Part shown: positions 1-64,000 of the stretch, piece by piece
Position numbering within the stretch: position 1 is the first letter of the stretch
Layout: every line of letters begins with the position of its first letter
From: Leucobacter massiliensis
GTDB lineage: Bacteria; Actinomycetota; Actinomycetes; Actinomycetales; Microbacteriaceae
Assembly: GCF_002982315.1 (NCBI RefSeq)
Contig: NZ_MWZD01000013.1
Location: 248,001-312,000, forward strand
DNA length: 64,000 bases
Direction of reading: 5' to 3'
The notes under the pieces: model-generated
Database searches by the model: none
Told to the model about the DNA's origin: nothing
Seen by the model: the letters and a program-made list of their open reading frames with translations, nothing else
Program-made: the position numbers and the translations under genes

Positions 1-1266
1 CTCGCGGCCTCCGCGGCGGGCCTGCAGGACGAGCGGGGCGGACTCCCCCAGCACCGACTCGCGGGTGACGACCACCTTCGCGACGTCACCGGAGGAGGGC
101 ACCTCGAACATGACGGGCCCGAGCAGGTTCTCCAGAATGGCGCGCAGTCCCCGCGCTCCGGTCTTGCGCTCGACCGCCTGCTCCGCGATCGCCTCGAGCG
201 CGGCGTCCTCGAACTCCAGGCGCACGCCGTCGATCTCGAACATGCGCTGGTACTGCTTGACCAGCGCGTTCTTCGGCTCGGTCAGAATGCGGGTGAGCGC
301 ATCGACGTCGAGCGGATCGACCGTCGCGACCACCGGGAGGCGGCCGATGAACTCGGGGATGAGCCCGAACTTGTGGAGGTCCTCGGGCTGCACCTCAGCG
401 AACAGCTGTTCGTCGTTACGCCGGCTGGAGACCGGCGAACCGAAGCCGATGCCCCCCTTGCCGAGTCGCGATCCGATGATCTCCTCCAGCCCCGCGAAGG
501 CACCTGCGACGATGAACAGGATGTTGGTGGTGTCGAGCTGGATGAACTCCTGGTTCGGGTGCTTGCGCCCGCCCTGCGGCGGGATGGAGGCGACGGTGCC
601 CTCGAGGATCTTCAGCAACGCCTGCTGCACGCCCTCGCCCGAGACGTCGCGCGTGATGGAGGGATTCTCGGCCTTGCGGGAGATCTTGTCGATCTCGTCG
701 ATGTAGATGATGCCCGTCTCTGCGCGCTGGACGTCGAAGTCGGCGGCCTGCAGCAGCTTCAGGAGGATGTTCTCGACGTCCTCGCCGACGTAACCCGCCT
801 CGGTGAGCGCCGTCGCATCGGCGACAGCGAAGGGGACGCCGAGCTGCCTGGCGAGCGACTGCGCGAGGTAGGTCTTCCCGCACCCCGTCGGACCGATCAG
901 CAGGATGTTCGACTTCGCGATCTCGACCTCTTCGGCCGCGACATCTGCACTGACGAGCGCGGATCCCGCGCGCACGCGCTTGTAGTGGTTGTAGACCGCG
1001 ACCGCCAGCGACTGCTTCGCGCGCGACTGACCGATGACGTACTGGTCGAGGAAGTCGGCGATCTCGCGCGGCTTGTGGAGCGTGAAGTCGGCGCTCTCGC
1101 TGCTCTGATGCTCGGAGAGGCGCTCCTCGATGATCTCGTTGCAGAGCGCCACGCACTCATCGCAGATGTAGATCTGCGGGCCGGCGATGAGCTGCTGCAC
1201 CTGCTTCTGCGACTTCCCGCAGAACGAGCACTTGAGCAGCTCGCTGCTCTCGCCGATCTTCGCCAT
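1..1266 (-). CDS. clpX: ATP-dependent Clp protease ATP-binding subunit ClpX (C-terminus cut by window edge)
   Basis: AAA+ unfoldase that recognises substrates and feeds them into the ClpP chamber. The start ATG at 1266 follows an AAGGAG ribosome site. The N-terminal zinc-binding domain shows C13-x2-C16 and C35-x2-C38. A Walker A motif (GPTGCGKT, about residues 123-130) and a Walker B motif (IIYIDEID, about 185-191) follow, then the [10 protein letters not shown] segment seen in ClpX. 422 codons are present; the family is about 425 residues, so only the last few residues are lost. The gene lies downstream of clpP1-clpP2 in the same direction, the usual actinobacterial order. Identification is secure. 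Confidence 0.97.
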
Positions 1267-1335
1267 GCGGATGCTCCTTCACACTCGGAGGGGGACGACT
1301 CTTCGAGACTAGCGGGCACCACCGACATTCACGGA

Positions 1336-1359
1336 CGGCACGCCGCCTGCGGCGTGCCG
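1336..1359. terminator. Hairpin between clpP2 and clpX
   Basis: A perfect 11-bp inverted repeat with only 2 nt between the arms lies in the 134-nt gap between clpP2 and clpX. No T-run follows. It could be an attenuator or RNA processing site that lowers clpX expression relative to clpP; this is inference from structure alone. Confidence 0.5.
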
Positions 1360-1400
1360 CCTCCGACCGAGGGGCCGGAGGCGGCGCGCCGAGAAACAGC

Positions 1401-2054
1401 CTACTGTCCGAGCACCGGCTGCGGGTTCTTGCGGCTGGTGAGCACCTGATCGACGAGCCCGTACTCGAGGGCCTCGTGCGCGCTGAGGATCTTGTCGCGG
1501 TCGATGTCCCGGTTGACCTCCTCGACCGAGCGCTTCGAGTGCTTCGAGAGCGTCTCCTCCAGCCACTCGCGCATGCGCATGATCTCGCGGGCCTGGATCT
1601 CGATGTCCGAGGCCTGGCCGTGACCCGCCTGACCCGTGGACGGCTGGTGGATGAGCACGCGCGCGTTCGGCAGGGCCAGGCGCTTGCCCGGCGTGCCCCC
1701 CGCGAGCAACACCGCGGCCGCCGAAGCCGCCTGTCCGAGGCACACGGTCTGAATGTGCGGGCGGATGTACTGCATCGTGTCGTAGATCGCCGTCATCGCG
1801 GTGAACGAGCCGCCGGGCGAATTGATGTACATGGTGATGTCGCGCTCGGGATCCTGGCTTTCGAGCACCAGCAGCTGCGCCATCACGTCGTCGGCCGAGG
1901 CGTCGTCGACCTGCACGCCGAGGAAGATGATCCGATCCTCGAACAGCTTGGCGTAGGGATCCTGGCGCTTGTAGCCGTATGCGGTGCGCTCCTCGAAGGA
2001 GGGCAGCACGTAGCGGGCGCTGGGCATGGCAATGTTCATGGGAAGTCGATCCAC
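1401..2054 (-). CDS. clpP2: ATP-dependent Clp protease proteolytic subunit ClpP2
   Basis: Serine peptidase subunit of the Clp protease; actinobacteria make a mixed ClpP1P2 tetradecamer. The catalytic triad is S111 (GQAASAAA), H136 (LIHQPSTGQ) and D185, with spacings of 25 and 49 residues as in the family. 217 aa from a GTG at 2054; an in-frame ATG at 2039 is a plausible alternative start. The start is 10 nt after the clpP1 stop, so the two are co-transcribed and probably translationally coupled. Assignment as the second paralogue rests on gene order and the longer N-terminal extension. Confidence 0.95.
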
Positions 2055-2064
2055 TCTCTCTGGC

Positions 2065-2649
2065 CTACTTGCTGGTGCCGCCGCCGCCGACGACGTCGCT
2101 CGCCGACTCGCGGATGAAGTCGACGAAGCCGTACTCGAGCGCCTCCTCAGCCGAGAACCAGCGATCCCGGTCCCCGTCCTCGTTGATCTGCTCCACGGTC
2201 TTGCCGGTCTGCGCCGCGGTGATCTCCGCCAGGCGGTTCTTCATCGACACGATGAGCTCGGCCTGGGTCTGGATGTCACTCGCCGTCCCGCCGAAACCGC
2301 CGTGCGGCTGGTGCAGCAGCACGCGCGCGTTCGGCGTGATGTAGCGCTTGCCGCGGGTTCCCGCCGTGAGCAGGAACTGGCCCATGGACGCCGCCATGCC
2401 GATCCCCACCGTCACGATGTCGTTCGGGACGAAGCTCATCGTGTCGTAGATGGCCATGCCTGCCGTGATCGAGCCGCCGGGCGAGTTGATGTAGAGGTAG
2501 ATGTCTGCCTCGGGATCCTCGGCGGCGAGGAGCAGGATCTTCGCACAGATCTCGTTCGCGTTCTCGTCGCGCACTTCCGAGCCGAGCCAGATGATCCGGT
2601 CCTTCAGCAGGCGATCGAACACGCTGTTCGGTGGCGTCTGTTCTGCCAT
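2065..2649 (-). CDS. clpP1: ATP-dependent Clp protease proteolytic subunit ClpP1
   Basis: First ClpP paralogue of the mixed ClpP1P2 protease. The triad is S88 (GMAASMGQ), H113 (LLHQPHGG) and D162, and the oligomerisation segment INSPGGS is present. I chose the ATG at 2649 (MAEQTP, 194 aa) because GGAG lies 6 nt upstream; an in-frame ATG four codons earlier (2661) overlaps that site, and the longer open frame to 2772 has no family-like sequence. Followed by clpP2 and clpX, preceded by tig across a terminator hairpin. Confidence 0.96.
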
Positions 2650-2805
2650 TCGGCGCTCCATTCGTTGTAGCTTGCTTCGAGCGTATCGACTCGCCGGGCT
2701 GCGCGTCGCCGTGTTCGCCGTGGGCGTGGCGGGCACGATCGGTATCGCCGCGCTCGCTGCCACCGCGGGCAAGGGGTGCGCCGCGACGCATCGTGCGCAG
2801 ATGCA

Positions 2806-2842
2806 CGGATCCCCCTCGCCCGCGGACGGGGAGGGGGATCCG
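2806..2842 (-). terminator. Terminator downstream of tig
   Basis: A perfect 12-bp inverted repeat (2806-2817 with 2831-2842) encloses a 13-nt loop that can itself pair CCC with GGG. It lies 20 nt past the trigger factor stop codon and separates tig from clpP1. There is no strong U-tract, as is common in high-GC actinobacteria. Confidence 0.75.
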
Positions 2843-2861
2843 GAAGCAAGCAGAAGCGGGA

Positions 2862-4343
2862 CTACTCCGCGGACTTCTCGGCCTCGGCGGCGGCCTTCTT
2901 CGCTGCGCGCGTCGCGGCAGCCTTTTTGGCGGCGGCGGAACGGGCGGCCTTCTTGGCGTCTTCCTCCGACAGTTCGGCGGGGGCTTCGGCGGCGTCCGCA
3001 GCCTCGGCCTCCTCGACGATCTCCTCGGCCTCCGCAACCACCTCGGCCTCGGCCTCGTCCTCGCTGTCGACCGCGGTGAACTCGCTCAGGTCTACGGCGT
3101 TGCCGTCCTGATCGACGACCTCGGCCTGTGCGAGCGCGATGGCGAGGGCCTTGTTCCGGGTCACCTCGCCCAGGATCACGCCCATCTGGTTGCCCTGGCT
3201 GATCGCCTGGAGGAACTGGGTGGGCTCCATGCCGTACTGCTGCGCAGACTGGAAGATGTACTGCGAGAGCTCGTTCTGCGTGGGGGTGACGCCCTCTGCC
3301 TCGACGATCGCGTCGAGCAGCAGCTGCAGCTGGATCTGCTGCTCGGTCGACTTGCGCACCTCGGCGCGGTGCTCGTCGTCCTCCAGGCGGCCCTCGTTCT
3401 CGAGGTGACGGTGGACCTCCTCCTCGACGAGCTCCTCGGACACGGGGATCCCGGCCTGCTCGATGAGGGTCTCGGTGAAGAGGTCGCGTGCCTGCTGGCC
3501 CTGCGCGAACACGGCGGCGCGCGCGGCCTGCTCGCCGAGGCTCTCGCGCAGCTCGGCGATGGTGTCGAACTCGCTGGCGAGCTGCGCGAACTCGTCATCG
3601 GCCTCGGGCAGCTCGCGCTCCTTGACGGCGGTGAGAGTCACCTCGACCTCCGCGTCCTGACCCTCGTACTCGCCTCCGAGCAGCTGCGAGGTGAAGGTGG
3701 TGGACTCGCCGGCAGTGAGCGTCTCGATGGCCTCGTCGGTGCCGGCGAGCAGGTTGCCAGCACCGATCTCGTAGGAGACGCCGCTCGCCTGGTCGACCTC
3801 GTTGCCGTCGATCCGCGCGATCAGGTCGAGCTCGACGAAGTCGCCGGTCTTGGCGGGGCGGTCGACGGTGACGAGCGTGCCGAAGCGCTCGCGCAGCTTG
3901 GTGAGCTCGGCCTCCACGGCCTCCTCGTCGATCTTGGCGTTGTCGACGGTCAGCTTGAGGCCGTCGTACTTCGGCAGGGTGAACTCGGGGCGCACCTCGA
4001 CCTCGAAGACGAGCACGAGGGTGCTCTTCGGATCCTTGGCGTCGGGCCACTGCTCCACGTCCGCCGTGGGGCGGCCCATCGGGCGCTCCTCGGCTTCGGC
4101 GAGGGCGGACTGGTAGAAGTCGTCGAGGGAGGCGTTCACGGCCTCCTGGATGACGGCCTCACGGCCGACCCGCTGATCGATGATGGGGGCCGGCACCTTG
4201 CCCTTGCGGAAGCCGGGAATGGAGACCTGCTCGGCGATCGTCTTGTAGGCCTGCTTGAGGTAGGGCTCCAGTTCGTCGAGCGTGACCTCGACGCTCAGCT
4301 TGGCGCGGGTCGGAGTGAGCTTCTCAGCGGTCGTCTTGGGCAA
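2862..4343 (-). CDS. tig: Trigger factor (ribosome-associated chaperone, peptidyl-prolyl isomerase)
   Basis: Binds the ribosome exit tunnel and folds nascent chains. 493 aa. The start is a TTG at 4343 with GAGG five bases upstream. The N-terminal ribosome-binding domain includes [12 protein letters not shown] (about residues 44-55), the central FKBP-like domain follows (about 160-245, with GDFVELDL), then the helical C-terminal domain. The last about 60 residues are an acidic then Ala/Lys-rich low-complexity tail, typical of actinobacterial trigger factors. It lies upstream of clpP1, its usual neighbour. Confidence 0.96.
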
Positions 4344-4396
4344 TTTGGCCTCTCATCGTCGGAGTATCTGCTGCGTCACGGGCTGGTGGGCCCTGG

Positions 4397-4471
4397 TCGG
4401 GGCGACAGGATTCGAACCTGCGACCTCCCGCTCCCAAAGCGGGCGCTCTAGCCAAGCTGAGCTACGCCCCG
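4397..4471 (-). tRNA. tRNA-Pro (anticodon UGG)
   Basis: A 75-nt cloverleaf on the minus strand with acceptor CGGGGCG/CGCCCCG, anticodon loop TTTGGGA (anticodon TGG), a T-loop GGTTCGAATCC and discriminator A. No CCA is encoded. Confidence 0.95.
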
Positions 4472-4795
4472 GTACCCGCAGGTTTCACAGTCGTCTCGCG
4501 CGTCTGCGCGCAACCCGAGCAAGTCTAGCCGAAAGTCCCGCCTCACACGCAGCGTCCTTGGGAGCCGCCGCCCGTCCGGTTCGCCTGTCTGCGCGGTTCA
4601 CCCGCGAGCGCAGGCGCCTCCAGGCCGGGGCGGGCCCATCGCTTCCCCGAGCTCAGACGTCGTCCGCCCCGTCCAGGAGCCGTTGCAGCGAGCGATGCCG
4701 GTCGCGCAACGAGGGCGTGCGGCGAAGGCGGCGGCCATGCGCGGCGACCGCGCGCAGCGAGCGGAGGCGCGCCGCGAGCAGGGCAGCCACGCTTC
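4472..4795. other. Intergenic region without a supported gene
   Basis: About 320 nt between tRNA-Pro and the FemAB-like gene. Open frames crossing it on both strands show no family-like sequence or ribosome sites. Presumably it holds the tRNA-Pro promoter (upstream, right-hand side) and the 3' end of the FemAB transcript. I see no convincing hairpin. Confidence 0.5.
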
Positions 4796-5743
4796 TCACC
4801 GGACACCCCCGCGCCGGCCCGCGGATCTGCCCTCTCGAGAGACCAGTCTGCGCAGGCCCGTGTACAGGAGGTAGCGTCCATGGTCGGCCGGAAACTCCCA
4901 GGTGCCCGCGTAGTCGCGCTGGCGGCCGCCGAATGAGCGCTTGAAGTCGCTGAACCCGGTCCAGGGGTGGTCTCGCACCTCAGGTGGCACGACCCCGTAG
5001 AGGTCGAAACTCGTCTGCGCACTCGCGCAGGCATCCTCGATCATCTGGCCAACCATGACCGTGCCGGGCGACAGGCGGCGGTGCGCGGTGCTCGTGGCGC
5101 CGTGCGCGTAGTAGCGGCAGTCGGGGTCATCGAAGATCAGGGACGCGGCAATGACCTCTGTGCCGGAGCGAAGCAGGTAGACGCGACCCGCCTGCAGCGG
5201 GAGCAGCACGCGCGCCGTGGCACGCAGGTAGTCAGCCCGGTGCGCGTGCATCCCGGTGCGCGCCGAGACCTCGGCGAGCAGTCGGATCAGATGCTCGACC
5301 TCCGCCGGATCGCTGCTTGCTTCCACGCGCAGCCCCTTCTTCGCAGCGTTGCGGTGACGGTTGCGCTGGCTGCTGGCGAACTCCGCGAGCACCTGAGGGA
5401 ACGGCCGGTCGATGTCGATGATCTGCGTGTGCTCCGGTTGTCTCCGGGGAGCCCGGCGAAGCCCGAGCAGCGGGAACTCGGCGGGATCCACGCTGCCGCT
5501 CGGCTCCGCGCGGAGGTAGACCGCCCCGAGCTTCTTGGTGTTCTCGGTGAGCGATTCGAGAGCCTCACGGAGTGCTCCGGGGCGTTCGACGACGGGGCCG
5601 TATGGGGCGTAAAGTCGGGATCCACCGCGACCGGGCTCGAGGAAGGCCTGATAGTGCCACCCCTCGCCGCTCGCCTGGACCACCGTCCTGCCGAGGTGGC
5701 GCTGGAGCTCGGCCCACGGCTCTTGCTGGAGGAAGTGAGTCAC
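4796..5743 (-). CDS. FemAB/FemX family peptidyltransferase (GNAT fold)
   Basis: Members add amino acids from aminoacyl-tRNA to the lipid II or peptidoglycan side chain, forming the interpeptide bridge. 315 aa. Start GTG at 5743 with AGAGGA upstream. Family-like features are the N-terminal FLQQEPWAELQ, the YAPYGPVV segment, SSQRNRHRNAAKKG in the first GNAT-like lobe, and YYAHGATS followed by the C-terminal DLYGVVPPE and FSDFKRSFGG motifs typical of the family. It is cytoplasmic with no signal peptide. A clear sigma-A promoter precedes it at 5808-5837. The exact amino acid added cannot be read from sequence. Confidence 0.85.
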   Translation of the reverse strand: MTHFLQQEPWAELQRHLGRTVVQASGEGWHYQAFLEPGRGGSRLYAPYGPVVERPGALREALESLTENTKKLGAVYLRAEPSGSVDPAEFPLLGLRRAPRRQPEHTQIIDIDRPFPQVLAEFASSQRNRHRNAAKKGLRVEASSDPAEVEHLIRLLAEVSARTGMHAHRADYLRATARVLLPLQAGRVYLLRSGTEVIAASLIFDDPDCRYYAHGATSTAHRRLSPGTVMVGQMIEDACASAQTSFDLYGVVPPEVRDHPWTGFSDFKRSFGGRQRDYAGTWEFPADHGRYLLYTGLRRLVSREGRSAGRRGGVR

Positions 5744-5807
5744 GCGTTCCTCTCCCGGAGCCGTGCGGGCCTCCGCCGGCCCGCGGAACGTCTATGTCAC
5801 GGCTGAG

Positions 5808-5837
5808 ATTATACATGCCGTTCGCAATGTGTGTCCA
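5808..5837 (-). promoter_or_regulatory. Sigma-A-type promoter of the FemAB-like gene
   Basis: On the minus strand TGGACA (5837-5832) is separated by 18 nt from a consensus TATAAT (5813-5808). The predicted start near 5800 gives a 5' leader of about 57 nt before the GTG at 5743. Confidence 0.75.
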
Positions 5838-5938
5838 TCGTATCGAAATAGCTCCGCAACAGCGGAGCGCTCCGTCGCACCTTCGCGCGACTCGCCCGCG
5901 CTCGAGGTTCTCGGCGATGGCGGCACGCCCGGAACGAA

Positions 5939-5964
5939 GTAAGCCCCGCTCATGCGGGGCTTAC
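5939..5964 (-). terminator. Terminator downstream of tRNA-Gly(UCC)
   Basis: A perfect 11-bp inverted repeat with a 4-nt loop (TCAT) lies 5 nt beyond the encoded CCA of tRNA-Gly on the minus strand. It would end the tRNA transcript before the FemAB promoter. Confidence 0.75.
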
Positions 5965-5971
5965 GGAGTGG

Positions 5972-6042
5972 AGGGGCTGACGGGAATCGAACCCGCGTAA
6001 CCAGTTTGGAAGACTGGGGCTCTACCATTGAGCTACAGCCCC
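5972..6042 (-). tRNA. tRNA-Gly (anticodon UCC)
   Basis: A 71-nt cloverleaf with acceptor GGGGCTG/CAGCCCC, anticodon loop CTTCCAA (TCC) and T-loop GGTTCGATTCC. CCA is encoded at 5971-5969. Confidence 0.95.
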
Positions 6043-6106
6043 GGGCTGCGAGCAGCGCGGGCGGTGCCGAGGCACCTCACCGATCATAGTGCATGGGCGC
6101 CCCGCC

Positions 6107-6697
6107 TCACACTTCGTCGTGTCGTCCGCGCGTCGCGGCCCGGTGGTGGCGCGTGTATTCGAGGTAGACCTCGGCGTTCTGGCTGACCGCCTCCCGGTCC
6201 TCTTCCCGGAGCTCGCGGACGACGCGGCCGGGAATCCCGGCGACGAGGGATCGCGGCGGAATGACGACGCCCTGCGGCACGAGTGCTCCGGCGGCGACGA
6301 GGGATCCCTCCCCCACGACGGCCCCGCTGAGCACGGTCGCGTTCATGCCGATGAGACAACCGTCTTCTATGGTGGCGCCGTGGACGACGGCGTTGTGACC
6401 GATGGACACGTCATCGCCGATGACCGCAGCTCCGCCGTTGCCGCGCTGCGTGTGCACGACGACGCCGTCCTGCAGGTTGCTGCGCCTCCCGATCCGGACG
6501 GCGTTCGAGTCGCCGCGGACCACGGCGTTGTACCAGACGCTGCTCTCGGCGCCGATCTCGACGTCGCCGACCACGACGGATCCGGGGGCGAGCCATGCGC
6601 TCTCGTCCAGTCTCGGCTCCCCGTAGGCCGCGATGGATATGACGTGGGGGCGCGGCGCGCCGTTCGCCTCCACGCTGCTCGGCACTGCCTCGTCCAT
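6107..6697 (-). CDS. Gamma-class carbonic anhydrase-like hexapeptide-repeat protein
   Basis: Left-handed beta-helix protein of the YrdA/PaaY/CaiE type; some members hydrate CO2, others have unknown or acyl-transfer roles. 196 aa from ATG at 6697, chosen for GAGGAGG upstream; the longer open frame runs into tRNA-Asn. Hexapeptide repeats fill the centre. The three zinc-ligand histidines of the gamma class are present as GVVVHTQ and IGHNAVVHG. It stands alone between tRNA genes, so context adds nothing about substrate. Confidence 0.85.
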   Translation of the reverse strand: MDEAVPSSVEANGAPRPHVISIAAYGEPRLDESAWLAPGSVVVGDVEIGAESSVWYNAVVRGDSNAVRIGRRSNLQDGVVVHTQRGNGGAAVIGDDVSIGHNAVVHGATIEDGCLIGMNATVLSGAVVGEGSLVAAGALVPQGVVIPPRSLVAGIPGRVVRELREEDREAVSQNAEVYLEYTRHHRAATRGRHDEV

Positions 6698-6716
6698 GCG
6701 CCCTCCTCTGGATCGC

Positions 6717-6746
6717 GAAAAGGCCCCCGCCTGACGGCGGGGGCCT
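6717..6746 (-). terminator. Terminator downstream of tRNA-Asn
   Basis: An 11-bp perfect inverted repeat (6721-6746, loop TGAC) is followed on the minus strand by TTTT (6720-6717). This is a classic rho-independent terminator for tRNA-Asn; it sits 20 nt before the start codon of the carbonic anhydrase-like gene. Confidence 0.85.
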
Positions 6747-6751
6747 GAGCG

Positions 6752-6824
6752 CTCCCCCGGCTGGGCTCGAACCAGCGACATCCTGATTAACAGTCAAGCG
6801 CTCTGCCAACTGAGCTACAGGGGA
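6752..6824 (-). tRNA. tRNA-Asn (anticodon GUU)
   Basis: A 73-nt cloverleaf with acceptor TCCCCTG/CGGGGGA (one U-G pair), anticodon loop CTGTTAA (GTT) and T-loop GGTTCGAGCCC. A terminator follows at 6717-6746. Confidence 0.95.
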
Positions 6825-6959
6825 TCATTGCCGAAGCAACCCCATCATCGTAGCAAGAGCGGAAAACGCTCCGCAAATCGGGCGGGCTCAGTGGGGACCC
6901 GGGCGGGTCGCCGCTCTGAGGCTGCCGGCGGGGATCGCAGGGCTCCCGCGTGCTGGCGC

Positions 6960-7808
6960 TTATTCCTCGGCGATCTCGTCGTACGCGGTCGCCCGCAGCG
7001 CCTGGGCGAGCAGCTGCACGTAGCCGTGGTCCGCGTGGCGGAAGATCTCGTTGATGTCGCCCTGTCCGACGGTCCGCCCGTGCTGCAGCACGAGCACGTC
7101 CTGCACGAGTGCCTCGAGCATCCGGATGTCATGGCTGATGAGCAGCATCGACGCGCCGGTCCGTTCCCGGTACCACTGGAGCAGCTCGACGATCTTGGGC
7201 CGGTTGTTCGCATCGACACCGAGCGTGGGCTCGTCGGCGATGAGCAGCGCGGGATCCAGCATCAGGGACCGCATGACCGCGACGCGCTGCCGCTGTCCCT
7301 TGGAGAGCTCGTAGGGGTACTCCTGCAGTTTCGCGAGCGGGAGCGCCACGATGTCCATCATCTCGGCGATGCGTTCGCCGAGCTGCTCGCGGTCGAAGTG
7401 CTTGCTGCGCTCCACGATCGGCTCGAAGAGGATGTCGCCCACGTTGAGCTCGGGCGTGAGCGTCGCACCCGCGTCCTGGGCGAGGTGGCCGACGTAGGCG
7501 GTGAGGCGGGCGCGGCTCCGACGGCCGAGGCGACGCAGGGGCACGTCCATCACCTCGGCGGCGCCGCCGGTGAGCTTGATCCGGGCCGACTTCTCCCCCG
7601 CGTCGTCGGCTCGGCCGGCGAGGAACCGGGCGATCGTGGACTTGCCGGAGCCGCTTTCTCCGAGCAGCGCCATCACCCCGCCCCGGGCGAGCTCGAAGCT
7701 GACGCCTTCTACGGCCTCGAACTCGCGGCCGCCGGCGTGCGCCGGATAGGACAGCGAGAGGTCGGAGACTCGGACGATCGGATCGGCGTCGACGACGGGC
7801 TTGGCCAT
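6960..7808 (-). CDS. ABC transporter ATP-binding protein, oligopeptide/nickel type
   Basis: 282 aa ATPase with Walker A GESGSGKST (about residues 50-58), an LSKGQRQR signature, Walker B LLIADEPT and the H-loop ISHD. The architecture resembles the DppD/OppD family. No permease or substrate-binding gene is next to it, so its partner must be encoded elsewhere or it has a non-transport role. ATG at 7808, 11 nt after the dnaG stop, so it is probably co-transcribed with dnaG. The signature has K in place of the usual second G (LSGGQ). Confidence 0.85.
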   Translation of the reverse strand: MAKPVVDADPIVRVSDLSLSYPAHAGGREFEAVEGVSFELARGGVMALLGESGSGKSTIARFLAGRADDAGEKSARIKLTGGAAEVMDVPLRRLGRRSRARLTAYVGHLAQDAGATLTPELNVGDILFEPIVERSKHFDREQLGERIAEMMDIVALPLAKLQEYPYELSKGQRQRVAVMRSLMLDPALLIADEPTLGVDANNRPKIVELLQWYRERTGASMLLISHDIRMLEALVQDVLVLQHGRTVGQGDINEIFRHADHGYVQLLAQALRATAYDEIAEE

Positions 7809-7819
7809 GGGTGAAGAGT

Positions 7820-9700
7820 TTACTCTTCCCGGAGGCCGCGTCGCGCAGCTTCCAGCGCGACGAGCTGCTCCTGGATGCGTCGCGCGCCCGGGTCGGTGTG
7901 GTCACCGATGCGCTGCAGCCGCGCCAGGAGCTCCTGCTTGAGCGAGAGCAGGTCCCGGTCGAGCAGGGAGATGACCACATCGCGCACGTAGGCGGCGAGC
8001 TGCTCGGCGCGACGCTGCGGCATGGGCGCGATCGCGAGCTCGCGGACGAGATCGCGATGGGTCTCGGGGGCGGCGGCGAGCACCACCTCGAGCCAGCCGG
8101 GGGTGCCCAGCGCGGGAAGGGCGGCCGCGATGGCGTCGCGGACGACCCTGAGCTCGGGCTCCGTCACCTGAGCGGTGACGGCCTGGCGCATGAGGTCTGC
8201 GCCGATGGCGTCACCCTGCTGCAGCATCGCCATGAGCGCGTCGCGCTCGAGCCAGGTGGTCGGGGTGCTGCGGAGCGTCGAGAGCGAGACCCGTCGCGGC
8301 GCCGGCGCGGGATCGGGCGCGACGGCTGCCGAGGCGCCGCCTTCGCCGTCATACTGCGGGCCGGAGCGGCGGGACTGGGATCCGGCGCGCTCCATCGCCC
8401 GCACGGCCTGCTGCACCTCAGCGAGCTCCGCGCCGAGCATGCCCGCGAGCTCTCGGGTGTATCCGGGCCGGAGCGAGGGATCCTTGATGCCTGCGACGAT
8501 GGGGGCTGCGGCGCGCAGCGCGGCGACGCGCCCCTCGACGGAGTTGAGGTCGAATCGCCGGACGGCCTGTCTCAGCGCGAACTTGAAGAGCGGCTCTTTG
8601 CGAGTGAAGAGCTCGCGGACCGCCTCATCGCCCCGGTGCAGGCGCAGATCACTGGGGTCGAGCCCCTCGGGCGCTTCCGCCACATAGGTCTGGGCGCTGA
8701 AGCGCTTCTCCTCGCTGAAGGCGCGCAGCGCCGCCTTCTGCCCGGCCTCGTCGGGGTCGAAGGTGAAGATCACCTCCGCGGCGGCGTCATCGCCCATGAT
8801 GCGCCTCAGCACGGAGATGTGGTCCTTGCCGAAGGCGGTGCCGCAGGTGGCGACGGCGGTGTCCACGCCTGCGAGGTGGCAGGCCATCACGTCGGTGTAG
8901 CCCTCCACGACCACCGCGCGCCTGCCGCGCGAGATGCCGCGTTTTGCGAGGTCGAGTCCGTAGAGGACCTGGGATTTGTGATAGACGGGCGTCTCGGGCG
9001 TGTTGAGATACTTCGGACCGTTGTCGTCGTCGTAGAGCCGGCGTGCGCCGAAACCGACGGTCTGTCCGCTGGTGTCGCGGATCGGCCACACGACACGGCC
9101 CCGGAAACGGTCGTAGACGCCTCGCTGCCCCTCCGAGACGAGACCAGCCTGCGTCAGCTCCTGCGGCGTGAAGCCCTGGCCGCGGAGATGCGTGGTGAGG
9201 TGATCCCAGCCGCGGGGGGCGTAACCGACGCCGAATCGCTCGCAAGCGGCGGCGTCGAAGCCGCGCTGGGTGAGGAATTCGCGCGCCGCCGCGCCCTCGT
9301 CGCTCGCGAGCTGCGAGACATAGAACTGTGCGGCGGCCTGGTTCGCCGCAAGCAGGCGGGAACGATTCGGTCCGTCCTCGCGCCGTGCACCGCCCTCCTC
9401 ATAGCTGAGCGGATAGTTGATGCGCGCGGCGAGACGCTCGACCGACTCCGCGAAGGTGAGATGGTCCATGCGCTGCAGGAAAGTGATGGCGTCACCGGAT
9501 TCTCCGCAGCCGAAGCAGTGGTAGTAGCCGAGCGCCGGGCGCACGTGGAAGCTGGGGCTGCGCTCGTCGTGGAAGGGGCAGAGACCCTTCATCGAGTCGA
9601 TTCCGGCGTTCTTCAGGGTGACGTAGTCGCCCACGAGGTCACCGAGATTGGTGCGCCGCTTCACCTCCTCGACGTCGCTCGCGCGGATCCGGCCTGCCAT
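7820..9700 (-). CDS. dnaG: DNA primase
   Basis: Makes RNA primers for lagging-strand synthesis. 626 aa. The N-terminal CHC2 zinc-binding domain has C41, H44, C62 and C65; the TOPRIM core has VVVEGYTDVM and TFDPDEAG; the C-terminal helicase-binding region is less conserved. The minus-strand hexamer TAGACT (9713-9708) ends 7 nt before the ATG and there is no ribosome site, so the message is probably leaderless. It follows dgt across a long hairpin, so it likely has its own promoter. Confidence 0.97.
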   Translation of the reverse strand: MAGRIRASDVEEVKRRTNLGDLVGDYVTLKNAGIDSMKGLCPFHDERSPSFHVRPALGYYHCFGCGESGDAITFLQRMDHLTFAESVERLAARINYPLSYEEGGARREDGPNRSRLLAANQAAAQFYVSQLASDEGAAAREFLTQRGFDAAACERFGVGYAPRGWDHLTTHLRGQGFTPQELTQAGLVSEGQRGVYDRFRGRVVWPIRDTSGQTVGFGARRLYDDDNGPKYLNTPETPVYHKSQVLYGLDLAKRGISRGRRAVVVEGYTDVMACHLAGVDTAVATCGTAFGKDHISVLRRIMGDDAAAEVIFTFDPDEAGQKAALRAFSEEKRFSAQTYVAEAPEGLDPSDLRLHRGDEAVRELFTRKEPLFKFALRQAVRRFDLNSVEGRVAALRAAAPIVAGIKDPSLRPGYTRELAGMLGAELAEVQQAVRAMERAGSQSRRSGPQYDGEGGASAAVAPDPAPAPRRVSLSTLRSTPTTWLERDALMAMLQQGDAIGADLMRQAVTAQVTEPELRVVRDAIAAALPALGTPGWLEVVLAAAPETHRDLVRELAIAPMPQRRAEQLAAYVRDVVISLLDRDLLSLKQELLARLQRIGDHTDPGARRIQEQLVALEAARRGLREE

Positions 9701-9762
9701 AGTGCGAAGTCTATCGTCGCCGCTGAGCGCCGCCTCTCAAGCCAGCTGACGCGGTGGCGTCA

Positions 9763-9809
9763 GCACCGCTCGCGGAGAACGCGATGCGTTCTCCCTAAGC
9801 GAGCGGTGC
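9763..9809 (-). terminator. Nested hairpin over the 3' end of dgt
   Basis: An 11-bp outer stem (9763-9773 with 9799-9809) and a 9-bp inner stem (9774-9782 with 9786-9794) have a GAT triloop and a 4-nt bulge containing the dgt stop codon. It is a likely terminator for dgt. Similar nested hairpins occur at 15746-15779, 51897-51937 and 51974-52022. Confidence 0.7.
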
Positions 9810-11102
9810 CTCGCACAGACGGCGGTACCAGGCGATGGCGGACTGATCCGTCAGCGACGCCACCTGGTCGACGACAGCCCGGCGCGCCTCAGCCTCAGAG
9901 CCCGCGGCCCGCAGGTCCGCGGCGTAGGCCGGCTCGAGCGCGGCGCCTCCCGACTCCCACAGCGTGTGCAGCAGCTCGATGAGCAGGCTGCGCTGCCGAC
10001 GATACGTCGGCTGCCGCCTGCCGCTCTGCATCACGAAGGCCGCCACGATGCCCTTCAGCACCGCGATCTCGGCACGGATCTCGCGCGGGACGAGCAACTC
10101 CGCCGCTTCATCACGATCGGCGCCGTACCGCGCGAGCGAGGTCCCATCCGCGGCCTCCAGGGTGGCGCGGATCGGAGCGCGCGCGAAGCGCCCGATCATG
10201 TCGCTCGTGAAGTTCTTCAGCTTGGCCTGGTCGCGACGCGAGCCGTCCCAGCTCGTGAGCCAGTTCGCGCCGGCGGACATCCGATCGTACGCCTCGCCCA
10301 GCTCATCGGAGGTGAAGCGCCCGTCTGCCCACTCCGCGACAGCCCGGATGAGCGCGGTGTGCCCCGAGCGGGCCGTCAGGATCTCGGGGTCGATGTGCTC
10401 GCTCACGATCGCGTCCTCGAAGTCGTGCACGGAGTAGGCGATGTCGTCGGAGAGGTCCATCACCTGGGCCTCCATGCACTTGCGACGCTCCGGGGCCCCG
10501 CGCCGCACCCACCGGAACACCGCGGCGTCGCTCTCGAAGTATCCGAACTTCGCGCCGCCCGCCGCCGACTCGCCCAGCGCCCAGGGGTACTTGCAGCTGG
10601 CGTCGAGCGTCGCGCGGGTCAGGTTCAGGCCGACGCTCTCGCCCTCCGGCCCGAAGTGCTTGGGCTCGAGCCGGGTGAGGATCCGCAGCGTCTGGGCATT
10701 GCCCTCGAAACCGCCGAAGCCCGCCATCCACTCGTCGAGAGCGCGCTCCCCATTGTGCCCGAACGGCGGGTGGCCGAGGTCGTGTGCGAGACAGGCGGTG
10801 TCCACCACGTCTTGGGAGAGCCCCAGGGCCACCGCCAGCTCGCGGCCGATCTGCGCCACCTCCAGCGAGTGGGTGAGGCGGTTCCTCGCGAAGTCGACTC
10901 CCGAGGCCGGGCTGAGCACCTGCGTCTTCGCGGCGAGCCGCCGCCAGCTGCTGGAGTGCAGCACGCGTGCGCGATCGCGGGCGAAGTCGGTGCGCGCTCC
11001 GCCATGCTGCTCGGGCAGGAAGCGCTCGGTGTCCTCCGGGCCGTAGCCCGCAGGGAGCATGGCTCGCCCGGGCGCGCGCAGCAGCGCCCGCGCCTCACCC
11101 AC
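9795..11102 (-). CDS. dgt: dGTP triphosphohydrolase-like HD-domain protein
   Basis: Hydrolyses dNTPs (dGTP in the founding member) to nucleoside and triphosphate. 435 aa. The HD metal site is visible as H78 (RLTHSLEV) and H107-D108 (LAHDLGHPPFGH), with the LSDDIAYSVHD segment downstream. The GTG at 11102 overlaps the end of the dus gene by 8 nt, which suggests translational coupling; an ATG at 11060 is the alternative start. dgt beside dnaG is a conserved actinobacterial order. Confidence 0.93.
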   Translation of the reverse strand: MGEARALLRAPGRAMLPAGYGPEDTERFLPEQHGGARTDFARDRARVLHSSSWRRLAAKTQVLSPASGVDFARNRLTHSLEVAQIGRELAVALGLSQDVVDTACLAHDLGHPPFGHNGERALDEWMAGFGGFEGNAQTLRILTRLEPKHFGPEGESVGLNLTRATLDASCKYPWALGESAAGGAKFGYFESDAAVFRWVRRGAPERRKCMEAQVMDLSDDIAYSVHDFEDAIVSEHIDPEILTARSGHTALIRAVAEWADGRFTSDELGEAYDRMSAGANWLTSWDGSRRDQAKLKNFTSDMIGRFARAPIRATLEAADGTSLARYGADRDEAAELLVPREIRAEIAVLKGIVAAFVMQSGRRQPTYRRQRSLLIELLHTLWESGGAALEPAYAADLRAAGSEAEARRAVVDQVASLTDQSAIAWYRRLCEAPLA

Positions 11103-12291
11103 CGTCCGAGCCCCCGTCGACGCGCTCCCCCTCGGCGACCGCGGCCCGGTCCGCCAGCTCGCTCGTGCGGCTGTTCAGCCAGCCGTCCGGCAGGTGCACC
11201 CGCTTCGGGCTGCCGGCCCGGCCCCGCTGTCCCTCCGCACCCTCGCCCGGGTAGGGCATCCCGGGATCCATCGTCGCGAAGATCTCATCCATCTGGGCCA
11301 GGGACTCGACCGCCGCGAGCGCGCGCCGGGTGTCGCCGCCCACCCCGTAGCCCTTGAAGTACCAGGCAACGTGCTTGCGGATGTCGCGGCAGGCGCGATC
11401 CTCCTCGCCATCGAAGAACTCGACCAGGAGCTCGGTGTGGCGGCGCATCGCCGCCATCACGGAGCCCAGGGCCGGCTGCGCCGTCGCCGCGCGGGCCTCG
11501 TCCCAGGAGATCTCGCCGGCCTCGGCCCTGAAGGCCGCTGCCAGGTCTCCGAAGAGCCATGGCCGTCCGAGGCAGCCTCGCCCCACCACCACCCCGTCGC
11601 AGCCCGTCTCCCGGACCATGCGGATCGCGTCGTCGGCCGACCAGATGTCGCCGTTGCCGAGCACCGGCACGCTCGTCACCGTCTGCTTCAGCGTCGCGAT
11701 GGACGCCCAGTCCGCCTCGCCCGAGTAGAACTGGCTGGCGGTGCGGCCGTGCAGCGCGATCGCCGCCACCCCAGCGTCCTCGGCGGCCCGCGCAGCGTCC
11801 AGGTAGGTGAGGTGATCCTCGTCGATGCCCTTGCGCATCTTCACCGTCAGCGGGATCTCTCCCGCCGCGCGCACCGCCTCCTCCACGATGGCGCGGAACA
11901 GATCGCTCTTCCACGGCAGCGCCGAACCACCGCCCCTGCGGGTGACCTTGGGAACGGGGCAACCGAAGTTGAGGTCGATGTGGTCGGCGAGGTCCTGGTC
12001 GACGAGGAAGCGCACCGCCTCCGAGACGGTCCGCGGATCGACGCCGTAGAGCTGGATCGACCGCGGCGTCTCGCTCTCGTGGTGCTTGATGAGCCGCAGT
12101 GAGGCGGGGGTGCGCTCCACGAGCGCGCGGCTCGTGATCATCTCGCTGACGTAGAGGCCAGCGCCGTATTCACGGCAGAGCCGCCGGAAGGCCGTGTTGG
12201 TGATGCCCGCCATGGGCGCGAGCACCACTGGCACGTCGAGGGCGAGCGGGCCGATCCGCAGGCGCGGGTCGCTGAGAGTCTGTGCAGTCAT
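11095..12291 (-). CDS. dus: tRNA-dihydrouridine synthase
   Basis: FMN-dependent enzyme reducing uridines in the tRNA D-arm. 398 aa TIM-barrel protein; LAPMAGITNTAFR opens the barrel, the catalytic cysteine is C111 in DLNFGCPVPKVTR, and the FMN-phosphate motifs LGNGDIWS and VVVGRGCLGRPW are present. The last about 30 residues are a charged extension. It overlaps dgt by 8 nt. The region upstream holds a large inverted repeat (12353-12421). Confidence 0.95.
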   Translation of the reverse strand: MTAQTLSDPRLRIGPLALDVPVVLAPMAGITNTAFRRLCREYGAGLYVSEMITSRALVERTPASLRLIKHHESETPRSIQLYGVDPRTVSEAVRFLVDQDLADHIDLNFGCPVPKVTRRGGGSALPWKSDLFRAIVEEAVRAAGEIPLTVKMRKGIDEDHLTYLDAARAAEDAGVAAIALHGRTASQFYSGEADWASIATLKQTVTSVPVLGNGDIWSADDAIRMVRETGCDGVVVGRGCLGRPWLFGDLAAAFRAEAGEISWDEARAATAQPALGSVMAAMRRHTELLVEFFDGEEDRACRDIRKHVAWYFKGYGVGGDTRRALAAVESLAQMDEIFATMDPGMPYPGEGAEGQRGRAGSPKRVHLPDGWLNSRTSELADRAAVAEGERVDGGSDGG

Positions 12292-12352
12292 ATCGCGACC
12301 ATTCTCTCAGATCGGCCCTCCGCGCCCGCCCGCCCTTCCCCGAGTCGCGAGT

Positions 12353-12421
12353 CCGCGCATTCCCGCCGAGTCCGTGCGCTTCTGTGGCGCAGGTCCCTGC
12401 GGACTCGGCGGAAATGCGCGG
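12353..12421. repeat. Large intergenic inverted repeat
   Basis: Arms of 22 bp (12353-12374 and 12400-12421; 21 of 22 pair) enclose a 25-nt loop containing a 5-bp TGCGC/GCGCA stem. It lies between uppS (ends 12492) and dus (starts 12291). It could act as a terminator for uppS or be a REP-like element. Confidence 0.75.
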
Positions 12422-12491
12422 TTTCGGCTGAGGTGCGCGTTCTTGCGGTGCCCAGAGCCGGGCGAGGGAGGGCCGGGAGGGGACGGATCGC

Positions 12492-13280
12492 TCAGGCCCC
12501 GGCGCCCGGGGTGTCGACCGCGCCCCCGAAGCGGCGATCACGCGAGTGATACACCTGGATCCCGCGCCACAGATCCTGCCTGCCGAAATCCGGCCACAGC
12601 GTGTCGAGGAACACCATCTCCGCGTAGGCCGACTGCCACAGCATGAAGTTGCTCGTCCGCTGCTCCCCCGAGCTGCGCAGGAAGAGATCCACATCGGGCA
12701 GCTCGGGCACATAGAGGTGCCGCTCGATGGTGCGCTCCGTGATCCCGCGCGAGGTGAGCCGGCCGGCCTCCACCTCGGCGGCGATCGCCCGCACCGCGTC
12801 GGTGAGCTCGTTGCGTCCGCCGTAGTTGACGCACATGGTGAGCGTCAGGCCCGTGTTGCCCGCGGTGGCGCGCTCCGCCGCCTGCAGCTCCTTGATGACC
12901 GAGCCCCAGAGGCGCGGCGTGCGACCCGCCCAGCGCATGCGGACGTTCCAGGCGTCGAGTTGGGCTCGGCGTCGCCGCAGCACATCCCGGTTGAAGCCCA
13001 TCAGGAACCGCACCTCATCGGGCGAGCGACGCCAGTTCTCCGTCGAGAAGGCGTACACGCTGAGGTGCGTCACCCCCGCCTGGATCGCGCCCGCGACAAC
13101 GTCGAGCAGCGCCTGCTCCCCCATGCGGTGCCCCTCCACGCGCGGCAGGCCGCGCTGGTTCGCCCAGCGGCCGTTGCCGTCCATCACGATCGCGACGTGC
13201 CGCGGTGGCGGACCACTGAAGCGAGGCGGCCGCTCGCCCGTCCAGTCGACCGGCACGAGGGAGTCGGGGGCAACGGGCAT
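12492..13280 (-). CDS. uppS: Isoprenyl transferase / undecaprenyl diphosphate synthase
   Basis: Cis-prenyltransferase making the polyprenyl carrier for cell-wall synthesis. 262 aa from ATG at 13280. Motifs: [13 protein letters not shown] with catalytic D34, FSTENWRR, and [11 protein letters not shown] plus FLDTLWPDF near the C-terminus. The start was chosen because TAGAAT (13292-13287) ends 6 nt before this ATG, the spacing of a leaderless message; the in-frame ATG at 13286 lies inside that spacing. It follows recO in the same direction, a common order. Confidence 0.95.
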
Positions 13281-13341
13281 GCGCATATTCTATTCGGGAT
13301 CGGCGCGGCGGCTCCGCGGCGGAACTCCGGCGCCGTCCAGC

Positions 13342-14064
13342 TCAGCGTTTCGGTGCGCTGAAGGACCGCAGCCCGCGCTCCAGGTGCCACTGCGTGTAGG
13401 CGGCGGCGATTCCGGCGGCCTGCTGCCGCTCTCGCTCGGAAGAGCTGAGGGCAGCGTCCCAGTCCCCGGCGAGCAGCGCCCGCAGCAGGGTGAGCGAGCC
13501 CGGGTCGAGACGGGGCGAACCGGGCGGGCGGCACGCCTCGCACACGGAGCCGCCGAGCTGCACGGAGATCGCGGTGTGCGGTCCCGGCGCGCCGCAGCGT
13601 GCGCAGACGTCGAACGACGGCGTCCACCCAGCGAGGGACATCGCGCGCAGGAGGTAGCCGTCGCGCACCAGCTCCGGGGGGATGCGCCCCGCCGCGAGGG
13701 TGCGGAGGGCGCCCACGAGCAGCGCGTAGAGCTCGCGCGAGCCTTCGCCCTCCGCGAGCCGCTCGGCGGTCTCCACGATCACGCTGCCCGCGAGATAGCG
13801 ATCGTAGTCTGCGCTGATCGCCGGCCCGTATGCGCCGAGGGTCTCAGCCTGGGTGATCGTGTCGAGGGTGCGGCCCTCGAAGCACTGCAGATCGGCGACC
13901 ATGAACGGTTCCAGACGCGCCCCGAACTTCGAGGAGGTGCGCCGCACGCCCTTCGCGACGGCACGCAGGAGACCGCGGCCGCGGGTGAGCAGCGTCACGA
14001 TGCGATCCGCCTCGCCCAGCTTGTGCGTGCGGAGCACGACTCCTTGGTCACGGTACAGAGGCAC
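13342..14064 (-). CDS. recO: DNA repair protein RecO
   Basis: Helps load RecA at gaps through the RecFOR pathway. 240 aa. The N-terminal OB-fold begins [23 protein letters not shown]; a zinc finger follows with CARCGAPG and VCEACRPPG. The start is taken as GTG 14064: GATACT (14076-14071) lies 6 nt upstream, as in a leaderless message. The open frame continues to 14142 but that part is not RecO-like. Upstream of uppS, divergent from the TRIC gene. Confidence 0.94.
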
Positions 14065-14195
14065 CCGCCCAGTATCCCCCAGATCGGGCTCCCGTCCGTG
14101 CTGGTGGGCGGCGCGGCATCGGGGGCGCCGCACCGAAGTCACGCGGCTCGAACCGGGGCGCTGCGGCGGGCAGGGCCCTGGGGGACAATAGGGGG

Positions 14196-15047
14196 ATGCT
14201 GGACGAGACCTTCCGCACCCCGCTCGCCGCCGACCTCGTGGCGGTCGGGGTCGGCAGCCTGCAGGGCGCGCTCTTCGCGGCGGGCTTCAAGCGCATCGAC
14301 CTGCTTGGCGTCGCGATCATCGGCATCGCCTCGGGCATCGGCGGGGGCTTCCTCCGCGACATCCTCCTCGGCAGCACCCCGATCGCCTTCTCCAACAACC
14401 TCTTCCTCGTCGTCGCGACGGGCGCCGCCTTTCTCGGCATGCTGCTCCCCCGCTTCCTGCGGAAGCTGGATCCGGCGATCACCGTGCTCGACGCGCTGAG
14501 CATCGGCATGTTCGGTGCGATCGGCACGACCAAGGCGCTCGAGATGGACCTCCCGGTGGTGCCGGCGCTGTTCATCGGAACCGTGTCGGCGGTGGGCGGC
14601 GGCGTGCTGCGGGACGTCATGCTCAGCATCCCGATCGCGCTCATGCACGTCGGTTCCCTCTACGCCGTCGCGAGCCTGGCCGGCGTCGCGGTGCTCACGG
14701 CGCTGCTCGCACTCGGTGTTCCCGTGGTCACCGCAGGAATCGTGTGCGTCGTGGTCACCGCCGCGGTGAGGCTGCTCGCGGTCCGCTTCGGCTGGAGCCT
14801 CCCCGAGCAGCGCGCACTCAGCCGGATCCAGTTGCGCCGCCAGCGCCAGGTCGAGCAGGTCATCGATGAGGCGCTGCACACCGGCACGATCACGCTGCCG
14901 ATCGTGCTCCCCGACTCCGAAGACCGCGACGATGCAGCCGGTGGCGGGTCCGCGGGCCCGACGCGGCGAACCGCTCAAGAGCCCGGAGAGAACGACGAGA
15001 ACGACGAGAACGACCAGCACGGCGGACAGCGACGCGGCGCGCACTGA
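14196..15047 (+). CDS. TRIC cation channel family membrane protein
   Basis: Prokaryotic trimeric intracellular cation channel (former UPF0126), thought to conduct K+. 283 aa with about seven hydrophobic segments and the duplicated glycine motifs [17 protein letters not shown] (about residues 43-59) and [13 protein letters not shown]. The tail from about residue 245 is hydrophilic and rich in Glu/Asn/Asp. GACAAT lies 6 nt before the ATG, which suggests a leaderless message. Convergent with ruvC, 42 nt apart. Confidence 0.88.
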
Positions 15048-15089
15048 GCGAGGATCCGGGCGCCCCGCGGAACGCCGCGCCCGGCCCGC

Positions 15090-15695
15090 TCAGGAGCGTG
15101 CGCCGCGCCGACGCCCGAGCTTCGACTCGGCCTCACGCCAGGCCCGCTGCGCCGGCGTCTCGCCCCCGGGGACGGCTGCCTGCCTGCCGAATCGCTCCAT
15201 GCGCACCGCAGCGCCGCCACGAGCGAGGTGCCAAGCGTGGGTGATCGCCAGGGCAAGCGCGTCCGCAGCGTCGGCGGGCTTCGGGGGCTCCGCGAGGCCG
15301 AGCAGGCGCGTCACCATCGTGGTCACCTGGGCCTTGTCGGCCGCGCCGTAGCCGGTCACCTGCGCCTTCACCTCGTTCGGCGTGTAGAGGGCGACGGGGA
15401 TCCCTCGCGCCTCCGCCAGGTACATCACCACCCCGCTGATCTGCGCCACGCCCATCACACTCGCCACGTTGTCCTGCGCGAACACGCGCTCGAGCGCGAT
15501 CCCCGTCGGCTTCTCGCCGTCGAGGAGGCGCTCGATGCTGGCTCCGATGCGGTGGATGCGCTCGGGCAGCGGCGTCTCGGCCGAGCTCCGCAGCACCTCC
15601 ACGTGCTCGAAGGTGACACGCCGCGAGGCGCCCGCCGTGACGATCCCGATCCCGCAGCGGGTCAGGCCTGGGTCTACACCGATGATGCGAGCCAC
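15090..15695 (-). CDS. ruvC: Crossover junction endodeoxyribonuclease RuvC
   Basis: Resolves Holliday junctions. 201 aa. The acidic catalytic residues are D8 (GVDPG), E69 (ALERVFAQ) and D142/D145 (KPADAADALA). The start GTG at 15695 has GAGAGGGG upstream. It is not followed by ruvA and ruvB as usual; the next gene, TRIC, is convergent. Its first nine codons are duplicated 115 nt upstream (15785-15810), inside a 33-codon frame ending 13 nt before this start. Confidence 0.95.
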   Translation of the reverse strand: MARIIGVDPGLTRCGIGIVTAGASRRVTFEHVEVLRSSAETPLPERIHRIGASIERLLDGEKPTGIALERVFAQDNVASVMGVAQISGVVMYLAEARGIPVALYTPNEVKAQVTGYGAADKAQVTTMVTRLLGLAEPPKPADAADALALAITHAWHLARGGAAVRMERFGRQAAVPGGETPAQRAWREAESKLGRRRGARS

Positions 15696-15708
15696 CTGTA
15701 TACCCCTC

Positions 15709-15810
15709 TCACCGTTCCAGCAGCCGACGGCGGCTCCTGCGCACGCGGCGCTGGGCGCGATGCGTTGCCCAGAGCGCCGAAGCGGGGTCCACACCGATGA
15801 TGCGAGCCAC
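15709..15810 (-). CDS. 33-codon frame starting with duplicated ruvC codons (possible leader peptide)
   Basis: GTG at 15810 has GGGGAG about 10 nt upstream. The first nine codons repeat the RuvC N-terminus (VARIIGVDP); the rest is a basic, Arg-rich tail (RRVRRSRRRL) that matches nothing I know. The TGA stop at 15711-15709 abuts the ribosome site of ruvC, so if translated it could couple ruvC to yebC. It may equally be an untranslated relic. Confidence 0.35.
   Translation of the reverse strand: MARIIGVDPASALWATHRAQRRVRRSRRRLLER
15746..15779. repeat. Nested hairpin in the yebC-ruvC gap
   Basis: Outer stem CGGCGCT/AGCGCCG (15746-15752 with 15773-15779) surrounds an inner GGGC-GC-GAT-GC-GTT-GCCC hairpin. 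The GAT loop and two-stem plan match those at 9763-9809 and 51974-52022. Confidence 0.5.
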
Positions 15811-15826
15811 GGCGGGCGCTCCCCCG

Positions 15827-16591
15827 CTACTCGTCGTTCGCGAGCTCGGCCTGCACCTCGGCGCTCAGGTCGAAGTTGGAGAAGACATTCTGCACGTCGT
15901 CGCTGTCCTCGAGCGCGTCGATCAGGCGGAACACCTTGCGAGCCGTGTCCGCGTCGATCTCCACCTTCAGATTTGGCACGAACTCGGCGTCGGCCGAGTC
16001 GTAGTCGATGCCGGCGTCGACGAGCGCGGTGCGGGCGGCGACCAGCTCGGATGCCTCGGTGATGACCTCGAAAGCCTCCCCGTTCGGCGTCGGGGTGACC
16101 TCTTCCGCGCCGGCCTCGAGCACGGCCATGAGGACGTCGTCCTCGGTCGTGCCCTCCGCGGGCACCGTGATGACGCCCTTACGGTTGAAGTTGTAGGCGA
16201 CGCTGCCGGGGTCGGCGAGGGTGCCGCCGTTGCGGCTGAGGGCGGTGCGCACCTCCGCGGCCGCACGGTTCTTGTTGTCGGTGAGGCACTCGATCATCAG
16301 CGCCACGCCGTTCGGGCCGTAGCCTTCGTACATGATCGTCGTGTACTCCACGGCGTCGCCGGTGAGGCCGGCGCCGCGCTTGATGGCGCGGTCGATGTTG
16401 TCGCCGGGAACCGAGTTCTTCTTCGCCTTGTGCACGGCGTCGGCGAGGGTCGGGTTGCCCGCGATGTCGGCACCGCCGATGCGGGCGGCCACCTCGATGT
16501 TCTTGATGTACTTCGCGAAGGCCTTGGCCCGCTTCGCGTCGATGACGGCCTTCTTGTGCTTCGTCGTTGCCCATTTGGAGTGTCCGGACAC
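15827..16591 (-). CDS. yebC: YebC/PmpR family protein (TACO1-like)
   Basis: 254 aa. The family was long called a transcriptional regulator; recent work links it to relief of ribosome stalling at proline-rich motifs. The signature [13 protein letters not shown] at the N-terminus, the [17 protein letters not shown] segment and [10 protein letters not shown] are diagnostic. GTG start at 16591 with GAAGGAG upstream. TACACT on the minus strand near 16633-16628 could be its -10 box. Upstream of ruvC, a standard actinobacterial arrangement. Confidence 0.96.
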
Positions 16592-16655
16592 GGGAGCTCC
16601 TTCGTCTGTGTGTCTGCGTGAAAACTAGTGTAGGGATCTGCGGTGCGCCGCGGCC

Positions 16656-17228
16656 TCAGCCGGCGGATGCGGTGCCGGCCGGTCCGGGGTCCACGGGCCA
16701 GGCGGCGGCGATGGAGGCGCGCACGTCCCCGAGGAGCTGCGGCAGGGCTTTCGTCTTCGCGATGATCGGGAAGAAGTTGTGGTCGGAGGCCCAGCGCGGC
16801 ACGATGTGCTGGTGCAGGTGGGCCGCGATGCCTGCCCCCGCGATCTCGCCCTGGTTCATGCCGATGTTGAAGCCGTCGCAGCCCATCACCTCGCGCGCGA
16901 CACGCATCGCCGTTTGGGTGAGCGCGCCGATCTCCGCGACCTCTTCATGGCTTGCCTCGTCGTACTGAGAGATGTGCCGGTAGGGGCACACGAGCAGGTG
17001 CCCGTTGTTGTAGGGGAAGAGGTTGAGCAGCACGTAGGCGGTCGTGCCGCGCGCGACGATGAGCGCGTCCTCGTCGCTGCGGGCGGGAGCGGCGCAGAAC
17101 GGGCAGTCGTTGTGGTCCGGCTGGTGATGGTCAGCCACGTACACCATGCGGTGCGGCACCCACAGGCGCTGCAGCTCGTCGGGGGTGCCCACGGCCCCCG
17201 ACTCGGCCAGGGACTCTACTCGGTCCAT
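16656..17228 (-). CDS. HIT family hydrolase (Ap4A phosphorylase-like)
   Basis: 190 aa nucleotide-binding protein. The histidine triad is [11 protein letters not shown] near residue 145. C-x2-C (CPFCAAP) near residue 41 and a conserved downstream His resemble the zinc site of actinobacterial Ap4A phosphorylase-type HIT proteins. The ATG at 17228 lies inside the last codons of thrS (13-nt overlap), so translation is coupled to thrS. The pairing with thrS is conserved in Actinobacteria. Confidence 0.92.
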
Positions 17229-19186
17229 GCCGTCGAGACCTGCTCGTGCGCGTCGATGGAGCCGACGATCCGCTCGATCGCCTCCGCCACGGGCACGCCG
17301 TTGAGCTGCGTGCCGTCGCGGAAGCGGAAGCTGACGGCGCCGGCTGCGCGGTCGTCCTCCCCTGCGATGAGCTGGAAGGGCACCTTCGCCTTCGTGTGGG
17401 TGCGGATCTTCTTCGGCATCCGGTCGTCGCTGTGGTCGACCTCGGCCCGCACGCCGCGTTCGTGCAGCTGCGCGATGACCCCGTCGAGGTACTCGCCGTA
17501 CTGCTCGGCGACGGGGATACCCACCACCTGCACGGGCGACAGCCACACCGGGAACGCCCCGGCGTAGTGCTCCAGCAGGATCGCGAAGAAGCGTTCGATG
17601 GAGCCGAAGAGCGCGCGGTGGATCATGATGGGGCGGTGCTTCTCGCCGTCCGCTCCGGTGTACTCGAGCTCGAAGCGCTCGGGCAGATTGGGATCGACCT
17701 GCACCGTGGAGAGCTGCCACACGCGGCCGATGGCATCGCGCGTCTTGAGGTCGATCTTCGGGCCGTAGAACGCGGCCTCGCCCGGCACCTCGGTGAGCTT
17801 GAGCCCGGAGGCGAGGGCCACCTGGCGCAGCGCATCCGTCGAGCTCTCCCAGAACTCGTCCGTGCCGATCCACTTGTCCTTCTCGTCGTCCCGCATGGAC
17901 AGTTCGAGTTCGAAGTCGGTGAGACCGAAGTCGCGCAGCATGGAGATGATGAAGTCGAGGACCTTCCCCGCCTCCTCCTGCAGCTGATCCGGGGTGACGA
18001 AGAGGTGCGAGTCGTCCTGCGTGAAGCCGCGCACGCGGGTGAGCCCGTGCAGCGCGCCCGAGCGCTCGTAGCGGTAGACCGTTCCGTTCTCGGCGAGTCG
18101 CAGGGGCAGATCACGGTAGCTGCGCGAGCGCTCCTTGTAGATGAGGATGTGCATCGGGCAGTTCATGGGCTTCAGGTAGTAGTCCTGGCCCTGCTTGACC
18201 ACGTGGCCGTCGTCGTCCGCGACCTCGTCGAGGTGGATCGCGGGGAACATGTCGTCCTTGTAGTTGACGAGGTGGTTCGACTGCCAGAAGAGGTCTTCCT
18301 TCGAGATGTGCGGCGTGTACACGTAGTGGTAGCCCGCCGCGATGTGGCGCCGGCGGGCGTGCTGCTCCATCTCGCCGCGGATGATGCCGCCGCGCGGGTG
18401 CCACACCGACATGCCGGAGCCGATCTCGTCCGGGAAGGAGAACAGGTCGAGCTCCTTGCCGAGCTTGCGGTGGTCGCGCTTCGCGGCCTCCTCCAGGCGC
18501 GTCTGGTAGGCCCGCAGCTCGTCCTTGCTCGGCCAGGCCGTGCCGTAGATGCGCTGCAGCATGGGGTTCTTCTCGCTGCCGCGCCAGTAGGCTCCCGCCG
18601 AGCGCATCAGCGACCAGCCGTTGCCGATGATCCGCGTGTTCGGCACGTGCGGGCCGCGGCACAGATCCTTCCAGCAGAGCTCGCCGGTCTTCGGGTCGAT
18701 GTTGTCGTAGATCGTCAGCTCGGCGCCGCCGACCTCGACGCTCTCGCCGTTCTCGTCGCCCGCTCCGCCCTTCAGGCCGATCAGCTCGAGCTTGTAGGGC
18801 TCCTCGGCCAGCTCGGCACGCGCCTCCTCCTCGGTGACGACGCGGCGCACGAAGCGCTGACCCTGCTTGATGATCCGCTGCATCTCCTTCTCGATGAGCC
18901 GGAGATCCTCCGGCGTGAAGGGCTGCGCGGGATCGAAATCGTAGTAGAAGCCGTCGGTGATGGGGGGACCGATGCCGAGCTTCGTCTCGGGGTTGATGCG
19001 CTGCACCGCCTGCGCGAGCACGTGCGCGGCCGAGTGGCGCAGGATGCTGAGCCCCTCCTCCGAGTCGATCGTCACCGGCTCGACCGTGTCCGACTCCGTC
19101 ACCTCGGTCGCCAGGTCGCGCAGTTCGCCGCCCACGCGCATCGCGACGATCGATCGATCGGTGAACAGGGAGAAGCCATCGGCCAC
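17216..19186 (-). CDS. thrS: Threonyl-tRNA synthetase
   Basis: Charges tRNA-Thr. 656 aa. An N-terminal TGS-like segment, the editing domain with the H51-x3-H55 motif ([11 protein letters not shown]) and CRGPHV, then the class II core (zinc cysteine in [11 protein letters not shown], motif 2 [17 protein letters not shown], motif 3 [13 protein letters not shown]) and the anticodon-binding domain. GTG at 19186 was chosen over the open frame to 19246 because AAGGAG (19198-19193) precedes it. Confidence 0.97.
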
Positions 19187-19370
19187 GGGTGAGCTCCTTC
19201 GAGAGGGAATCGCTGACCACACGATTCTAGTCCGGTCCCCCGACACGGACGGCTCTCCTGACCTCTCCCCCTGCCTGCTCCCCCTCGAAGCGAGGGCGCG
19301 GCGGCGCCTTCGACGATTCTGCCGGCCTCCCGACCCGGGGCCTGTCGGGGGTGCCCGCTAGCCTGAGCGC

Positions 19371-20189
19371 ATGACTCGGATCGATGACGAGGCGCAGGCC
19401 CGCGAGCGGGAGCGGGCGCGACGAGCGGCTGACTGGCAGACGGACGCCCGCCGGGTGCGGCGCGTACGCGTCTTCCGCGACGCCGCGATCGACGAGACGC
19501 GCTGGCCCGCCACGATTCCCGCAGTGCGCGCATTCTTGCGCGTCGCAGGCGGCGAAGGCTGGGAGTTCTCGCCCGGGGTGACCTTCCTGGTGGGCGAGAA
19601 CGGATCGGGGAAGAGCACCCTGCTGGAAGGCATCGCCGAGGCGGTCGGTCTGCCGGCCGAGGGCGGCAGCACGAACGGGGGTCGCGCGAGCGCGGGCATC
19701 GAGTCGCCGCTCGGCGAGTGGCTGCGCGTCGAGCACGGTCTGGCCTCCTCGCGGTGGGGCTTCTTCCTGCGGGCCGAGACGATGCACGGCTACTACTCCT
19801 ATCTCGAAGATCTCGCCGAGTTCGGGAGCCCGGATCCGAGCTATCACCGCATGAGCCACGGCGAGTCCTTCAACACGATCCTGTCGGAGAAGCTCGATCC
19901 CGAGCGCTTCGTGACCGGTCTTGCGCTGCTCGACGAGCCCGAGGCGGGTCTCTCCTTCACCTCGCTGCTGAGCTGGCTCTCAGCCCTCGACCGTATGCGT
20001 GCCCGCGGCACCCAGGTGATCTGCGCCACGCACTCGCCGATCCTCACCTCACTCCCCGGTGCCACGATCCTCGAACTCGGCGACTGGGGCATCCGCGAGG
20101 CTGCATGGGGGGAACTCCAGCTCGTCGATCATCACTGCCGCTTTCTCGACGCTCCCGAGCGCTACTTACGCCACCTCCTCGCGGAATAG
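19371..20189 (+). CDS. AAA/ABC-type ATPase (predicted, soluble)
   Basis: 272 aa single ATPase with Walker A GENGSGKST (about residues 76-84), an SHGES signature, Walker B LALLDEPEAGLS and the H-loop ATHSPI. This is the plan of the YhaN/COG3910-like predicted ATPases rather than a transporter subunit; no coiled coil or membrane segment. Role unknown. TAGCCT (19359-19364) lies 6 nt before the ATG, indicating a leaderless message. It is divergent from thrS and convergent with the oxidoreductase. Confidence 0.8.
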   Translation: MTRIDDEAQARERERARRAADWQTDARRVRRVRVFRDAAIDETRWPATIPAVRAFLRVAGGEGWEFSPGVTFLVGENGSGKSTLLEGIAEAVGLPAEGGSTNGGRASAGIESPLGEWLRVEHGLASSRWGFFLRAETMHGYYSYLEDLAEFGSPDPSYHRMSHGESFNTILSEKLDPERFVTGLALLDEPEAGLSFTSLLSWLSALDRMRARGTQVICATHSPILTSLPGATILELGDWGIREAAWGELQLVDHHCRFLDAPERYLRHLLAE

Positions 20190-20246
20190 GGCGCGCATCA
20201 CCCCCGCCCAGGTGACGCGCGCCCTCCTCGCGCCGAGCGTTCCGGC

Positions 20247-21272
20247 TCAGCTCTCCAGATCGGCGATGCGCACGAGCATCTTGCCGGTGTTGGCGCCCCG
20301 CATCATGTCGAGGAAGGCATCGACCGCGTGGTCGATGCCGTCGACGATCGTCTCGTCGTAGGCGATCTCGCCCGCCGCGAACCAGGCCGCCATCTTCTCC
20401 TGGAACTCGGGCGCCAGCTGCACGTAGCGGCCCAGGGTGAAGCCGCGCAGGGTGAGCGCGCGCGTGATGATGTTCGCCATGTTGTCGGGCCCGGCGGGCT
20501 TCTCGGTCGTGTTGTAGCCCGCGATCGCACCGCAGAGCGCGATCCGCCCGCCGTCGTTCATCACATCGAGGGCCGCTTCCAGGTGGTCGCCGCCCACATT
20601 GTCGAAGAAGACGTCGATGCCTTCGGGGGCGATCTCGGCGAGCTGCTCGCGGACGGGGGCGTCCTTGTAGTTGAATGCTGCGTCGTAGCCGTACTTCTCG
20701 GTGAGCAGGGCGACCTTCTCGGCCGATCCGGCCGAGCCGATCACGCGCTTGGCGCCGAGCAGCCGCGCGATCTGGCCCGCCGCCGTGCCGACGGCCCCGG
20801 CTGCGCCCGAGACGAACACCGTGTCGCCCTCGCGCATCCCGGCCACCGCCGTGAGGCCGACGTATCCCGTCATCCCGGTCATGCCGAGGATGCCCAGCCG
20901 CACCGAGAGCGGCACGCCCGGCAGTTCAGGAACGGCGCGGAAGGCGGAGGCGTCCGCCTGAGCGATGTCGCGCCAGCCGAGGTCGTGCTGGACAAGCGTG
21001 CCCACCGGCAACTGCTCGGCAGCGGACTCGATGACGCGGCCGATCGCTCCGCCGGTCATCGTCTCTCCGAGCGCGAAGGGCGGGGTGTAGCTCTTCACGT
21101 CGTTCATGCGGCCCCGCATGTAGGGGTCGACGGAGATGTACGCGTTCTGCACGCGCACCTCGCCGGGCCGGAGGTCGCCGTACTCGACGGTGGCCGTGCG
21201 GAAGTCGTCATGCGTGGGCCAGCCCTGCGGACGGGCTGCGAGCTGGATCTGGGTGCTGGTGGTCTGCGACAT
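20247..21272 (-). CDS. NADP-dependent oxidoreductase, MDR family (CurA/LTB4DH-like)
   Basis: 341 aa zinc-independent medium-chain reductase that would reduce enones or related alkenals with NADPH. SVDPYMRGRM (about residues 48-57) and the nucleotide-binding VFVSGAAGAVGTAAGQIA are typical, and FDNVGGDHLEAAL is the family motif. ATG at 21272 follows AAGGCAG. Downstream of DUF1304 in the same direction but 158 nt away. Substrate not determinable. Confidence 0.88.
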   Translation of the reverse strand: MSQTTSTQIQLAARPQGWPTHDDFRTATVEYGDLRPGEVRVQNAYISVDPYMRGRMNDVKSYTPPFALGETMTGGAIGRVIESAAEQLPVGTLVQHDLGWRDIAQADASAFRAVPELPGVPLSVRLGILGMTGMTGYVGLTAVAGMREGDTVFVSGAAGAVGTAAGQIARLLGAKRVIGSAGSAEKVALLTEKYGYDAAFNYKDAPVREQLAEIAPEGIDVFFDNVGGDHLEAALDVMNDGGRIALCGAIAGYNTTEKPAGPDNMANIITRALTLRGFTLGRYVQLAPEFQEKMAAWFAAGEIAYDETIVDGIDHAVDAFLDMMRGANTGKMLVRIADLES

Positions 21273-21430
21273 GGAGCTGCCTTTTCGGGTCGGGGATCCG
21301 GGTGTGGATCCGTGGGAATCGGGGTCTGATTCGGATGATGTGCCGGGCCGACCGGCTCCCGGAGCGGTGCCGGAGCCGTCGACCGTCCTGGCTCAGCGCG
21401 GAGCGGCCGTTGATACGGGTGGTGACGGCG

Positions 21431-21820
21431 TCAGAGCGCGAGCCCGATCGCGAGCGTGATCACCGCGAGCGCGGGGATGACGCCCTGCTTGAGCGCGGCA
21501 GAGGCCTTGTCCGGGCTGGAGAGCAGCAGGACGAGCGCTGCGGCGGTCATGGATCCCGCTCCTGTGAACACGAGCGTGGCGCCGATGACCGGCTGAGCGG
21601 CGAGGAAGAAGACGATGCCGAGAGCCACCGTGATCGCGAGGAACAGGTTGTAGAAGCCCTGGTTGAACGCGAGCGCCTGCTGGCTCCGGGCCTGCTCGAC
21701 GGTGCCGGTCCCGAACACGGCGCGGGCGCGCTCGCCGGTCCACGCGATGGACTCGAGAGTGAAGATGAAGACGTGCAGCAGCGCGGCGAGGCCGGCCAGC
21801 ACGAGACTCACGACGATCAT
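21431..21820 (-). CDS. DUF1304 family membrane protein
   Basis: 129 aa with four predicted membrane helices. ESIAWT and FNQGFYNLFLA are hallmarks of DUF1304. Function unknown. It is transcribed divergently from a TetR regulator with a palindromic operator between them, so it is the likely target of that regulator. Confidence 0.85.
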   Translation of the reverse strand: MIVVSLVLAGLAALLHVFIFTLESIAWTGERARAVFGTGTVEQARSQQALAFNQGFYNLFLAITVALGIVFFLAAQPVIGATLVFTGAGSMTAAALVLLLSSPDKASAALKQGVIPALAVITLAIGLAL

Positions 21821-21864
21821 GGTGTACTCCCCCGTTTCCGCGTCTGCACGCGGCTATTGTGTAT

Positions 21865-21894
21865 TGGTCGTTCTAGAATATACTGGAACGGTCA
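21865..21894. promoter_or_regulatory. Palindromic operator between DUF1304 and the TetR gene
   Basis: Two 12-nt half-sites, TGGTCGTTCTAG (21865-21876) and CTGGAACGGTCA (21883-21894), pair at 9 of 12 positions around a 6-nt AT spacer. On the minus strand it overlaps a possible promoter TTTACG-17-TATTCT. This is the expected autoregulatory layout for a TetR repressor. Confidence 0.7.
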
Positions 21895-21916
21895 GTTCGT
21901 AAAGCGGGAGGCTCAG

Positions 21917-22495
21917 ATGGGGCGGATCCAGACCTTCGACACCGTCGATGCGGTGCGCGCGGCCCGAGCCGTCTTCTGGGAGCACGGCTTCGAGGGAGCT
22001 TCGCTTCCGGAGCTGGAGCGGGCGACCGGTGTGGGACGATCCAGCATCTATCACGCCTTCGGCTCGAAGCGCGGCCTCTTCGACGCGGCGGTGCAGAGCT
22101 ACCTGGACGAGGTCATCCGCCCGCGTCTGCGCCCGCTCACCGTCGCACCGGTGCAGGCCGGCGCGCTCGAGGAGTACCTGAGTGGCCTGCGCACCGCGCT
22201 GCTCGCGCAGGGCACGCTGCCCGCGACGAGCGGGTGCATGCTCGTCAACTCGGCCGGGGCGCCCATCGGGCACGACGAGGCCGTCGCGCACACCATCGCC
22301 GCGTACCGCACCGAGCTGCGGGACGCCATGCTCGCGGGAGTGCGCGCCCGGCTGCCGCAGCTCGACCCGGCAGAGCAGGAGACGCTCGCGGACAGCTGCG
22401 CCGGACTCGTCATCGCCGCCTTCGCGCTCGTGCGCGTCGACCCCGAACAGTCCGCGCGCTCGATCGACACCGCCCTCGCCCTGCTGCGCCGCTAA
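21917..22495 (+). CDS. TetR/AcrR family transcriptional regulator
   Basis: 192 aa with an N-terminal helix-turn-helix (ELERATGVGRSSIYHAFGSKRGLF, about residues 31-54) and a C-terminal ligand-binding domain. GGGAGG precedes the ATG at 21917; the longer open frame upstream overlaps the DUF1304 gene and is not coding. It probably represses itself and DUF1304 through the palindrome at 21865-21894. Confidence 0.9.
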   Translation: MGRIQTFDTVDAVRAARAVFWEHGFEGASLPELERATGVGRSSIYHAFGSKRGLFDAAVQSYLDEVIRPRLRPLTVAPVQAGALEEYLSGLRTALLAQGTLPATSGCMLVNSAGAPIGHDEAVAHTIAAYRTELRDAMLAGVRARLPQLDPAEQETLADSCAGLVIAAFALVRVDPEQSARSIDTALALLRR

Positions 22496-22505
22496 TCCGA
22501 AACAA

Positions 22506-22534
22506 GAGAACCCCCGGCGGAGCCAGGGGTTCTC
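22506..22534. terminator. Bidirectional terminator between TetR gene and tRNA-Val(CAC)
   Basis: A 9-bp perfect stem (22506-22514 with 22526-22534) encloses an 11-nt loop. It is placed to end both the rightward TetR transcript and the leftward tRNA-Val transcript. Confidence 0.7.
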
Positions 22535-22538
22535 GGAG

Positions 22539-22611
22539 TGGGCGATACCAGACTCGAACTGATGACCTCTTCCGTGTGAAGGAAGCGCGCTACCAACTGC
22601 GCCAATCGCCC
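22539..22611 (-). tRNA. tRNA-Val (anticodon CAC)
   Basis: A 73-nt cloverleaf with acceptor GGGCGAT/ATCGCCC, anticodon loop TTCACAC (CAC) and T-loop AGTTCGAGTCT. Confidence 0.94.
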
Positions 22612-22712
22612 TCAGGCGGATCACCGATCCGCACTGCCTCAACGATCATACACGGAACGACGGACACCGAGGCGCACCTCCCCGACTGCGCCGTCATCTC
22701 AATGGACTCGGA

Positions 22713-23732
22713 TCACTCGTCCGGGCGTGTCGTCACCGGAGCGAGCTCACTGTTGAGCTGCTGCTCGAGCTCAGAGCTCACCTCGCTCAGCGCCGCGAGC
22801 TGCTCACGCAGTGCGTTGTAGCGGTCGATATCGGCCTGCAAGCCCTCCAGCACCTCCTCGAGCTCGCCCCGCCGCGCATCCAGCTCCGAGCGGATCCGCT
22901 CGAACTCCTCCGGATCGTCGGCGAACTCCGCCCGCCCGTTCCGAGCCGCGAAATCGTTCGCCTCCGCGTTGAACTCATCCACGGCGACGTCATAGTCCGC
23001 CTTCCGGCGCTCCACCTCTTCCCGGAGCGCCGACATCTCCTCCTGCAGCTCATCAGCCCGATCCTGCAGTGCCACGAACACCGAGTGATACTCGACAAAG
23101 CGATCCACCAGGGCATCGCGATCAGACAGCCACCGGCCGAAATGCTCCTCCAGCCAGGGCGGCAGCTCCCGCACCTCCGTGCCCAGCACCGAATGCAGCT
23201 CATTCGCGAAGGCCCCGTCGGAGAGATGCTCGTAGACGGACATGCGCTCACGCAGCTCAGGGTCGTCTTCCGCCAGCCGCTCATACTCGCGCCGCAGCCG
23301 CTCAGCGAGCGCGGTCCGGTCGCCCTCCCCCAGGCGCCCATACGCCGCGTGGAGCAGCTCGTGCGCGGCCGTCACCTCGACGATCCCGTCGATCCGCTCG
23401 TCCCTCACCTCGAACAGGTGAATCCGGTCCTCCTTGTAGCAACCGAGGACGTGGCCCTGCTCGGCATGGTCGACACCCGCGCAGCGGTCGTTGAACTCCG
23501 TGCCGGCATCCACCGTGGGCCGCGTCGCCAGAAAGATCCGGTCTCCGGCATCCGTCAACGACAGATCCTCCCGGAGCTGCTCGACACGGGGCGTCGGCTC
23601 ATAGCCCAAGCCCGAGAAATGATCCCGGATCTCCTGACGGTGCATCACCGCCACGATCACCGCCGCCGCAAGCACGAGCACCACAGACGCAGCGAGAAGC
23701 TGCGTCACTCTCCCCCGGGCCCGCGACGCCAT
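22713..23732 (-). CDS. Membrane-anchored protein with HExxH motif and coiled coil
   Basis: 339 aa. One N-terminal membrane helix (about residues 11-30) would place the rest outside the cell. The extracytoplasmic part holds C84 and C98, a zincin-type H124-E-L-L-H128 motif followed by AAYG, and a Glu/Arg-rich coiled coil from about residue 205 to 325. This suggests a surface metallopeptidase-like protein, but I do not see a clear third zinc ligand and do not recognise the family. TACGGT lies 6 nt before the ATG, so it is probably leaderless. Confidence 0.7.
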   Translation of the reverse strand: MASRARGRVTQLLAASVVLVLAAAVIVAVMHRQEIRDHFSGLGYEPTPRVEQLREDLSLTDAGDRIFLATRPTVDAGTEFNDRCAGVDHAEQGHVLGCYKEDRIHLFEVRDERIDGIVEVTAAHELLHAAYGRLGEGDRTALAERLRREYERLAEDDPELRERMSVYEHLSDGAFANELHSVLGTEVRELPPWLEEHFGRWLSDRDALVDRFVEYHSVFVALQDRADELQEEMSALREEVERRKADYDVAVDEFNAEANDFAARNGRAEFADDPEEFERIRSELDARRGELEEVLEGLQADIDRYNALREQLAALSEVSSELEQQLNSELAPVTTRPDE

Positions 23733-23905
23733 GTCTCTACCGTAATGGTCCCGTGGCGATTGAGCACGAACCCGGCCCCCATCGCGAGCTCAATCTGCGG
23801 GAAAGCGGCATCGCGCCCGGCGGCGCGCCCGGGCGACCGGCACTGATTTGCGCCCGGCAAGCGACCACCCCTATAGTTATTCAGGTCGCGGCAACGCGGC
23901 AGAAT

Positions 23906-23978
23906 GCGGATGTAGCGCAGTTGGTAGCGCATCACCTTGCCAAGGTGAGGGTCGCGAGTTCGAGTCTCGTCATCCGCT
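23906..23978 (+). tRNA. tRNA-Gly (anticodon GCC)
   Basis: A 73-nt cloverleaf with acceptor GCGGATG/CATCCGC, anticodon loop TTGCCAA (GCC) and T-loop AGTTCGAGTCT. CCA is encoded at 23979-23981. Confidence 0.95.
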
Positions 23979-24026
23979 CCAGTGGCCGAGTTCATCTCGG
24001 CCGCTTGTAGTGTCAACCACTACTAC

Positions 24027-24097
24027 GGTGGCGTGGCCGAGAGGCGAGGCAGCGGCCTGCAAAGCCGTATACACGGGTTCGAATCCCGTCGCCACCT
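24027..24097 (+). tRNA. tRNA-Cys (anticodon GCA)
   Basis: A 71-nt cloverleaf with acceptor GGTGGCG/CGCCACC, anticodon loop CTGCAAA (GCA) and T-loop GGTTCGAATCC. It lies between tRNA-Gly and tRNA-Val and is likely co-transcribed with both. Confidence 0.95.
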
Positions 24098-24124
24098 CGC
24101 CTCATAATTGAATAGCCTTCACAG

Positions 24125-24196
24125 GCGCGATTGGCGCAGCGGTAGCGCGCTTCCCTGACACGGAAGAGGTCACTGGTTCGATCCCAGTATCGCGCA
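24125..24196 (+). tRNA. tRNA-Val (anticodon GAC), integration target
   Basis: A 72-nt cloverleaf with acceptor GCGCGAT/ATCGCGC, anticodon loop CTGACAC (GAC) and T-loop GGTTCGATCCC. Its last 20 nt are part of the att site of the element that starts here, so the tRNA remains intact after integration. Confidence 0.96.
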
Positions 24197-24197
24197 C
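24177..24197 (+). other. Left attachment site (attL)
   Basis: 21 bp from TTCGATCCC through ATCGCGCAC, covering the T-arm and acceptor 3' strand of tRNA-Val(GAC), recur exactly at 30828-30848 with unrelated flanks. Confidence 0.92.
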
Positions 24198-24202
24198 AGA
24201 GA

Positions 24203-24232
24203 GAAACCCCTGGTAAACCAGGGGTTTTCTTC
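24203..24232 (+). terminator. Element-supplied terminator after tRNA-Val(GAC)
   Basis: A perfect 10-bp stem (24204-24213 with 24218-24227), loop TAAA, followed by TCTTCG. It lies inside the element just after attL. After attR no comparable hairpin is seen, so the element provides the terminator for the tRNA cluster it occupies. Confidence 0.85.
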
Positions 24233-24257
24233 GTTTCGGGGCACTGTTTGCAGCTCG

Positions 24258-24322
24258 CGTGGTACCTCCGTGGTACCCACGAATCGGGCGGGTGACCCTA
24301 GTTGCGCCAACAAGGGTCACCC
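24258..24322. promoter_or_regulatory. Left-end recombination sites of the element
   Basis: Two CGTGGTACC copies, 11 bp apart (24258-24266, 24269-24277), are followed by a palindrome at 24290-24322 (GGTGACCCTAGTTG, 3-nt centre, 13 of 14 pairing). The same two modules occur at the right end (30687-30756). They resemble arm-type integrase or excisionase sites. The assignment is inference from position and symmetry. Confidence 0.6.
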
Positions 24323-24484
24323 GGTAGCGTTGTCTTCAGGCGCTAACTCTCACCCCGCCGCCGCAAGGCGAGTAGGCCGCAAGGTTGACAGACTCAGGGT
24401 GACGCCTCTCGATAAAGTTCCGCTTGACCCCCAGAGACAGGCATCCAGGTAAAGGCTCCGGCCTTTTGCTCGAAGGATGCACTC

Positions 24485-24712
24485 GTGGCTACTGTCAAGA
24501 CTTCTCGGACCAAGGTCCGCACCGCTGATAGCGATCAGCTCACCCGCACGATCACGGACACCGCGACGCGGCTCGGTGTAAGCCACAAGACCGTCAGGCG
24601 GATGATCGACGAAGGCCGTCTGAAGACCGTTCGCCCTCTCGGCGCTGGTCGCGGCCGCCTGGTTCTCGTGACCGAGGACTCCATCCGGGCGCTGCTGGCA
24701 ACCGCCGCCTGA
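24485..24712 (+). CDS. Excisionase-like helix-turn-helix protein
   Basis: 75 aa from GTG at 24485, with GAAGGA 9 nt upstream. The centre reads DTATRLGVSHKTVRRMIDEGRL, a MerR-like/HTH_17 DNA-binding fold typical of excisionases and small regulators of actinobacterial integrative elements, ending with the wing-like GAGRGRLVLVTEDSIRALL. It is the first gene after attL, close to the left-end repeats, consistent with a role in excision or in control of rep. Confidence 0.75.
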   Translation: MATVKTSRTKVRTADSDQLTRTITDTATRLGVSHKTVRRMIDEGRLKTVRPLGAGRGRLVLVTEDSIRALLATAA

Positions 24713-24725
24713 CCCCCGCAAGAGC

Positions 24726-24743
24726 CGTCTCAACGAAGAGACG
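24726..24743 (+). other. Small hairpin upstream of rep
   Basis: CGTCTC/GAGACG with loop AACGAA lies 60 nt before the rep start. It could be a terminator for the excisionase gene or a nick-site hairpin; neither can be decided from sequence. Confidence 0.4.
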
Positions 24744-24802
24744 ACCCTCGCGGTATCCGGGCGTTGGCAGCGCACCGGGCGAGTGTCGTCAGAAAGATTC
24801 CT

Positions 24803-25489
24803 ATGACCAAGAATACCAGGGGCCCGCGATACGCGGGGTTCCGTCTGACTGTTCCCGCCGACCTCGCGACGCCCGCAGACGTGGCAGGCGTGCTCGATCC
24901 GCAGCGCACGGTGCACGACTACGCCGTCGGCCTGCACGACCGCGACAGCGCAGCGCCGCACACCCAGGGTGCCATGCTGTGCCCGACGCGGGTCGCGCTC
25001 CCCGAGATGCGTCGTCGGCTCTCGCGCGGTCTCGACCTCGCCGCCGATCTGATCGACCTCGACCCTCTGGTCGCCGGTCGCGGCAGGAGCGCGCGTGACG
25101 CCTTCCTCGGGTTCGTGTCGTACCTTCCGCACGACGACGCCGGGCGGAAGACGCGCGGCAAGGCGCTCTATTCCCGCGCCTCGATCCTCGTGTCCGATCC
25201 GGGCATCTGGGATCAGGTCGACAAGTGGCGCGAGCGCCAGGCCCGGGCCTCGAAGTTGGCTCGCCCCCTCGACGAGGCCGAGACGGTCGAGCTGATGCTC
25301 ATGTACGCGCACACCGACCCGGACACCGTCATGATGCGCGAGCCGCTGTTGTGGCGCGCGCCCGGTAACCGCGCCCGGTTCACGCGGGCGTACTCGGATC
25401 GCGCCGCCGCCATTCATGGCGGCGAGGACATCCCCGGTCATCTTTTCGACAGGATGCCCGCCGATCTGGTGGAGCGGCTGACCGCCTGA
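24803..25489 (+). CDS. Putative rolling-circle replication initiator (Rep_2/HUH type)
   Basis: 228 aa from ATG at 24803 (MTKNTRGPRYAGF); AGAAAG precedes it. Features align in order with RepB of the pMV158 class: a hydrophobic strand (YAGFRLTVP, residues 10-18), LHDRD (H45, D48), then APHTQG at residues 51-56 where the HUH metal motif falls, and FVSYLPHDD with candidate nucleophile Y107, matching YLTH of RepB. Here the second metal histidine appears to be Gln (H53-T-Q55), as in CRESS-virus HLQG. No helicase domain follows. Alternative: a different nicking enzyme. Confidence 0.62.
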   Translation: MTKNTRGPRYAGFRLTVPADLATPADVAGVLDPQRTVHDYAVGLHDRDSAAPHTQGAMLCPTRVALPEMRRRLSRGLDLAADLIDLDPLVAGRGRSARDAFLGFVSYLPHDDAGRKTRGKALYSRASILVSDPGIWDQVDKWRERQARASKLARPLDEAETVELMLMYAHTDPDTVMMREPLLWRAPGNRARFTRAYSDRAAAIHGGEDIPGHLFDRMPADLVERLTA

Positions 25490-25546
25490 CCTACCCCCGG
25501 CTCGCCGTCGGCGGGCCGATCACCACACAACGAGAGGAGCCACACC

Positions 25547-25849
25547 GTGGCATCGAAGACCAGCAAGGATTTGTTCGCCGAGGCCGCCTCGGCGCAGAAG
25601 GCAGCGAAGCTCGCGGAGGCCCGCGAGTACGAGGCGTTCGGGCGCGAGATCGCGAAGCGGTTCGCCCCGGGCGTGAGGGGCGCGACCGACGCTATCGCAG
25701 CGTCGCGGATCGCCCTGGACGGGGTGACCGTCCCCGACGATTCGGCAGGGACCGTCTCGAGCGATTCGCACGAGACGGTCCCCCCGGATTCGGACGACGA
25801 GACCGACGCGCAGCCGTCGTTCTCGTCGGGCGGCTGGAGTCGGCAGTGA
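25547..25849 (+). CDS. Small hypothetical protein of the element
   Basis: 100 aa from GTG at 25547 with GAGAGGAG upstream. The first half is an Ala/Lys/Glu-rich helix (SKDLFAEAASAQKAAKLAEA); the last 45 residues are Ser/Asp-rich and probably disordered. No recognised domain. Its place between rep and the relaxase, just before the candidate oriT, would fit a relaxase accessory protein, but this is position only. Confidence 0.6.
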   Translation: MASKTSKDLFAEAASAQKAAKLAEAREYEAFGREIAKRFAPGVRGATDAIAASRIALDGVTVPDDSAGTVSSDSHETVPPDSDDETDAQPSFSSGGWSRQ

Positions 25850-26219
25850 CGCTGCCGACCCCCACGGAGAGCCCGCGACAGTCAACAGGCTGTCGCGGTG
25901 CTCGACGTGCTACGCGCGCCGCAGACGAGGCCCCGGTGGGCTGTCGTCTGGGGTGTGCGTCGAGGCCCGCCAGGGCCGAGGAGCCCCGCAGGGCGACCGA
26001 GACACTTTGGAGCGCAGCGAAAAAGTGTCCTAGGTCGTTAATGACACTCTTAGGCGCCTGGGGTAGCGAAGCGCGGGCCCCCAGGTGAGTAAGGGTGTCG
26101 CGGCGGCGCAGCGGATGGGGTAGCGCAGCGAGGGGCCCCGTGCGATGTGACGACGCGCGACAGCACGCTTCCCGATGTACCGGGGAGCGAGATGGAGCAC
26201 GCGAACGAAAGGAACTGAA
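25850..26219. other. Non-coding region with nested repeats, candidate oriT
   Basis: 370 nt without a supported gene, directly upstream of the relaxase. It contains inverted repeats GACACTTT/AAAGTGTC (26001-26008, 26022-26029) and AGTGTC/GACACT (26024-26029, 26043-26048), CCTGGGG/CCCCAGG (26057-26063, 26079-26085), and 14-bp direct repeats GGGGTAGCGxAGCG (26060-26073, 26117-26130). Such clustered repeats upstream of a mob gene are typical of oriT. Confidence 0.5.
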
Positions 26220-27743
26220 GTGAGCAAAGCAGGTGCAGCAGTGGGCCGGGCGGCGTTCCGCGCGACCCACGCGAAGACGGGCGGGAAGTTCCCGCCGAAG
26301 AAGGGTTCGGCGGGCGCGCAGCCGCACGGATCGAACGAGGCGATCATCAAGGAGGCGCTGCGGTCGCTCGACCCCGAGCAGTCAAAGATCGAGGCGGCGA
26401 AGAACCCGAATATCGTGCTCGCGGATGAAGCGCTGAACGAGAACTGGGTAAACGACGGCAACGGCGGAATGAAGCCCGCGACCTCGTTCCAGGAAGCGCT
26501 CGACTACCTCGCCTCGCGCAACGCGCAGCTCTTCCGAAAGCAGACCGCGAACGACTACGAGCTGACCGAGATCGTCGTGCACCTGCCCGACAACCTCTGC
26601 ATCGACGACCCCGTCAACGTGAGCTACGTGCTCGACGAGAACGGCAAGCAGGTCATCAGCGAGAAGACCGGCCAGCCGCTCACGAAGCCGCGCCGCATCG
26701 CCCGTGATCCCGACGAGGCCCGCCGCTACTTCAACGACGCTCAGGAGTTCCTCACCGAGCACGGCATCGTCGCCGGAGGCCACGACGGTCTGCACTGGCG
26801 CACCGACCAGTACAGCGAGCACAGGCCGCACATGCAGCTCGGCTTCGACAGCTATGCGGTCGATCCGAAGCACCCCGGCTTCCTGCGTAACGAGTTCTCG
26901 CGCAAGTGGTTCTCGCACCGCGATGTCGTCTACCCCGACGGGCACCCGAAGGCAGGCAAGTCGGTCAGTGGCAAGGTCAAGCTCTCGGACTACCAGACCG
27001 CGATGCGCGAGCACATGATCGAACGCGGCTGGCCGGTCGAGGCCGAGATCGACAAGGCCAACGAGGGCTCCTACCTCGGCAAGAAGAACTACGCCCGCGC
27101 CGACAACAACAGGATCATCGCCGAAGACCGTCTGGCAGCCGCACGCGAGCAGGAAGACCAGAACGCCGTCGATCTGGCCGAGCTCGAAGAAGCCGACGCA
27201 GACCTCGAAGAGCGCACGCAGGACATTGCTCAGCGCGAGACCGACTGGCTGACTCGCAAGCGCAAGCTCGACGCACGAGAGGCGGATCTCGACCGGCGCG
27301 ACCAGGAGACCGCAGACGACCGTCTCGCGGCCCAGAACGAGCGCCGCGAGGCCGAGTCGCTCAACGCTGCGAAGCGGGCCGAGATCGCCCGCCTGCGCGC
27401 GCTGCGTGAGGATGTCGAGCGGGACCTTGCAGCCGCCGGACCCGCGCCGCAGCCGCCGAGTTATGACGATATGCGGGCCGAATTCCTCGGCGAGCAGTCG
27501 GCGCAGCTGACGGCGTTCGCGAAATCCCGGAAGCGCCCTGACGGCACGACGATGCTCGACGACTTCGAGGACTGGGCGCGTGCGAAGCACGCGAAGCTCA
27601 CCCGCCAGGGCCAGCCGGTCGGGAGGTACGAGACCTGGCGCGACCGCACCGCCGCCGCGCAGAAGAGGCTCACCATGGCGCAGCTCAACGATGCCCCTAT
27701 GCGCGCGTCTGAGCGAGACCGTGGGCACGGCTACGGGGAGTGA
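26220..27743 (+). CDS. Probable MOBV-type (Mob/Pre) relaxase
   Basis: 507 aa from GTG at 26220 (AAAGGA upstream). The order of features resembles MobM/Pre: an N-terminal region with a candidate metal-site His, a motif matching HxDExxPHxH at residues 195-208 (DQYSEHRPHMQLGF), then KLSDYQTAMREHMIERGWPVE, like the QDRFNEYVNQRGYDLE region of MobM. The terminal His of the HUH motif appears as Gln (H204-M-Q206). Residues about 310-420 form a charged coiled coil. It would nick oriT for transfer or recombination. Alternative: a divergent plasmid recombination protein. Confidence 0.62.
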   Translation: MSKAGAAVGRAAFRATHAKTGGKFPPKKGSAGAQPHGSNEAIIKEALRSLDPEQSKIEAAKNPNIVLADEALNENWVNDGNGGMKPATSFQEALDYLASRNAQLFRKQTANDYELTEIVVHLPDNLCIDDPVNVSYVLDENGKQVISEKTGQPLTKPRRIARDPDEARRYFNDAQEFLTEHGIVAGGHDGLHWRTDQYSEHRPHMQLGFDSYAVDPKHPGFLRNEFSRKWFSHRDVVYPDGHPKAGKSVSGKVKLSDYQTAMREHMIERGWPVEAEIDKANEGSYLGKKNYARADNNRIIAEDRLAAAREQEDQNAVDLAELEEADADLEERTQDIAQRETDWLTRKRKLDAREADLDRRDQETADDRLAAQNERREAESLNAAKRAEIARLRALREDVERDLAAAGPAPQPPSYDDMRAEFLGEQSAQLTAFAKSRKRPDGTTMLDDFEDWARAKHAKLTRQGQPVGRYETWRDRTAAAQKRLTMAQLNDAPMRASERDRGHGYGE

Positions 27744-27831
27744 TCAGCCCCGCCAATGTCGGGGGTGCTCGATAGTCTGAGAACAGACTTCACGAATTAA
27801 AAACACATAGCTCTACTCAGGAGGAAAACCA

Positions 27832-28830
27832 ATGCCCAAGTGGCTCTTCATCACGTCACTGATCGTACTGCCGCTCCTTTTCGGCGCGATTCACCCGATC
27901 CTGTTCTTCCTGGCTCTGGCCGGGGTCCTCATCGCGAACCCGCTCATTTGGAAGTACCGGAAGAACAAGTACTTCAACGGTGAGGAGTTCCAGGGGCTCC
28001 GCGCTCAGATCGCCTCGGTCGTCGCCGAGCACAACGAGGTCGTGAACTACGTCGCGGAGATTCGCGGCCAGGGTGCGTTCGAGCTGGGTGCATCGTCCAC
28101 CGGCCAGTACGCGCACCTCGCGAACTTCGAGAATACGTCGAACTGGAACTACCAGCGTGACCGCAACGTCGCCGAGTACGCGCCCCACGTTCACAACGCT
28201 TCGCTTCAGGTCGTGCGCAACGCGAGCATGGATCCGATCAAGTACCTGATGAAATACTTCGAGATCAAGGCGAACCAGGAGACGCTGGCCGATGTGCAGC
28301 GAGTGGCCGAGGACATCTCGCGGCTGGAGGAGGCCGTAGCGAACGTGCAGCGCCGCGAGGCTGAGATCGTCGCGATGATCAACCCGCCCGCGTTCATCCT
28401 CCAGCGGTACGCGGACGAGTTCTGGAGCCTCGTCGGCGTGCACCTCTCGCCGATCACGGTGCCGTACCCGAACTACAAGTTCCAGTACGTCTCCGCCGGT
28501 GGCAACAGCGGCCAGACGGTGAACATCAACCTGGATACCCCGACGCTCGACGCCCTTTCAGAGACGCTCGTTCAGAAGATTCGCTGGGCGAAGTCGGCTG
28601 CCGGTCAGCGCGCGCTGATGACCGCGCGCCTGCGCGGTTGGATCAAGGATCGTGACCGCCACACCTGCCAGAACCCCGCGTGCGGCGTCTCGGTCGCCGT
28701 CGAGCCGAACCTGCTCCTCGAAGTCGATCACATCATCCCCGTCTCCAAGGGCGGCCTTAGCGAGCCCGAGAACCTCCAGACGCTGTGCTGGCGTTGCAAC
28801 CGCACCAAGGGCGCAAAGATGCCCGCCTGA
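27832..28830 (+). CDS. Membrane-anchored HNH endonuclease-like protein
   Basis: 332 aa with a strong AGGAGG site. Two hydrophobic segments at the N-terminus (about residues 4-18 and 22-40) are followed by a basic WKYRKNKYF, a helical middle with coiled-coil character (about 150-185), and a C-terminal HNH fold: C-x4-C in CQNPACG, VDHIIPVSKGG (D299-H300), N-LQTLCWRCN and KG. The nuclease would sit on the cytoplasmic side if both segments span. It is the only gene of the element not obviously needed for its life cycle, so it may be cargo such as anti-phage or entry exclusion. Confidence 0.75.
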   Translation: MPKWLFITSLIVLPLLFGAIHPILFFLALAGVLIANPLIWKYRKNKYFNGEEFQGLRAQIASVVAEHNEVVNYVAEIRGQGAFELGASSTGQYAHLANFENTSNWNYQRDRNVAEYAPHVHNASLQVVRNASMDPIKYLMKYFEIKANQETLADVQRVAEDISRLEEAVANVQRREAEIVAMINPPAFILQRYADEFWSLVGVHLSPITVPYPNYKFQYVSAGGNSGQTVNINLDTPTLDALSETLVQKIRWAKSAAGQRALMTARLRGWIKDRDRHTCQNPACGVSVAVEPNLLLEVDHIIPVSKGGLSEPENLQTLCWRCNRTKGAKMPA

Positions 28831-28906
28831 CCCCGTATCCATCAGCCCGAGCACCTCATGGACGGGGAATCCCTCGCCCGTCAGGTGCTCGGCGTGGAAG
28901 GTGGCA

Positions 28907-29353
28907 TTACCCAGTTGTACCAGGCTGTACCCACTCGTGTACCCAGTTTGAGCCATCCTGCGGGTACAACGTGTTTGCTGGTATTTCAACAGATTTCGGG
29001 GCCGTGTACCCAGTTTCCGCTTGTACCCAGTCGAAACGACTTTTCTCCGCAGGGGCCGCAAGATCGCGATTTCTGCAAGATGACGGTACAAATCGGGAAC
29101 GTAGCGTTGAAACCTCACTGCGAGGGATCGCCGAAAGCACTCGTTTATCAGGGGAAACGCGCGTGCGCGCGCGCATGTGCGACTGTCAAGATCATGCACC
29201 GAGGATGTACCGTCATTTCTCTGTCCCCGAAAATGACGGTACACGCCGGTGCGGCCCCGTGACCGTTTTGCCGCGGAATCATGCGGATCTAGGCGGTTTC
29301 AAAATGTACCGTCATTTTGTACCGTCATTTTGCAGCTCAAAAATGACGGTACA
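28907..29353. repeat. TGTACC iteron array (two subfamilies)
   Basis: Twelve copies of TGTACC in either orientation. Subfamily A reads TGTACCCAGT or close (28926, 28938, 29005, 29022; variants at 28907, 28916 and reversed 28962). Subfamily B reads TGTACCGTCATTT: 29207, perfect tandem copies 29305-29317 and 29318-29330, and inverted copies ending at 29090, 29243 and 29353. The region is richer in A+T than its surroundings. It has no supported gene and probably is a replication origin or partition site. Confidence 0.85.
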
Positions 29354-29400
29354 TTTTGCGCAGTGCTGCCCGGCCCGGCGCGGCACCGTCGACATGACGG

Positions 29401-29431
29401 TGCCCCGCACCCGCGAAGCGGGGGCGGGGCA
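29401..29431 (-). terminator. Terminator of the integrase gene
   Basis: TGCCCCGC-A-CCCGC / GCGGG-G-GCGGGGCA, 13 pairs with one mismatch around a GAA loop, lies 37 nt past the integrase stop codon and before the iteron array. Confidence 0.7.
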
Positions 29432-29467
29432 CATGTCACAGACCCGCGCCGGGCCCGCGCCGACCGA

Positions 29468-30670
29468 TCAGCTCGCGCGCTGCTGGGCCATGCGGCGGGC
29501 CAGCTCGTCGTCGCGGTTCCCGCTGTGCTGGTAGCGGATCGCCGCCTTCATAGAAGAGTGCCCGAGGCGGTCCATCGTCTCCTTGGCCGTCGCGCCGGTC
29601 TGCGCGTAGCGGGTGCCCGCGAAGTGCCGGAGCGCGTGGAACGGCAGGTCGGGCCGTCCGGCGGCGACGACGGCCTTGTGCCAGTGCCGCCAGAACGCGC
29701 TCTGCGGCAGCCAGCCGGTGCCGTCGTGGTTGGTGGTCAGCAGGGCATCGCCGATCTTCCCGTGGGCCTGATTGGCGATGATGCGGGCGTCCCTGCCGAA
29801 TACGGCCACGGTGCGCACGCCTGCGAGAGTCTTGGGCTCGCCGACGTCGCGCCCGGTCTTCTTCGTGTGGATGACCTGGCGCGAGACGCTGATGCGCACG
29901 CAGTCCACGTCACCGGCCTTGTCGCGCTCGACCACCACGTCCTTCGCGCGAAGCTCGGTCGCCTCGCCCCAGCGCAGCCCGGCGGTGGCGGCGATCACGA
30001 CCAGGGCCTTGTACCGCTTGTCGATGCTCGACAGGATGACGTCCAGCTCCGCATCGGTCGGCGGCTCGACCCTCTTGCCGGTCGAGGCCGTCGAACCGCC
30101 CCTGATCTGGCAGGGGTTCTTATCGAGGATGCCGTCGTCCACGGCGGTCTTGAGCACCGACTTCATGAACTCGTAGGCGCGGGAGGTCTGCGAGACACGG
30201 CCGGTCTCGATCTTCGCGGCGCGCCACTCACGCACCATCTCGGGCGTGATCTCGCCGAGCTTGCGCCCGACCATATCGGCGAGCGGCCCGCCCTTACCCG
30301 TCTTGTCCTTCTTGGTGGTCACGCCCGCCGGGCGCACGTACCCCTCGTAGCTCTCGATCGTGCGCGGGCGCAGCGCCTCGCCCCGGGAGTTCGTGCGGGT
30401 CTTGATCCACTGCGCGGCGTACTCGCCCAGCGTCACGTCGCGGCGGGCGGCCTCGGCTGCAGCGCGCTGCTGCTCGGCGGCGGCGACTGCGGGGGGCCGC
30501 CAGGTTCCCGAGTTGATCTCGGACTGGCGATCCGCCAGCCAGGCGCGAGCCGCGCCCTTGGTCTTGTAGGTGCCGGGGGCGGGATAGCGCTTCTTGTCGG
30601 GGCCGGTGTAGCGGGCCCGGTAGTTGCCGCTGGGCAACTTGTCGATGATTCCGAACTTCTCGCGAGACAT
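29468..30670 (-). CDS. int: Tyrosine-type site-specific integrase
   Basis: 400 aa. An N-terminal arm-binding domain (about residues 5-55, GNYRARYTGPDKKRYP), a SAM-like core-binding domain (about 75-175), and the catalytic domain with Arg in GLRWGEATEL, H-x2-R in HALRHFAGTR, LGHSS and nucleophile Tyr in AAIRYQHSG. ATG at 30670 with GGAGG upstream. It lies next to attR and reads away from it, with CGTGGTACC sites in its promoter region, so Int may repress itself. Confidence 0.94.
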   Translation of the reverse strand: MSREKFGIIDKLPSGNYRARYTGPDKKRYPAPGTYKTKGAARAWLADRQSEINSGTWRPPAVAAAEQQRAAAEAARRDVTLGEYAAQWIKTRTNSRGEALRPRTIESYEGYVRPAGVTTKKDKTGKGGPLADMVGRKLGEITPEMVREWRAAKIETGRVSQTSRAYEFMKSVLKTAVDDGILDKNPCQIRGGSTASTGKRVEPPTDAELDVILSSIDKRYKALVVIAATAGLRWGEATELRAKDVVVERDKAGDVDCVRISVSRQVIHTKKTGRDVGEPKTLAGVRTVAVFGRDARIIANQAHGKIGDALLTTNHDGTGWLPQSAFWRHWHKAVVAAGRPDLPFHALRHFAGTRYAQTGATAKETMDRLGHSSMKAAIRYQHSGNRDDELARRMAQQRAS

Positions 30671-30686
30671 AGATCAGCCTCCGTTT

Positions 30687-30756
30687 CGTGGTACCTGCGT
30701 GGTACTCAACTAGGGGTTTCTGGGTACTTCTTGACCTTAGTTGACTCAACCAAGGT
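30687..30756. promoter_or_regulatory. Right-end recombination sites of the element
   Basis: CGTGGTACC and CGTGGTACT, 11 bp apart (30687-30695, 30698-30706), then a palindrome ACCTTAGTTGA-C-TCAACCAAGGT (30734-30756, 10 of 11 pairing). The core ACCxTAGTTG/CAACxAxGGT is shared with the left-end palindrome at 24290-24322. A further CTAAC-AC-GTTAG palindrome lies at 30812-30823. Apart from the attR copy, 30671-30931 holds no gene. Confidence 0.6.
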
Positions 30757-30827
30757 TCGAGTACATCCCTTGATAACAAAGGGATCGGGGCTGATTTTGA
30801 GCTGTTTCTATCCTAACACGTTAGTTA

Positions 30828-30848
30828 TTCGATCCCAGTATCGCGCAC
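30828..30848 (+). other. Right attachment site (attR)
   Basis: Exact 21-bp copy of the 3' end of tRNA-Val(GAC) as at 24177-24197; the sequence before it (TTAGTTA) belongs to the element and the sequence after it is chromosome. Confidence 0.92.
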
Positions 30849-30931
30849 TTCATTTCATTCTCGTCGGCCCAGCTCGTGCTCACCGTGCCGGGCTCGAACC
30901 GAGCGACCTCCAGCCTCTCCCGGGCCGTCGC

Positions 30932-31531
30932 TCAGCTCGCGCCGGCGGGCGCCGAGCTGCTCCGCCCCGCCATCGGGCCGAGCACCTCGGACATGCTGGC
31001 GCACGCGGACTCAAACGAGGAGCCCGACTCCAGCAGACGGGTCGCGGCGTGGACGACAGCGTTCACCAGCTCCCCCACGCTCTCCGGCTCCGCCACACCC
31101 AGCTCCGTGAGCGCGTCGATCAGCGGCTCCCGGATCGCGAGGTGCATCCGGGAGGACTCCGCGTCGATCGCGTCCTCCGGCGTGAGCGCGGACAGCGCAG
31201 AAGCCACCGCGTGGGCACCCTCGTGCACGAGACGCAGATTCTCCACCGCGTAGGCCAGCACCCGGGCACCGGCGTCCGGGGCGGCCGCCATCGCACCGGT
31301 GATCCGCTCCGCCCACCGCGGGAACACGTCGCGGACGAGCGCCGCGAGCAGCGCCTCGCTCGAGCCGAAATAGTGGTAGACGCTTGACCGGGCCAGGCCC
31401 GCACGCTCGGCGAGTTCCGCCATGCTGGGCGCCCTGCCGGTCTCCTCGAGGAAGGCGTGCGCGACCCGCAGCAGGTGACGCTCCTGCTGCGCGCGATGCT
31501 CCGCCACCGTGGCTGCGTTGATCTTCGGCAC
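30932..31531 (-). CDS. TetR/AcrR family transcriptional regulator
   Basis: 199 aa from GTG at 31531 with GCGGAG upstream. The N-terminal helix-turn-helix is MAELAERAGLARSSVYHYFGS (about residues 37-57); the C-terminal domain binds an unknown ligand. It lies downstream of the ABC/FtsX exporter genes in the same direction and is probably their repressor, acting at the palindrome 33490-33530. The integrated element begins 84 nt past its stop. Confidence 0.9.
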   Translation of the reverse strand: MPKINAATVAEHRAQQERHLLRVAHAFLEETGRAPSMAELAERAGLARSSVYHYFGSSEALLAALVRDVFPRWAERITGAMAAAPDAGARVLAYAVENLRLVHEGAHAVASALSALTPEDAIDAESSRMHLAIREPLIDALTELGVAEPESVGELVNAVVHAATRLLESGSSFESACASMSEVLGPMAGRSSSAPAGAS

Positions 31532-31612
31532 GGGCTCCGCATCTCGACTCGGTCCGACCCCACTTCTCCCTGCACCTTACACCCGGCGCGGGGACGAAGG
31601 CGAACGCGCCCC

Positions 31613-32323
31613 TCAGGCTGCGGGCGCGTGCGCGGGCGCAGGGACCGGGCTCAGCCGCCCGTCGACCATCTCGACCAGCCGGTCGCAGTGGTCCAGCACC
31701 CCGTGGTCGTGCGTCACCATGAGCGTCGCGACGCCGCGCTCCCGGGACTGCTCGGCCAGCAGCGAGACCACCTGCCGGCTGCGTGCCCGGTCGAGGGCCG
31801 CAGTGGGCTCGTCGACCAGCAGGAGGCTCGGACGGGTGACGAGCGCACGGGCGATGCCCACCCGCTGCCGCTCCCCTCCCGAGAGCTGGCGCGGCAGATG
31901 CCGCGCGCGATGCGCCATCCCGACGGCGTCCAGCAGGGGCGCGGGATCGAAGGAGCGCGGCCCGCCGGCGATCCGGTTCACAAGGCGGAGCTGATCCTGG
32001 GCGCTGAGGGCGGGAATGAGGTTGCCGGACTGGAAGACGAAGCCGATGTGCTCGCGGCGAAAGCGCGCGAGCGCACCCGCGCGGCGACCGAGCTCCGCGA
32101 GCGGCCGCCCGAGCACCTCCACGCGTCCGCTGTCCGGTGCCGCGAGTGCGCCGGCGGTCGCGAGCAGGCTCGACTTCCCCGCCCCGGAGGGGCCGATGAC
32201 ACCGACGAACTCCCCGGGTGCCAGTTCGAGTTCGACGCTGTCGAGCGCGCGGACGCGGCTGTCGCCGTCCCCGAACTCGAGGGTCACGTCGCGCATGAGC
32301 AGTGCTGGTGATGTGATGGACAT
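31613..32323 (-). CDS. ABC transporter ATP-binding protein (LolD/MacB type)
   Basis: 236 aa with Walker A GPSGAGKSS (about residues 44-52), Q-loop FVFQSGNL, signature LSGGERQRV and Walker B LLLVDEPTAALD, H-loop THDH. It pairs with the FtsX-like permease just upstream: the permease stop and this start overlap as TAATG. Likely function is export or extraction of a lipophilic compound or peptide from the membrane. Confidence 0.92.
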   Translation of the reverse strand: MSITSPALLMRDVTLEFGDGDSRVRALDSVELELAPGEFVGVIGPSGAGKSSLLATAGALAAPDSGRVEVLGRPLAELGRRAGALARFRREHIGFVFQSGNLIPALSAQDQLRLVNRIAGGPRSFDPAPLLDAVGMAHRARHLPRQLSGGERQRVGIARALVTRPSLLLVDEPTAALDRARSRQVVSLLAEQSRERGVATLMVTHDHGVLDHCDRLVEMVDGRLSPVPAPAHAPAA

Positions 32324-33465
32324 TATCGCTGGCCTCCCAGTGCCGTGAGCGGATCGACTCTGATGATGCGCAGCACGGCAACGGCCGCGCCGAGCAGGCC
32401 GAGCACGATCGTCGTCGCCGTGGCGATGATGACCGGACCGGCCTCGAGAGCGAAGGGCATGCCCGCGGGCATAGCCGCCCCGAGCCCCACCCCGGCGGCG
32501 ACGCCGATGCCGGTGAAGGCGACGAGCAGGATCGCGGCCTGCACGAGCGAGTCGCGCAGCAGGTACCGGCCCGAGGCGCCGATCGCCCGGAGCACCGCAA
32601 GCTCGTGCTGGCGCTGAATGGTCCAGACCGTGAAGAACGCTCCGACGACGAGGGCGCAGATCGCATACAGGAACACCTGGATCATGCTCAGGGTGAGCGT
32701 CTCCGCCTCGTAGCCGGGCGAAGAGTTGAAGGACTCCTCGAGCGGCACCGAGCTGGTGTGCGCCGATGCGTCGCCCGCTGCGAGATCGAGCTCTCCGCCG
32801 GGCTCGGCGTGGATCGCGATGACGCTCGCCAGTTCGGACGCGAGCGCGTCCACCTGCTCCTGCGTCGGGGAGCCCGGTTGCGCGGCGCCCGCGGCGATCA
32901 GGCGCCAGGTGTCGAGATGCAAGAACGCCATGTCGACATGGCCGAAGGTGGTCTGTCCCTCCGTGAAGCCGACCACCCGGAGCTCCGTGTCGACGCGGTC
33001 CAGGGTGATGATGTCCCCGAGCCCCACTCCCTCGTCCCGGGCGGTCTCGGAGAGCACCACCCCCGAAAGCGAGGAGAAGTTCTCCCCCTCAGAGAGCTCC
33101 GGAGCGAGCGCCGAGCCGGGCTCGATCCCGAAGAGTGACAGGTCGATCTGGGTTCCGTCACCGAGGCTCGCATTGACCATGCCCGCACCGACGGGCTCCG
33201 CGTCGGCGACGCCGTCCACCTGCTGCCAGGCGGCGAGCTGTTCGGCGTCGACGACGGACCTCGAGAACGCGTTATCGGTCTTGGTGCCCTCATCGAAGGC
33301 GAAGGCGGAGACCGGCATGGATTTGAGACCCGAGACGCCGTCGTTGACGAGTCCCGAGGAGAGTCCTGAGAGCGTGACGACCAGAATCGCGATGAGGGCG
33401 ACGACCGCGCCCATGAGTCCGAAGCGTCCGCGCGCGTAGCGGAGTTCGCGGAGTGCGAGAAACAT
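32323..33465 (-). CDS. FtsX-like (MacB-type) ABC transporter permease
   Basis: 380 aa. One N-terminal membrane helix (about residues 17-38), a large extracytoplasmic domain (about 40-260), then three helices (about 265-375) with the motif RQHELAVLRAIGASGRYLLRDSLVQA characteristic of FtsX/MacB permeases. GGAAGGACAGC precedes the ATG at 33465. First gene of an operon with the ATPase and the TetR regulator, controlled from 33489-33530. Confidence 0.92.
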   Translation of the reverse strand: MFLALRELRYARGRFGLMGAVVALIAILVVTLSGLSSGLVNDGVSGLKSMPVSAFAFDEGTKTDNAFSRSVVDAEQLAAWQQVDGVADAEPVGAGMVNASLGDGTQIDLSLFGIEPGSALAPELSEGENFSSLSGVVLSETARDEGVGLGDIITLDRVDTELRVVGFTEGQTTFGHVDMAFLHLDTWRLIAAGAAQPGSPTQEQVDALASELASVIAIHAEPGGELDLAAGDASAHTSSVPLEESFNSSPGYEAETLTLSMIQVFLYAICALVVGAFFTVWTIQRQHELAVLRAIGASGRYLLRDSLVQAAILLVAFTGIGVAAGVGLGAAMPAGMPFALEAGPVIIATATTIVLGLLGAAVAVLRIIRVDPLTALGGQR

Positions 33466-33488
33466 GCTGTCCTTCCGAGCGCCGTTCG

Positions 33489-33530
33489 TTATCGACGCTG
33501 TGTCGCTAGGTTATCAACACAACGTCGATA
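33489..33530 (-). promoter_or_regulatory. Promoter and palindromic operator of the exporter operon
   Basis: A 13-nt inverted repeat, TATCGACGcTGTG (33490-33502) and CACAaCGTCGATA (33518-33530), pairs at 12 of 13 positions. On the minus strand TTGATA (33517-33512) and CGATAA (33494-33489) are 17 nt apart, so the promoter elements lie within the operator. A repressor bound here would block transcription; the TetR at 30932-31531 is the obvious candidate. Confidence 0.75.
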
Positions 33531-33627
33531 TAAGCTGTGAGCGCGTGCCCCGGTCCCCCGCGCGGCGGTCCGCGCCGCACGGCGGGGCCGCCACCCGCAC
33601 GCAGCGCCCGCACCACCACGGCGGCGT

Positions 33628-33667
33628 GCACAGCGAAGCCCCGGTCGCAGCCGGGGCTTCGCTGTGC
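33628..33667. terminator. Terminator downstream of the antitoxin-like gene
   Basis: A perfect 17-bp inverted repeat (33628-33644 with 33651-33667) with a 6-nt loop lies between the antitoxin-like gene and the exporter promoter. Confidence 0.85.
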
Positions 33668-33730
33668 AGAAGGGGCCCGTCCGGGCCGGCGGCGCACGCT
33701 CCGGGCGTCACTCCGGAACGGGCTTCCTCG

Positions 33731-33967
33731 CTATTCGGTGCCGATCTTGCCGTCGAGCGTGTCGCGGACCTCGTCGATGCGGGCCGCGTGCTTTCCGCCC
33801 GTGACCCGGTCCGCCAGGCCGGCGGCACCGTCGAGGAGCTTGTCGCTGATCTGCTCGGCCTGCTCGGAGTGCAGCGCCTCATCGATCTTCTCCGAGTTGG
33901 CCTTCGCGAATTCGCCGGCCTTGCCCGCGAGCTCCGAGGCCCGCTTGCTCAGATCTTCAATGCCCAT
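33731..33967 (-). CDS. Small MT0933-like antitoxin protein
   Basis: 78 aa from ATG at 33967 with AAAGGA upstream. Lys/Ala/Glu-rich helical sequence (IEDLSKRASELAGKAGEFAK) as in the actinobacterial MT0933/Rv0909-type antitoxin family. It lies 114 nt downstream of a PemK/MazF-like gene in the same direction. Family members are also annotated simply as small Rv0909-like proteins, so the antitoxin role is a family-based inference. Confidence 0.7.
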   Translation of the reverse strand: MGIEDLSKRASELAGKAGEFAKANSEKIDEALHSEQAEQISDKLLDGAAGLADRVTGGKHAARIDEVRDTLDGKIGTE

Positions 33968-34081
33968 GTGCGTTCCTTTCCGTGGCGCGGCCGAACGGCT
34001 CGCTGGGGCCATTATCGCTCCGGCCCCGCCGCCCCGCCAGAGCCCGCGCCCGTGCCTGCCGCTCCGCGGCAACGGAACGGC

Positions 34082-34615
34082 TCAGCCGCGCAGGCCGTGC
34101 GCCCGCCGCACCGCCGTGACCGCACGGTCGAAGCGATCCCGGGACAGCACGTGTCCCTCGCGCCGCATCCCGTCGGCGGTCACCCGCAGCACGCGCTCCG
34201 GCGCGAGGAAGCTCTCCCGGCCCTGGCCGTCCCAAGCGCCGCTCCCCACCGACACGAAGCCGCTGTGCGGCTTCGTGCTGAGATAGCAGCCCGCCACGGC
34301 TCCCTCGCCGAGCCGGGCGATGATCAGCACGGGGCGGTCCTTGCCGCGTCCGTCGTTCTCCGCATAGGGCACCCAGGTCCAGACGACCTCACCCGGATCG
34401 GGATCGCCGTCGGGTCGCGGCTGATAGTCAGGACGCAGCGTGGCGATCTCTGCGCGGCTCAGGTCTCGCGTCGCCCCCGGGCCGGAACGCCCGGGACTCG
34501 GCTGCTGCGGTGCGGGTCCATCTGAGACCGGATACCGACGGGGACCGCGCGTGCCGGAACGCCGGGCGGGAGTGAGCAGCGCAGAGGCGAGGGAGCGCAG
34601 CAGCGAGGAGAGCAT
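34082..34615 (-). CDS. PemK/MazF family toxin-like protein
   Basis: 177 aa from ATG at 34615 with GGAGGAGG upstream. After a short N-terminal region (LLRSLASALLTPARR) comes the SH3-like fold: GEVVWTWVPYAENDGRGKDRPVLIIAR (about residues 74-100) is the PemK/MazF signature, with the C-terminal RVLRVTADGMRREG segment. Such proteins are usually sequence-specific endoribonucleases. It starts 23 nt after the zapE stop, and the antitoxin-like gene follows. The N-terminal extension is longer than in MazF. Confidence 0.75.
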   Translation of the reverse strand: MLSSLLRSLASALLTPARRSGTRGPRRYPVSDGPAPQQPSPGRSGPGATRDLSRAEIATLRPDYQPRPDGDPDPGEVVWTWVPYAENDGRGKDRPVLIIARLGEGAVAGCYLSTKPHSGFVSVGSGAWDGQGRESFLAPERVLRVTADGMRREGHVLSRDRFDRAVTAVRRAHGLRG

Positions 34616-34638
34616 GCCTCCTCCCCCGCCGGGCCTGT

Positions 34639-35703
34639 TCACCCGGCGACCTCGCTCGCCGTCAGCGCGTTGAGGCGCGAGATGCAGCGCAGGTACTTCT
34701 TGCGGTAGCCGCCGTCCAGCATCCCGCCTCCGAAGATCGCGGTGAGCGGGGTGCCGGTGGCGCGCAACGGGATCTGCGCGTCGTACACCCGGTCGATGAA
34801 CGCCACGAAGCGCAGCGCGGCCGACTGGTCGGTGAGCTCGTGGACGTCGCGCAGCCCGATGCACTGCACGCCCTCGATCAGTCCCACGTAGCTCGAGGGG
34901 TGCACCGTGGCGAGGTGGGCGATCAGCGCCGAGAAATCGTCATCGGTCATGCGCTCGCCCGATGCCGCCACATCGGCCAGAGCGAAGCGGTACGCCTCGT
35001 CGCTCAGGACGATCGCGTCGCCCTCGATATCGCGCTGCCGGTAGTCGACGCCGTCGATGCGGACCGCGGTGAAGCGGTCCGACATCGCCTGGATCTCCCG
35101 CATGAAGTCCGCCGCGGCGAACCTCCCCTCGCCGAGCGCGTTCGGCGGCGTATTCGACGTGGCCACGATGCGGGAGCCGGTCGCGGTGAGGTCGCCGATG
35201 AGCCGGGTCATCAGCATCGTGTCGCCCGGATCGTCGAGCTCGAACTCATCGATGCAGATGAGACGCGCGCCCTGCAGCACGCCGACCGCCCCGTTGTAGC
35301 CGAGCGCGCCGACGAGAGCCGTGTACTGGATGAAGGTGCCGAAATAGCGCCGCCCGGCCGTGGCGTGCCAGGTCGCTGCGAGCAGGTGCGTCTTCCCGAC
35401 GCCGAATCCCCCGTCGAGGTAGACCCCCGGGCGGTCGGAACCGCCGGCGGGCGCCTCGGCGGCCTTCTTCCGCCCGAACCCGAAGAAGCCGCCGCGCGGC
35501 GCGGGCGCGGCGGGCGCGGTGAAGTTGCGCAGCAGCTCGCGCGCCTCCTCCTGCGAGGGGTACTCGGGGTCGGGGCGGTACGACGCGAAGGAAGCGTGGT
35601 CGAACTGGGGCGGCGGCACGAGATTGGCGACCAGCTCGGGGCCCGAGATGCTCGGGCTGCGGTCGACGAGGCGCGCGGATCTGCGGTGGTGATCGGAGGT
35701 CAT
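34639..35703 (-). CDS. zapE: Cell division ATPase ZapE (AFG1-like)
   Basis: 354 aa AFG1/ZapE-type AAA ATPase; in proteobacteria it acts at the Z-ring. Walker A GFGVGKTH (about residues 99-106), the FGTFIQYTALVG segment, Walker B RLICIDEFELDD, and the sensor region SNTPPNALGEGRF. TAGACT lies 7 nt before the ATG at 35703, so the message is probably leaderless; the open frame to 36219 overlaps the hydrolase and is not coding. Followed closely by the PemK-like gene. Confidence 0.92.
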   Translation of the reverse strand: MTSDHHRRSARLVDRSPSISGPELVANLVPPPQFDHASFASYRPDPEYPSQEEARELLRNFTAPAAPAPRGGFFGFGRKKAAEAPAGGSDRPGVYLDGGFGVGKTHLLAATWHATAGRRYFGTFIQYTALVGALGYNGAVGVLQGARLICIDEFELDDPGDTMLMTRLIGDLTATGSRIVATSNTPPNALGEGRFAAADFMREIQAMSDRFTAVRIDGVDYRQRDIEGDAIVLSDEAYRFALADVAASGERMTDDDFSALIAHLATVHPSSYVGLIEGVQCIGLRDVHELTDQSAALRFVAFIDRVYDAQIPLRATGTPLTAIFGGGMLDGGYRKKYLRCISRLNALTASEVAG

Positions 35704-35750
35704 CGCGGCAAGTCTATCTCTGCGCCGCGGAACCGCCCGCGAAGCGGGAC

Positions 35751-36926
35751 TCAGCCGCGCCAGGGCGGACGCGGCAGCGCCCGCGCGAACACCTCGGTGA
35801 CACGCTCCCACGACTCGGGGTCCACATTCCACAGGCGCACGTGCTCTCCGCGTGGCTGCAGGCGGAGCTGCACGAGTTCCGGCCGGAGCTCGGCGAGCCT
35901 GCGAGCCCCGTCGCACGGGACGAAGGTGTCGCCCTCGCTCGCGTGGATGAGCACGGGGACCTCGAGCTTCTCGGCGAAGGCCTCCGCGGAGAGACCCGCG
36001 ATCGCGAGCCCGCCCGGCTCGCCTGCGCGCACGATCCCGCGCCCGAGCAGGCCGATGCCGAGATCGGCGACGAATCGCGGGGCCGAGCGGGCGGCCGCGT
36101 GATAGCGCAGCAGTGCGGTCCAGTCGATCCCGGGCGAATCGAGGACGAGTCCGTCGACGAGGGAGCGGTGCGCTCCGCGCGTCGCCGCGACGAGGCACGC
36201 GGTGCCGCCCATCGACCATCCGACGAGGGTCACCCGCTCGGCGCCTCGCCGCGCCGCCTCCGCGATCGCCGCGTCCACGTCGCGCGCCTCCGCGATGCCG
36301 ATGCCGTAGCGCCCATGATCACCGCGAGGCGCACCCGGATCATTGCGGTAACTGATCACCAGGCTGGTGATGCCGGCACGCGCGAATGGGGCGACCCCCC
36401 GGATCGCCTCCTCCGGGAGCGCTCCCCTGCCGTGTACGTGGACGGCCCAGCGCTTCTTCCGCGGAAAACGCGGGCGCACCAGCCAGGCCTCCGCGTCGCC
36501 GAGCTCCGTGGGGTAGGTGATCCGCTCCGTCCGGTACCCGAGCTCGGCTGGGTCGGTGAACCACCACCCCGTCAACCGCCCGGCAGAGCCGACCGCCGGG
36601 CTGCCGCGGTCGAGCTGGACGAGCGGCCTCGCCAGCCCGTCCGGTCCGCGATCGATCACGGGCCCCAGACGAGCGTGACCTCGGCCGGAGTCGAAGAGGT
36701 ATGAGCACCGGCCCTCCAGCTCCGCATCCGTGCCCCTCAGCCAGACGATGCGCCGTCCATCGTCGCCGGACAGCCTGGTCACCCGCACCGGCGTCTCGGG
36801 CTCCTCGGGGGTGACGGCGAGCTGCGCCAGCCGCATCCCGACCGCCGCCGCACCCACCGCACCGACCGCGAGCAGGCCGGCGCCGAGCCCGACGACGCGG
36901 CCGACCGTGCGCTCCCAGTGCTCCAT
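35751..36926 (-). CDS. Alpha/beta hydrolase, membrane-anchored
   Basis: 391 aa. One N-terminal membrane helix (about residues 11-32). The hydrolase core has VHVHGRG, the nucleophile elbow GWSMGG (about residue 237), the acid in ASEGDTFVP and the catalytic His in RGEHVRLW. It resembles the DUF1100/YqiA-like esterase-peptidase group; substrate unknown. TAGAGT lies 7 nt before the ATG at 36926, consistent with leaderless expression. Confidence 0.85.
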   Translation of the reverse strand: MEHWERTVGRVVGLGAGLLAVGAVGAAAVGMRLAQLAVTPEEPETPVRVTRLSGDDGRRIVWLRGTDAELEGRCSYLFDSGRGHARLGPVIDRGPDGLARPLVQLDRGSPAVGSAGRLTGWWFTDPAELGYRTERITYPTELGDAEAWLVRPRFPRKKRWAVHVHGRGALPEEAIRGVAPFARAGITSLVISYRNDPGAPRGDHGRYGIGIAEARDVDAAIAEAARRGAERVTLVGWSMGGTACLVAATRGAHRSLVDGLVLDSPGIDWTALLRYHAAARSAPRFVADLGIGLLGRGIVRAGEPGGLAIAGLSAEAFAEKLEVPVLIHASEGDTFVPCDGARRLAELRPELVQLRLQPRGEHVRLWNVDPESWERVTEVFARALPRPPWRG

Positions 36927-37103
36927 GCACAGGACTCTACCCCCGCGGGCGAGCGGCTGTCACCCGCGACCCGGCGCTCCGGCGGGCGGCGGCACCGGCC
37001 GGAGGCGCGCCGAGGTGGCGGGACCCCGATCGCCGGGGGATCCGCCGCTGCGCGGCGTGGCACCGCTCGCCGGGAGCCACTCCTGCCTACTGTGTGCTGT
37101 GTG

Positions 37104-37676
37104 ATGGAGAGGATCGGGCCGCAGCCCGTGGAGTTCAGTGTCGCGGCCGATCAGATCCGCCACGCACAGCTGCGGGAGGAGCTCGTGGTGCGGGAGATTC
37201 CGGCGCCGGAGCGGATCGCACCTCGCTCCGTCGCTCTCGCCGCCGGCGTGGCCCGAGGGCCGCGAAGAGGATTGACCCCCGACGGCTCGATCGACTCGCA
37301 TCACGGCGCCGGACGACTGGTCCTCATGCACGACCCGGACTCGGAGCCCGAGTGGGGCGCACCCTACCGGCTCGTCTGCTTCGCCCAGGCGCCGCTCGAG
37401 GTGGAGATCGGAGTGGACCCCTTCATCTCCGACGTGGCCTGGTCGTGGCTCGTCGATGCTCTGGACGCCCGAGGCGCGCGGTACGACTATCTGTCCGGGA
37501 CGGCGACGAAGACGCTCTCCAGCGGCTTCGGCACGCTCGAGCACCAGGGCGACGCGGCGCAGATCGAGCTGCGCGCCTCCTGGACGCCCCTCGGCGAGGA
37601 GTTCGCCGCGCACGCCGAGGCCTGGTCCGAGCTGCTCTGCCTACTTGCCGGCCTGCCGCAGCGGGAAGGTGCCTGA
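37104..37676 (+). CDS. DUF3000 family protein
   Basis: 190 aa actinobacterial family of unknown function, normally encoded next to RNase D, as here (stop 4 nt before rnd). MHDPDSEPEWGAPYRLVCFAQAPLE and RYDYLSGTATKTLSSGFG are family features. No ribosome site: TACTGT (37088-37093 region) ends 7 nt before an in-frame GTG at 37101 that directly precedes this ATG, so translation may begin at the GTG on a leaderless mRNA. Confidence 0.88.
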   Translation: MERIGPQPVEFSVAADQIRHAQLREELVVREIPAPERIAPRSVALAAGVARGPRRGLTPDGSIDSHHGAGRLVLMHDPDSEPEWGAPYRLVCFAQAPLEVEIGVDPFISDVAWSWLVDALDARGARYDYLSGTATKTLSSGFGTLEHQGDAAQIELRASWTPLGEEFAAHAEAWSELLCLLAGLPQREGA

Positions 37677-37680
37677 GCCG

Positions 37681-38868
37681 ATGGTCGATCAATCCGAACT
37701 GCACACCGAGTGGTCGCTCGTCGCCGACGATCGCGGGCTGGAGCGCGCGGCCGAGGAGCTGGCCTCGGGGACCGGCCCCCTCGGAGTCGATGCGGAACGC
37801 GCCTCCGGCTTCCGCTACGGTTCCGACGCCTATCTGGTCCAGGTCTCCCGCCGCGGCGCCAGGCCCCTGCTCTTCGACCCGACGGGCATCGGCGATTTCG
37901 CGCCGCTTGCCCAGGCGATCGGGAACGACGAGTGGATCCTGCACGCCGCGAGCCAGGACATCCCCTGTCTCACCGAACTGGGGCTCCGCCCGGCGAGACT
38001 CTTCGACACTGAGCTCGGCGCCCGGCTCCTCGGCTACGAGCGGGTCGGGCTCGGCGCGCTCGTCGAGCGGCTCCTCGGGATCCATCTGGAGAAGGCGCAC
38101 TCGGCGGCCGACTGGTCTCAGCGCCCGCTCCCCGACGCGTGGCTGGAGTACGCGGCCCTGGATGTCGCGCTGCTGCCGGATCTGCGGGACGCGGTGCTCG
38201 CCGACCTGGAACGGCAGGGCAAGCTCGAGTATGCGCTGCAGGAGTTCGAGGCGGTGCGCACCCGACCCGAGAAGCCGCGAGCGGCGGAGCCGTGGCGCAA
38301 GCTCTCCGGAGGACACGTGCTGCGCACGCCGCGGGCGCTCGCGATCGCGCGAGAGCTGTGGCTCGCCCGCGACGCGCTCGCACGTGAGCGGGACGTCGCA
38401 CCGGGCAGGCTCATCCCGGACTCCTCGATCGTCGCTGCCGCCGCCGCGAACCCCCGCTCGGCGGGTGAGCTCGCACGGCTGCAGAGCTTCAAGGGCCGGG
38501 CGAGCCGCAGCGAGCTGGAGCGCTGGTGGGCAGCCGTCCTCGCCGGCAAGACGAGCGACGAGCTGCCGGGGCCGAGGACGCGCGATCCGGAGTCCATCCC
38601 CCATCACCGCGGCTGGGCTCAGCGGCACCCGGAGGCGGCGGCGCGTCTGGCTGCGGCCCGCGCGGGCGTCGTCGCGGAAGCCGAACGACTGCGGATCCCG
38701 GTGGAGAACCTCCTCACCCCCGATCATCTCCGCGCGGTCGCCTGGCGGCCGCCGCAGCCGCCCACTCCGGAGGCGATTGCACGGCGTCTCACCGAGCTCG
38801 GAGCCCGGGAGTGGCAAGTTGGCTTGACTGCACCAATCATCAGCGCTGCATTTGTAGACCTCGGATAG
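37681..38868 (+). CDS. rnd: Ribonuclease D (HRDC domain protein)
   Basis: 395 aa 3'-5' exoribonuclease acting on tRNA and structured RNA ends. The DEDD exonuclease domain has D37-x-E39 (VDAER), HAASQDIPCL and YAALDVALLPDL; an HRDC domain lies at about residues 205-285 and a C-terminal helical domain follows. ATG at 37681 directly after the DUF3000 stop, so the two genes form an operon. Confidence 0.93.
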   Translation: MVDQSELHTEWSLVADDRGLERAAEELASGTGPLGVDAERASGFRYGSDAYLVQVSRRGARPLLFDPTGIGDFAPLAQAIGNDEWILHAASQDIPCLTELGLRPARLFDTELGARLLGYERVGLGALVERLLGIHLEKAHSAADWSQRPLPDAWLEYAALDVALLPDLRDAVLADLERQGKLEYALQEFEAVRTRPEKPRAAEPWRKLSGGHVLRTPRALAIARELWLARDALARERDVAPGRLIPDSSIVAAAAANPRSAGELARLQSFKGRASRSELERWWAAVLAGKTSDELPGPRTRDPESIPHHRGWAQRHPEAAARLAAARAGVVAEAERLRIPVENLLTPDHLRAVAWRPPQPPTPEAIARRLTELGAREWQVGLTAPIISAAFVDLG

Positions 38869-38979
38869 CGATGCGCCGAGCGAGCGCCGCATTTCCGTGA
38901 TTCTCACGCCCCACTGCCGAATGTGAGACTGCGTCTCTAGGATGGATCCTGACGCAGTTCACATACCTGAGGAGGCGAA

Positions 38980-40185
38980 GTGGCCGCAATGAGAGAGGTC
39001 GTGTTCGTGGACGGGGTGCGCACCCCCTTCGGACGCGCAGGAGACAAGGGCATGTACGCGGGCACCCGCGCCGACGACCTGGCGGTGAAGGCGCTCCAGG
39101 GACTGCTCGACCGTCACCCGGATCTTCCGCTCGACCGCATCGACGACGTCGGCATCGCCGCAACGACCCAGCAGGGCGATCAGGGGCTGACCCTCGGCCG
39201 GACCGTGTCGATCCTCGCCGGCCTGCCCGTCACCGTTCCCGGCTTCGCCCTCGACCGGATGTGCGCGGGAGCGCTCACCGTGGCCTCGTTCATGGGCGCC
39301 GCCATCGGGTCCGGGCAGTACGACCTCGCCGTCGCCGGTGGGGTCGAGCACATGGGCCGGCACCCCATCGGCCTCGACGCGGACCCGAACCCCCGCTTCG
39401 TCGCCGAGAAGCTCGTGAGCGCCGATGCACTGAACATGGGCGTCACCGCCGAGCGCCTGCACGACCGCTTCCCGGAGCTCACGAAGGAGCGGGCCGACCG
39501 CTTCGGCATGCTCAGCCAGCACAAGGTGCAGGCTGCGTACGAGCGCGGTGACATCCAGGCGGACCTGGTGCCGGTCGCGACCCGCTCCGAGAGCGGCTGG
39601 GGACTCGCCACCGAGGACGAGGGGCGGCGCCCCGAGACGACGATGGAGGGTCTCGCCGGCCTGAAGACCCCGTTCCGCCCCCACGGCCGGGTGACGGCGG
39701 GCAACGCCTCGCCGCTCACCGACGGGGCCACCGTGTCGCTGCTCGCGGGCGCGGACACCGCACGAGAGCTCGGCCTGCCCGCGAAGATGCGCCTCATCGG
39801 CTTCGCCTTCGCCGGCGTGCAGCCCGAGGTGATGGGCCTCGGACCCGTGCCCTCGACCGAGAAGGCGCTGCGGCGCGCGGGACTCACCATCGACGACATC
39901 GGCCTCTTCGAACTCAACGAGGCCTTCGCCGTGCAGGTGCTCTCCTTCACCGACCACTTCGGGATCGCGGATGACGACCCCCGGGTGAATCCGTGGGGCG
40001 GAGCGATCGCCTTCGGGCACCCGCTCGCCGCCTCGGGGGTCCGCCTCATGATCCAGCTCGCCCGCCAGTTCGAGCAGCGACCCGATGTGCGCTACGGCGT
40101 GACGGCGATGTGCGTGGGCCTCGGCCAGGGCGGCACGGCCATCTGGGAGAACCCCCACTTCGACGGCAAGAAGGGCAAGAAGTAA
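38980..40185 (+). CDS. fadA: Acetyl-CoA C-acyltransferase (thiolase), fatty acid beta-oxidation
   Basis: 401 aa. Cleaves 3-ketoacyl-CoA in the last step of beta-oxidation. Catalytic residues: Cys in DRMCAGALT (about residue 90), His in FGHPLAASG and Cys in AMCVGLGQGG. GTG at 38980 with GAGGAGG upstream. The 111 nt before it hold a TAGGAT at 38939-38944 as a possible -10 box and the small palindrome GAGAC-TGC-GTCTC. Co-transcribed with fadB, 4 nt away. Confidence 0.95.
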   Translation: MAAMREVVFVDGVRTPFGRAGDKGMYAGTRADDLAVKALQGLLDRHPDLPLDRIDDVGIAATTQQGDQGLTLGRTVSILAGLPVTVPGFALDRMCAGALTVASFMGAAIGSGQYDLAVAGGVEHMGRHPIGLDADPNPRFVAEKLVSADALNMGVTAERLHDRFPELTKERADRFGMLSQHKVQAAYERGDIQADLVPVATRSESGWGLATEDEGRRPETTMEGLAGLKTPFRPHGRVTAGNASPLTDGATVSLLAGADTARELGLPAKMRLIGFAFAGVQPEVMGLGPVPSTEKALRRAGLTIDDIGLFELNEAFAVQVLSFTDHFGIADDDPRVNPWGGAIAFGHPLAASGVRLMIQLARQFEQRPDVRYGVTAMCVGLGQGGTAIWENPHFDGKKGKK

Positions 40186-40189
40186 CATC

Positions 40190-42325
40190 ATGACCGACTA
40201 CAGCACCATCGACTTCTCTCCCCTGATCGAGGCGGCAGCCGACGAGGTGATCACCGAGTCGCACGTGCGCGACGTCGCACTGCCGTCCGGAGGCACCCTG
40301 GCCCTCATCACGCTGGACAACGGTCGCGACCACACGCGCCCCAATACGCTCGGCCCGCGGACCCTGCAGGGCCTCGGCGCCGCGCTCGATGCGCTGCGGG
40401 AGCGCGCCGCCGCCGGCGAGATCCGGGCCGTCGCGATCACCGGCAAGCCGTTCATCTTCGCCGCGGGCGCCGATCTCTCGAAGGTGTCGACGCTCGCCAC
40501 CGAACAGAACGCCCGTCTTATGGCGCAGTACGGGCACTTCGTGCTCGGCAAGCTCGGCTCCCTGGGGGTGCCGAGCTTCGCTTTCGTGAACGGTCTCGCG
40601 CTCGGCGGCGCAATGGAGATCGCCCTGCACTGCGACTACCGCACGCTCGATTCCTCCGCCGCGGCGCTCGCCTTCCCCGAGGTCTTCCTCGGCATCATTC
40701 CCGGCTGGGGCGGCGCGACCATCGTGCCGAATCTGATCGGCATCGAGAAGGCGCTCGAGATCATCGTCTCGAACCCGCTGAAGAACAACCGGATGCTGAA
40801 GCCGCAGCAGGCGTACGAGCTCGGCCTCTTCGATGCGCTGTTCGGCTCGGCGAGCTTCCTGGAGCGCTCGGTCGCGTGGGCCGACGGAGTGATCGCGGGC
40901 TCGGTGAAGGTCGAGCGGCCCCACGTGCCGGGCAAGCTGGAGCGCCTGACGAAGTGGCCTGCCGCGATCAAGATCGCGCGAGACATGCTGAAGGCGCGGA
41001 TCGGGACCGCCGCGAAGGCACCGTACGTCGCTCTCGATCTGCTCGCGGCGGCGAAGGACGACGACCTCGTGCGAGGCTTCGAACGTGAGGACGAGGCGCT
41101 TGCCGAGCTGATCTCGGGCGACCAGTTCGCGGCTTCGATCTACGCCTTCGATCTGGTGCAGAAGCGGGCGAAGCGCCCGGCCGGCGCCCCCGACCGCGAT
41201 CTCGCGAAGCCCGTGCGGAAGGTGGGCGTGATCGGTGCGGGCCTCATGGCCAGCCAGTTCGCCCTGCTCTTCGCGCGCAAGCTGCGCGTCCCGGTGCTCA
41301 TCACCGACCTCGACCAGGCCCGGGTCGACAAGGGCCTCTCCTACATCGGCGGTGAGATCGACAAGATGGAGCAGAAGGGGCGACTCAGCTCCGACGACGC
41401 CAACCAGGTGCGGGCTCTCGTCAGCGGCACCACTGACAAGACGCTCTACGCCGACTGCGACTGGGTCATCGAGGCCGTGTTCGAGGAGCTGAGCGTCAAG
41501 CAGCAGGTCTTCGCGGAGATCGAGCCGATCATCTCGCCGGAGGCGGTGATCGCGACGAACACCTCCTCGCTGTCGGTCGAGCAGATCGGTGCGCAGCTCA
41601 CCCACCCCGAGCGTCTGGTCGGCTTCCACTTCTTCAATCCGGTCGCGGTGATGCCGCTCATCGAGGTCGTGAAAGCGCCGAGCACCGACGATCCGACCCT
41701 CGCAACGGCCATGGCCATCGCGAAGAAGCTCGGCAAGAGCGCCGTGATCACGGCCGACCGTCCCGGCTTCGTCGTGAATCGCCTCCTGGCGAAGGTCATG
41801 GGCGAGGCGGCGCGCGCCCTCGACGAAGGCACCCCGATGCCCGTGGTCGAGCGAGCCCTCGCCCCCATCGGTCTGCCGATGGGTCCCTTCGAGCTGATCG
41901 ACCTCGTCGGGTGGAAGGTCGCCGCGCACGTGCAGGACACCATGGTGAGCGCCTTCCCCGAGCGCTTTTACGCCTCGGAGAACCTGCACCGGCTCGCCGA
42001 GGTGGATGAGCCGCTCACCAAGTCGAAGCACGGCAAGGTCGAGGACCTGTCGAAGGCCGGCAAGAAGGCCGTCGTGCTCGGCAAGCACCCCGTGAGCGAG
42101 GAGCAGATCCTGCGCCGCGTCGAGGACGAGCTCGCGGGCGAGATCAAGATCATGCTCGACGAGGGCGTGGTCGCGGCCGCGGAGGACATCGACCTCTGCC
42201 TCATCCTCGGAGCGGGCTGGCCCTTCCAGGCGGGAGGAGCGACCCCCTACCTCGACCGGGTCGGCGCGAGCGAGCGCGTGTTCGGCGGGACCTTCCACGA
42301 TCCGCGCGTCGCGGGCGCGCGATAG
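40190..42325 (+). CDS. fadB: 3-hydroxyacyl-CoA dehydrogenase / enoyl-CoA hydratase fusion
   Basis: 711 aa multifunctional beta-oxidation protein. The N-terminal crotonase domain (about residues 1-300) has the oxyanion segment GKPFIFAAGADLS and PEVFLGIIPGWGG; the NAD-binding domain starts with VGVIGAGLMASQFA (about residue 345) and carries the HAD motif GFHFFNPVAVMPLIEVV; two C-terminal dimerisation domains follow. ATG at 40190. It forms the trifunctional complex with FadA. Confidence 0.95.
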   Translation: MTDYSTIDFSPLIEAAADEVITESHVRDVALPSGGTLALITLDNGRDHTRPNTLGPRTLQGLGAALDALRERAAAGEIRAVAITGKPFIFAAGADLSKVSTLATEQNARLMAQYGHFVLGKLGSLGVPSFAFVNGLALGGAMEIALHCDYRTLDSSAAALAFPEVFLGIIPGWGGATIVPNLIGIEKALEIIVSNPLKNNRMLKPQQAYELGLFDALFGSASFLERSVAWADGVIAGSVKVERPHVPGKLERLTKWPAAIKIARDMLKARIGTAAKAPYVALDLLAAAKDDDLVRGFEREDEALAELISGDQFAASIYAFDLVQKRAKRPAGAPDRDLAKPVRKVGVIGAGLMASQFALLFARKLRVPVLITDLDQARVDKGLSYIGGEIDKMEQKGRLSSDDANQVRALVSGTTDKTLYADCDWVIEAVFEELSVKQQVFAEIEPIISPEAVIATNTSSLSVEQIGAQLTHPERLVGFHFFNPVAVMPLIEVVKAPSTDDPTLATAMAIAKKLGKSAVITADRPGFVVNRLLAKVMGEAARALDEGTPMPVVERALAPIGLPMGPFELIDLVGWKVAAHVQDTMVSAFPERFYASENLHRLAEVDEPLTKSKHGKVEDLSKAGKKAVVLGKHPVSEEQILRRVEDELAGEIKIMLDEGVVAAAEDIDLCLILGAGWPFQAGGATPYLDRVGASERVFGGTFHDPRVAGAR

Positions 42326-42340
42326 CGCGCGGCACTGTGC

Positions 42341-42382
42341 GTGGCGCAGGGCCCCGGGGGTATCCCCGGGGCCCTGCGCCAC
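42341..42382. terminator. Bidirectional terminator between fadB and dxs
   Basis: A perfect 19-bp inverted repeat (42341-42359 with 42364-42382) with a GTAT loop fills the gap between the convergent genes. Confidence 0.9.
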
Positions 42383-44308
42383 TCAGCCGGATTCCGGTCG
42401 CGCCACGGGCACGCGGTCACCGCGCACCTGGGCCGCGACATCGGCCGCGATCCGCTCCGCGGTGAGCCCGGCATCACTCAGCAGTTCTTCGCGGGAGGCG
42501 TGCTCCGGGAACTCGTCGGGCATGCCCCGCTCGTCGACCGCGGTGTCCACGCCGGAGTCCCGGAGCGACTGACGGATCCGCGTGCCCACCCCGCCCACGC
42601 GGATCCCGTCCTCGATGCTGATGACGAGGCGGTGACTGCGCGCGAGCTCCACGACCGTGCCGGCGACCGGCACCACCCAGCGCGGATCGACCACAGTCGA
42701 GGTGATCCCCTGCTCGCTCAGCAGCTCCGCCGCCGCCAGCGCAAGCCGCGCCATCGGCCCCACGGTCACGAACAGCACGTCGGCGCCGCCGCCGGTGTCC
42801 CGGAGCACGTCGACGCCGTCGTCACTGCGACGGAGCGCGGGAAGGGCACCGCCTGTCGCCCCCTTCGGGTAGCGCACCACCGTCGGCCCGTCGTCCACGG
42901 CGACCGCCTCGGCGAGCAGCTCGCGCAGCGTCTCCTCGTCGCGGGGAGCCGCGATCCTGATGCCCGGCACGATCTGCAGCGTCGCCAGATCCCACACGCC
43001 ATTGTGGCTCGCCCCGTCGGGCCCCGTCACCCCTGCCCGATCGAGCACGAAGGTGACTCCGGCGCGGTGCAGCGCGACGTCCATGAGGAGCTGGTCGAAT
43101 GCGCGGTTCATGAAGGTGGCGTAGACCGCAACGACGGGATGGAGGCCGCCGAAGGCGAGCCCGGCGGCGCTCGTCGCCGCGTGCTGCTCCGCGATCCCGA
43201 CGTCGATCACGCGACCGGGATGGCGCTCGGCGAGGAGGTCGAGCCCGGTGGGCGCGAGCATCGCAGCGGTGATCCCGACGATGCGGTCGTCGGCTTCGGC
43301 GAGTTCCACGATGCGTTCCCGGAACACCGAGGTCCAGCTCGATCCGCTCGCCTGCTGCACCGGCTCGCCGCTTCCGGGGTCGATCCTGCCCACGGAATGG
43401 AACTGATCTGCGACATCGTTCTCGGCGGGTGCGTAGCCCCGCCCCTTCTCGGTGATGACGTGGACGAGCGTGGGCCGCCCGTAGCCCTTCGCCTGCCTGA
43501 GCCCCTGCTCGACCGCTTCGAGGTCGTGCCCGTCGATGGGCCCCACGTACTTGATGTCGAGATTCGAGTAGAGATCCTGATTGCCCGAGGCCCGGCTGGC
43601 GATGCCCCGCATGGCGCCCCGCGCGGCGCGGTAGACGGTGCGGCCCGGGGCGCCCAGTGCGGAGAACAGGCGCTCGCTGCCCTCCTGCAGCTCCCGGTAG
43701 CCGGCGGTCGTGCGGACGGAGTTGAGGAAGCGCGCCATACCCCCGATGGTCGGGGCGTACGAGCGTCCGTTGTCGTTCACCACGATCACGAGGTTGCGGT
43801 CGTTGTCGTCCGTGATGTTGTTGAGCGCTTCCCAGGTCATCCCGCCGGTGAGCGCGCCGTCGCCGACGACGGCGACGACGTGGCGGTCCCGCTGGGAAGG
43901 ATCGCCGAGCGCCCTTCGCGAGAATGCCCGGGAGATCCCGTCGGCCCAGCTCAGGGAGCTCGAGGCGTGCGAGCTTTCCACGACGTCGTGCTCCGACTCG
44001 GAGCGCTGCGGATAGCCGGCGATGCCGCCGCGCTGGCGCAGTCTCGCGAAGTCCTTCCGTCCCGTCAGCAGCTTGTGCACGTAGCTCTGGTGGCCGGTGT
44101 CGAAGATGATCGGGTCGCGCGGAGACGCGAAGACGCGATGCAGGGCGATCGTCAGCTCGACGACGCCGAGATTGGGGCCCAGGTGCCCTCCGGTCTTCGC
44201 GACCTCGGCGATCAGGAACTCGCGGATCTCGGCGGCGAGCATCCGGCACTCCTCCGCGGTGAGTGCGTCGAGGTCTCGCGGATCCTCGATGCGATCCAGG
44301 ATCGTCAC
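42383..44308 (-). CDS. dxs: 1-deoxy-D-xylulose-5-phosphate synthase
   Basis: First enzyme of the MEP isoprenoid pathway; thiamine diphosphate-dependent condensation of pyruvate and glyceraldehyde 3-phosphate. 641 aa. The TPP-binding motif is VGDGALTGGMTWEALNN (about residues 145-161), FDTGHQSYVHK is near residue 70, and DRAGVTGPDGASHNG marks the transketolase pyrimidine domain. GTG at 44308 with GGAGGTA upstream. It supplies the precursors for UppS encoded elsewhere in this window. Confidence 0.97.
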   Translation of the reverse strand: MTILDRIEDPRDLDALTAEECRMLAAEIREFLIAEVAKTGGHLGPNLGVVELTIALHRVFASPRDPIIFDTGHQSYVHKLLTGRKDFARLRQRGGIAGYPQRSESEHDVVESSHASSSLSWADGISRAFSRRALGDPSQRDRHVVAVVGDGALTGGMTWEALNNITDDNDRNLVIVVNDNGRSYAPTIGGMARFLNSVRTTAGYRELQEGSERLFSALGAPGRTVYRAARGAMRGIASRASGNQDLYSNLDIKYVGPIDGHDLEAVEQGLRQAKGYGRPTLVHVITEKGRGYAPAENDVADQFHSVGRIDPGSGEPVQQASGSSWTSVFRERIVELAEADDRIVGITAAMLAPTGLDLLAERHPGRVIDVGIAEQHAATSAAGLAFGGLHPVVAVYATFMNRAFDQLLMDVALHRAGVTFVLDRAGVTGPDGASHNGVWDLATLQIVPGIRIAAPRDEETLRELLAEAVAVDDGPTVVRYPKGATGGALPALRRSDDGVDVLRDTGGGADVLFVTVGPMARLALAAAELLSEQGITSTVVDPRWVVPVAGTVVELARSHRLVISIEDGIRVGGVGTRIRQSLRDSGVDTAVDERGMPDEFPEHASREELLSDAGLTAERIAADVAAQVRGDRVPVARPESG

Positions 44309-44710
44309 GCGCTACCTCCGTCTCCCGGCCGGCGGCCGGAACATTGCACCAGCCTACCCTCTGCGGAGCGCGGGCAAGCCACGGGGCGGATCGCATCCCG
44401 TGCTCGCGGCGGCGCCTGCGGGCGCGCTGGCGCGGGATCGGACGAGGATCGCGCTCCGGCTGAGATGAGGCGGGATCCGAGCACCGCTTGCGCATCGTCG
44501 CGGTGCGTTCCCCACCCGCCGGAGAGCTATACTCGGATCTCAGCTTCCGGCAGCTGCGCGCAGCACGCGCCGGGTCGGTTCAGGTCAAAGGATGCGAGCA
44601 TCGAGCACGTGTACGGAGTGCCCAGCGGCCGTGGTCCTCGCGGAGAAACCGTCGCGACCGCTCGGCGAGCGGACTCCCCGGCCCGCTCGCGCGAGCGCCG
44701 ATTGAGGCGG

Positions 44711-45634
44711 GTGAGGCGCGCGATGTGCGCCGTCCTCGCCGCGACCGCGCTGCTCACCGCCTGCGCTCCCCTCTCCGCTGCCGCCCGCGAGGCGGCGCCG
44801 CGCGTCGCAGAGGTCGTCGGCGACAGCGGAGACGTTTCGGTGACCACGACGAAGAGCCGGGTCAATGTCTCGCCCAGCTGCTCGGCGCGCGTCCGTCTCG
44901 ACGAGGGCATCTCGCGCAGCGCCATCACGCGGATTCTCCGCGAGGTGTGGTCCGCTCCGGGCGACTCACCGTGCGTCGTGACGGCCGTCGAGCTCGCGAA
45001 CCGTTCGTCCGTCTCCGGCTACCCCGCTCGTGAGATGCCGGCGGAGGCCGCAGCGGCGGTCGCGGACGCGCTGCTCCGTTTCGGTGACGTTGCGCTCGCC
45101 TTCACGGACGACCGTGCCGTCGCGGTCACGGCGTCCTCGCACTCCGGTCGCTTCGACGTCGCCGGGGCCCTGGTCCGTGAGTCCGCCGCCTCGGCGGCCC
45201 TGCACGAAGCGTTCGGAAGCGTGTACTGGTCCCTCAGCTGGTCTCACCAGGGCATCCCCTACGACTCCGTCACCATCCTGTCCGACGCGTCGCCGCCGAT
45301 CACCCTCGCCCGCTTTCTCGAAGGACTGGGTGAGCTCCGAGATTCCGGTGCCCTGGGCCAGGCAGGCGCCCCGGGAGGAGAGCCGAGTTTGGACGCCGCG
45401 ATCATCGGCGTCGACGTGGAGGCGAAGTCCGAAGCACAGGCGACGACTCTCAGCGTCCAGCTGACGCTGGAGAACTGGGACGCGGCCGCCCTCGGCGCAC
45501 AGCGCAAGCAGCTCCACTCCTCCGGTCGCGCAGCCGACGCGGCCCGTGCCATCGCGGAGATCGCCGAGCGCAACGGCCTCCCGCTCGACTCGGTCACCGC
45601 GAGCGGCGTCGTCGAGCTCCTGCCTGCGCCGTGA
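44711..45634 (+). CDS. Putative lipoprotein, function unknown
   Basis: 307 aa from GTG at 44711 (VRRAMCAVLAATALLTACAP). The basic N-terminus, hydrophobic stretch and lipobox LTAC (Cys 18) predict a lipoprotein. The mature part is Ala/Ser-rich with no domain I recognise. The ribosome site is weak; an in-frame GTG about 100 nt upstream would give a longer n-region. A TATACT box at 44526-44531 could be its promoter, leaving a long leader. dxs lies divergently. Confidence 0.65.
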   Translation: MRRAMCAVLAATALLTACAPLSAAAREAAPRVAEVVGDSGDVSVTTTKSRVNVSPSCSARVRLDEGISRSAITRILREVWSAPGDSPCVVTAVELANRSSVSGYPAREMPAEAAAAVADALLRFGDVALAFTDDRAVAVTASSHSGRFDVAGALVRESAASAALHEAFGSVYWSLSWSHQGIPYDSVTILSDASPPITLARFLEGLGELRDSGALGQAGAPGGEPSLDAAIIGVDVEAKSEAQATTLSVQLTLENWDAAALGAQRKQLHSSGRAADAARAIAEIAERNGLPLDSVTASGVVELLPAP

Positions 45635-45686
45635 GACGGGCCGCTCGGACGGCTACGGAGCGGAACAGGCGACTACGATCGATGGG

Positions 45687-46337
45687 ATGGGGTTCACGTT
45701 CATCCTGCCGTCCTCCCGTCGGCTCCTCACCTCCGGGATCCGCGATCGACGGAGCGAGGGCACCGCGGCCGCACGAGCGGACGCCTTCCGTCGTGACTAC
45801 GAGCGGTGGTCCCGCTGGGGACTGGGACTCGCCGCGTTCCTCGTCACGATTCCCGCCGGCTTCGTCGCGACGGGCTTGGCGGGGGCAATCGAAGCCGCCG
45901 GCTCCAGCGATCCCATCGACATCGTCGTGGTGGGCGCCGCAGCGTTGCTCTGCATCGCCGGTGGCGCGACGCTGTTCGCCCTCTGGCGGAGCGGCAGACT
46001 CCTCGCGCGCGCCGCGTGCGAGGAGCTGCGCGCCATCTACAGCGAGGGGTGGCGGTCCCCGTCACCCTGGGGGTGGGCGCAGGTGCGGCTGCTCAATGGC
46101 GAGCCGCGGATCTTCGTCCGTCTCGTCACGGGGACCCTCGCGCTGATGCTGGCCGTGGGCGGCTTCGCAGTCGCCGCACGAGACCTCGCGGCAGGCGAAA
46201 CGATGTTCACGCTGCCGTCGCTCCTGGTGGCACTGTGCTCCGCGTGCAGCGGGCTCGGCCAGCTCGGTGGCGTCATGCGCATCGTCCGCGGCATGAGCGC
46301 CGGAGACCCGATCGCCGCACGGCACCTTCGGCGTTAG
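45687..46337 (+). CDS. Hypothetical membrane protein, four predicted helices
   Basis: 216 aa. Two pairs of membrane helices (about residues 45-68, 80-102 and 142-162, 172-195) are separated by a cytoplasmic-type loop with RLLARAACEELRAIYSEGW. No known domain. TACGAT lies 7 nt before the ATG, so the message is probably leaderless and independent of the upstream lipoprotein gene, 52 nt away. Confidence 0.7.
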   Translation: MGFTFILPSSRRLLTSGIRDRRSEGTAAARADAFRRDYERWSRWGLGLAAFLVTIPAGFVATGLAGAIEAAGSSDPIDIVVVGAAALLCIAGGATLFALWRSGRLLARAACEELRAIYSEGWRSPSPWGWAQVRLLNGEPRIFVRLVTGTLALMLAVGGFAVAARDLAAGETMFTLPSLLVALCSACSGLGQLGGVMRIVRGMSAGDPIAARHLRR

Positions 46338-46361
46338 CGCCCGCCGCAGCTGCCCGGGCAC

Positions 46362-46400
46362 GGATCAGGCCCGGACGCACGGGGCGTCCGGGCCTGATCC
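46362..46400. terminator. Bidirectional terminator before acnA
   Basis: A perfect 17-bp inverted repeat (46362-46378 with 46384-46400), 5-nt loop, lies between the convergent membrane-protein and aconitase genes. Confidence 0.9.
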
Positions 46401-46426
46401 TCGGCCGCGCCGGCCGATCGCGGGTC

Positions 46427-49114
<2,688 letters not shown>

Positions 49115-49196
49115 GAGGCTCCTCTGTTGATCTGCCGGAGGGGACTCCTCCGACCCCGGTACGCAGTCCGGACCACTCCGGCCCGCGTCTCAAGTC

Positions 49197-49218
49197 TCTC
49201 GATGTCGAGATAATTCTA
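49197..49218 (-). promoter_or_regulatory. acnA promoter with palindromic operator
   Basis: TAGAAT (49218-49213, minus strand) is the likely -10 box. Just downstream, covering the expected transcription start, lies the perfect palindrome TCTCGA-TG-TCGAGA (49197-49210). MarR-type TamR is known to control aconitase in Streptomyces; whether the same regulator binds here is a guess. Confidence 0.6.
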
Positions 49219-49241
49219 CACCGAAACGCGAGGGCTCGGGA

Positions 49242-50048
49242 TCATGTCGACGGGGTGTTGTCCCCAGTGCTCGCAACGGATCCCGGCCCCGAATCATCTG
49301 ATGAAGACGCCTGGTCGTCGCGCCCGTCGACGCCCCCGGAAACGCGGCTGAGCACCAGCCAGGTGAGGATGGCCGCGAGCGCGAAGAGGGGCACCCCCAT
49401 GAGCAGCCGCGCGAGCCCGAGCGCGTCGGTCGCCGCCGCGTCGCCGTTCTGCGCGGCGAAGTAGAGGGGCAGCTGCACGATCAGCCGGGAGGCGAAGGCC
49501 GCGATCCAGAACAGCGTGCACCAGCGCGCGGCTCGCCGCAGCGTCGGATCCCTCCGCCACTCCGTCAGCGAACCCCGCAGGAACCCGAGCAGCAGTCCGA
49601 TGAGCGGCCAGCCCACCAGCAGTGAGATCGTGTGGGCCGCGATCCACGCGCCGTTGATCCAGAAGCCGGGCAGGTAGTAGTCCTCGCCCCTGCCGGTGAA
49701 GAGCGTCACCCCCACGCAGATCGCCACGCCCAGCAGGCCGGAGAGCGCCGCCTGCATCGGCTCCCGGCGGAACAGCCTCCACCCGAACGCCGCCAGCGCC
49801 AGCGCCAGCGGCGCAATCGCCGAGACGCGCGCATCCCGGGTGAAGACGAAGATCGTCAAGTAGACGGTCGCGGGCAGCAGCGTCTCCGCGATCCCGCGCC
49901 AACCGCCGATCGCCTCCAGCACGCCGCGGGCCGAGACGCCCTCCCCGTGCAGCCCGGCTTCGACGACCCGGCCCAGACCCGCCCGGGGCGCCGCCTCCGA
50001 GCGATCCTGCGGCTCAGCTTCGCTCTGCAGCTCAGGCCGTTCCGTCAC
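49242..50048 (-). CDS. DUF3159 family membrane protein
   Basis: 268 aa with about six membrane helices, hydrophilic N-terminal 40 residues and a Ser/Asp-rich tail. GGWRGIAETLLPATVYLTIF (about residues 48-67) and YYLPGFWINGAW are family hallmarks. Function unknown. The GTG at 50048 overlaps the DUF3710 stop by 4 nt (GTGA), so the two are translationally coupled. Confidence 0.88.
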   Translation of the reverse strand: MTERPELQSEAEPQDRSEAAPRAGLGRVVEAGLHGEGVSARGVLEAIGGWRGIAETLLPATVYLTIFVFTRDARVSAIAPLALALAAFGWRLFRREPMQAALSGLLGVAICVGVTLFTGRGEDYYLPGFWINGAWIAAHTISLLVGWPLIGLLLGFLRGSLTEWRRDPTLRRAARWCTLFWIAAFASRLIVQLPLYFAAQNGDAAATDALGLARLLMGVPLFALAAILTWLVLSRVSGGVDGRDDQASSSDDSGPGSVASTGDNTPST

Positions 50049-50716
50049 GCCGGCTGCGCTCCGCCCTGCGGACCGGGGCGCTGAGCCTGCACCCCTGCGG
50101 GCACCTTCAGCGGCAGCAGCTCGCTCGGCGGCATCGGCTGCTCGCCGCGCACCACCACCAGTTCGCGGAACAGCTCCGTCACCGCGTCGCGCGCAGCCGC
50201 ATCAACGGCGGCCTTCCCCATGATGACGCCCCGCAGCATCCAGCGCGGTCCGTCCACTGCGACGAAGCGCACCACGCGCGTCCCCCCGCCCTGCTCGGCG
50301 GGGGCGGCGCTGCGCACCACGAGCTCGGGACCGAACGGCCCCTCCTCCTCCGCCACCTCCGCGCCCTGCGCGCCCATCTGCTGCGACAGTTCACGGCGGA
50401 CACCATGCCAGAGACCGGTCGTCTTCGGAGCCGCGAAGGCCTGGACCTGCAGCAGTGACTCCGCATACTCGAGCGACACCGCAACCACGCGATTCGCGCG
50501 CTCATCGACCTCGAGCCGCAGCTGCAGTCCCTCGCGGGGTGCCACCTTGATGCCCCCCAGGTCCACATAGGGCCGCATCGCGGGCACCTCGCTCGCGTCG
50601 AAGGGGCCCGCCTCCGCCCGGTCCTCGGGAGCCGACTTCGAGTCGTCCAACTCGGGGGCCGCCGCGCCCTCGTGCAGCTCGACCTCGTCGGCGCCGCCCT
50701 GCTCTGCTTCGCTCAT
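50045..50716 (-). CDS. DUF3710 family protein
   Basis: 223 aa soluble actinobacterial protein of unknown function. An acidic N-terminal 35 residues are followed by RPYVDLGGIKVAPREGLQLRLEV and DGPRWMLRGVIMGKAA, both typical. It lies downstream of dut in the same direction (90 nt apart) and upstream of DUF3159, the usual order. Confidence 0.88.
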   Translation of the reverse strand: MSEAEQGGADEVELHEGAAAPELDDSKSAPEDRAEAGPFDASEVPAMRPYVDLGGIKVAPREGLQLRLEVDERANRVVAVSLEYAESLLQVQAFAAPKTTGLWHGVRRELSQQMGAQGAEVAEEEGPFGPELVVRSAAPAEQGGGTRVVRFVAVDGPRWMLRGVIMGKAAVDAAARDAVTELFRELVVVRGEQPMPPSELLPLKVPAGVQAQRPGPQGGAQPA

Positions 50717-50806
50717 CGTCCTGATCGCTCCTTGCCTCCCGGCCCACGCCGGGGCCGTGTCCGATGATCGTGACCGCTCACGATCCGATGCCTCTGATCC
50801 TCGTCG

Positions 50807-51244
50807 TCAATCCCGTACGCCGGTGGAGCCGAACCCGCCCGTGCCGCGCGCCGAGTCCGAGAGCTCCTCGACGGGCACGAACACGGCCCGCGACACCGGT
50901 GCGCAGATGAGCTGGGCAATGCGATCGCCCCGCTCAACAGTGAAGCTGCGCTGGCGATCCGTGTTCAGCAGGGTCACCTTGATCTCACCGCGGTAGCCTG
51001 CGTCCACCGTCCCGGGCGAGTTGAGCACGGTGATGCCGTGCTTCGCCGCGAGGCCGCTGCGCGGAACCACGAACGCCGCGTAGCCCTCCGGCAGCGCAAT
51101 CGACACGCCGGTGCCGACCAGCGCGCGCTCTCCGGGCCCGATCTCGACCGACTCCGCGGCCCGCAAGTCGGCCCCGGCGTCCCCCGGGTGCGCGTAGCTC
51201 GGCGGGACCTCGGCACGAATGGGAACCTCAACGACATCGCTCAC
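50807..51244 (-). CDS. dut: Deoxyuridine 5'-triphosphate nucleotidohydrolase (dUTPase)
   Basis: Hydrolyses dUTP to dUMP, keeping uracil out of DNA. 145 aa homotrimeric type. The five dUTPase motifs are visible: AGADLRA, PRSGLAAKHGI, NSPGTVDAGYRGEIKV, RGDRIAQLI and the C-terminal RGTGGFGSTG. GTG at 51244, with TAGCCT ending 6 nt before it and no ribosome site, so the message is probably leaderless. Confidence 0.96.
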   Translation of the reverse strand: MSDVVEVPIRAEVPPSYAHPGDAGADLRAAESVEIGPGERALVGTGVSIALPEGYAAFVVPRSGLAAKHGITVLNSPGTVDAGYRGEIKVTLLNTDRQRSFTVERGDRIAQLICAPVSRAVFVPVEELSDSARGTGGFGSTGVRD

Positions 51245-51371
51245 CCGGACAGGCTACCGGATGCGGCCAGCCGCCGCCTGGGCCTGCAGCCCGCTGGGTG
51301 CACGGGTGCGCGGACCGCGATCGCGGCCGCTCACGGGCGATGCCGGGGCGAGGACCGCGATAATGGAGGAC

Positions 51372-51845
51372 ATGAGCGCAGCACCCACCCAGAGCACATC
51401 TTCGGCCGGCTACCGCGAGCGGCTCGTCCCGGGTCCGGGCATCTTCATCGCCCTGCTGCTCCTCATTCCGGCGGTCGCGCTCGTCCTCACCCCGGTGAAC
51501 GCGCAGATCGCGATCCCCACCGCCGTGATCGCCTACGCGGTCGTCGCAGCCGCGATGCTGCTGCTCAGCCCCACCATCGCCGTTGCGGACGGCTTCCTCA
51601 CCGCGGATCGGGCGAGAATCCCCGTCGACCAGCTCGGCGAGATCGAGCTCCTCGGCACGGATGCCCTGCGCGCCGCCATCGGTCCCGGGCTGGACGCTCG
51701 GAGCTTTCTCCTCATCCGCGGATGGATCAAGCGCGGCGTGCGGATCCAGAACATCGACCCCGCGGATCCCGCGCCGGTGTGGATCATCACGACCCGGCAC
51801 CCGCGGGCGCTCGCCGACGCGATCGAAGCGGCCCGCACGGAGTAA
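51372..51845 (+). CDS. DUF3093 family membrane protein
   Basis: 157 aa with two adjacent membrane helices (about residues 22-65) and a soluble C-terminal part with the ending WIITTRHPRALADAI. YRERLVPGPG at the N-terminus and the divergent position next to dut are typical of the family. Function unknown. GATAAT lies 7 nt before the ATG at 51372; an in-frame ATG at 51363 falls too close to that box. Confidence 0.85.
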   Translation: MSAAPTQSTSSAGYRERLVPGPGIFIALLLLIPAVALVLTPVNAQIAIPTAVIAYAVVAAAMLLLSPTIAVADGFLTADRARIPVDQLGEIELLGTDALRAAIGPGLDARSFLLIRGWIKRGVRIQNIDPADPAPVWIITTRHPRALADAIEAARTE

Positions 51846-51896
51846 CGCACCGGCACGGAATGCGCTGCGCCTACGCGCCGCCGTGTGCGGCGATTT

Positions 51897-52022
51897 CGCC
51901 GGCTTCGGAAACGCAATGCGTTTCCGAGACGCCGACGCTCTTTAGCTTGAACATTCCCGGCGCGGTGGCGCCGGCGCGGAATGCGCTAAAGAGCGATGCT
52001 CTTTAGCTTGAGCATTCCGCGC
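51897..52022. repeat. Two nested hairpins with a 21-nt direct repeat
   Basis: Hairpin one (51897-51937) has inner stem CGGAAACGC-AAT-GCGTTTCCG and an outer 7-bp stem with one mismatch. Hairpin two (51974-52022) has inner stem GCTAAAGAGC-GAT-GCTCTTTAGC, a 4-nt bulge and an 11-bp outer stem; it includes the DUF4193 stop codon. GCTCTTTAGCTTGA and the following 7 nt occur at 51937-51957 and 51998-52018 (20 of 21 identical). They probably end the convergent DUF3093 and DUF4193 transcripts. Confidence 0.75.
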
Positions 52023-52293
52023 AGACCGGGCCGAGATCGGTCTCGTGGTCGATCTGCGAGCGGTGGCGGACCAGGAAGCAGCTCACACAGGTGAACTCAT
52101 CGTCCTGCTGCGGCAGCACCACGACGTCGAGTTCGACATCGGACAGATCCGATCCCCCGATGAACATGCTCGGGTTGTCGGCGTCCTCGGTATCGATCGC
52201 GGAAGCGCCCTTCGCCGGACCGCGCTCCTTCAGCGCCTCGATGGACTCGGCGTCCTCCTCGGACTTGCGGGGTGCATCGTAATCGGTGGCCAT
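52003..52293 (-). CDS. DUF4193 family protein
   Basis: 96 aa. C-terminal C-x2-C pairs (FTCVSCFL and VCAECSS) suggest a small zinc-binding protein; the acidic N-terminal half and ATDYDAPRK start are typical of DUF4193, widespread in Actinobacteria and located beside sepH. ATG at 52293 with GGGAG upstream. Function unknown. Confidence 0.9.
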   Translation of the reverse strand: MATDYDAPRKSEEDAESIEALKERGPAKGASAIDTEDADNPSMFIGGSDLSDVELDVVVLPQQDDEFTCVSCFLVRHRSQIDHETDLGPVCAECSS

Positions 52294-52505
52294 GGTCTCC
52301 CTGTGTTTCCGTGCCGTGCGACGGCACCTCCAAGCTGCGAGCGGCCACAGTCTGCCTTACGATCCGCTCCGGATGCAAACTCTTCTGCGGTGAGTTCTCT
52401 GAGCGCGGAACGGGCCTGCCGGTTTTTCGCACGCGCCGCGTCAATGCGCATCGAAGCCGCGCTCCTGTGCCAATCTGGATCGCGACTCACGAAGGGGATG
52501 CGCCG

Positions 52506-53666
52506 ATGGACGAACTGCGCCTTGTGCGACGAGACGATCGATCGCTGATCGTTGCGAACGACTCCGGCGACGAGTTCCGGCTCATCGTCGACGACGCCGT
52601 GCTCAGCGAACTGCGGCACCTCAGCCGCAGAGACCGCGAGACGCCGCGGCTGAGCCCCCGAGACATCCAGGCGCAGATCCGCTCGGGCAAGTCGCAGGCC
52701 CAGGTCGCGCAGGCGCTCGGGGTCGACGAGGCCGACATTGAACGCTACGCCGAGCCCGTGCTCGCGGAACGCCGGTACATCCTCGAGCGCGCCCACGCGG
52801 TCGCCGTGCGCACCGACGCAGCGGACGAGGCCAACGAGCAGTTCGGCGCCGTCATCGCCGAGCGGCTTCTCGGGCTCGGCGCGGACACGAGCGAGTGGGA
52901 CTCGTGGCGCGACGAAGAGGACGGCTGGATGGTCGGCCTGGAGTTCATCTCCCACGACGTCGCCCACCGCGCCGTGTGGTCCTTCGACCACCGCAAGGGC
53001 ACCCTCTCCCCCGTCAACCCGGACGCCACCACCCTCTCCAAACTCGGCGACGTCGGCGACCGCCTCATCCCCAAGCTCCGCGCCGTCGACAATGTCGAGC
53101 GATCCGGTCGCTTCGACTCCGGCGCCTTCGACACCGCGCAGCTCCAGGCCGAGGACGACGATGCCGCTCAGGAGCAGGCGGCCGGGGCGGAAGCGACCCC
53201 CGAGGCCGCGGCGCCGAGCGATCCCGACAGCGAGTACGAGCGGCGGCGCGAGATCGACCAGCGCGCCATCAACTCGGGTGAGCGACCTCATGAGGACCTC
53301 AGTCAGACCGCAGACCTGCTCGACGCGCTGCGCCGCCGCAGAGGCGAACGCGATCGCGACCGTGGCGCGGCGCATCCTTCGGAGGCAGCCGCAGAGGAGC
53401 CCCAGCACACGGATCCGGGGACCGCACCGCGTCGCCTGAGCATCTGGCAGGGCGCCGGCGTGACGAACGAGCCCGCGCCCGCCCCCGCTCCGTCCGCCGG
53501 AGAGGCGCCCGCCACGGGCGAGCGAGCCGACGAGGGCACCCCGCAGGCGCAGCCGGAGGCGCAGGAGCGTGAGGCGCCTGAGCGCAGCAGCCGCAAGGGC
53601 CGGGCCTCCATTCCCAGCTGGGACGACATCCTCTTCGGGACGCGCAGCGACGAGGACCCCGCCTGA
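52506..53666 (+). CDS. sepH: Septation protein SepH
   Basis: 386 aa. SepH binds FtsZ and promotes Z-ring assembly in Actinobacteria (formerly DUF3071). The N-terminal domain with a helix-turn-helix-like segment (LSPRDIQAQIRSGKSQAQVA, about residues 50-69) spans to about residue 170; a long acidic disordered linker follows; the conserved tail IPSWDDILFGT closes the protein. ATG at 52506 with GAAGGGG upstream. Divergent from DUF4193. Confidence 0.93.
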   Translation: MDELRLVRRDDRSLIVANDSGDEFRLIVDDAVLSELRHLSRRDRETPRLSPRDIQAQIRSGKSQAQVAQALGVDEADIERYAEPVLAERRYILERAHAVAVRTDAADEANEQFGAVIAERLLGLGADTSEWDSWRDEEDGWMVGLEFISHDVAHRAVWSFDHRKGTLSPVNPDATTLSKLGDVGDRLIPKLRAVDNVERSGRFDSGAFDTAQLQAEDDDAAQEQAAGAEATPEAAAPSDPDSEYERRREIDQRAINSGERPHEDLSQTADLLDALRRRRGERDRDRGAAHPSEAAAEEPQHTDPGTAPRRLSIWQGAGVTNEPAPAPAPSAGEAPATGERADEGTPQAQPEAQEREAPERSSRKGRASIPSWDDILFGTRSDEDPA

Positions 53667-53785
53667 TCCTGCCGAAGCCCGGTGCGCCGAGCATCGCGGC
53701 GCACCGGGCGGATCGGTGAGTACAAGCGACCCGGCTCAGCCCGAGCCGCGCCATGCGCGGCGATCCTCGCGCCGCGCCGCCGGGC

Positions 53786-54997
53786 TCACGCCGGGTGGCG
53801 CAGCCGCGCAGCAGCCGCGACCGCCGAGCCGAAGCCCCCGCCCGCGAGCGCGCCGCCGAGCGCGAGCGGCACGCCGCGCTCGTCCTCGGTGAAGGAGCCG
53901 TGCTGGCCGATCATCGCGCGCGAGCGCGGCTCATCGGCGCTCGAATAGTACGCAACCCTGCGGCGCGCAGCGAGGAGCACGTCGCCCAGTCGATCCGCCA
54001 CGCCCGTGGCGAGCGGGCCGAAGCAGCCGGAGGCGACCGCCTCCTCCCGGGTCGCCACCCACGCCCGATCACCCTCGGACGCCGCCCACCTCGCCGCAAC
54101 CTCGGGCGCGCGGGCGGGATCCTCAAGATAGAGAGACCGGAAGCGCGGCTCTCCGCCCACCTCCGCGACCCCCTCCAGCATACCCGGATCCTCGTCGAGC
54201 ACGATCTGCTGATGCGGCTCCACGTCCACCATTCCGTGGTCGGCGGTGACCACGACGCCGGTGTGCCCGGGCAGCGAGCGCAGGAAGCCCGCGAGCGCGC
54301 CGTCCAGCTGTTCGAGCCGCCGCAGCCACTTGTCGCTCTGCCATCCGTGCTCGTGCCCGGCCTTGTCGAGCTCGTCCACGTAGAGATACGCCACAGCGGG
54401 GTCTCCGCCGCGCAGCAGCGCGGAAGCGAGGGCGAAGCGGTCCTCGATCCGGGCGCCGGGCAAGTACTCGGCTCCGGACAGGATCGCCTCGGTCAGCCCG
54501 CCGCTCGCGTGCGCCGGGCGGCCGATCGCGACGGCGCGCGCGCCGAGTTCGGCGGCGAGTCCGAAGAGCGGGACCCCCCGCTGCCAGTGCGCGCGATCAT
54601 CGATGCCCTCCCAGTCCCGCAGCGTGGTCACGAGGCCCAGACGCGGGTGCCGGATCCGGTAACCGACGAGCCCGTGCTCGCCGGGCAGCCGGCCCGTGGT
54701 GAGGGTGGTCAGCGCGGCACCCGTCGTCGAGGGAGCGACGGTCTCGATGCGGCGCCGCTGCAGTCCGGCGAGCGTCGGCGCGTGCCCCCGCACCGCGCTC
54801 AGATTCGCGTGTCCCAGCCCGTCGACCACCACCAGCACGAAGGAGCGCAGGGCGGGGAGCCGCTCGGCGACGGACGGATCTTCCGCGAATCGCAGCGGCT
54901 CGGGCAGCTCGGCACCGAGGCCCCGAGCCACGGACGCCAGGCCGCTCGGCAGAATCGCGGCAAGCCTCGCACCGTTGTCGGCGGTCATCGGTAGCAT
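53786..54997 (-). CDS. Alkaline phosphatase superfamily phosphodiesterase (NPP-like)
   Basis: 403 aa. Metal-site motifs of the nucleotide pyrophosphatase group: VVVDGLGHANL (about residue 53), the nucleophile Thr in APSTTGAALTTL (about 88), DELDKAGHEHG and TADHGMVDV. Substrate unknown. I chose ATG 54997 because CATAAT (55010-55005) lies 7 nt upstream; 54987 and 55006 are other in-frame ATGs. Its 5' end abuts that of parC. Confidence 0.88.
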   Translation of the reverse strand: MLPMTADNGARLAAILPSGLASVARGLGAELPEPLRFAEDPSVAERLPALRSFVLVVVDGLGHANLSAVRGHAPTLAGLQRRRIETVAPSTTGAALTTLTTGRLPGEHGLVGYRIRHPRLGLVTTLRDWEGIDDRAHWQRGVPLFGLAAELGARAVAIGRPAHASGGLTEAILSGAEYLPGARIEDRFALASALLRGGDPAVAYLYVDELDKAGHEHGWQSDKWLRRLEQLDGALAGFLRSLPGHTGVVVTADHGMVDVEPHQQIVLDEDPGMLEGVAEVGGEPRFRSLYLEDPARAPEVAARWAASEGDRAWVATREEAVASGCFGPLATGVADRLGDVLLAARRRVAYYSSADEPRSRAMIGQHGSFTEDERGVPLALGGALAGGGFGSAVAAAARLRHPA

Positions 54998-55010
54998 GAT
55001 CTCCATTATG
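54992..55010. promoter_or_regulatory. Interlocked divergent promoters of the phosphodiesterase gene and parC
   Basis: Rightward TAGCAT (54992-54997) contains, on the other strand, the ATG of the phosphodiesterase. Leftward CATAAT (55010-55005) contains the ATG of parC (55008). Each start codon is thus part of the opposing -10 box, with 7 and 10 nt between box and start. Confidence 0.5.
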
Positions 55011-57494
55011 ACCGACGCACCCAGCGACTCCCCCGAACTCGCCGACGCATCGGCGGCTCCCAGCCCCCACGAGCTGCCCGGCGAGCGCATCGAAGACATC
55101 GACATCTCCCGGGAGATGGAGGGGTCCTTCCTCGAATACGCGTACTCCGTCATCTACTCGCGCGCGCTGCCGGATGCCCGCGACGGGCTCAAGCCGGTGC
55201 AGCGCCGCATCCTCTTCATGATGCAGGACATGGGCCTGCGTCCCGAGAAGGGGCACGTGAAGTCTGCGCGGGTCGTCGGTGAGGTCATGGGCAAGCTGCA
55301 TCCTCACGGTGACGCCTCCATTTACGACGCGCTCGTGCGCATGGCGCAGGGTTTCGCGATGCGGCTCCCCCTCGTCGACGGGCACGGCAACTTCGGCTCG
55401 CTCGACGACGGGCCCGCGGCCTCCCGCTACACCGAGGCGAGACTCGCGGGCGCGGCGCTTGCGATGACGGACTCCCTCGACGAGGACGTCGTCGACTTCG
55501 TCCCCAACTACGACAACCAGATCATGCAGCCGGAGGTGCTGCCGTCGGCCGTCCCGAATCTCCTCGTGAACGGGGCCAGCGGCATCGCCGTCGGCATGGC
55601 GACGAACCTCGCCCCGCACAACCTCATCGAGGTCGTCGACGGCGCCAAGCACCTGCTCCGCCACCCGGACGCGACGGTGGAGGAGCTCATGGAGTTCATC
55701 CCCGGCCCGGATCTCCCCGGTGGCGGGATCATCGTGGGCCTCGACGGGGTGAAGGACGCTTACCGCAGCGGCCGGGGCGCGTTCCGCACCCGGGCGAAGG
55801 TGTCGGTGGAGCCGCTCGGCCCCCGTCGCACCGGTCTCGTCGTCACCGAGCTTCCCCACCTCGTCGGCCCGGAGCGGGTCATCGAGAAGATCAAGCAGGG
55901 CGTCGAGGCCAAGAAGCTCTCGGGGATCTCCGACGTCGCCGACCTCACGGACCGCAAGAACGGCCTCCGCCTGGTCATCACGCTGAAGACCGGCTTCTCC
56001 CCCGAAGCGGTGCTCGAGCAGCTCTACCGCTACACGCCTCTCGAGGACAGCTTCAGCATCAACTCGGTCGCGCTGGTCGGCGGTCAGCCCCAGACCCTGG
56101 GGCTCCGCGAGATGCTGCGGGTCTTCCTGGATCACCGGATCTCGGTGATCACCCGCCGCTCCGAGTTCCGGCTCCGGAAGCGCCGCGAGCGCCTGCACCT
56201 CGTCGAGGGCCTCCTCATCGCCATCCTCGACATCGACGAGGTCATCCAGCTCATCCGCACCAGCGATGACGCCGAGACCGCCCGCACGCGCCTCATGCAG
56301 GTGTTCGACCTCTCCGAGGCGCAGGCAGAGTACATCCTCGAGCTGCGACTGCGGCGCCTCACCAAGTTCTCCCGCGTCGAGCTCGAAGCCGAGCGGGATC
56401 AGCTCACTGCGGAGATCGAGGCGCTCCTCGAGATCCTCGGCAGCCCGGAGCGCCTGCAACAGGTCGTGTCGGAGGAGATGGACCAGGTCGCGGAGGCCTT
56501 CGGCACCCCGCGGCGCACACTGCTCACGGGCGCCGTCGCGAAGCCGTCGCGCGGCGCCACGGCGCCCTCGGCCCTGCAGGTCGCCGACACCCCCTGCACG
56601 GTGCTTCTCTCGGTGACCGGCAGGGCACTGCGGATCGACCGCGACCCGGAGTCCGGGGTGTCGCCCCGCTCCGCCCCCCGCGCGAGCAAGCACGGCGCCG
56701 TCCTCGCGCGGGTGGATGGCACGGTGCGCGGCGAACTGGGAGCGATTCTCAGCGACGGCAGCCTGCACCGTTTCACGCCTGTGGACCTGCCCCTGGTACC
56801 CGCGGCCTCGATCGCGTTCTCTGCCGGGGCGAAGTTCAGCGAGTATCTCGGCGTCACCGATAAGAAGCTCCGGGTCGTCGGCCTCGTGCCCCTCGAAGAC
56901 GCCACCCCGGTCGGTCTCTTCACGGAGCAGGGCACCGTGAAGCGGGTGCTGCTCTCCGATCTGCCCGCGAAACCCGATTTCGAGCTCATCACCCTGAAGC
57001 CCGGCGATCGGCTCGTCGGCGTCTTCGCCGCGCCCGACGACGCGGAGATCGCGGTGATCACGAGCGACGCCCAGCTGCTGCGCTTCTCCGCCGCCTCGGT
57101 GCGCCCGCAGGGCCGCCCCGCGGGCGGCATGGCAGGCATCCGCCTCGCCCCGGAGGCGCGGGTGGTCTTCGCCGGATCCGTCCCCGCCGGCGCCGAAGCC
57201 CGTGTCGTCACCATCGCCGACAGCTCCATCACGCTGCCCGGCACCGACGTCGCCACTGCGAAGATCTCCGACTGGGCCGACTTCCCCGCGAAGGGCCGAG
57301 CGACCGGCGGCGTGCGCGCGCAGCGCTTCCTCAAGTGGGAGGACCAGATCGCCTGTGCGTGGGTGGGCACCGGTGAGCCTCGCGCCCTCGCAGCCGACGG
57401 CTCGGCGCGCACGCTGCCCACCGAACTCGGCAAGCGCGACGGATCCGGGCAGGCGATCGACGGCTCCGCCGCGCACATCGGCGAGGCGCCGTAG
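55008..57494 (+). CDS. parC: DNA topoisomerase IV/gyrase subunit A
   Basis: Cuts and religates DNA for decatenation. 828 aa. The catalytic tyrosine is Y141 (AASRYTEARL); the breakage-reunion domain spans about residues 30-480 and the beta-pinwheel C-terminal domain about 510-810. The quinolone pocket reads HPHGDASIYDALV, with Ala at the position of E. coli GyrA Ser83. Paired with a convergent parE-like gene, so this is probably the second type II topoisomerase beside a gyrase elsewhere. Confidence 0.93.
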   Translation: MTDAPSDSPELADASAAPSPHELPGERIEDIDISREMEGSFLEYAYSVIYSRALPDARDGLKPVQRRILFMMQDMGLRPEKGHVKSARVVGEVMGKLHPHGDASIYDALVRMAQGFAMRLPLVDGHGNFGSLDDGPAASRYTEARLAGAALAMTDSLDEDVVDFVPNYDNQIMQPEVLPSAVPNLLVNGASGIAVGMATNLAPHNLIEVVDGAKHLLRHPDATVEELMEFIPGPDLPGGGIIVGLDGVKDAYRSGRGAFRTRAKVSVEPLGPRRTGLVVTELPHLVGPERVIEKIKQGVEAKKLSGISDVADLTDRKNGLRLVITLKTGFSPEAVLEQLYRYTPLEDSFSINSVALVGGQPQTLGLREMLRVFLDHRISVITRRSEFRLRKRRERLHLVEGLLIAILDIDEVIQLIRTSDDAETARTRLMQVFDLSEAQAEYILELRLRRLTKFSRVELEAERDQLTAEIEALLEILGSPERLQQVVSEEMDQVAEAFGTPRRTLLTGAVAKPSRGATAPSALQVADTPCTVLLSVTGRALRIDRDPESGVSPRSAPRASKHGAVLARVDGTVRGELGAILSDGSLHRFTPVDLPLVPAASIAFSAGAKFSEYLGVTDKKLRVVGLVPLEDATPVGLFTEQGTVKRVLLSDLPAKPDFELITLKPGDRLVGVFAAPDDAEIAVITSDAQLLRFSAASVRPQGRPAGGMAGIRLAPEARVVFAGSVPAGAEARVVTIADSSITLPGTDVATAKISDWADFPAKGRATGGVRAQRFLKWEDQIACAWVGTGEPRALAADGSARTLPTELGKRDGSGQAIDGSAAHIGEAP

Positions 57495-57556
57495 GCGCGC
57501 GCCGAGCCCGTCCTCTGGAATCCGCGGGGGCTCACTGCGCGGCTGCCGCCGCGCCC

Positions 57557-59677
57557 CTAGGCGTCGATCCGCTCGCGGTCGAGATCGTCCGCGTTGTCGA
57601 CGATGAACTCCTTGCGGGGTGCAACCTCGTTGCCCATGAGCAGCTCGAAGACCTGCGAGGCGGCGTGGGCGTCCTCGACGCGGACGCGCCGCAGCGTGCG
57701 ATGCTCTCGGTCCATCGTGGTCTCGGCGAGCTGATCGGCGTCCATCTCGCCGAGGCCCTTGTAGCGCTGGATCGGCTCCTGGTACTTCTTGCCGCGTCGT
57801 CGCAGATCGGCGAGCAGCCCCTGGAGTTCCTTCTCGCTGTAGGTGTAGACGACGTCGTTGGGCTTGCGCCCCGCGTTCTGCACGACCACGCGGTGCAGCG
57901 GCGGCACCGCCGCATACACGCGCCCGGCTTCGAGCATGGGTCGCATGTAGCGGAAGAACAGCGTCAGCAGCAGCGTGCGGATGTGCGCGCCGTCGACGTC
58001 TGCGTCGCTCATCAGGATGACCTTGCCGTACCGGGCGGAGTCGAGCTCGAAGTCGCGTCCGGAGCCCGCGCCGATCACCTTGATGATCGCGCCGCACTCG
58101 GCGTTGCCGAGCATCTCGGCGACGGAGGCCTTCTGCACATTGAGGATCTTGCCCCGGATCGGCAACAGGGCCTGGAACTCGCTGTCACGGGCGGGACGCG
58201 CCGTGCCGAGCGCGCTGTCGCCCTCGACGATGAAGAGCTCGGTCTCGGCGACGTCCTTCGAGCGGCAGTCGATCAGCTTCGCCGGCAGCGAGGAGCTTTC
58301 GAGCGAGCTCTTGCGCCGTGCCGTGTCGCGCTGGGCGCGCAGGGCGATCCGCGCCTTCATCTCGGAGACCATCTTCTCGAGCAGGGCGCCGGTCTGCGCC
58401 TTGTCGTCCCGCTTGCTCGAGGCATAGCGGGTCTCGAGGCCCTTCACAATCGCGCGAGACACGATGGAGCGCACCGCCGCGGTCCCGAGCACCTCTTTCG
58501 TCTGGCCCTCGAATTGCGGTTCCGGCACGCGCACCGTCACCACCGCGGTGAGCCCCGTGAGGATGTCGTCCTTCTCGGGCTTGTCCCCGCCCGCCTTGAG
58601 CTTGCGCGCGTTCTGCTCGATCTGCTTGCGGAAGAACTTGGTGAGCCCCTGCTCGAAGCCGCTCAGGTGGGTGCCGCCCTTGGGGGTCGCGATGATGTTC
58701 ACGAAGCTCTGCACCTCGGTGTCGTAGCCCGTGCCCCAGCGCATGGCGATGTCCACCTCGCACTGGCGTTCGACCTCGCGGGACACGAGGTGCCCGGTCG
58801 CCTCGTCCATGACGGGCACGGTCTCGGTGAAGCTGCCCGTGTCGGTGACGCGCCAGGTGTCCGTGAGCGGCGCATCGACCGCGAGGTAGTCGACGAACTC
58901 CGAGAGTCCGCCCTCGTAGGCGAAGCGGTGCACGGCCGGCTCGCCCGAATCGCTGAGGGCCTCGGCCCGCCGGTCGGTGATCTCGATCGCGAGTCCAGGC
59001 ACGAGGAAGGCGGTCTGGCGAGCGCGGGCGATCAGCGACTCCGGCTCGAAACGGGCGGAGGACAGGAAGATCTGCGGGTCGGCCCAGTACCGGACCCGCG
59101 TGCCCGTCGCGCCCTTCTTCACCTTGCCCACCACGCGCAGCTCCGAGGACTGCTCGAAGGGAGTGAAGGGGCTGTCCGGCCCGTCACCGGCGAAGATGCC
59201 GGGCTCCCCGTGGCGGAACGACATCGCCCAGGTCTTCCCGTCCCGGTCCACCTCCACATCGAGACGCGACGACAGCGCGTTCACGACGGAGGCCCCGACA
59301 CCGTGCAGGCCGCCGGAGGAGGCGTAGCCGCCCCCGCCGAACTTGCCGCCGGCGTGCAGTTTCGTGAACACGAGCTCGACCCCGGAGAGCCCGCTCTTCG
59401 GCTCCACATCGACCGGGATGCCGCGGCCGTTATCCGAGACCGTGACGCTGCCGTCGTCGTGCAGGGTCACGCCGATCTCGTCGCCGTGGCCCGCCAGCGC
59501 CTCGTCGACCGAGTTGTCGATGATCTCCCACAGGCAGTGCATGAGGCCGCGCGAATCGGTCGTCCCGATGTACATGCCGGGACGCTTCCGCACCGCTTCG
59601 AGACCTTCGAGGACGGTGAGGTGCCTCGCGGAGTAGCTGGACTCGGCCGGTGAGGCCGCTGACCGCTGTGCTGCCAC
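57557..59677 (-). CDS. parE: DNA topoisomerase IV/gyrase subunit B
   Basis: ATPase subunit pairing with the adjacent ParC. 706 aa. GHKL ATP site: EIIDNSVDEALAG, DNGRGIP, GGLHGVGASVVNALS; TOPRIM domain: FIVEGDSALGTARPAR and LMSDADVDGAHIRTLLL. GTG at 59677 was chosen for GAGGAG upstream over the open frame to 59737. Convergent with parC, 62 nt apart, with no clear terminator. Confidence 0.95.
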   Translation of the reverse strand: MAAQRSAASPAESSYSARHLTVLEGLEAVRKRPGMYIGTTDSRGLMHCLWEIIDNSVDEALAGHGDEIGVTLHDDGSVTVSDNGRGIPVDVEPKSGLSGVELVFTKLHAGGKFGGGGYASSGGLHGVGASVVNALSSRLDVEVDRDGKTWAMSFRHGEPGIFAGDGPDSPFTPFEQSSELRVVGKVKKGATGTRVRYWADPQIFLSSARFEPESLIARARQTAFLVPGLAIEITDRRAEALSDSGEPAVHRFAYEGGLSEFVDYLAVDAPLTDTWRVTDTGSFTETVPVMDEATGHLVSREVERQCEVDIAMRWGTGYDTEVQSFVNIIATPKGGTHLSGFEQGLTKFFRKQIEQNARKLKAGGDKPEKDDILTGLTAVVTVRVPEPQFEGQTKEVLGTAAVRSIVSRAIVKGLETRYASSKRDDKAQTGALLEKMVSEMKARIALRAQRDTARRKSSLESSSLPAKLIDCRSKDVAETELFIVEGDSALGTARPARDSEFQALLPIRGKILNVQKASVAEMLGNAECGAIIKVIGAGSGRDFELDSARYGKVILMSDADVDGAHIRTLLLTLFFRYMRPMLEAGRVYAAVPPLHRVVVQNAGRKPNDVVYTYSEKELQGLLADLRRRGKKYQEPIQRYKGLGEMDADQLAETTMDREHRTLRRVRVEDAHAASQVFELLMGNEVAPRKEFIVDNADDLDRERIDA

Positions 59678-59978
59678 TGGGGGATCTCCTCTGTGTTCGA
59701 CGACGCATCGGCCCGAGCGAGGGCCTGTCTGGTGCACCCTGCGTCAGCTGCGCGATCGCCGACGCGGATTCACCAGACACACCCTAGAGCAGACCACCGA
59801 CATTCCCGCCCCATGCTCACGGCGAGTGAGGAACCGGGGTGGCCGCGGACTCCGCCTGCTACGCGCACAGCGAACCGGCGGCATCCGGGCGCGAACTTTC
59901 AGCGCTGGCGTGCTTGGATGGAGGTGCACTCCCCGAACCGGGTGAGGAGCACCACGCAACCGAGGAACGGGGGACGCC
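59678..59978. other. Divergent promoter region between parE and the DUF7455 gene
   Basis: About 300 nt without a supported gene. On the minus strand CTCTAGGGTGTG (near 59789-59778) includes TAGGGT, a possible parE -10 box. No strong rightward promoter is evident. Confidence 0.4.
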
Positions 59979-60200
59979 ATGACGACGCTCGAGCAGGATC
60001 GCGCCACAGCCGTCGAGGCTGCTGATCGCCCGCTCACCGCGCTCGACCGCTGCGACAGCTGCGGGGCGCAGGCCTATGTGCGGGCGATGCTGGGCGGCAG
60101 CGAGCTGCTGTTCTGCGCCCACCACGCAAACAAGCACGAAGCCAAGCTGCGCCCGATGGCCGAAGCGTGGCACGACGAGAGCCACCGGCTGAACGCCTGA
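59979..60200 (+). CDS. Small DUF7455-like zinc-binding protein
   Basis: 73 aa. RCDSCGAQAYVRAMLGG followed by LLFCAHHANKHE gives a C-x2-C...C-x2-H zinc-ribbon pattern. This small protein is conserved beside sigA in Actinobacteria; its role is unknown. ATG at 59979 with GGGGGA upstream, and a terminator directly after. Confidence 0.88.
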   Translation: MTTLEQDRATAVEAADRPLTALDRCDSCGAQAYVRAMLGGSELLFCAHHANKHEAKLRPMAEAWHDESHRLNA

Positions 60201-60230
60201 GAGCGGCACGCCGCGCCGCACGGCGACAAC

Positions 60231-60262
60231 GCGAAAGCCCCGGCCGAGGCCGGGGCTTTCGC
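60231..60262. terminator. Bidirectional terminator between DUF7455 and sigA genes
   Basis: A perfect 15-bp inverted repeat (60231-60245 with 60248-60262) around GA, with CTTT in the rising arm, lies between the convergent genes. Confidence 0.88.
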
Positions 60263-60279
60263 GTACCGCAGTCGCCGCA

Positions 60280-61560
60280 TCACTCCAGGTAATCGCGCAG
60301 CTGCTGAGAGCGCGAGGGGTGGCGGAGCTTCGCCATCGTCTTCGACTCGATCTGGCGGATCCGCTCGCGCGTCACGCCGAAGGTGTCGCCGATCTGGTCA
60401 AGGGTCTTCGGCATGCCGTCACCGAGACCGAAACGCATGCGGATCACGCCCGCTTCGCGCTCCGAGAGCGAGTCGAGGAGCTGCTCGAGCTGCTGCTGCA
60501 GCATCGTGAAGCCCACGGCATCAGCCGGGACCACGGCCTCCGTGTCCTCGATGAGGTCGCCGAACTCGCTGTCGCCGTCCTCACCCAGCGGCGTGTGCAG
60601 TGAGATCGGCTCCCGGCCGTACTTCTGCACCTCGATGACCTTCTCGGGGGTCATGTCGAGTTCCCGCGACAGCTCCTCGGGGGTGGGCTCGCGACCGAGA
60701 TCCTGCAGCATCTGACGCTGCACGCGCGCCAGCTTGTTGATGACCTCGACCATGTGCACCGGGATGCGGATCGTCCGTGCCTGATCGGCCATGGCGCGGG
60801 TGATGGCCTGGCGGATCCACCACGTCGCGTAGGTCGAGAACTTGAAGCCCTTGGTGTAGTCGAACTTCTCGACCGCGCGGATGAGCCCGAGGTTGCCCTC
60901 CTGGATCAGGTCGAGGAACTGCATGCCGCGTCCGGTGTAGCGCTTCGCGAGCGACACCACGAGGCGCAGGTTGGCACCGAGCAGGTGGCTTTTCGCCCGC
61001 TGACCGTCGCGCGCGACCCACTTCAGCTCCCGTTCGAGCTTCTTCGGCAGGTCCTTCTCGGTGGCGAGCTTCTCCTCGGCGAACAGGCCCGCCTCGATGC
61101 GCATCGCGAGCTCGACCTCTTCGGCCGCATTGAGCAGCGCCACTTTGCCGATCTGCTTGAGATAGTCCTTCACCGGATCGGCGGTCGCCCCGGGAATCGC
61201 CGTGGTGACGGTCGGCACGTCCTCCTCGTCGGAGGCCTTCAGCACGATGGCACCGGTCGGCAGCGGCTCGTCCGGCGTCACCGTCTTCTTCTCGTCTTCG
61301 ACGACTTCGGCGGCCTCGTCGAGCGCGGCATCCTCGGCCACGGCCTCGTCCACGAGATCCGTCTTGGCGGCCCGCTTGGTCCCGCCCTTCTTCGCGGGGG
61401 ACTTCTTCGCGGCCCCGGGCTTCTTCGCCGCCGCAGGGTTCTTGGCCGTCGTCTGCTTCTTCGTCGCGGCGGCGCCCTCCGCGCCCGCGTTCGCCTCGTC
61501 AACCGTCGTGTCCGCACTCGCGGAACGAGCGCGAGTCTTGGTCGTGGATGCAGTTGCCAC
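60280..61560 (-). CDS. sigA: Primary RNA polymerase sigma factor (SigA/HrdB)
   Basis: Housekeeping sigma-70. 426 aa. The N-terminal about 100 residues are Ala/Lys-rich then acidic, as in actinobacterial HrdB. Region 1.2 ([29 protein letters not shown]), region 2 ([32 protein letters not shown]), region 3 and the region 4.2 helix-turn-helix ([20 protein letters not shown]) are complete. GTG at 61560 with AGAGAGG upstream. A SigH/SigR-type promoter precedes it at 61630-61655. Confidence 0.97.
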
Positions 61561-61629
61561 GCAGCCGCCTCTCTGTCTCGGATCCCCGCCGGAACCCCTG
61601 GCTTCGCCGACGGGTGCTCACAGCATGAA

Positions 61630-61655
61630 AACCCATGTCAAGTCCGAATCATTCC
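61630..61655 (-). promoter_or_regulatory. SigH/SigR-type promoter upstream of sigA
   Basis: On the minus strand GGAAT (61655-61651) and GTT (61632-61630) are 18 nt apart, the consensus for the thiol-oxidative-stress sigma factors of Actinobacteria. The predicted start lies about 60 nt before the sigA GTG. Confidence 0.55.
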
Positions 61656-61744
61656 CGCGCTGCGGGCGACCACTCGGATTGAATGGGCTAGGACATCAAT
61701 TATTGCACGTCTCGGGCCGGGCTCGGACCGGGCGCTCTGTGCGC

Positions 61745-62677
61745 TCAGCTCTCGGGCCGGCCGCCGTCGTTCGCGTCGCGCTGCCGTTCGGCGAGGAACC
61801 GCTCCAGTTCGCTCCCCAGCTGCTCCGCGGTGGGTATCGTTCCGTCCTCGCCGATCAGCGGGGAGCGGACCGTCCGATCCTCCATGTAGGCGTCGTACCG
61901 GCGCTCCAGCGTGCGCACCATCTCCAGCGACTCCTCGCTCTCGGCGATCTGAGAGTCGACCTGCGCGTGGAACAGCCTCGTCTGCTCGCGCACCTCATCG
62001 GTCGCGAGGATCAATCCCGTGGCCTCCATGAGGCCGTCGAGCGCAGCACTGAGGGCCGCGGGATACTCGGTGTTCGCGAGATAGTGCGGCACGAGCAGCG
62101 CGAGGCCGACGACCTCCTCGCCGAGGCTGTGCAGCCGGTACTCCAGCACATGCCCCGCCGAGGCGGAGAGCTTCGTCTTGGGCCGCCACACCGACCGGGC
62201 CTCGATCAGCTCGTCGCGCGAGCCGCTGACGGTCATCGAGATCGGGCGCGTGTGCGGGACGGGCATCGGGATCGCGTGGGTCCACACGGTCACCGACACC
62301 TCGAACTCGTGCACGAGCAGCAGCACCGTGTCGATGAACTCGTCCCAGCGGAAGTCGGGCTCGTAGCCGGAGAGCAGCAGGAATGCCCCGCCGAGCTCGT
62401 CGTGCGCGAGGCTGAGCGTCAGCTCCTCCGGCGCGTAGTCCACGAGGTGATCCTCGTCGAAGGTGATGATGGGCCGGCGCGCGCGGTAGTCGAGCAGGAG
62501 GTCGGAATTGAAGCGCAGGACCTCCTCGGGCGCGCAGCGCTGCCAGAAGTACTCCTCCAGCTGCTCGACGACCCCGCCCGCGTCGCTGTGCCCCTGCATC
62601 ACCACGACGAGCGGCAGCCCGCGCGGCACCAGGGCGCGGCGCTCCGCATACTCTGCCGAGAAGATCGATTCCGTCAC
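61745..62677 (-). CDS. PAC2 family protein
   Basis: 310 aa protein of the proteasome-assembly-chaperone 2 fold, conserved in Actinobacteria; biochemical role unknown. HSDAGGVVEQLEEYF (about residues 30-44), RPIITFDEDHLVDYAPE, and PHYLANTEYPAA are typical. GTG at 62677; TAGGAT lies 6 nt upstream, so it may be leaderless, though GGAAGG in that gap could also serve as a ribosome site. Neighbour of sigA as in related genomes. Confidence 0.9.
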   Translation of the reverse strand: MTESIFSAEYAERRALVPRGLPLVVVMQGHSDAGGVVEQLEEYFWQRCAPEEVLRFNSDLLLDYRARRPIITFDEDHLVDYAPEELTLSLAHDELGGAFLLLSGYEPDFRWDEFIDTVLLLVHEFEVSVTVWTHAIPMPVPHTRPISMTVSGSRDELIEARSVWRPKTKLSASAGHVLEYRLHSLGEEVVGLALLVPHYLANTEYPAALSAALDGLMEATGLILATDEVREQTRLFHAQVDSQIAESEESLEMVRTLERRYDAYMEDRTVRSPLIGEDGTIPTAEQLGSELERFLAERQRDANDGGRPES

Positions 62678-62860
62678 CCTTCCATCCTATGAAGGCCGGG
62701 CCGAGGCGGACCCCGATCCTGTCACGCCCTGAGCGAACCCGGAGCCCGCCAGGGGAGCACCCGAGCCCGCCTCGGCCCGCGGTGTAGGGTTGATAGCAGT
62801 GCGTCCGACGACCAGTCCGGGCCGCTGTCACCGTTGCGAACACACCGAGGGAGATCCCAC

Positions 62861-64000
62861 TTGGCCGATCAGCAGTTTGACATCGTCGTCCTGGGTGGCG
62901 GAAGCGCCGGATACGCCGCGGCGATCCGCGCCACGCAGCTCGGATTCAGCGCCGCAGTCATCGAGAAGGACAAGCTCGGCGGGACCTGCCTGCACCGCGG
63001 CTGCGTCCCCACCAAGGCGCTGCTGCACGCCGCCGAGATCGCGGATGTGGCGCGCGAGGGTGAGCACTACGGGATCAACACGAGTCTCGACGGCATCGAC
63101 GTCGCCCGGGTGAACGCCTTCCGGGAGAACCTCGTCGCCGGCAAGTTCAAGGGCCTCCAGGGCCTCCTCAAGGCCAACAAGATCACCGTGATCGCCGGCG
63201 AGGGCAAGCTCACCTCCCCCACGACCGTCCAGGTCGGCGGGGACACGATCACCGGCAAGCACATCGTGCTCGCGACCGGTTCCTACTCCCGGACGCTTCC
63301 CGGCCTGGAGATCGGCGGGCGGGTCATCACCAGCGAGCACGCGCTCGAGCTGCAGGAGGTGCCGCAGCGGGTCGCGATCCTGGGCGGCGGAGTGATCGGG
63401 GTCGAGTTCGCGAGCGTGTGGCGCTCCTTCGGCGCGGAGGTCACGATCATCGAGGGCCTCCCCCACCTCGTGCCCAACGAGGAGGAGTCCGTCTCGAAGC
63501 AGCTCGAGCGGGCCTTCCGCAAGCGCGGCATCGATTTCAAGCTGGGCGTGCGCTTCAAGTCGGTCTCGCAGGACGCGAACGGCGTCACGGTCTCGCTGGA
63601 GGACGGCGCAACCGTGTCCGCGGACTACCTGCTCGTCGCCGTCGGGCGCGGCCCCGTCACCCAGGGGCTCGGCTTCGAAGAGGTGGGCATCGAGATGGAT
63701 CGCGGCTTCGTGCTCGCAAACGAGCGGCTCGCGACGAATGTGCCCGGCGTCTACGCCATCGGCGACATCGTTCCCGGCCTGCAGCTGGCCCACCGCGGCT
63801 ACCAGCAGGGCATCTTCGTCGCAGAGGAGATCGCCGGGCTGAACCCGGTCGTGGTCGAGGACGTCAACATCCCGAAGGTGACCTACTGCGATCCGGAGAT
63901 CGCCTCGGTCGGCCTCACCGAGGCCAAGGCCCGCGAGAAGTTCGGTGCGGAGAACGTGACGAGCTACGAGTACAACCTCGCCGGGAACGCGAAGAGCTCC
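62861..64000 (+). CDS. lpdA: Dihydrolipoyl dehydrogenase (E3), C-terminus cut by window edge
   Basis: FAD flavoprotein of the pyruvate and 2-oxoglutarate dehydrogenase complexes. TTG start at 62861 after GAGGGAG. FAD motif VVLGGGSAGYAAA, redox-active disulfide GGTCLHRGCVPTKALL (about residues 40-55), NAD-binding VAILGGGVIGVEFASVW, and YAIGDIVPG near residue 302. 380 codons are present of about 460, so most of the dimerisation domain is missing. Confidence 0.96.
   Translation, partial: MADQQFDIVVLGGGSAGYAAAIRATQLGFSAAVIEKDKLGGTCLHRGCVPTKALLHAAEIADVAREGEHYGINTSLDGIDVARVNAFRENLVAGKFKGLQGLLKANKITVIAGEGKLTSPTTVQVGGDTITGKHIVLATGSYSRTLPGLEIGGRVITSEHALELQEVPQRVAILGGGVIGVEFASVWRSFGAEVTIIEGLPHLVPNEEESVSKQLERAFRKRGIDFKLGVRFKSVSQDANGVTVSLEDGATVSADYLLVAVGRGPVTQGLGFEEVGIEMDRGFVLANERLATNVPGVYAIGDIVPGLQLAHRGYQQGIFVAEEIAGLNPVVVEDVNIPKVTYCDPEIASVGLTEAKAREKFGAENVTSYEYNLAGNAKSS

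Follow-up and report, generated by a model that had tools for sequence, protein, structure and literature searches.

A question raised by this locus is what kind of element occupies the 3' end of a tRNA-Val(GAC) gene in Leucobacter, and how it might move. The 6.65-kb insert looks like an IME-like mobile element with parts for integration, copying and the start of transfer (Table 1; positions are those of the window, the whole 64-kb stretch of DNA analysed). We consider it highly probable that it is a Leucobacter integrative and mobilizable element (IME) with Int/Xis, rolling-circle replication by Rep, a MOBV-fold Mob and helper-borne transfer. The sequence parts, a similarity of fold, base pairing within elements and module exchange are the observations behind this reading, from which we infer the helper and all of the biochemical steps. 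Int, with help from Xis, would integrate and excise the element by recombination at the 21-bp att core in the tRNA gene, and the excised circle would be copied by rolling-circle replication as Rep binds six iterons and nicks the adjoining hairpin. The MOBV-fold relaxase would nick at oriT hairpin A and be exported by a conjugative element in the same cell, which would supply coupling protein and T4SS. The HNH protein would be cargo.

Table 1. Features of the element and its integration site, in order along the window
Feature	Coordinates	Strand	Basis or remark
tRNA-Val(GAC), integration target	24125..24197	+	ARAGORN; Rfam tRNA 68.9 bits; 3' end is left att copy
att core, left copy, TTCGATCCCAGTATCGCGCAC	24177..24197	+	exact 21-bp repeat
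xis, HTH_17/excisionase-type	24485..24712	+	HTH_17 39.2 bits (cut-off 27); TIGR01764 32.5 bits (cut-off 28.8)
Conserved block preceding rep, module-exchange seam; possible sso or rep leader	24704..24817	+	83-93% in L023, L031, L075, L076
rep, probable remote Rep_2/Rep_OBD-type rolling-circle initiator	24803..25489	+	motif stretches; hhalign
orf3, 100-aa hypothetical protein	25547..25849	+	80% in L031, 87% in L026
Conserved DNA immediately 5' of oriT-like hairpins	25888..25994	+	88.8% in L025/L027; over wider spans 73-83% in L026, L028, L029, L031
oriT-like hairpin A, loop GAGCGCAGCGA	25996..26035	+	folding; two-sided changes; arm permutation
Predicted nick site GGTCG^TTAATGACAC	26037..26038	+	fold; analogy with pMV158
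oriT-like hairpin B	26043..26099	+	fold; arm permutation
mob, MOBV-fold relaxase domain and coiled-coil-like C-terminus	26220..27743	+	fold; E45 at HxxR histidine place
Cargo, HNH protein, hydrophobic N-terminus	27832..28830	+	PF01844 48.2 bits (cut-off 21.4)
Terminator-like conserved hairpin, 3' of cargo slot	28840..28896	+	z -4.19; 79-81% in L026, L028, L031
Six iterons AATGACGGTACA, 3 direct and 3 inverted	29079..29353		candidate Rep-binding sites
Long conserved hairpin, candidate dso nick hairpin or sso	29368..29460	+	80-93% identity in 6 other loci
int, tyrosine integrase	29468..30670	-	PF00589 53.7 bits; phrog_1 178.9 bits
att core, right copy, TTCGATCCCAGTATCGCGCAC	30828..30848	+	exact 21-bp repeat

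Integration module and cargo

The exact att repeats, the coordinates and the six genes within 6.65 kb described in the earlier note were all confirmed, and its tyrosine integrase is borne out by the Pfam and PHROG matches. The att copies are spaced 6651 bp start to start and are the only two on the + strand of the window; the same core also terminates the related elements L024, L075 and L076. Int has relatives at 77-80% in L074, L075 and L076. The element has its own integrase and att sites as well as its own relaxase (by fold alone) and a predicted oriT, which are the marks of a canonical IME, and the profile matches of its six proteins include no T4SS profile.

The hydrophobic N-terminus of the HNH protein is presumably a membrane anchor. 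Relatives of this protein are found on Arthrobacter and Rhodococcus plasmids and in one mycobacterial prophage, and the one record matched in the phage collection is matched in the HNH region only. PADLOC assigned it 10 families, every one, among the matches listed, within the HNH stretch, and returned no family for Mob, orf3 or Rep. The small orf3 moves together with rep and oriT across relatives.

The prophage relative, together with the int-xis-rep layout and the small size, would also fit a phage satellite that is packaged by a helper phage and not conjugatively mobilised. Xis matches the terminase-small-subunit family phrog_57 (E 3.9e-5) and the HNH protein matches phrog_4581 (E 1.6e-4), but over the same stretches the matches are stronger to phrog_66 (excisionase; E 1.7e-6) and to HNH families (E 3.6e-13), so we attribute the former to common HTH and HNH domains. 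Among the matches listed there is no capsid family, and the element has a relaxase fold and oriT-like hairpins instead; packaging as a satellite thus seems very improbable.

Rep and a candidate replication origin

RepB carries the motifs HDxD, HxH and YLxH..Y. The window Rep has the stretches HDRD..PHTQG and YLPH..ALY and matched nothing in Pfam, PHROG or NCBIfam; PF01719 had no match above its cut-off for Rep or in the element's own genome. Comparison with Rep_OBD proteins by hhalign gave a probability of 90.2 (E 1.5e-6, 100 columns; reversed control 0.2) for an alignment that spans the YLxH part, the HDRD..PHTQG part (which reads PHxQ) lying outside it, and the three RepB motifs are visible in the L119-L121 stretches of this comparison. 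Judged from its sequence, Rep is probably distantly related to Rep_2/Rep_OBD proteins, and the Rep_2-like initiator of the earlier note stands as such a relation but not as a member matched by PF01719 itself. Neither Rep by sequence nor profile A4 found a match in the PDB, and the viral-contig stretches retrieved with them (3 and 83, respectively) included no relative. A model of Rep from the single sequence was unusable (pLDDT 37.7), which was counted against the main reading.

The iterons and repeat clusters reported earlier are real. All six window copies of AATGACGGTACA at <=1 mismatch fall in the iteron region (expected 0.02; six copies reached in 0/100 shuffles), and a second repeat, GTGTACCCAGTT, has five window matches at <=2 mismatches, a number reached in no shuffle (expected 0.84 per whole window), with three of the five at 28937-29032. 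Next to the iterons, 29360-29470 folds with dG -44.5 (z -4.5), and covariation in the long hairpin is weak (two-sided change in 3/33 pairs). Because the adjoining iterons track Rep type, this hairpin was recast from a single-strand origin (sso) to a candidate double-strand origin (dso) nick hairpin, and it is a candidate for either. The conserved block preceding rep has a weak fold when taken alone (z -1.63; two-sided change in 1/34 predicted pairs). GCGNAGC mini-hairpins were dropped as origin marks, with a stable hairpin tipped by 5/24 words in the element versus 18/165 in the flanks, and an HgcC Rfam match at 25338 scored under the gathering threshold.

Could Rep also start transfer? In a non-canonical IME, Rep would be both initiator and relaxase, with Mob as an accessory. 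The available portions of PMC5704250 propose such a double role for streptococcal IMEs; of 144 of these, 35 have a Rep_2-type protein as the putative relaxase, and 15 more have one that also carries a helicase domain. The window element, however, encodes a separate MOBV-fold protein directly 3' of a hairpin pair resembling a MOBV oriT, and we hold a dual role for Rep to be improbable. In the preferred reading, Rep would serve replication and Mob would nick for transfer.

Mob and its altered catalytic residues

Mob has a MobM-like relaxase fold, and of the MOBV-like relaxase in the earlier note it is this fold that was upheld: PF01076 does not match the window Mob at the curated cut-off of 25.5 bits, which the Mobs of L031 (32.6 bits) and L032 (39.5 bits) pass. 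Profile A2, which includes these two, retrieves MobM from PDB sequences (E 2.9e-5), and profile A3, made of window-type Mobs without them, does not; the window Mob itself matched PDB sequences at a coiled coil only, and no pattern match for it was found in viral contigs. We counted the A3 result and several others against the main reading: Foldseek returned a best E of 5.6e-3 and no match at E 0.001, the direct profile match between window-type Mob and plasmid MobV had a probability of 69.5, and neither Rep nor Mob attains a Pfam cut-off. Also counted against it were the stop in mob of L024 (aligned as an N-terminal fragment only), the fragmented mob of L030 (left out of the alignment) and a whole-gene dN/dS of up to 0.601 in one pair. 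The N-domain of mob relatives is, by dN/dS (0.18-0.32 in 3 pairs), under purifying selection.

The unusual point is the absence from Mob of the usual catalytic residue of the family whose fold it shares. The histidine of HxxR, which we take to be the MobM nucleophile, is present in 7/7 canonical rows and is Glu in 8/8 window-type rows (E45 in the window Mob). MOBV / Mob_Pre relaxases have three metal histidines (3H motif), as given in the accessible part of PMC5313138; the window Mob reads Q197, H204 and Q206, retaining His204 alone, and keeps Glu200. Ligand 1 is N/Q and ligand 3 is Q in 7/7 window-type rows each. That the HxxR position and two of the three metal positions no longer carry histidine was counted against the main reading. 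Arg48 is kept in 15/15 rows and Glu200 and His204 in 14/14, and the L032 Mob has HxxR intact with ligand 3 already Gln. Position 96 is Tyr in all window-type rows (7/8) but the L024 fragment, which has Ser, and is Phe, Leu or a gap in the 7 canonical rows.

These replacements would suit an element that integrates and replicates but whose Mob, derived from a relaxase, now binds DNA without nicking it, with transfer either gone or dependent on a foreign relaxase in trans. A source of the latter is conceivable, as the same genome carries a second element, L023, and its relative L076 has MobC and a PF03432-like relaxase marginally under cut-off. Against loss of nicking, however, stand the selection on the N-domain, the retained Arg48, Glu200 and His204, the hairpin A arms that have changed in step, and L032, in which Gln at ligand 3 accompanies an intact HxxR. 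We regard it as unlikely, though not negligible. Somewhat better placed, and offered tentatively, is the possibility that the window-type Mobs do act as relaxases of the MOBV fold, cutting DNA without the HxxR histidine, via Glu45 or, e.g., Tyr96, at a one-histidine metal site. If true, this would be a catalytic variant of HUH relaxases so far undescribed, borne by an actinobacterial IME family. With this relaxase clade one can ask directly which residue cuts DNA where the MobV histidine is absent.

oriT-like hairpins

Two hairpins resembling an oriT lie 5' of mob. In arm permutation the observed order was unique among 5040 for hairpin A and among 720 for hairpin B (L025 omitted, its arms being those of L027). 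Because the arms were taken from the folds of the individual elements, a choice that tilts the test toward own pairing, a sequence-only alignment test was added. In this alignment 65.8% of 117 cells pair versus 50.6 when shuffled (0/500), with 59.0 and 56.8% at slides of -2 and -3; further pair types were not above shuffles in number (203/500). Hairpin A has 84.0% of cells paired and two-sided change in 7/8 pairs (L026 omitted, arms identical to L029). Hairpin B is weaker, at 52.2% and 6/10 pairs (L031 and L032 omitted), and was counted against the main reading.

Related elements and significance

The earlier note proposed a search for the same gene set elsewhere, and a set of related tRNA-integrated elements was found. 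Modules are exchanged among them, and such small, mosaic IMEs would form a family within Leucobacter and related bacteria. As for a helper, coupling-protein genes are present on C3, C11 and C10. Module swapping, the oriT-like hairpins, the link between iterons and Rep type and the altered Mob residues all go beyond the earlier note.

The empty attB site and free plasmid forms that the note also listed for checking did not appear, and both results were counted against the main reading. Among the matches listed for 54 genus genomes, none is an empty site bordered by this right flank; joined flanks cross the junction by a few bases at most, and right-flank-like DNA lies at other places in some genomes. 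The plasmid collection contained no free form: two records matched at the DNA level, at the HNH gene and over 12-15% of the query, and tblastn with Mob, with Rep and with the Rep of L076 gave no match.

Small mosaic IMEs would fill a gap in our picture of gene exchange in such bacteria, since the 2017 IME review, in its available portions, names one actinobacterial canonical IME (PMC5704250). Moreover, the profile libraries used detect neither Rep nor Mob, and thus tools built on such libraries could miss these elements.

Comparison with known systems

AICEs such as pSAM2 are actinobacterial, integrate in tRNA genes and carry Int/Xis and their own replication protein, all of which the window element shares. 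AICEs transfer double-stranded DNA via FtsK-like TraB, and the matches listed for the six element proteins include no FtsK/TraB-type profile.

The closer parallels bear on the claim that a Rep_2-like initiator, a MOBV-like relaxase and a tyrosine integrase are an uncommon combination, which is unsupported as stated: streptococcal IME class 10 and pMV158 share the logic, according to excerpts of PMC5357655 and PMC5863519. The latter describes pMV158 as pairing RepB (Rep_2) with MobM (MOBV1), and the window element resembles it in its probable Rep_2-like initiator, MOBV-fold relaxase and predicted hairpin-bearing oriT 5' of mob. In the same excerpts, the MOBV oriT is modelled as mutually exclusive hairpins, the nick falling at the 3' end of the stem, and IR3 of pMV158 has a 12-bp stem, a 3-nt right-arm bulge and a nick at its 3' end. 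A right-arm bulge is found in hairpin A of L025/L027, L028 and L031 (3 nt) and L026/L029 (4 nt), whereas the window and L024 folds have none and L032 has a 2x4 internal loop. Unlike pMV158, the window element sits in a tRNA gene with Int/Xis in a high-GC actinobacterial host, its Mob catalytic residues are altered, and its Rep has PHxQ rather than PHxH.

Class 10, compared here by description, likewise unites a tyrosine integrase, an RCR protein and a MobV relaxase within a single IME (10/144 IMEs; PMC5357655, in part), but its RCR protein belongs to Rep_trans/MobT, it has an additional RepA_N-domain protein, and its hosts are Firmicutes. For Leucobacter, the relaxases given in the available part of PMC6868719 are MOBF and MOBP1, and among the titles listed from open-licence papers none names a Leucobacter IME of this kind. 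The one actinobacterial canonical IME of the 2017 review, ATE-1 of Trueperella pyogenes, has a MobV relaxase (PMC5704250, in part) and is, by that description, similar in host phylum and relaxase. The combination of Rep, MOBV relaxase and tyrosine integrase may be rare for Actinobacteria.

Element layout and gene identities

A run of tRNA-Gly, tRNA-Cys and tRNA-Val(GAC) precedes the element, the final 21 bases of tRNA-Val recur at its far end, and gene calls place six genes between the att copies (Table). The exact att repeats and the six genes with a tyrosine integrase that the earlier note had described thus hold, int being named, like xis and hnh, by profile searches. The same searches gave no match for rep, while orf3 and mob drew only chance-level matches (best E 0.005 for mob in one search and 0.33 in another). 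Within 24198-30827, GCGNAGC words show a strand bias that the flanks do not share, numbering 20 on the + strand vs 4 on the - strand; the corresponding counts in the flanks are 69 vs 96.

Table. Positions of the element's features in the window
Feature	Position	Strand	Remark
xis	24485-24712	+	
conserved stretch	24704-24817		borders int-att-xis
rep	24803-25489	+	
orf3	25547-25849	+	
hairpin A	25996-26035		fold, directly 5' of mob
hairpin B	26043-26099		fold, directly 5' of mob
mob	26220-27743	+	
hnh	27832-28830	+	
iterons	29079-29353		six AATGACGGTACA copies
conserved stretch	29367-29478		borders int-att-xis
int	29468-30670	-	
att repeat	30828-30848		copy of tRNA-Val 3' end

A family built from exchanged modules

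Relatives of Mob were found in 9 of 199 genomes, in 6 of 54 genomes of the genus by profile and in 4 of 396 of the order (two of these weak), and relatives of Rep in 4 of 398 genomes of the family, the source genome being included in each count; Rothia santali also has a Mob relative. Among the loci fetched for comparison (L-numbers), att repeats mark insertions in tRNA-Met (39 bp in L023, from the same genome; 38 bp in L031), tRNA-Ser (61 bp in L029) and tRNA-Val(GAC) (L024, and L075 and L076, whose 21-bp core is identical to that of the window). The L023 element, at L023:5834-15108, spans about 9.2 kb and carries a Rep of a second type.

L031, a locus of another genus, has rep (82%), orf3 (80%) and a 650-bp non-coding portion (84%) in common with the window, and differs from it in integrase, Xis and target. 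The window-type integrase also occurs in L074, L075 and L076 (77-80%), and L075 and L076 combine it with the other Rep type. Taking the elements as circles, we read int-att-xis as a block that lies between two conserved stretches (Table) and is exchanged as a whole. The mobilisation module is exchanged too: L075 and L076 encode NikA/MobC-type proteins above cut-offs and a PF03432-type relaxase (above cut-off in L075, just below in L076). Other replication proteins accompany the mob-module relatives of L025/L027 and L026: in L025 this is a D5_N primase-type protein, and in L026 one that lies near a serine recombinase and matches Rep_OBD and RNA_helicase below threshold.

At its coiled-coil-like C-terminal end, mob has DNA identities of 83% to L031 and 77% to L030 (27171-27401 and 27236-27696), despite a very different relaxase domain in L031; by this comparison, mob is a mosaic within the gene. 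No tblastn match to hnh was found in the 17 loci compared (10 + 7), and in L031 a conserved block follows about 630 bp after mob; hnh therefore seems to occupy a slot for cargo, and relatives of it lie on one Arthrobacter plasmid, one Rhodococcus plasmid and one mycobacterial prophage.

Exact att-core copies spaced <200 bp apart lie 3' of tRNA-Val(GAC) in 13 of 54 Leucobacter genomes; loci with tandem copies are L090, L092, L097, L098, L099, L107 and L109, and also L024 and L075. The units inspected (110-145 bp) begin with the 21-bp core, followed by a terminator-like hairpin in most, a two-stem hairpin and the next core. In seven units, with arms picked by eye, the stems differ between units yet pair fully save for the outer stem of L107 (9/10) and the inner stem of L024 (7/8). 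In an Rfam search of five of these loci, tRNA was the sole family above cut-off. The units may be either tandem att targets or relics.

Rep and a candidate origin

Rep contains HDRD..PHTQG and YLPH..ALY stretches, which we take to resemble those of Rep_2 proteins. When five Reps were aligned by hhalign with six Rep_OBD-type proteins, the probability was 90.2 (E 1.5e-6), vs 0.2 for reversed sequences; the 100 aligned columns surround the YLxH part. The suggestion of a Rep_2-like initiator gains from this profile-profile match. The iterons seen in the earlier note were recovered, with six AATGACGGTACA copies where 0.02 are expected. L023, L075 and L076, of the other Rep type, each carry a AAAGGGTGTACGC repeat six times in the corresponding place, some copies with a mismatch. 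A hairpin adjoining the iterons (z -4.5) is conserved in all seven loci matching it. Because the iterons follow Rep type while the hairpin is common, together they fit a candidate double-strand origin; it is possible that the hairpin is instead a single-strand origin.

Hairpins resembling an oriT

The loop GAGCG(C/G)AGCG of hairpin A occurs in 7 of 9 elements and is absent from L025/L027. As folded, its right arm carries a bulge in some elements (3 nt for L025/L027, L028 and L031; 4 nt for L026/L029); L032 has a 2x4 internal loop, and the window and L024 have no bulge. In a sequence-only alignment of seven elements, hairpin A showed two-sided changes in 7 of 8 pairs, with 84.0% of cells paired, and hairpin B was weaker (6 of 10 pairs; 52.2%). 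The joint covariation score was 0.399 vs 0.207 for shuffled alignments (0/500), the top of seven slides, ahead of -2 (0.328) and -3 (0.302). With arms chosen by the analyst, own arms of hairpin A paired at 7.43 of 8 positions and crosswise arms at 4.29 (seven elements), and those of hairpin B at 9.5 of 10 and 5.83 (six elements); the observed arm order alone reached its total among 5040 and 720 orders, respectively. Hairpin A is also present in L031 and L032, whose relaxase HxxR motif is intact, and no such hairpin was among the four best in the 450 bp 5' of mob in L047 and L078.

In the account of the pMV158 oriT in PMC5863519, three overlapping repeats are described, of which IR3 has a 12-bp stem, a 3-nt right-arm bulge and a nick at its 3' end. 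Since IR3 is nicked there, a nick may be predicted by analogy near 26037/26038.

Proposed mechanism and known systems

The best reading of these features is that Int and Xis would integrate and excise the element, Rep would copy it by rolling circle, and Mob, acting on oriT, would mobilise it via a helper. Coupling-protein genes on three contigs of the same genome are possible helpers. Counted against this mechanism are the missing Rep and Mob profile matches, the replaced catalytic residues of Mob, the weaker hairpin B and the damaged mob of L024 and L030 (stop codon or fragments). Also counted against it is that neither an empty attB site, among the matches listed for relatives, nor a free plasmid form was found, both having been proposed as checks in the earlier note.

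The same note had considered the gene combination uncommon, but such a kind is already known, because class 10 of the streptococcal integrative and mobilizable elements (IMEs), 10 of 144 in PMC5357655, joins a tyrosine integrase, a MobT rolling-circle replication protein and MobV. The element described here shares with that class a tyrosine integrase and, as read above, a probable rolling-circle replication protein and a putative MobV-type relaxase. For actinobacteria, a review names one canonical IME, ATE-1 (PMC5704250). As far as our literature search shows, the novelty lies in the family being actinobacterial, in its construction as a mosaic and in the altered relaxase clade.
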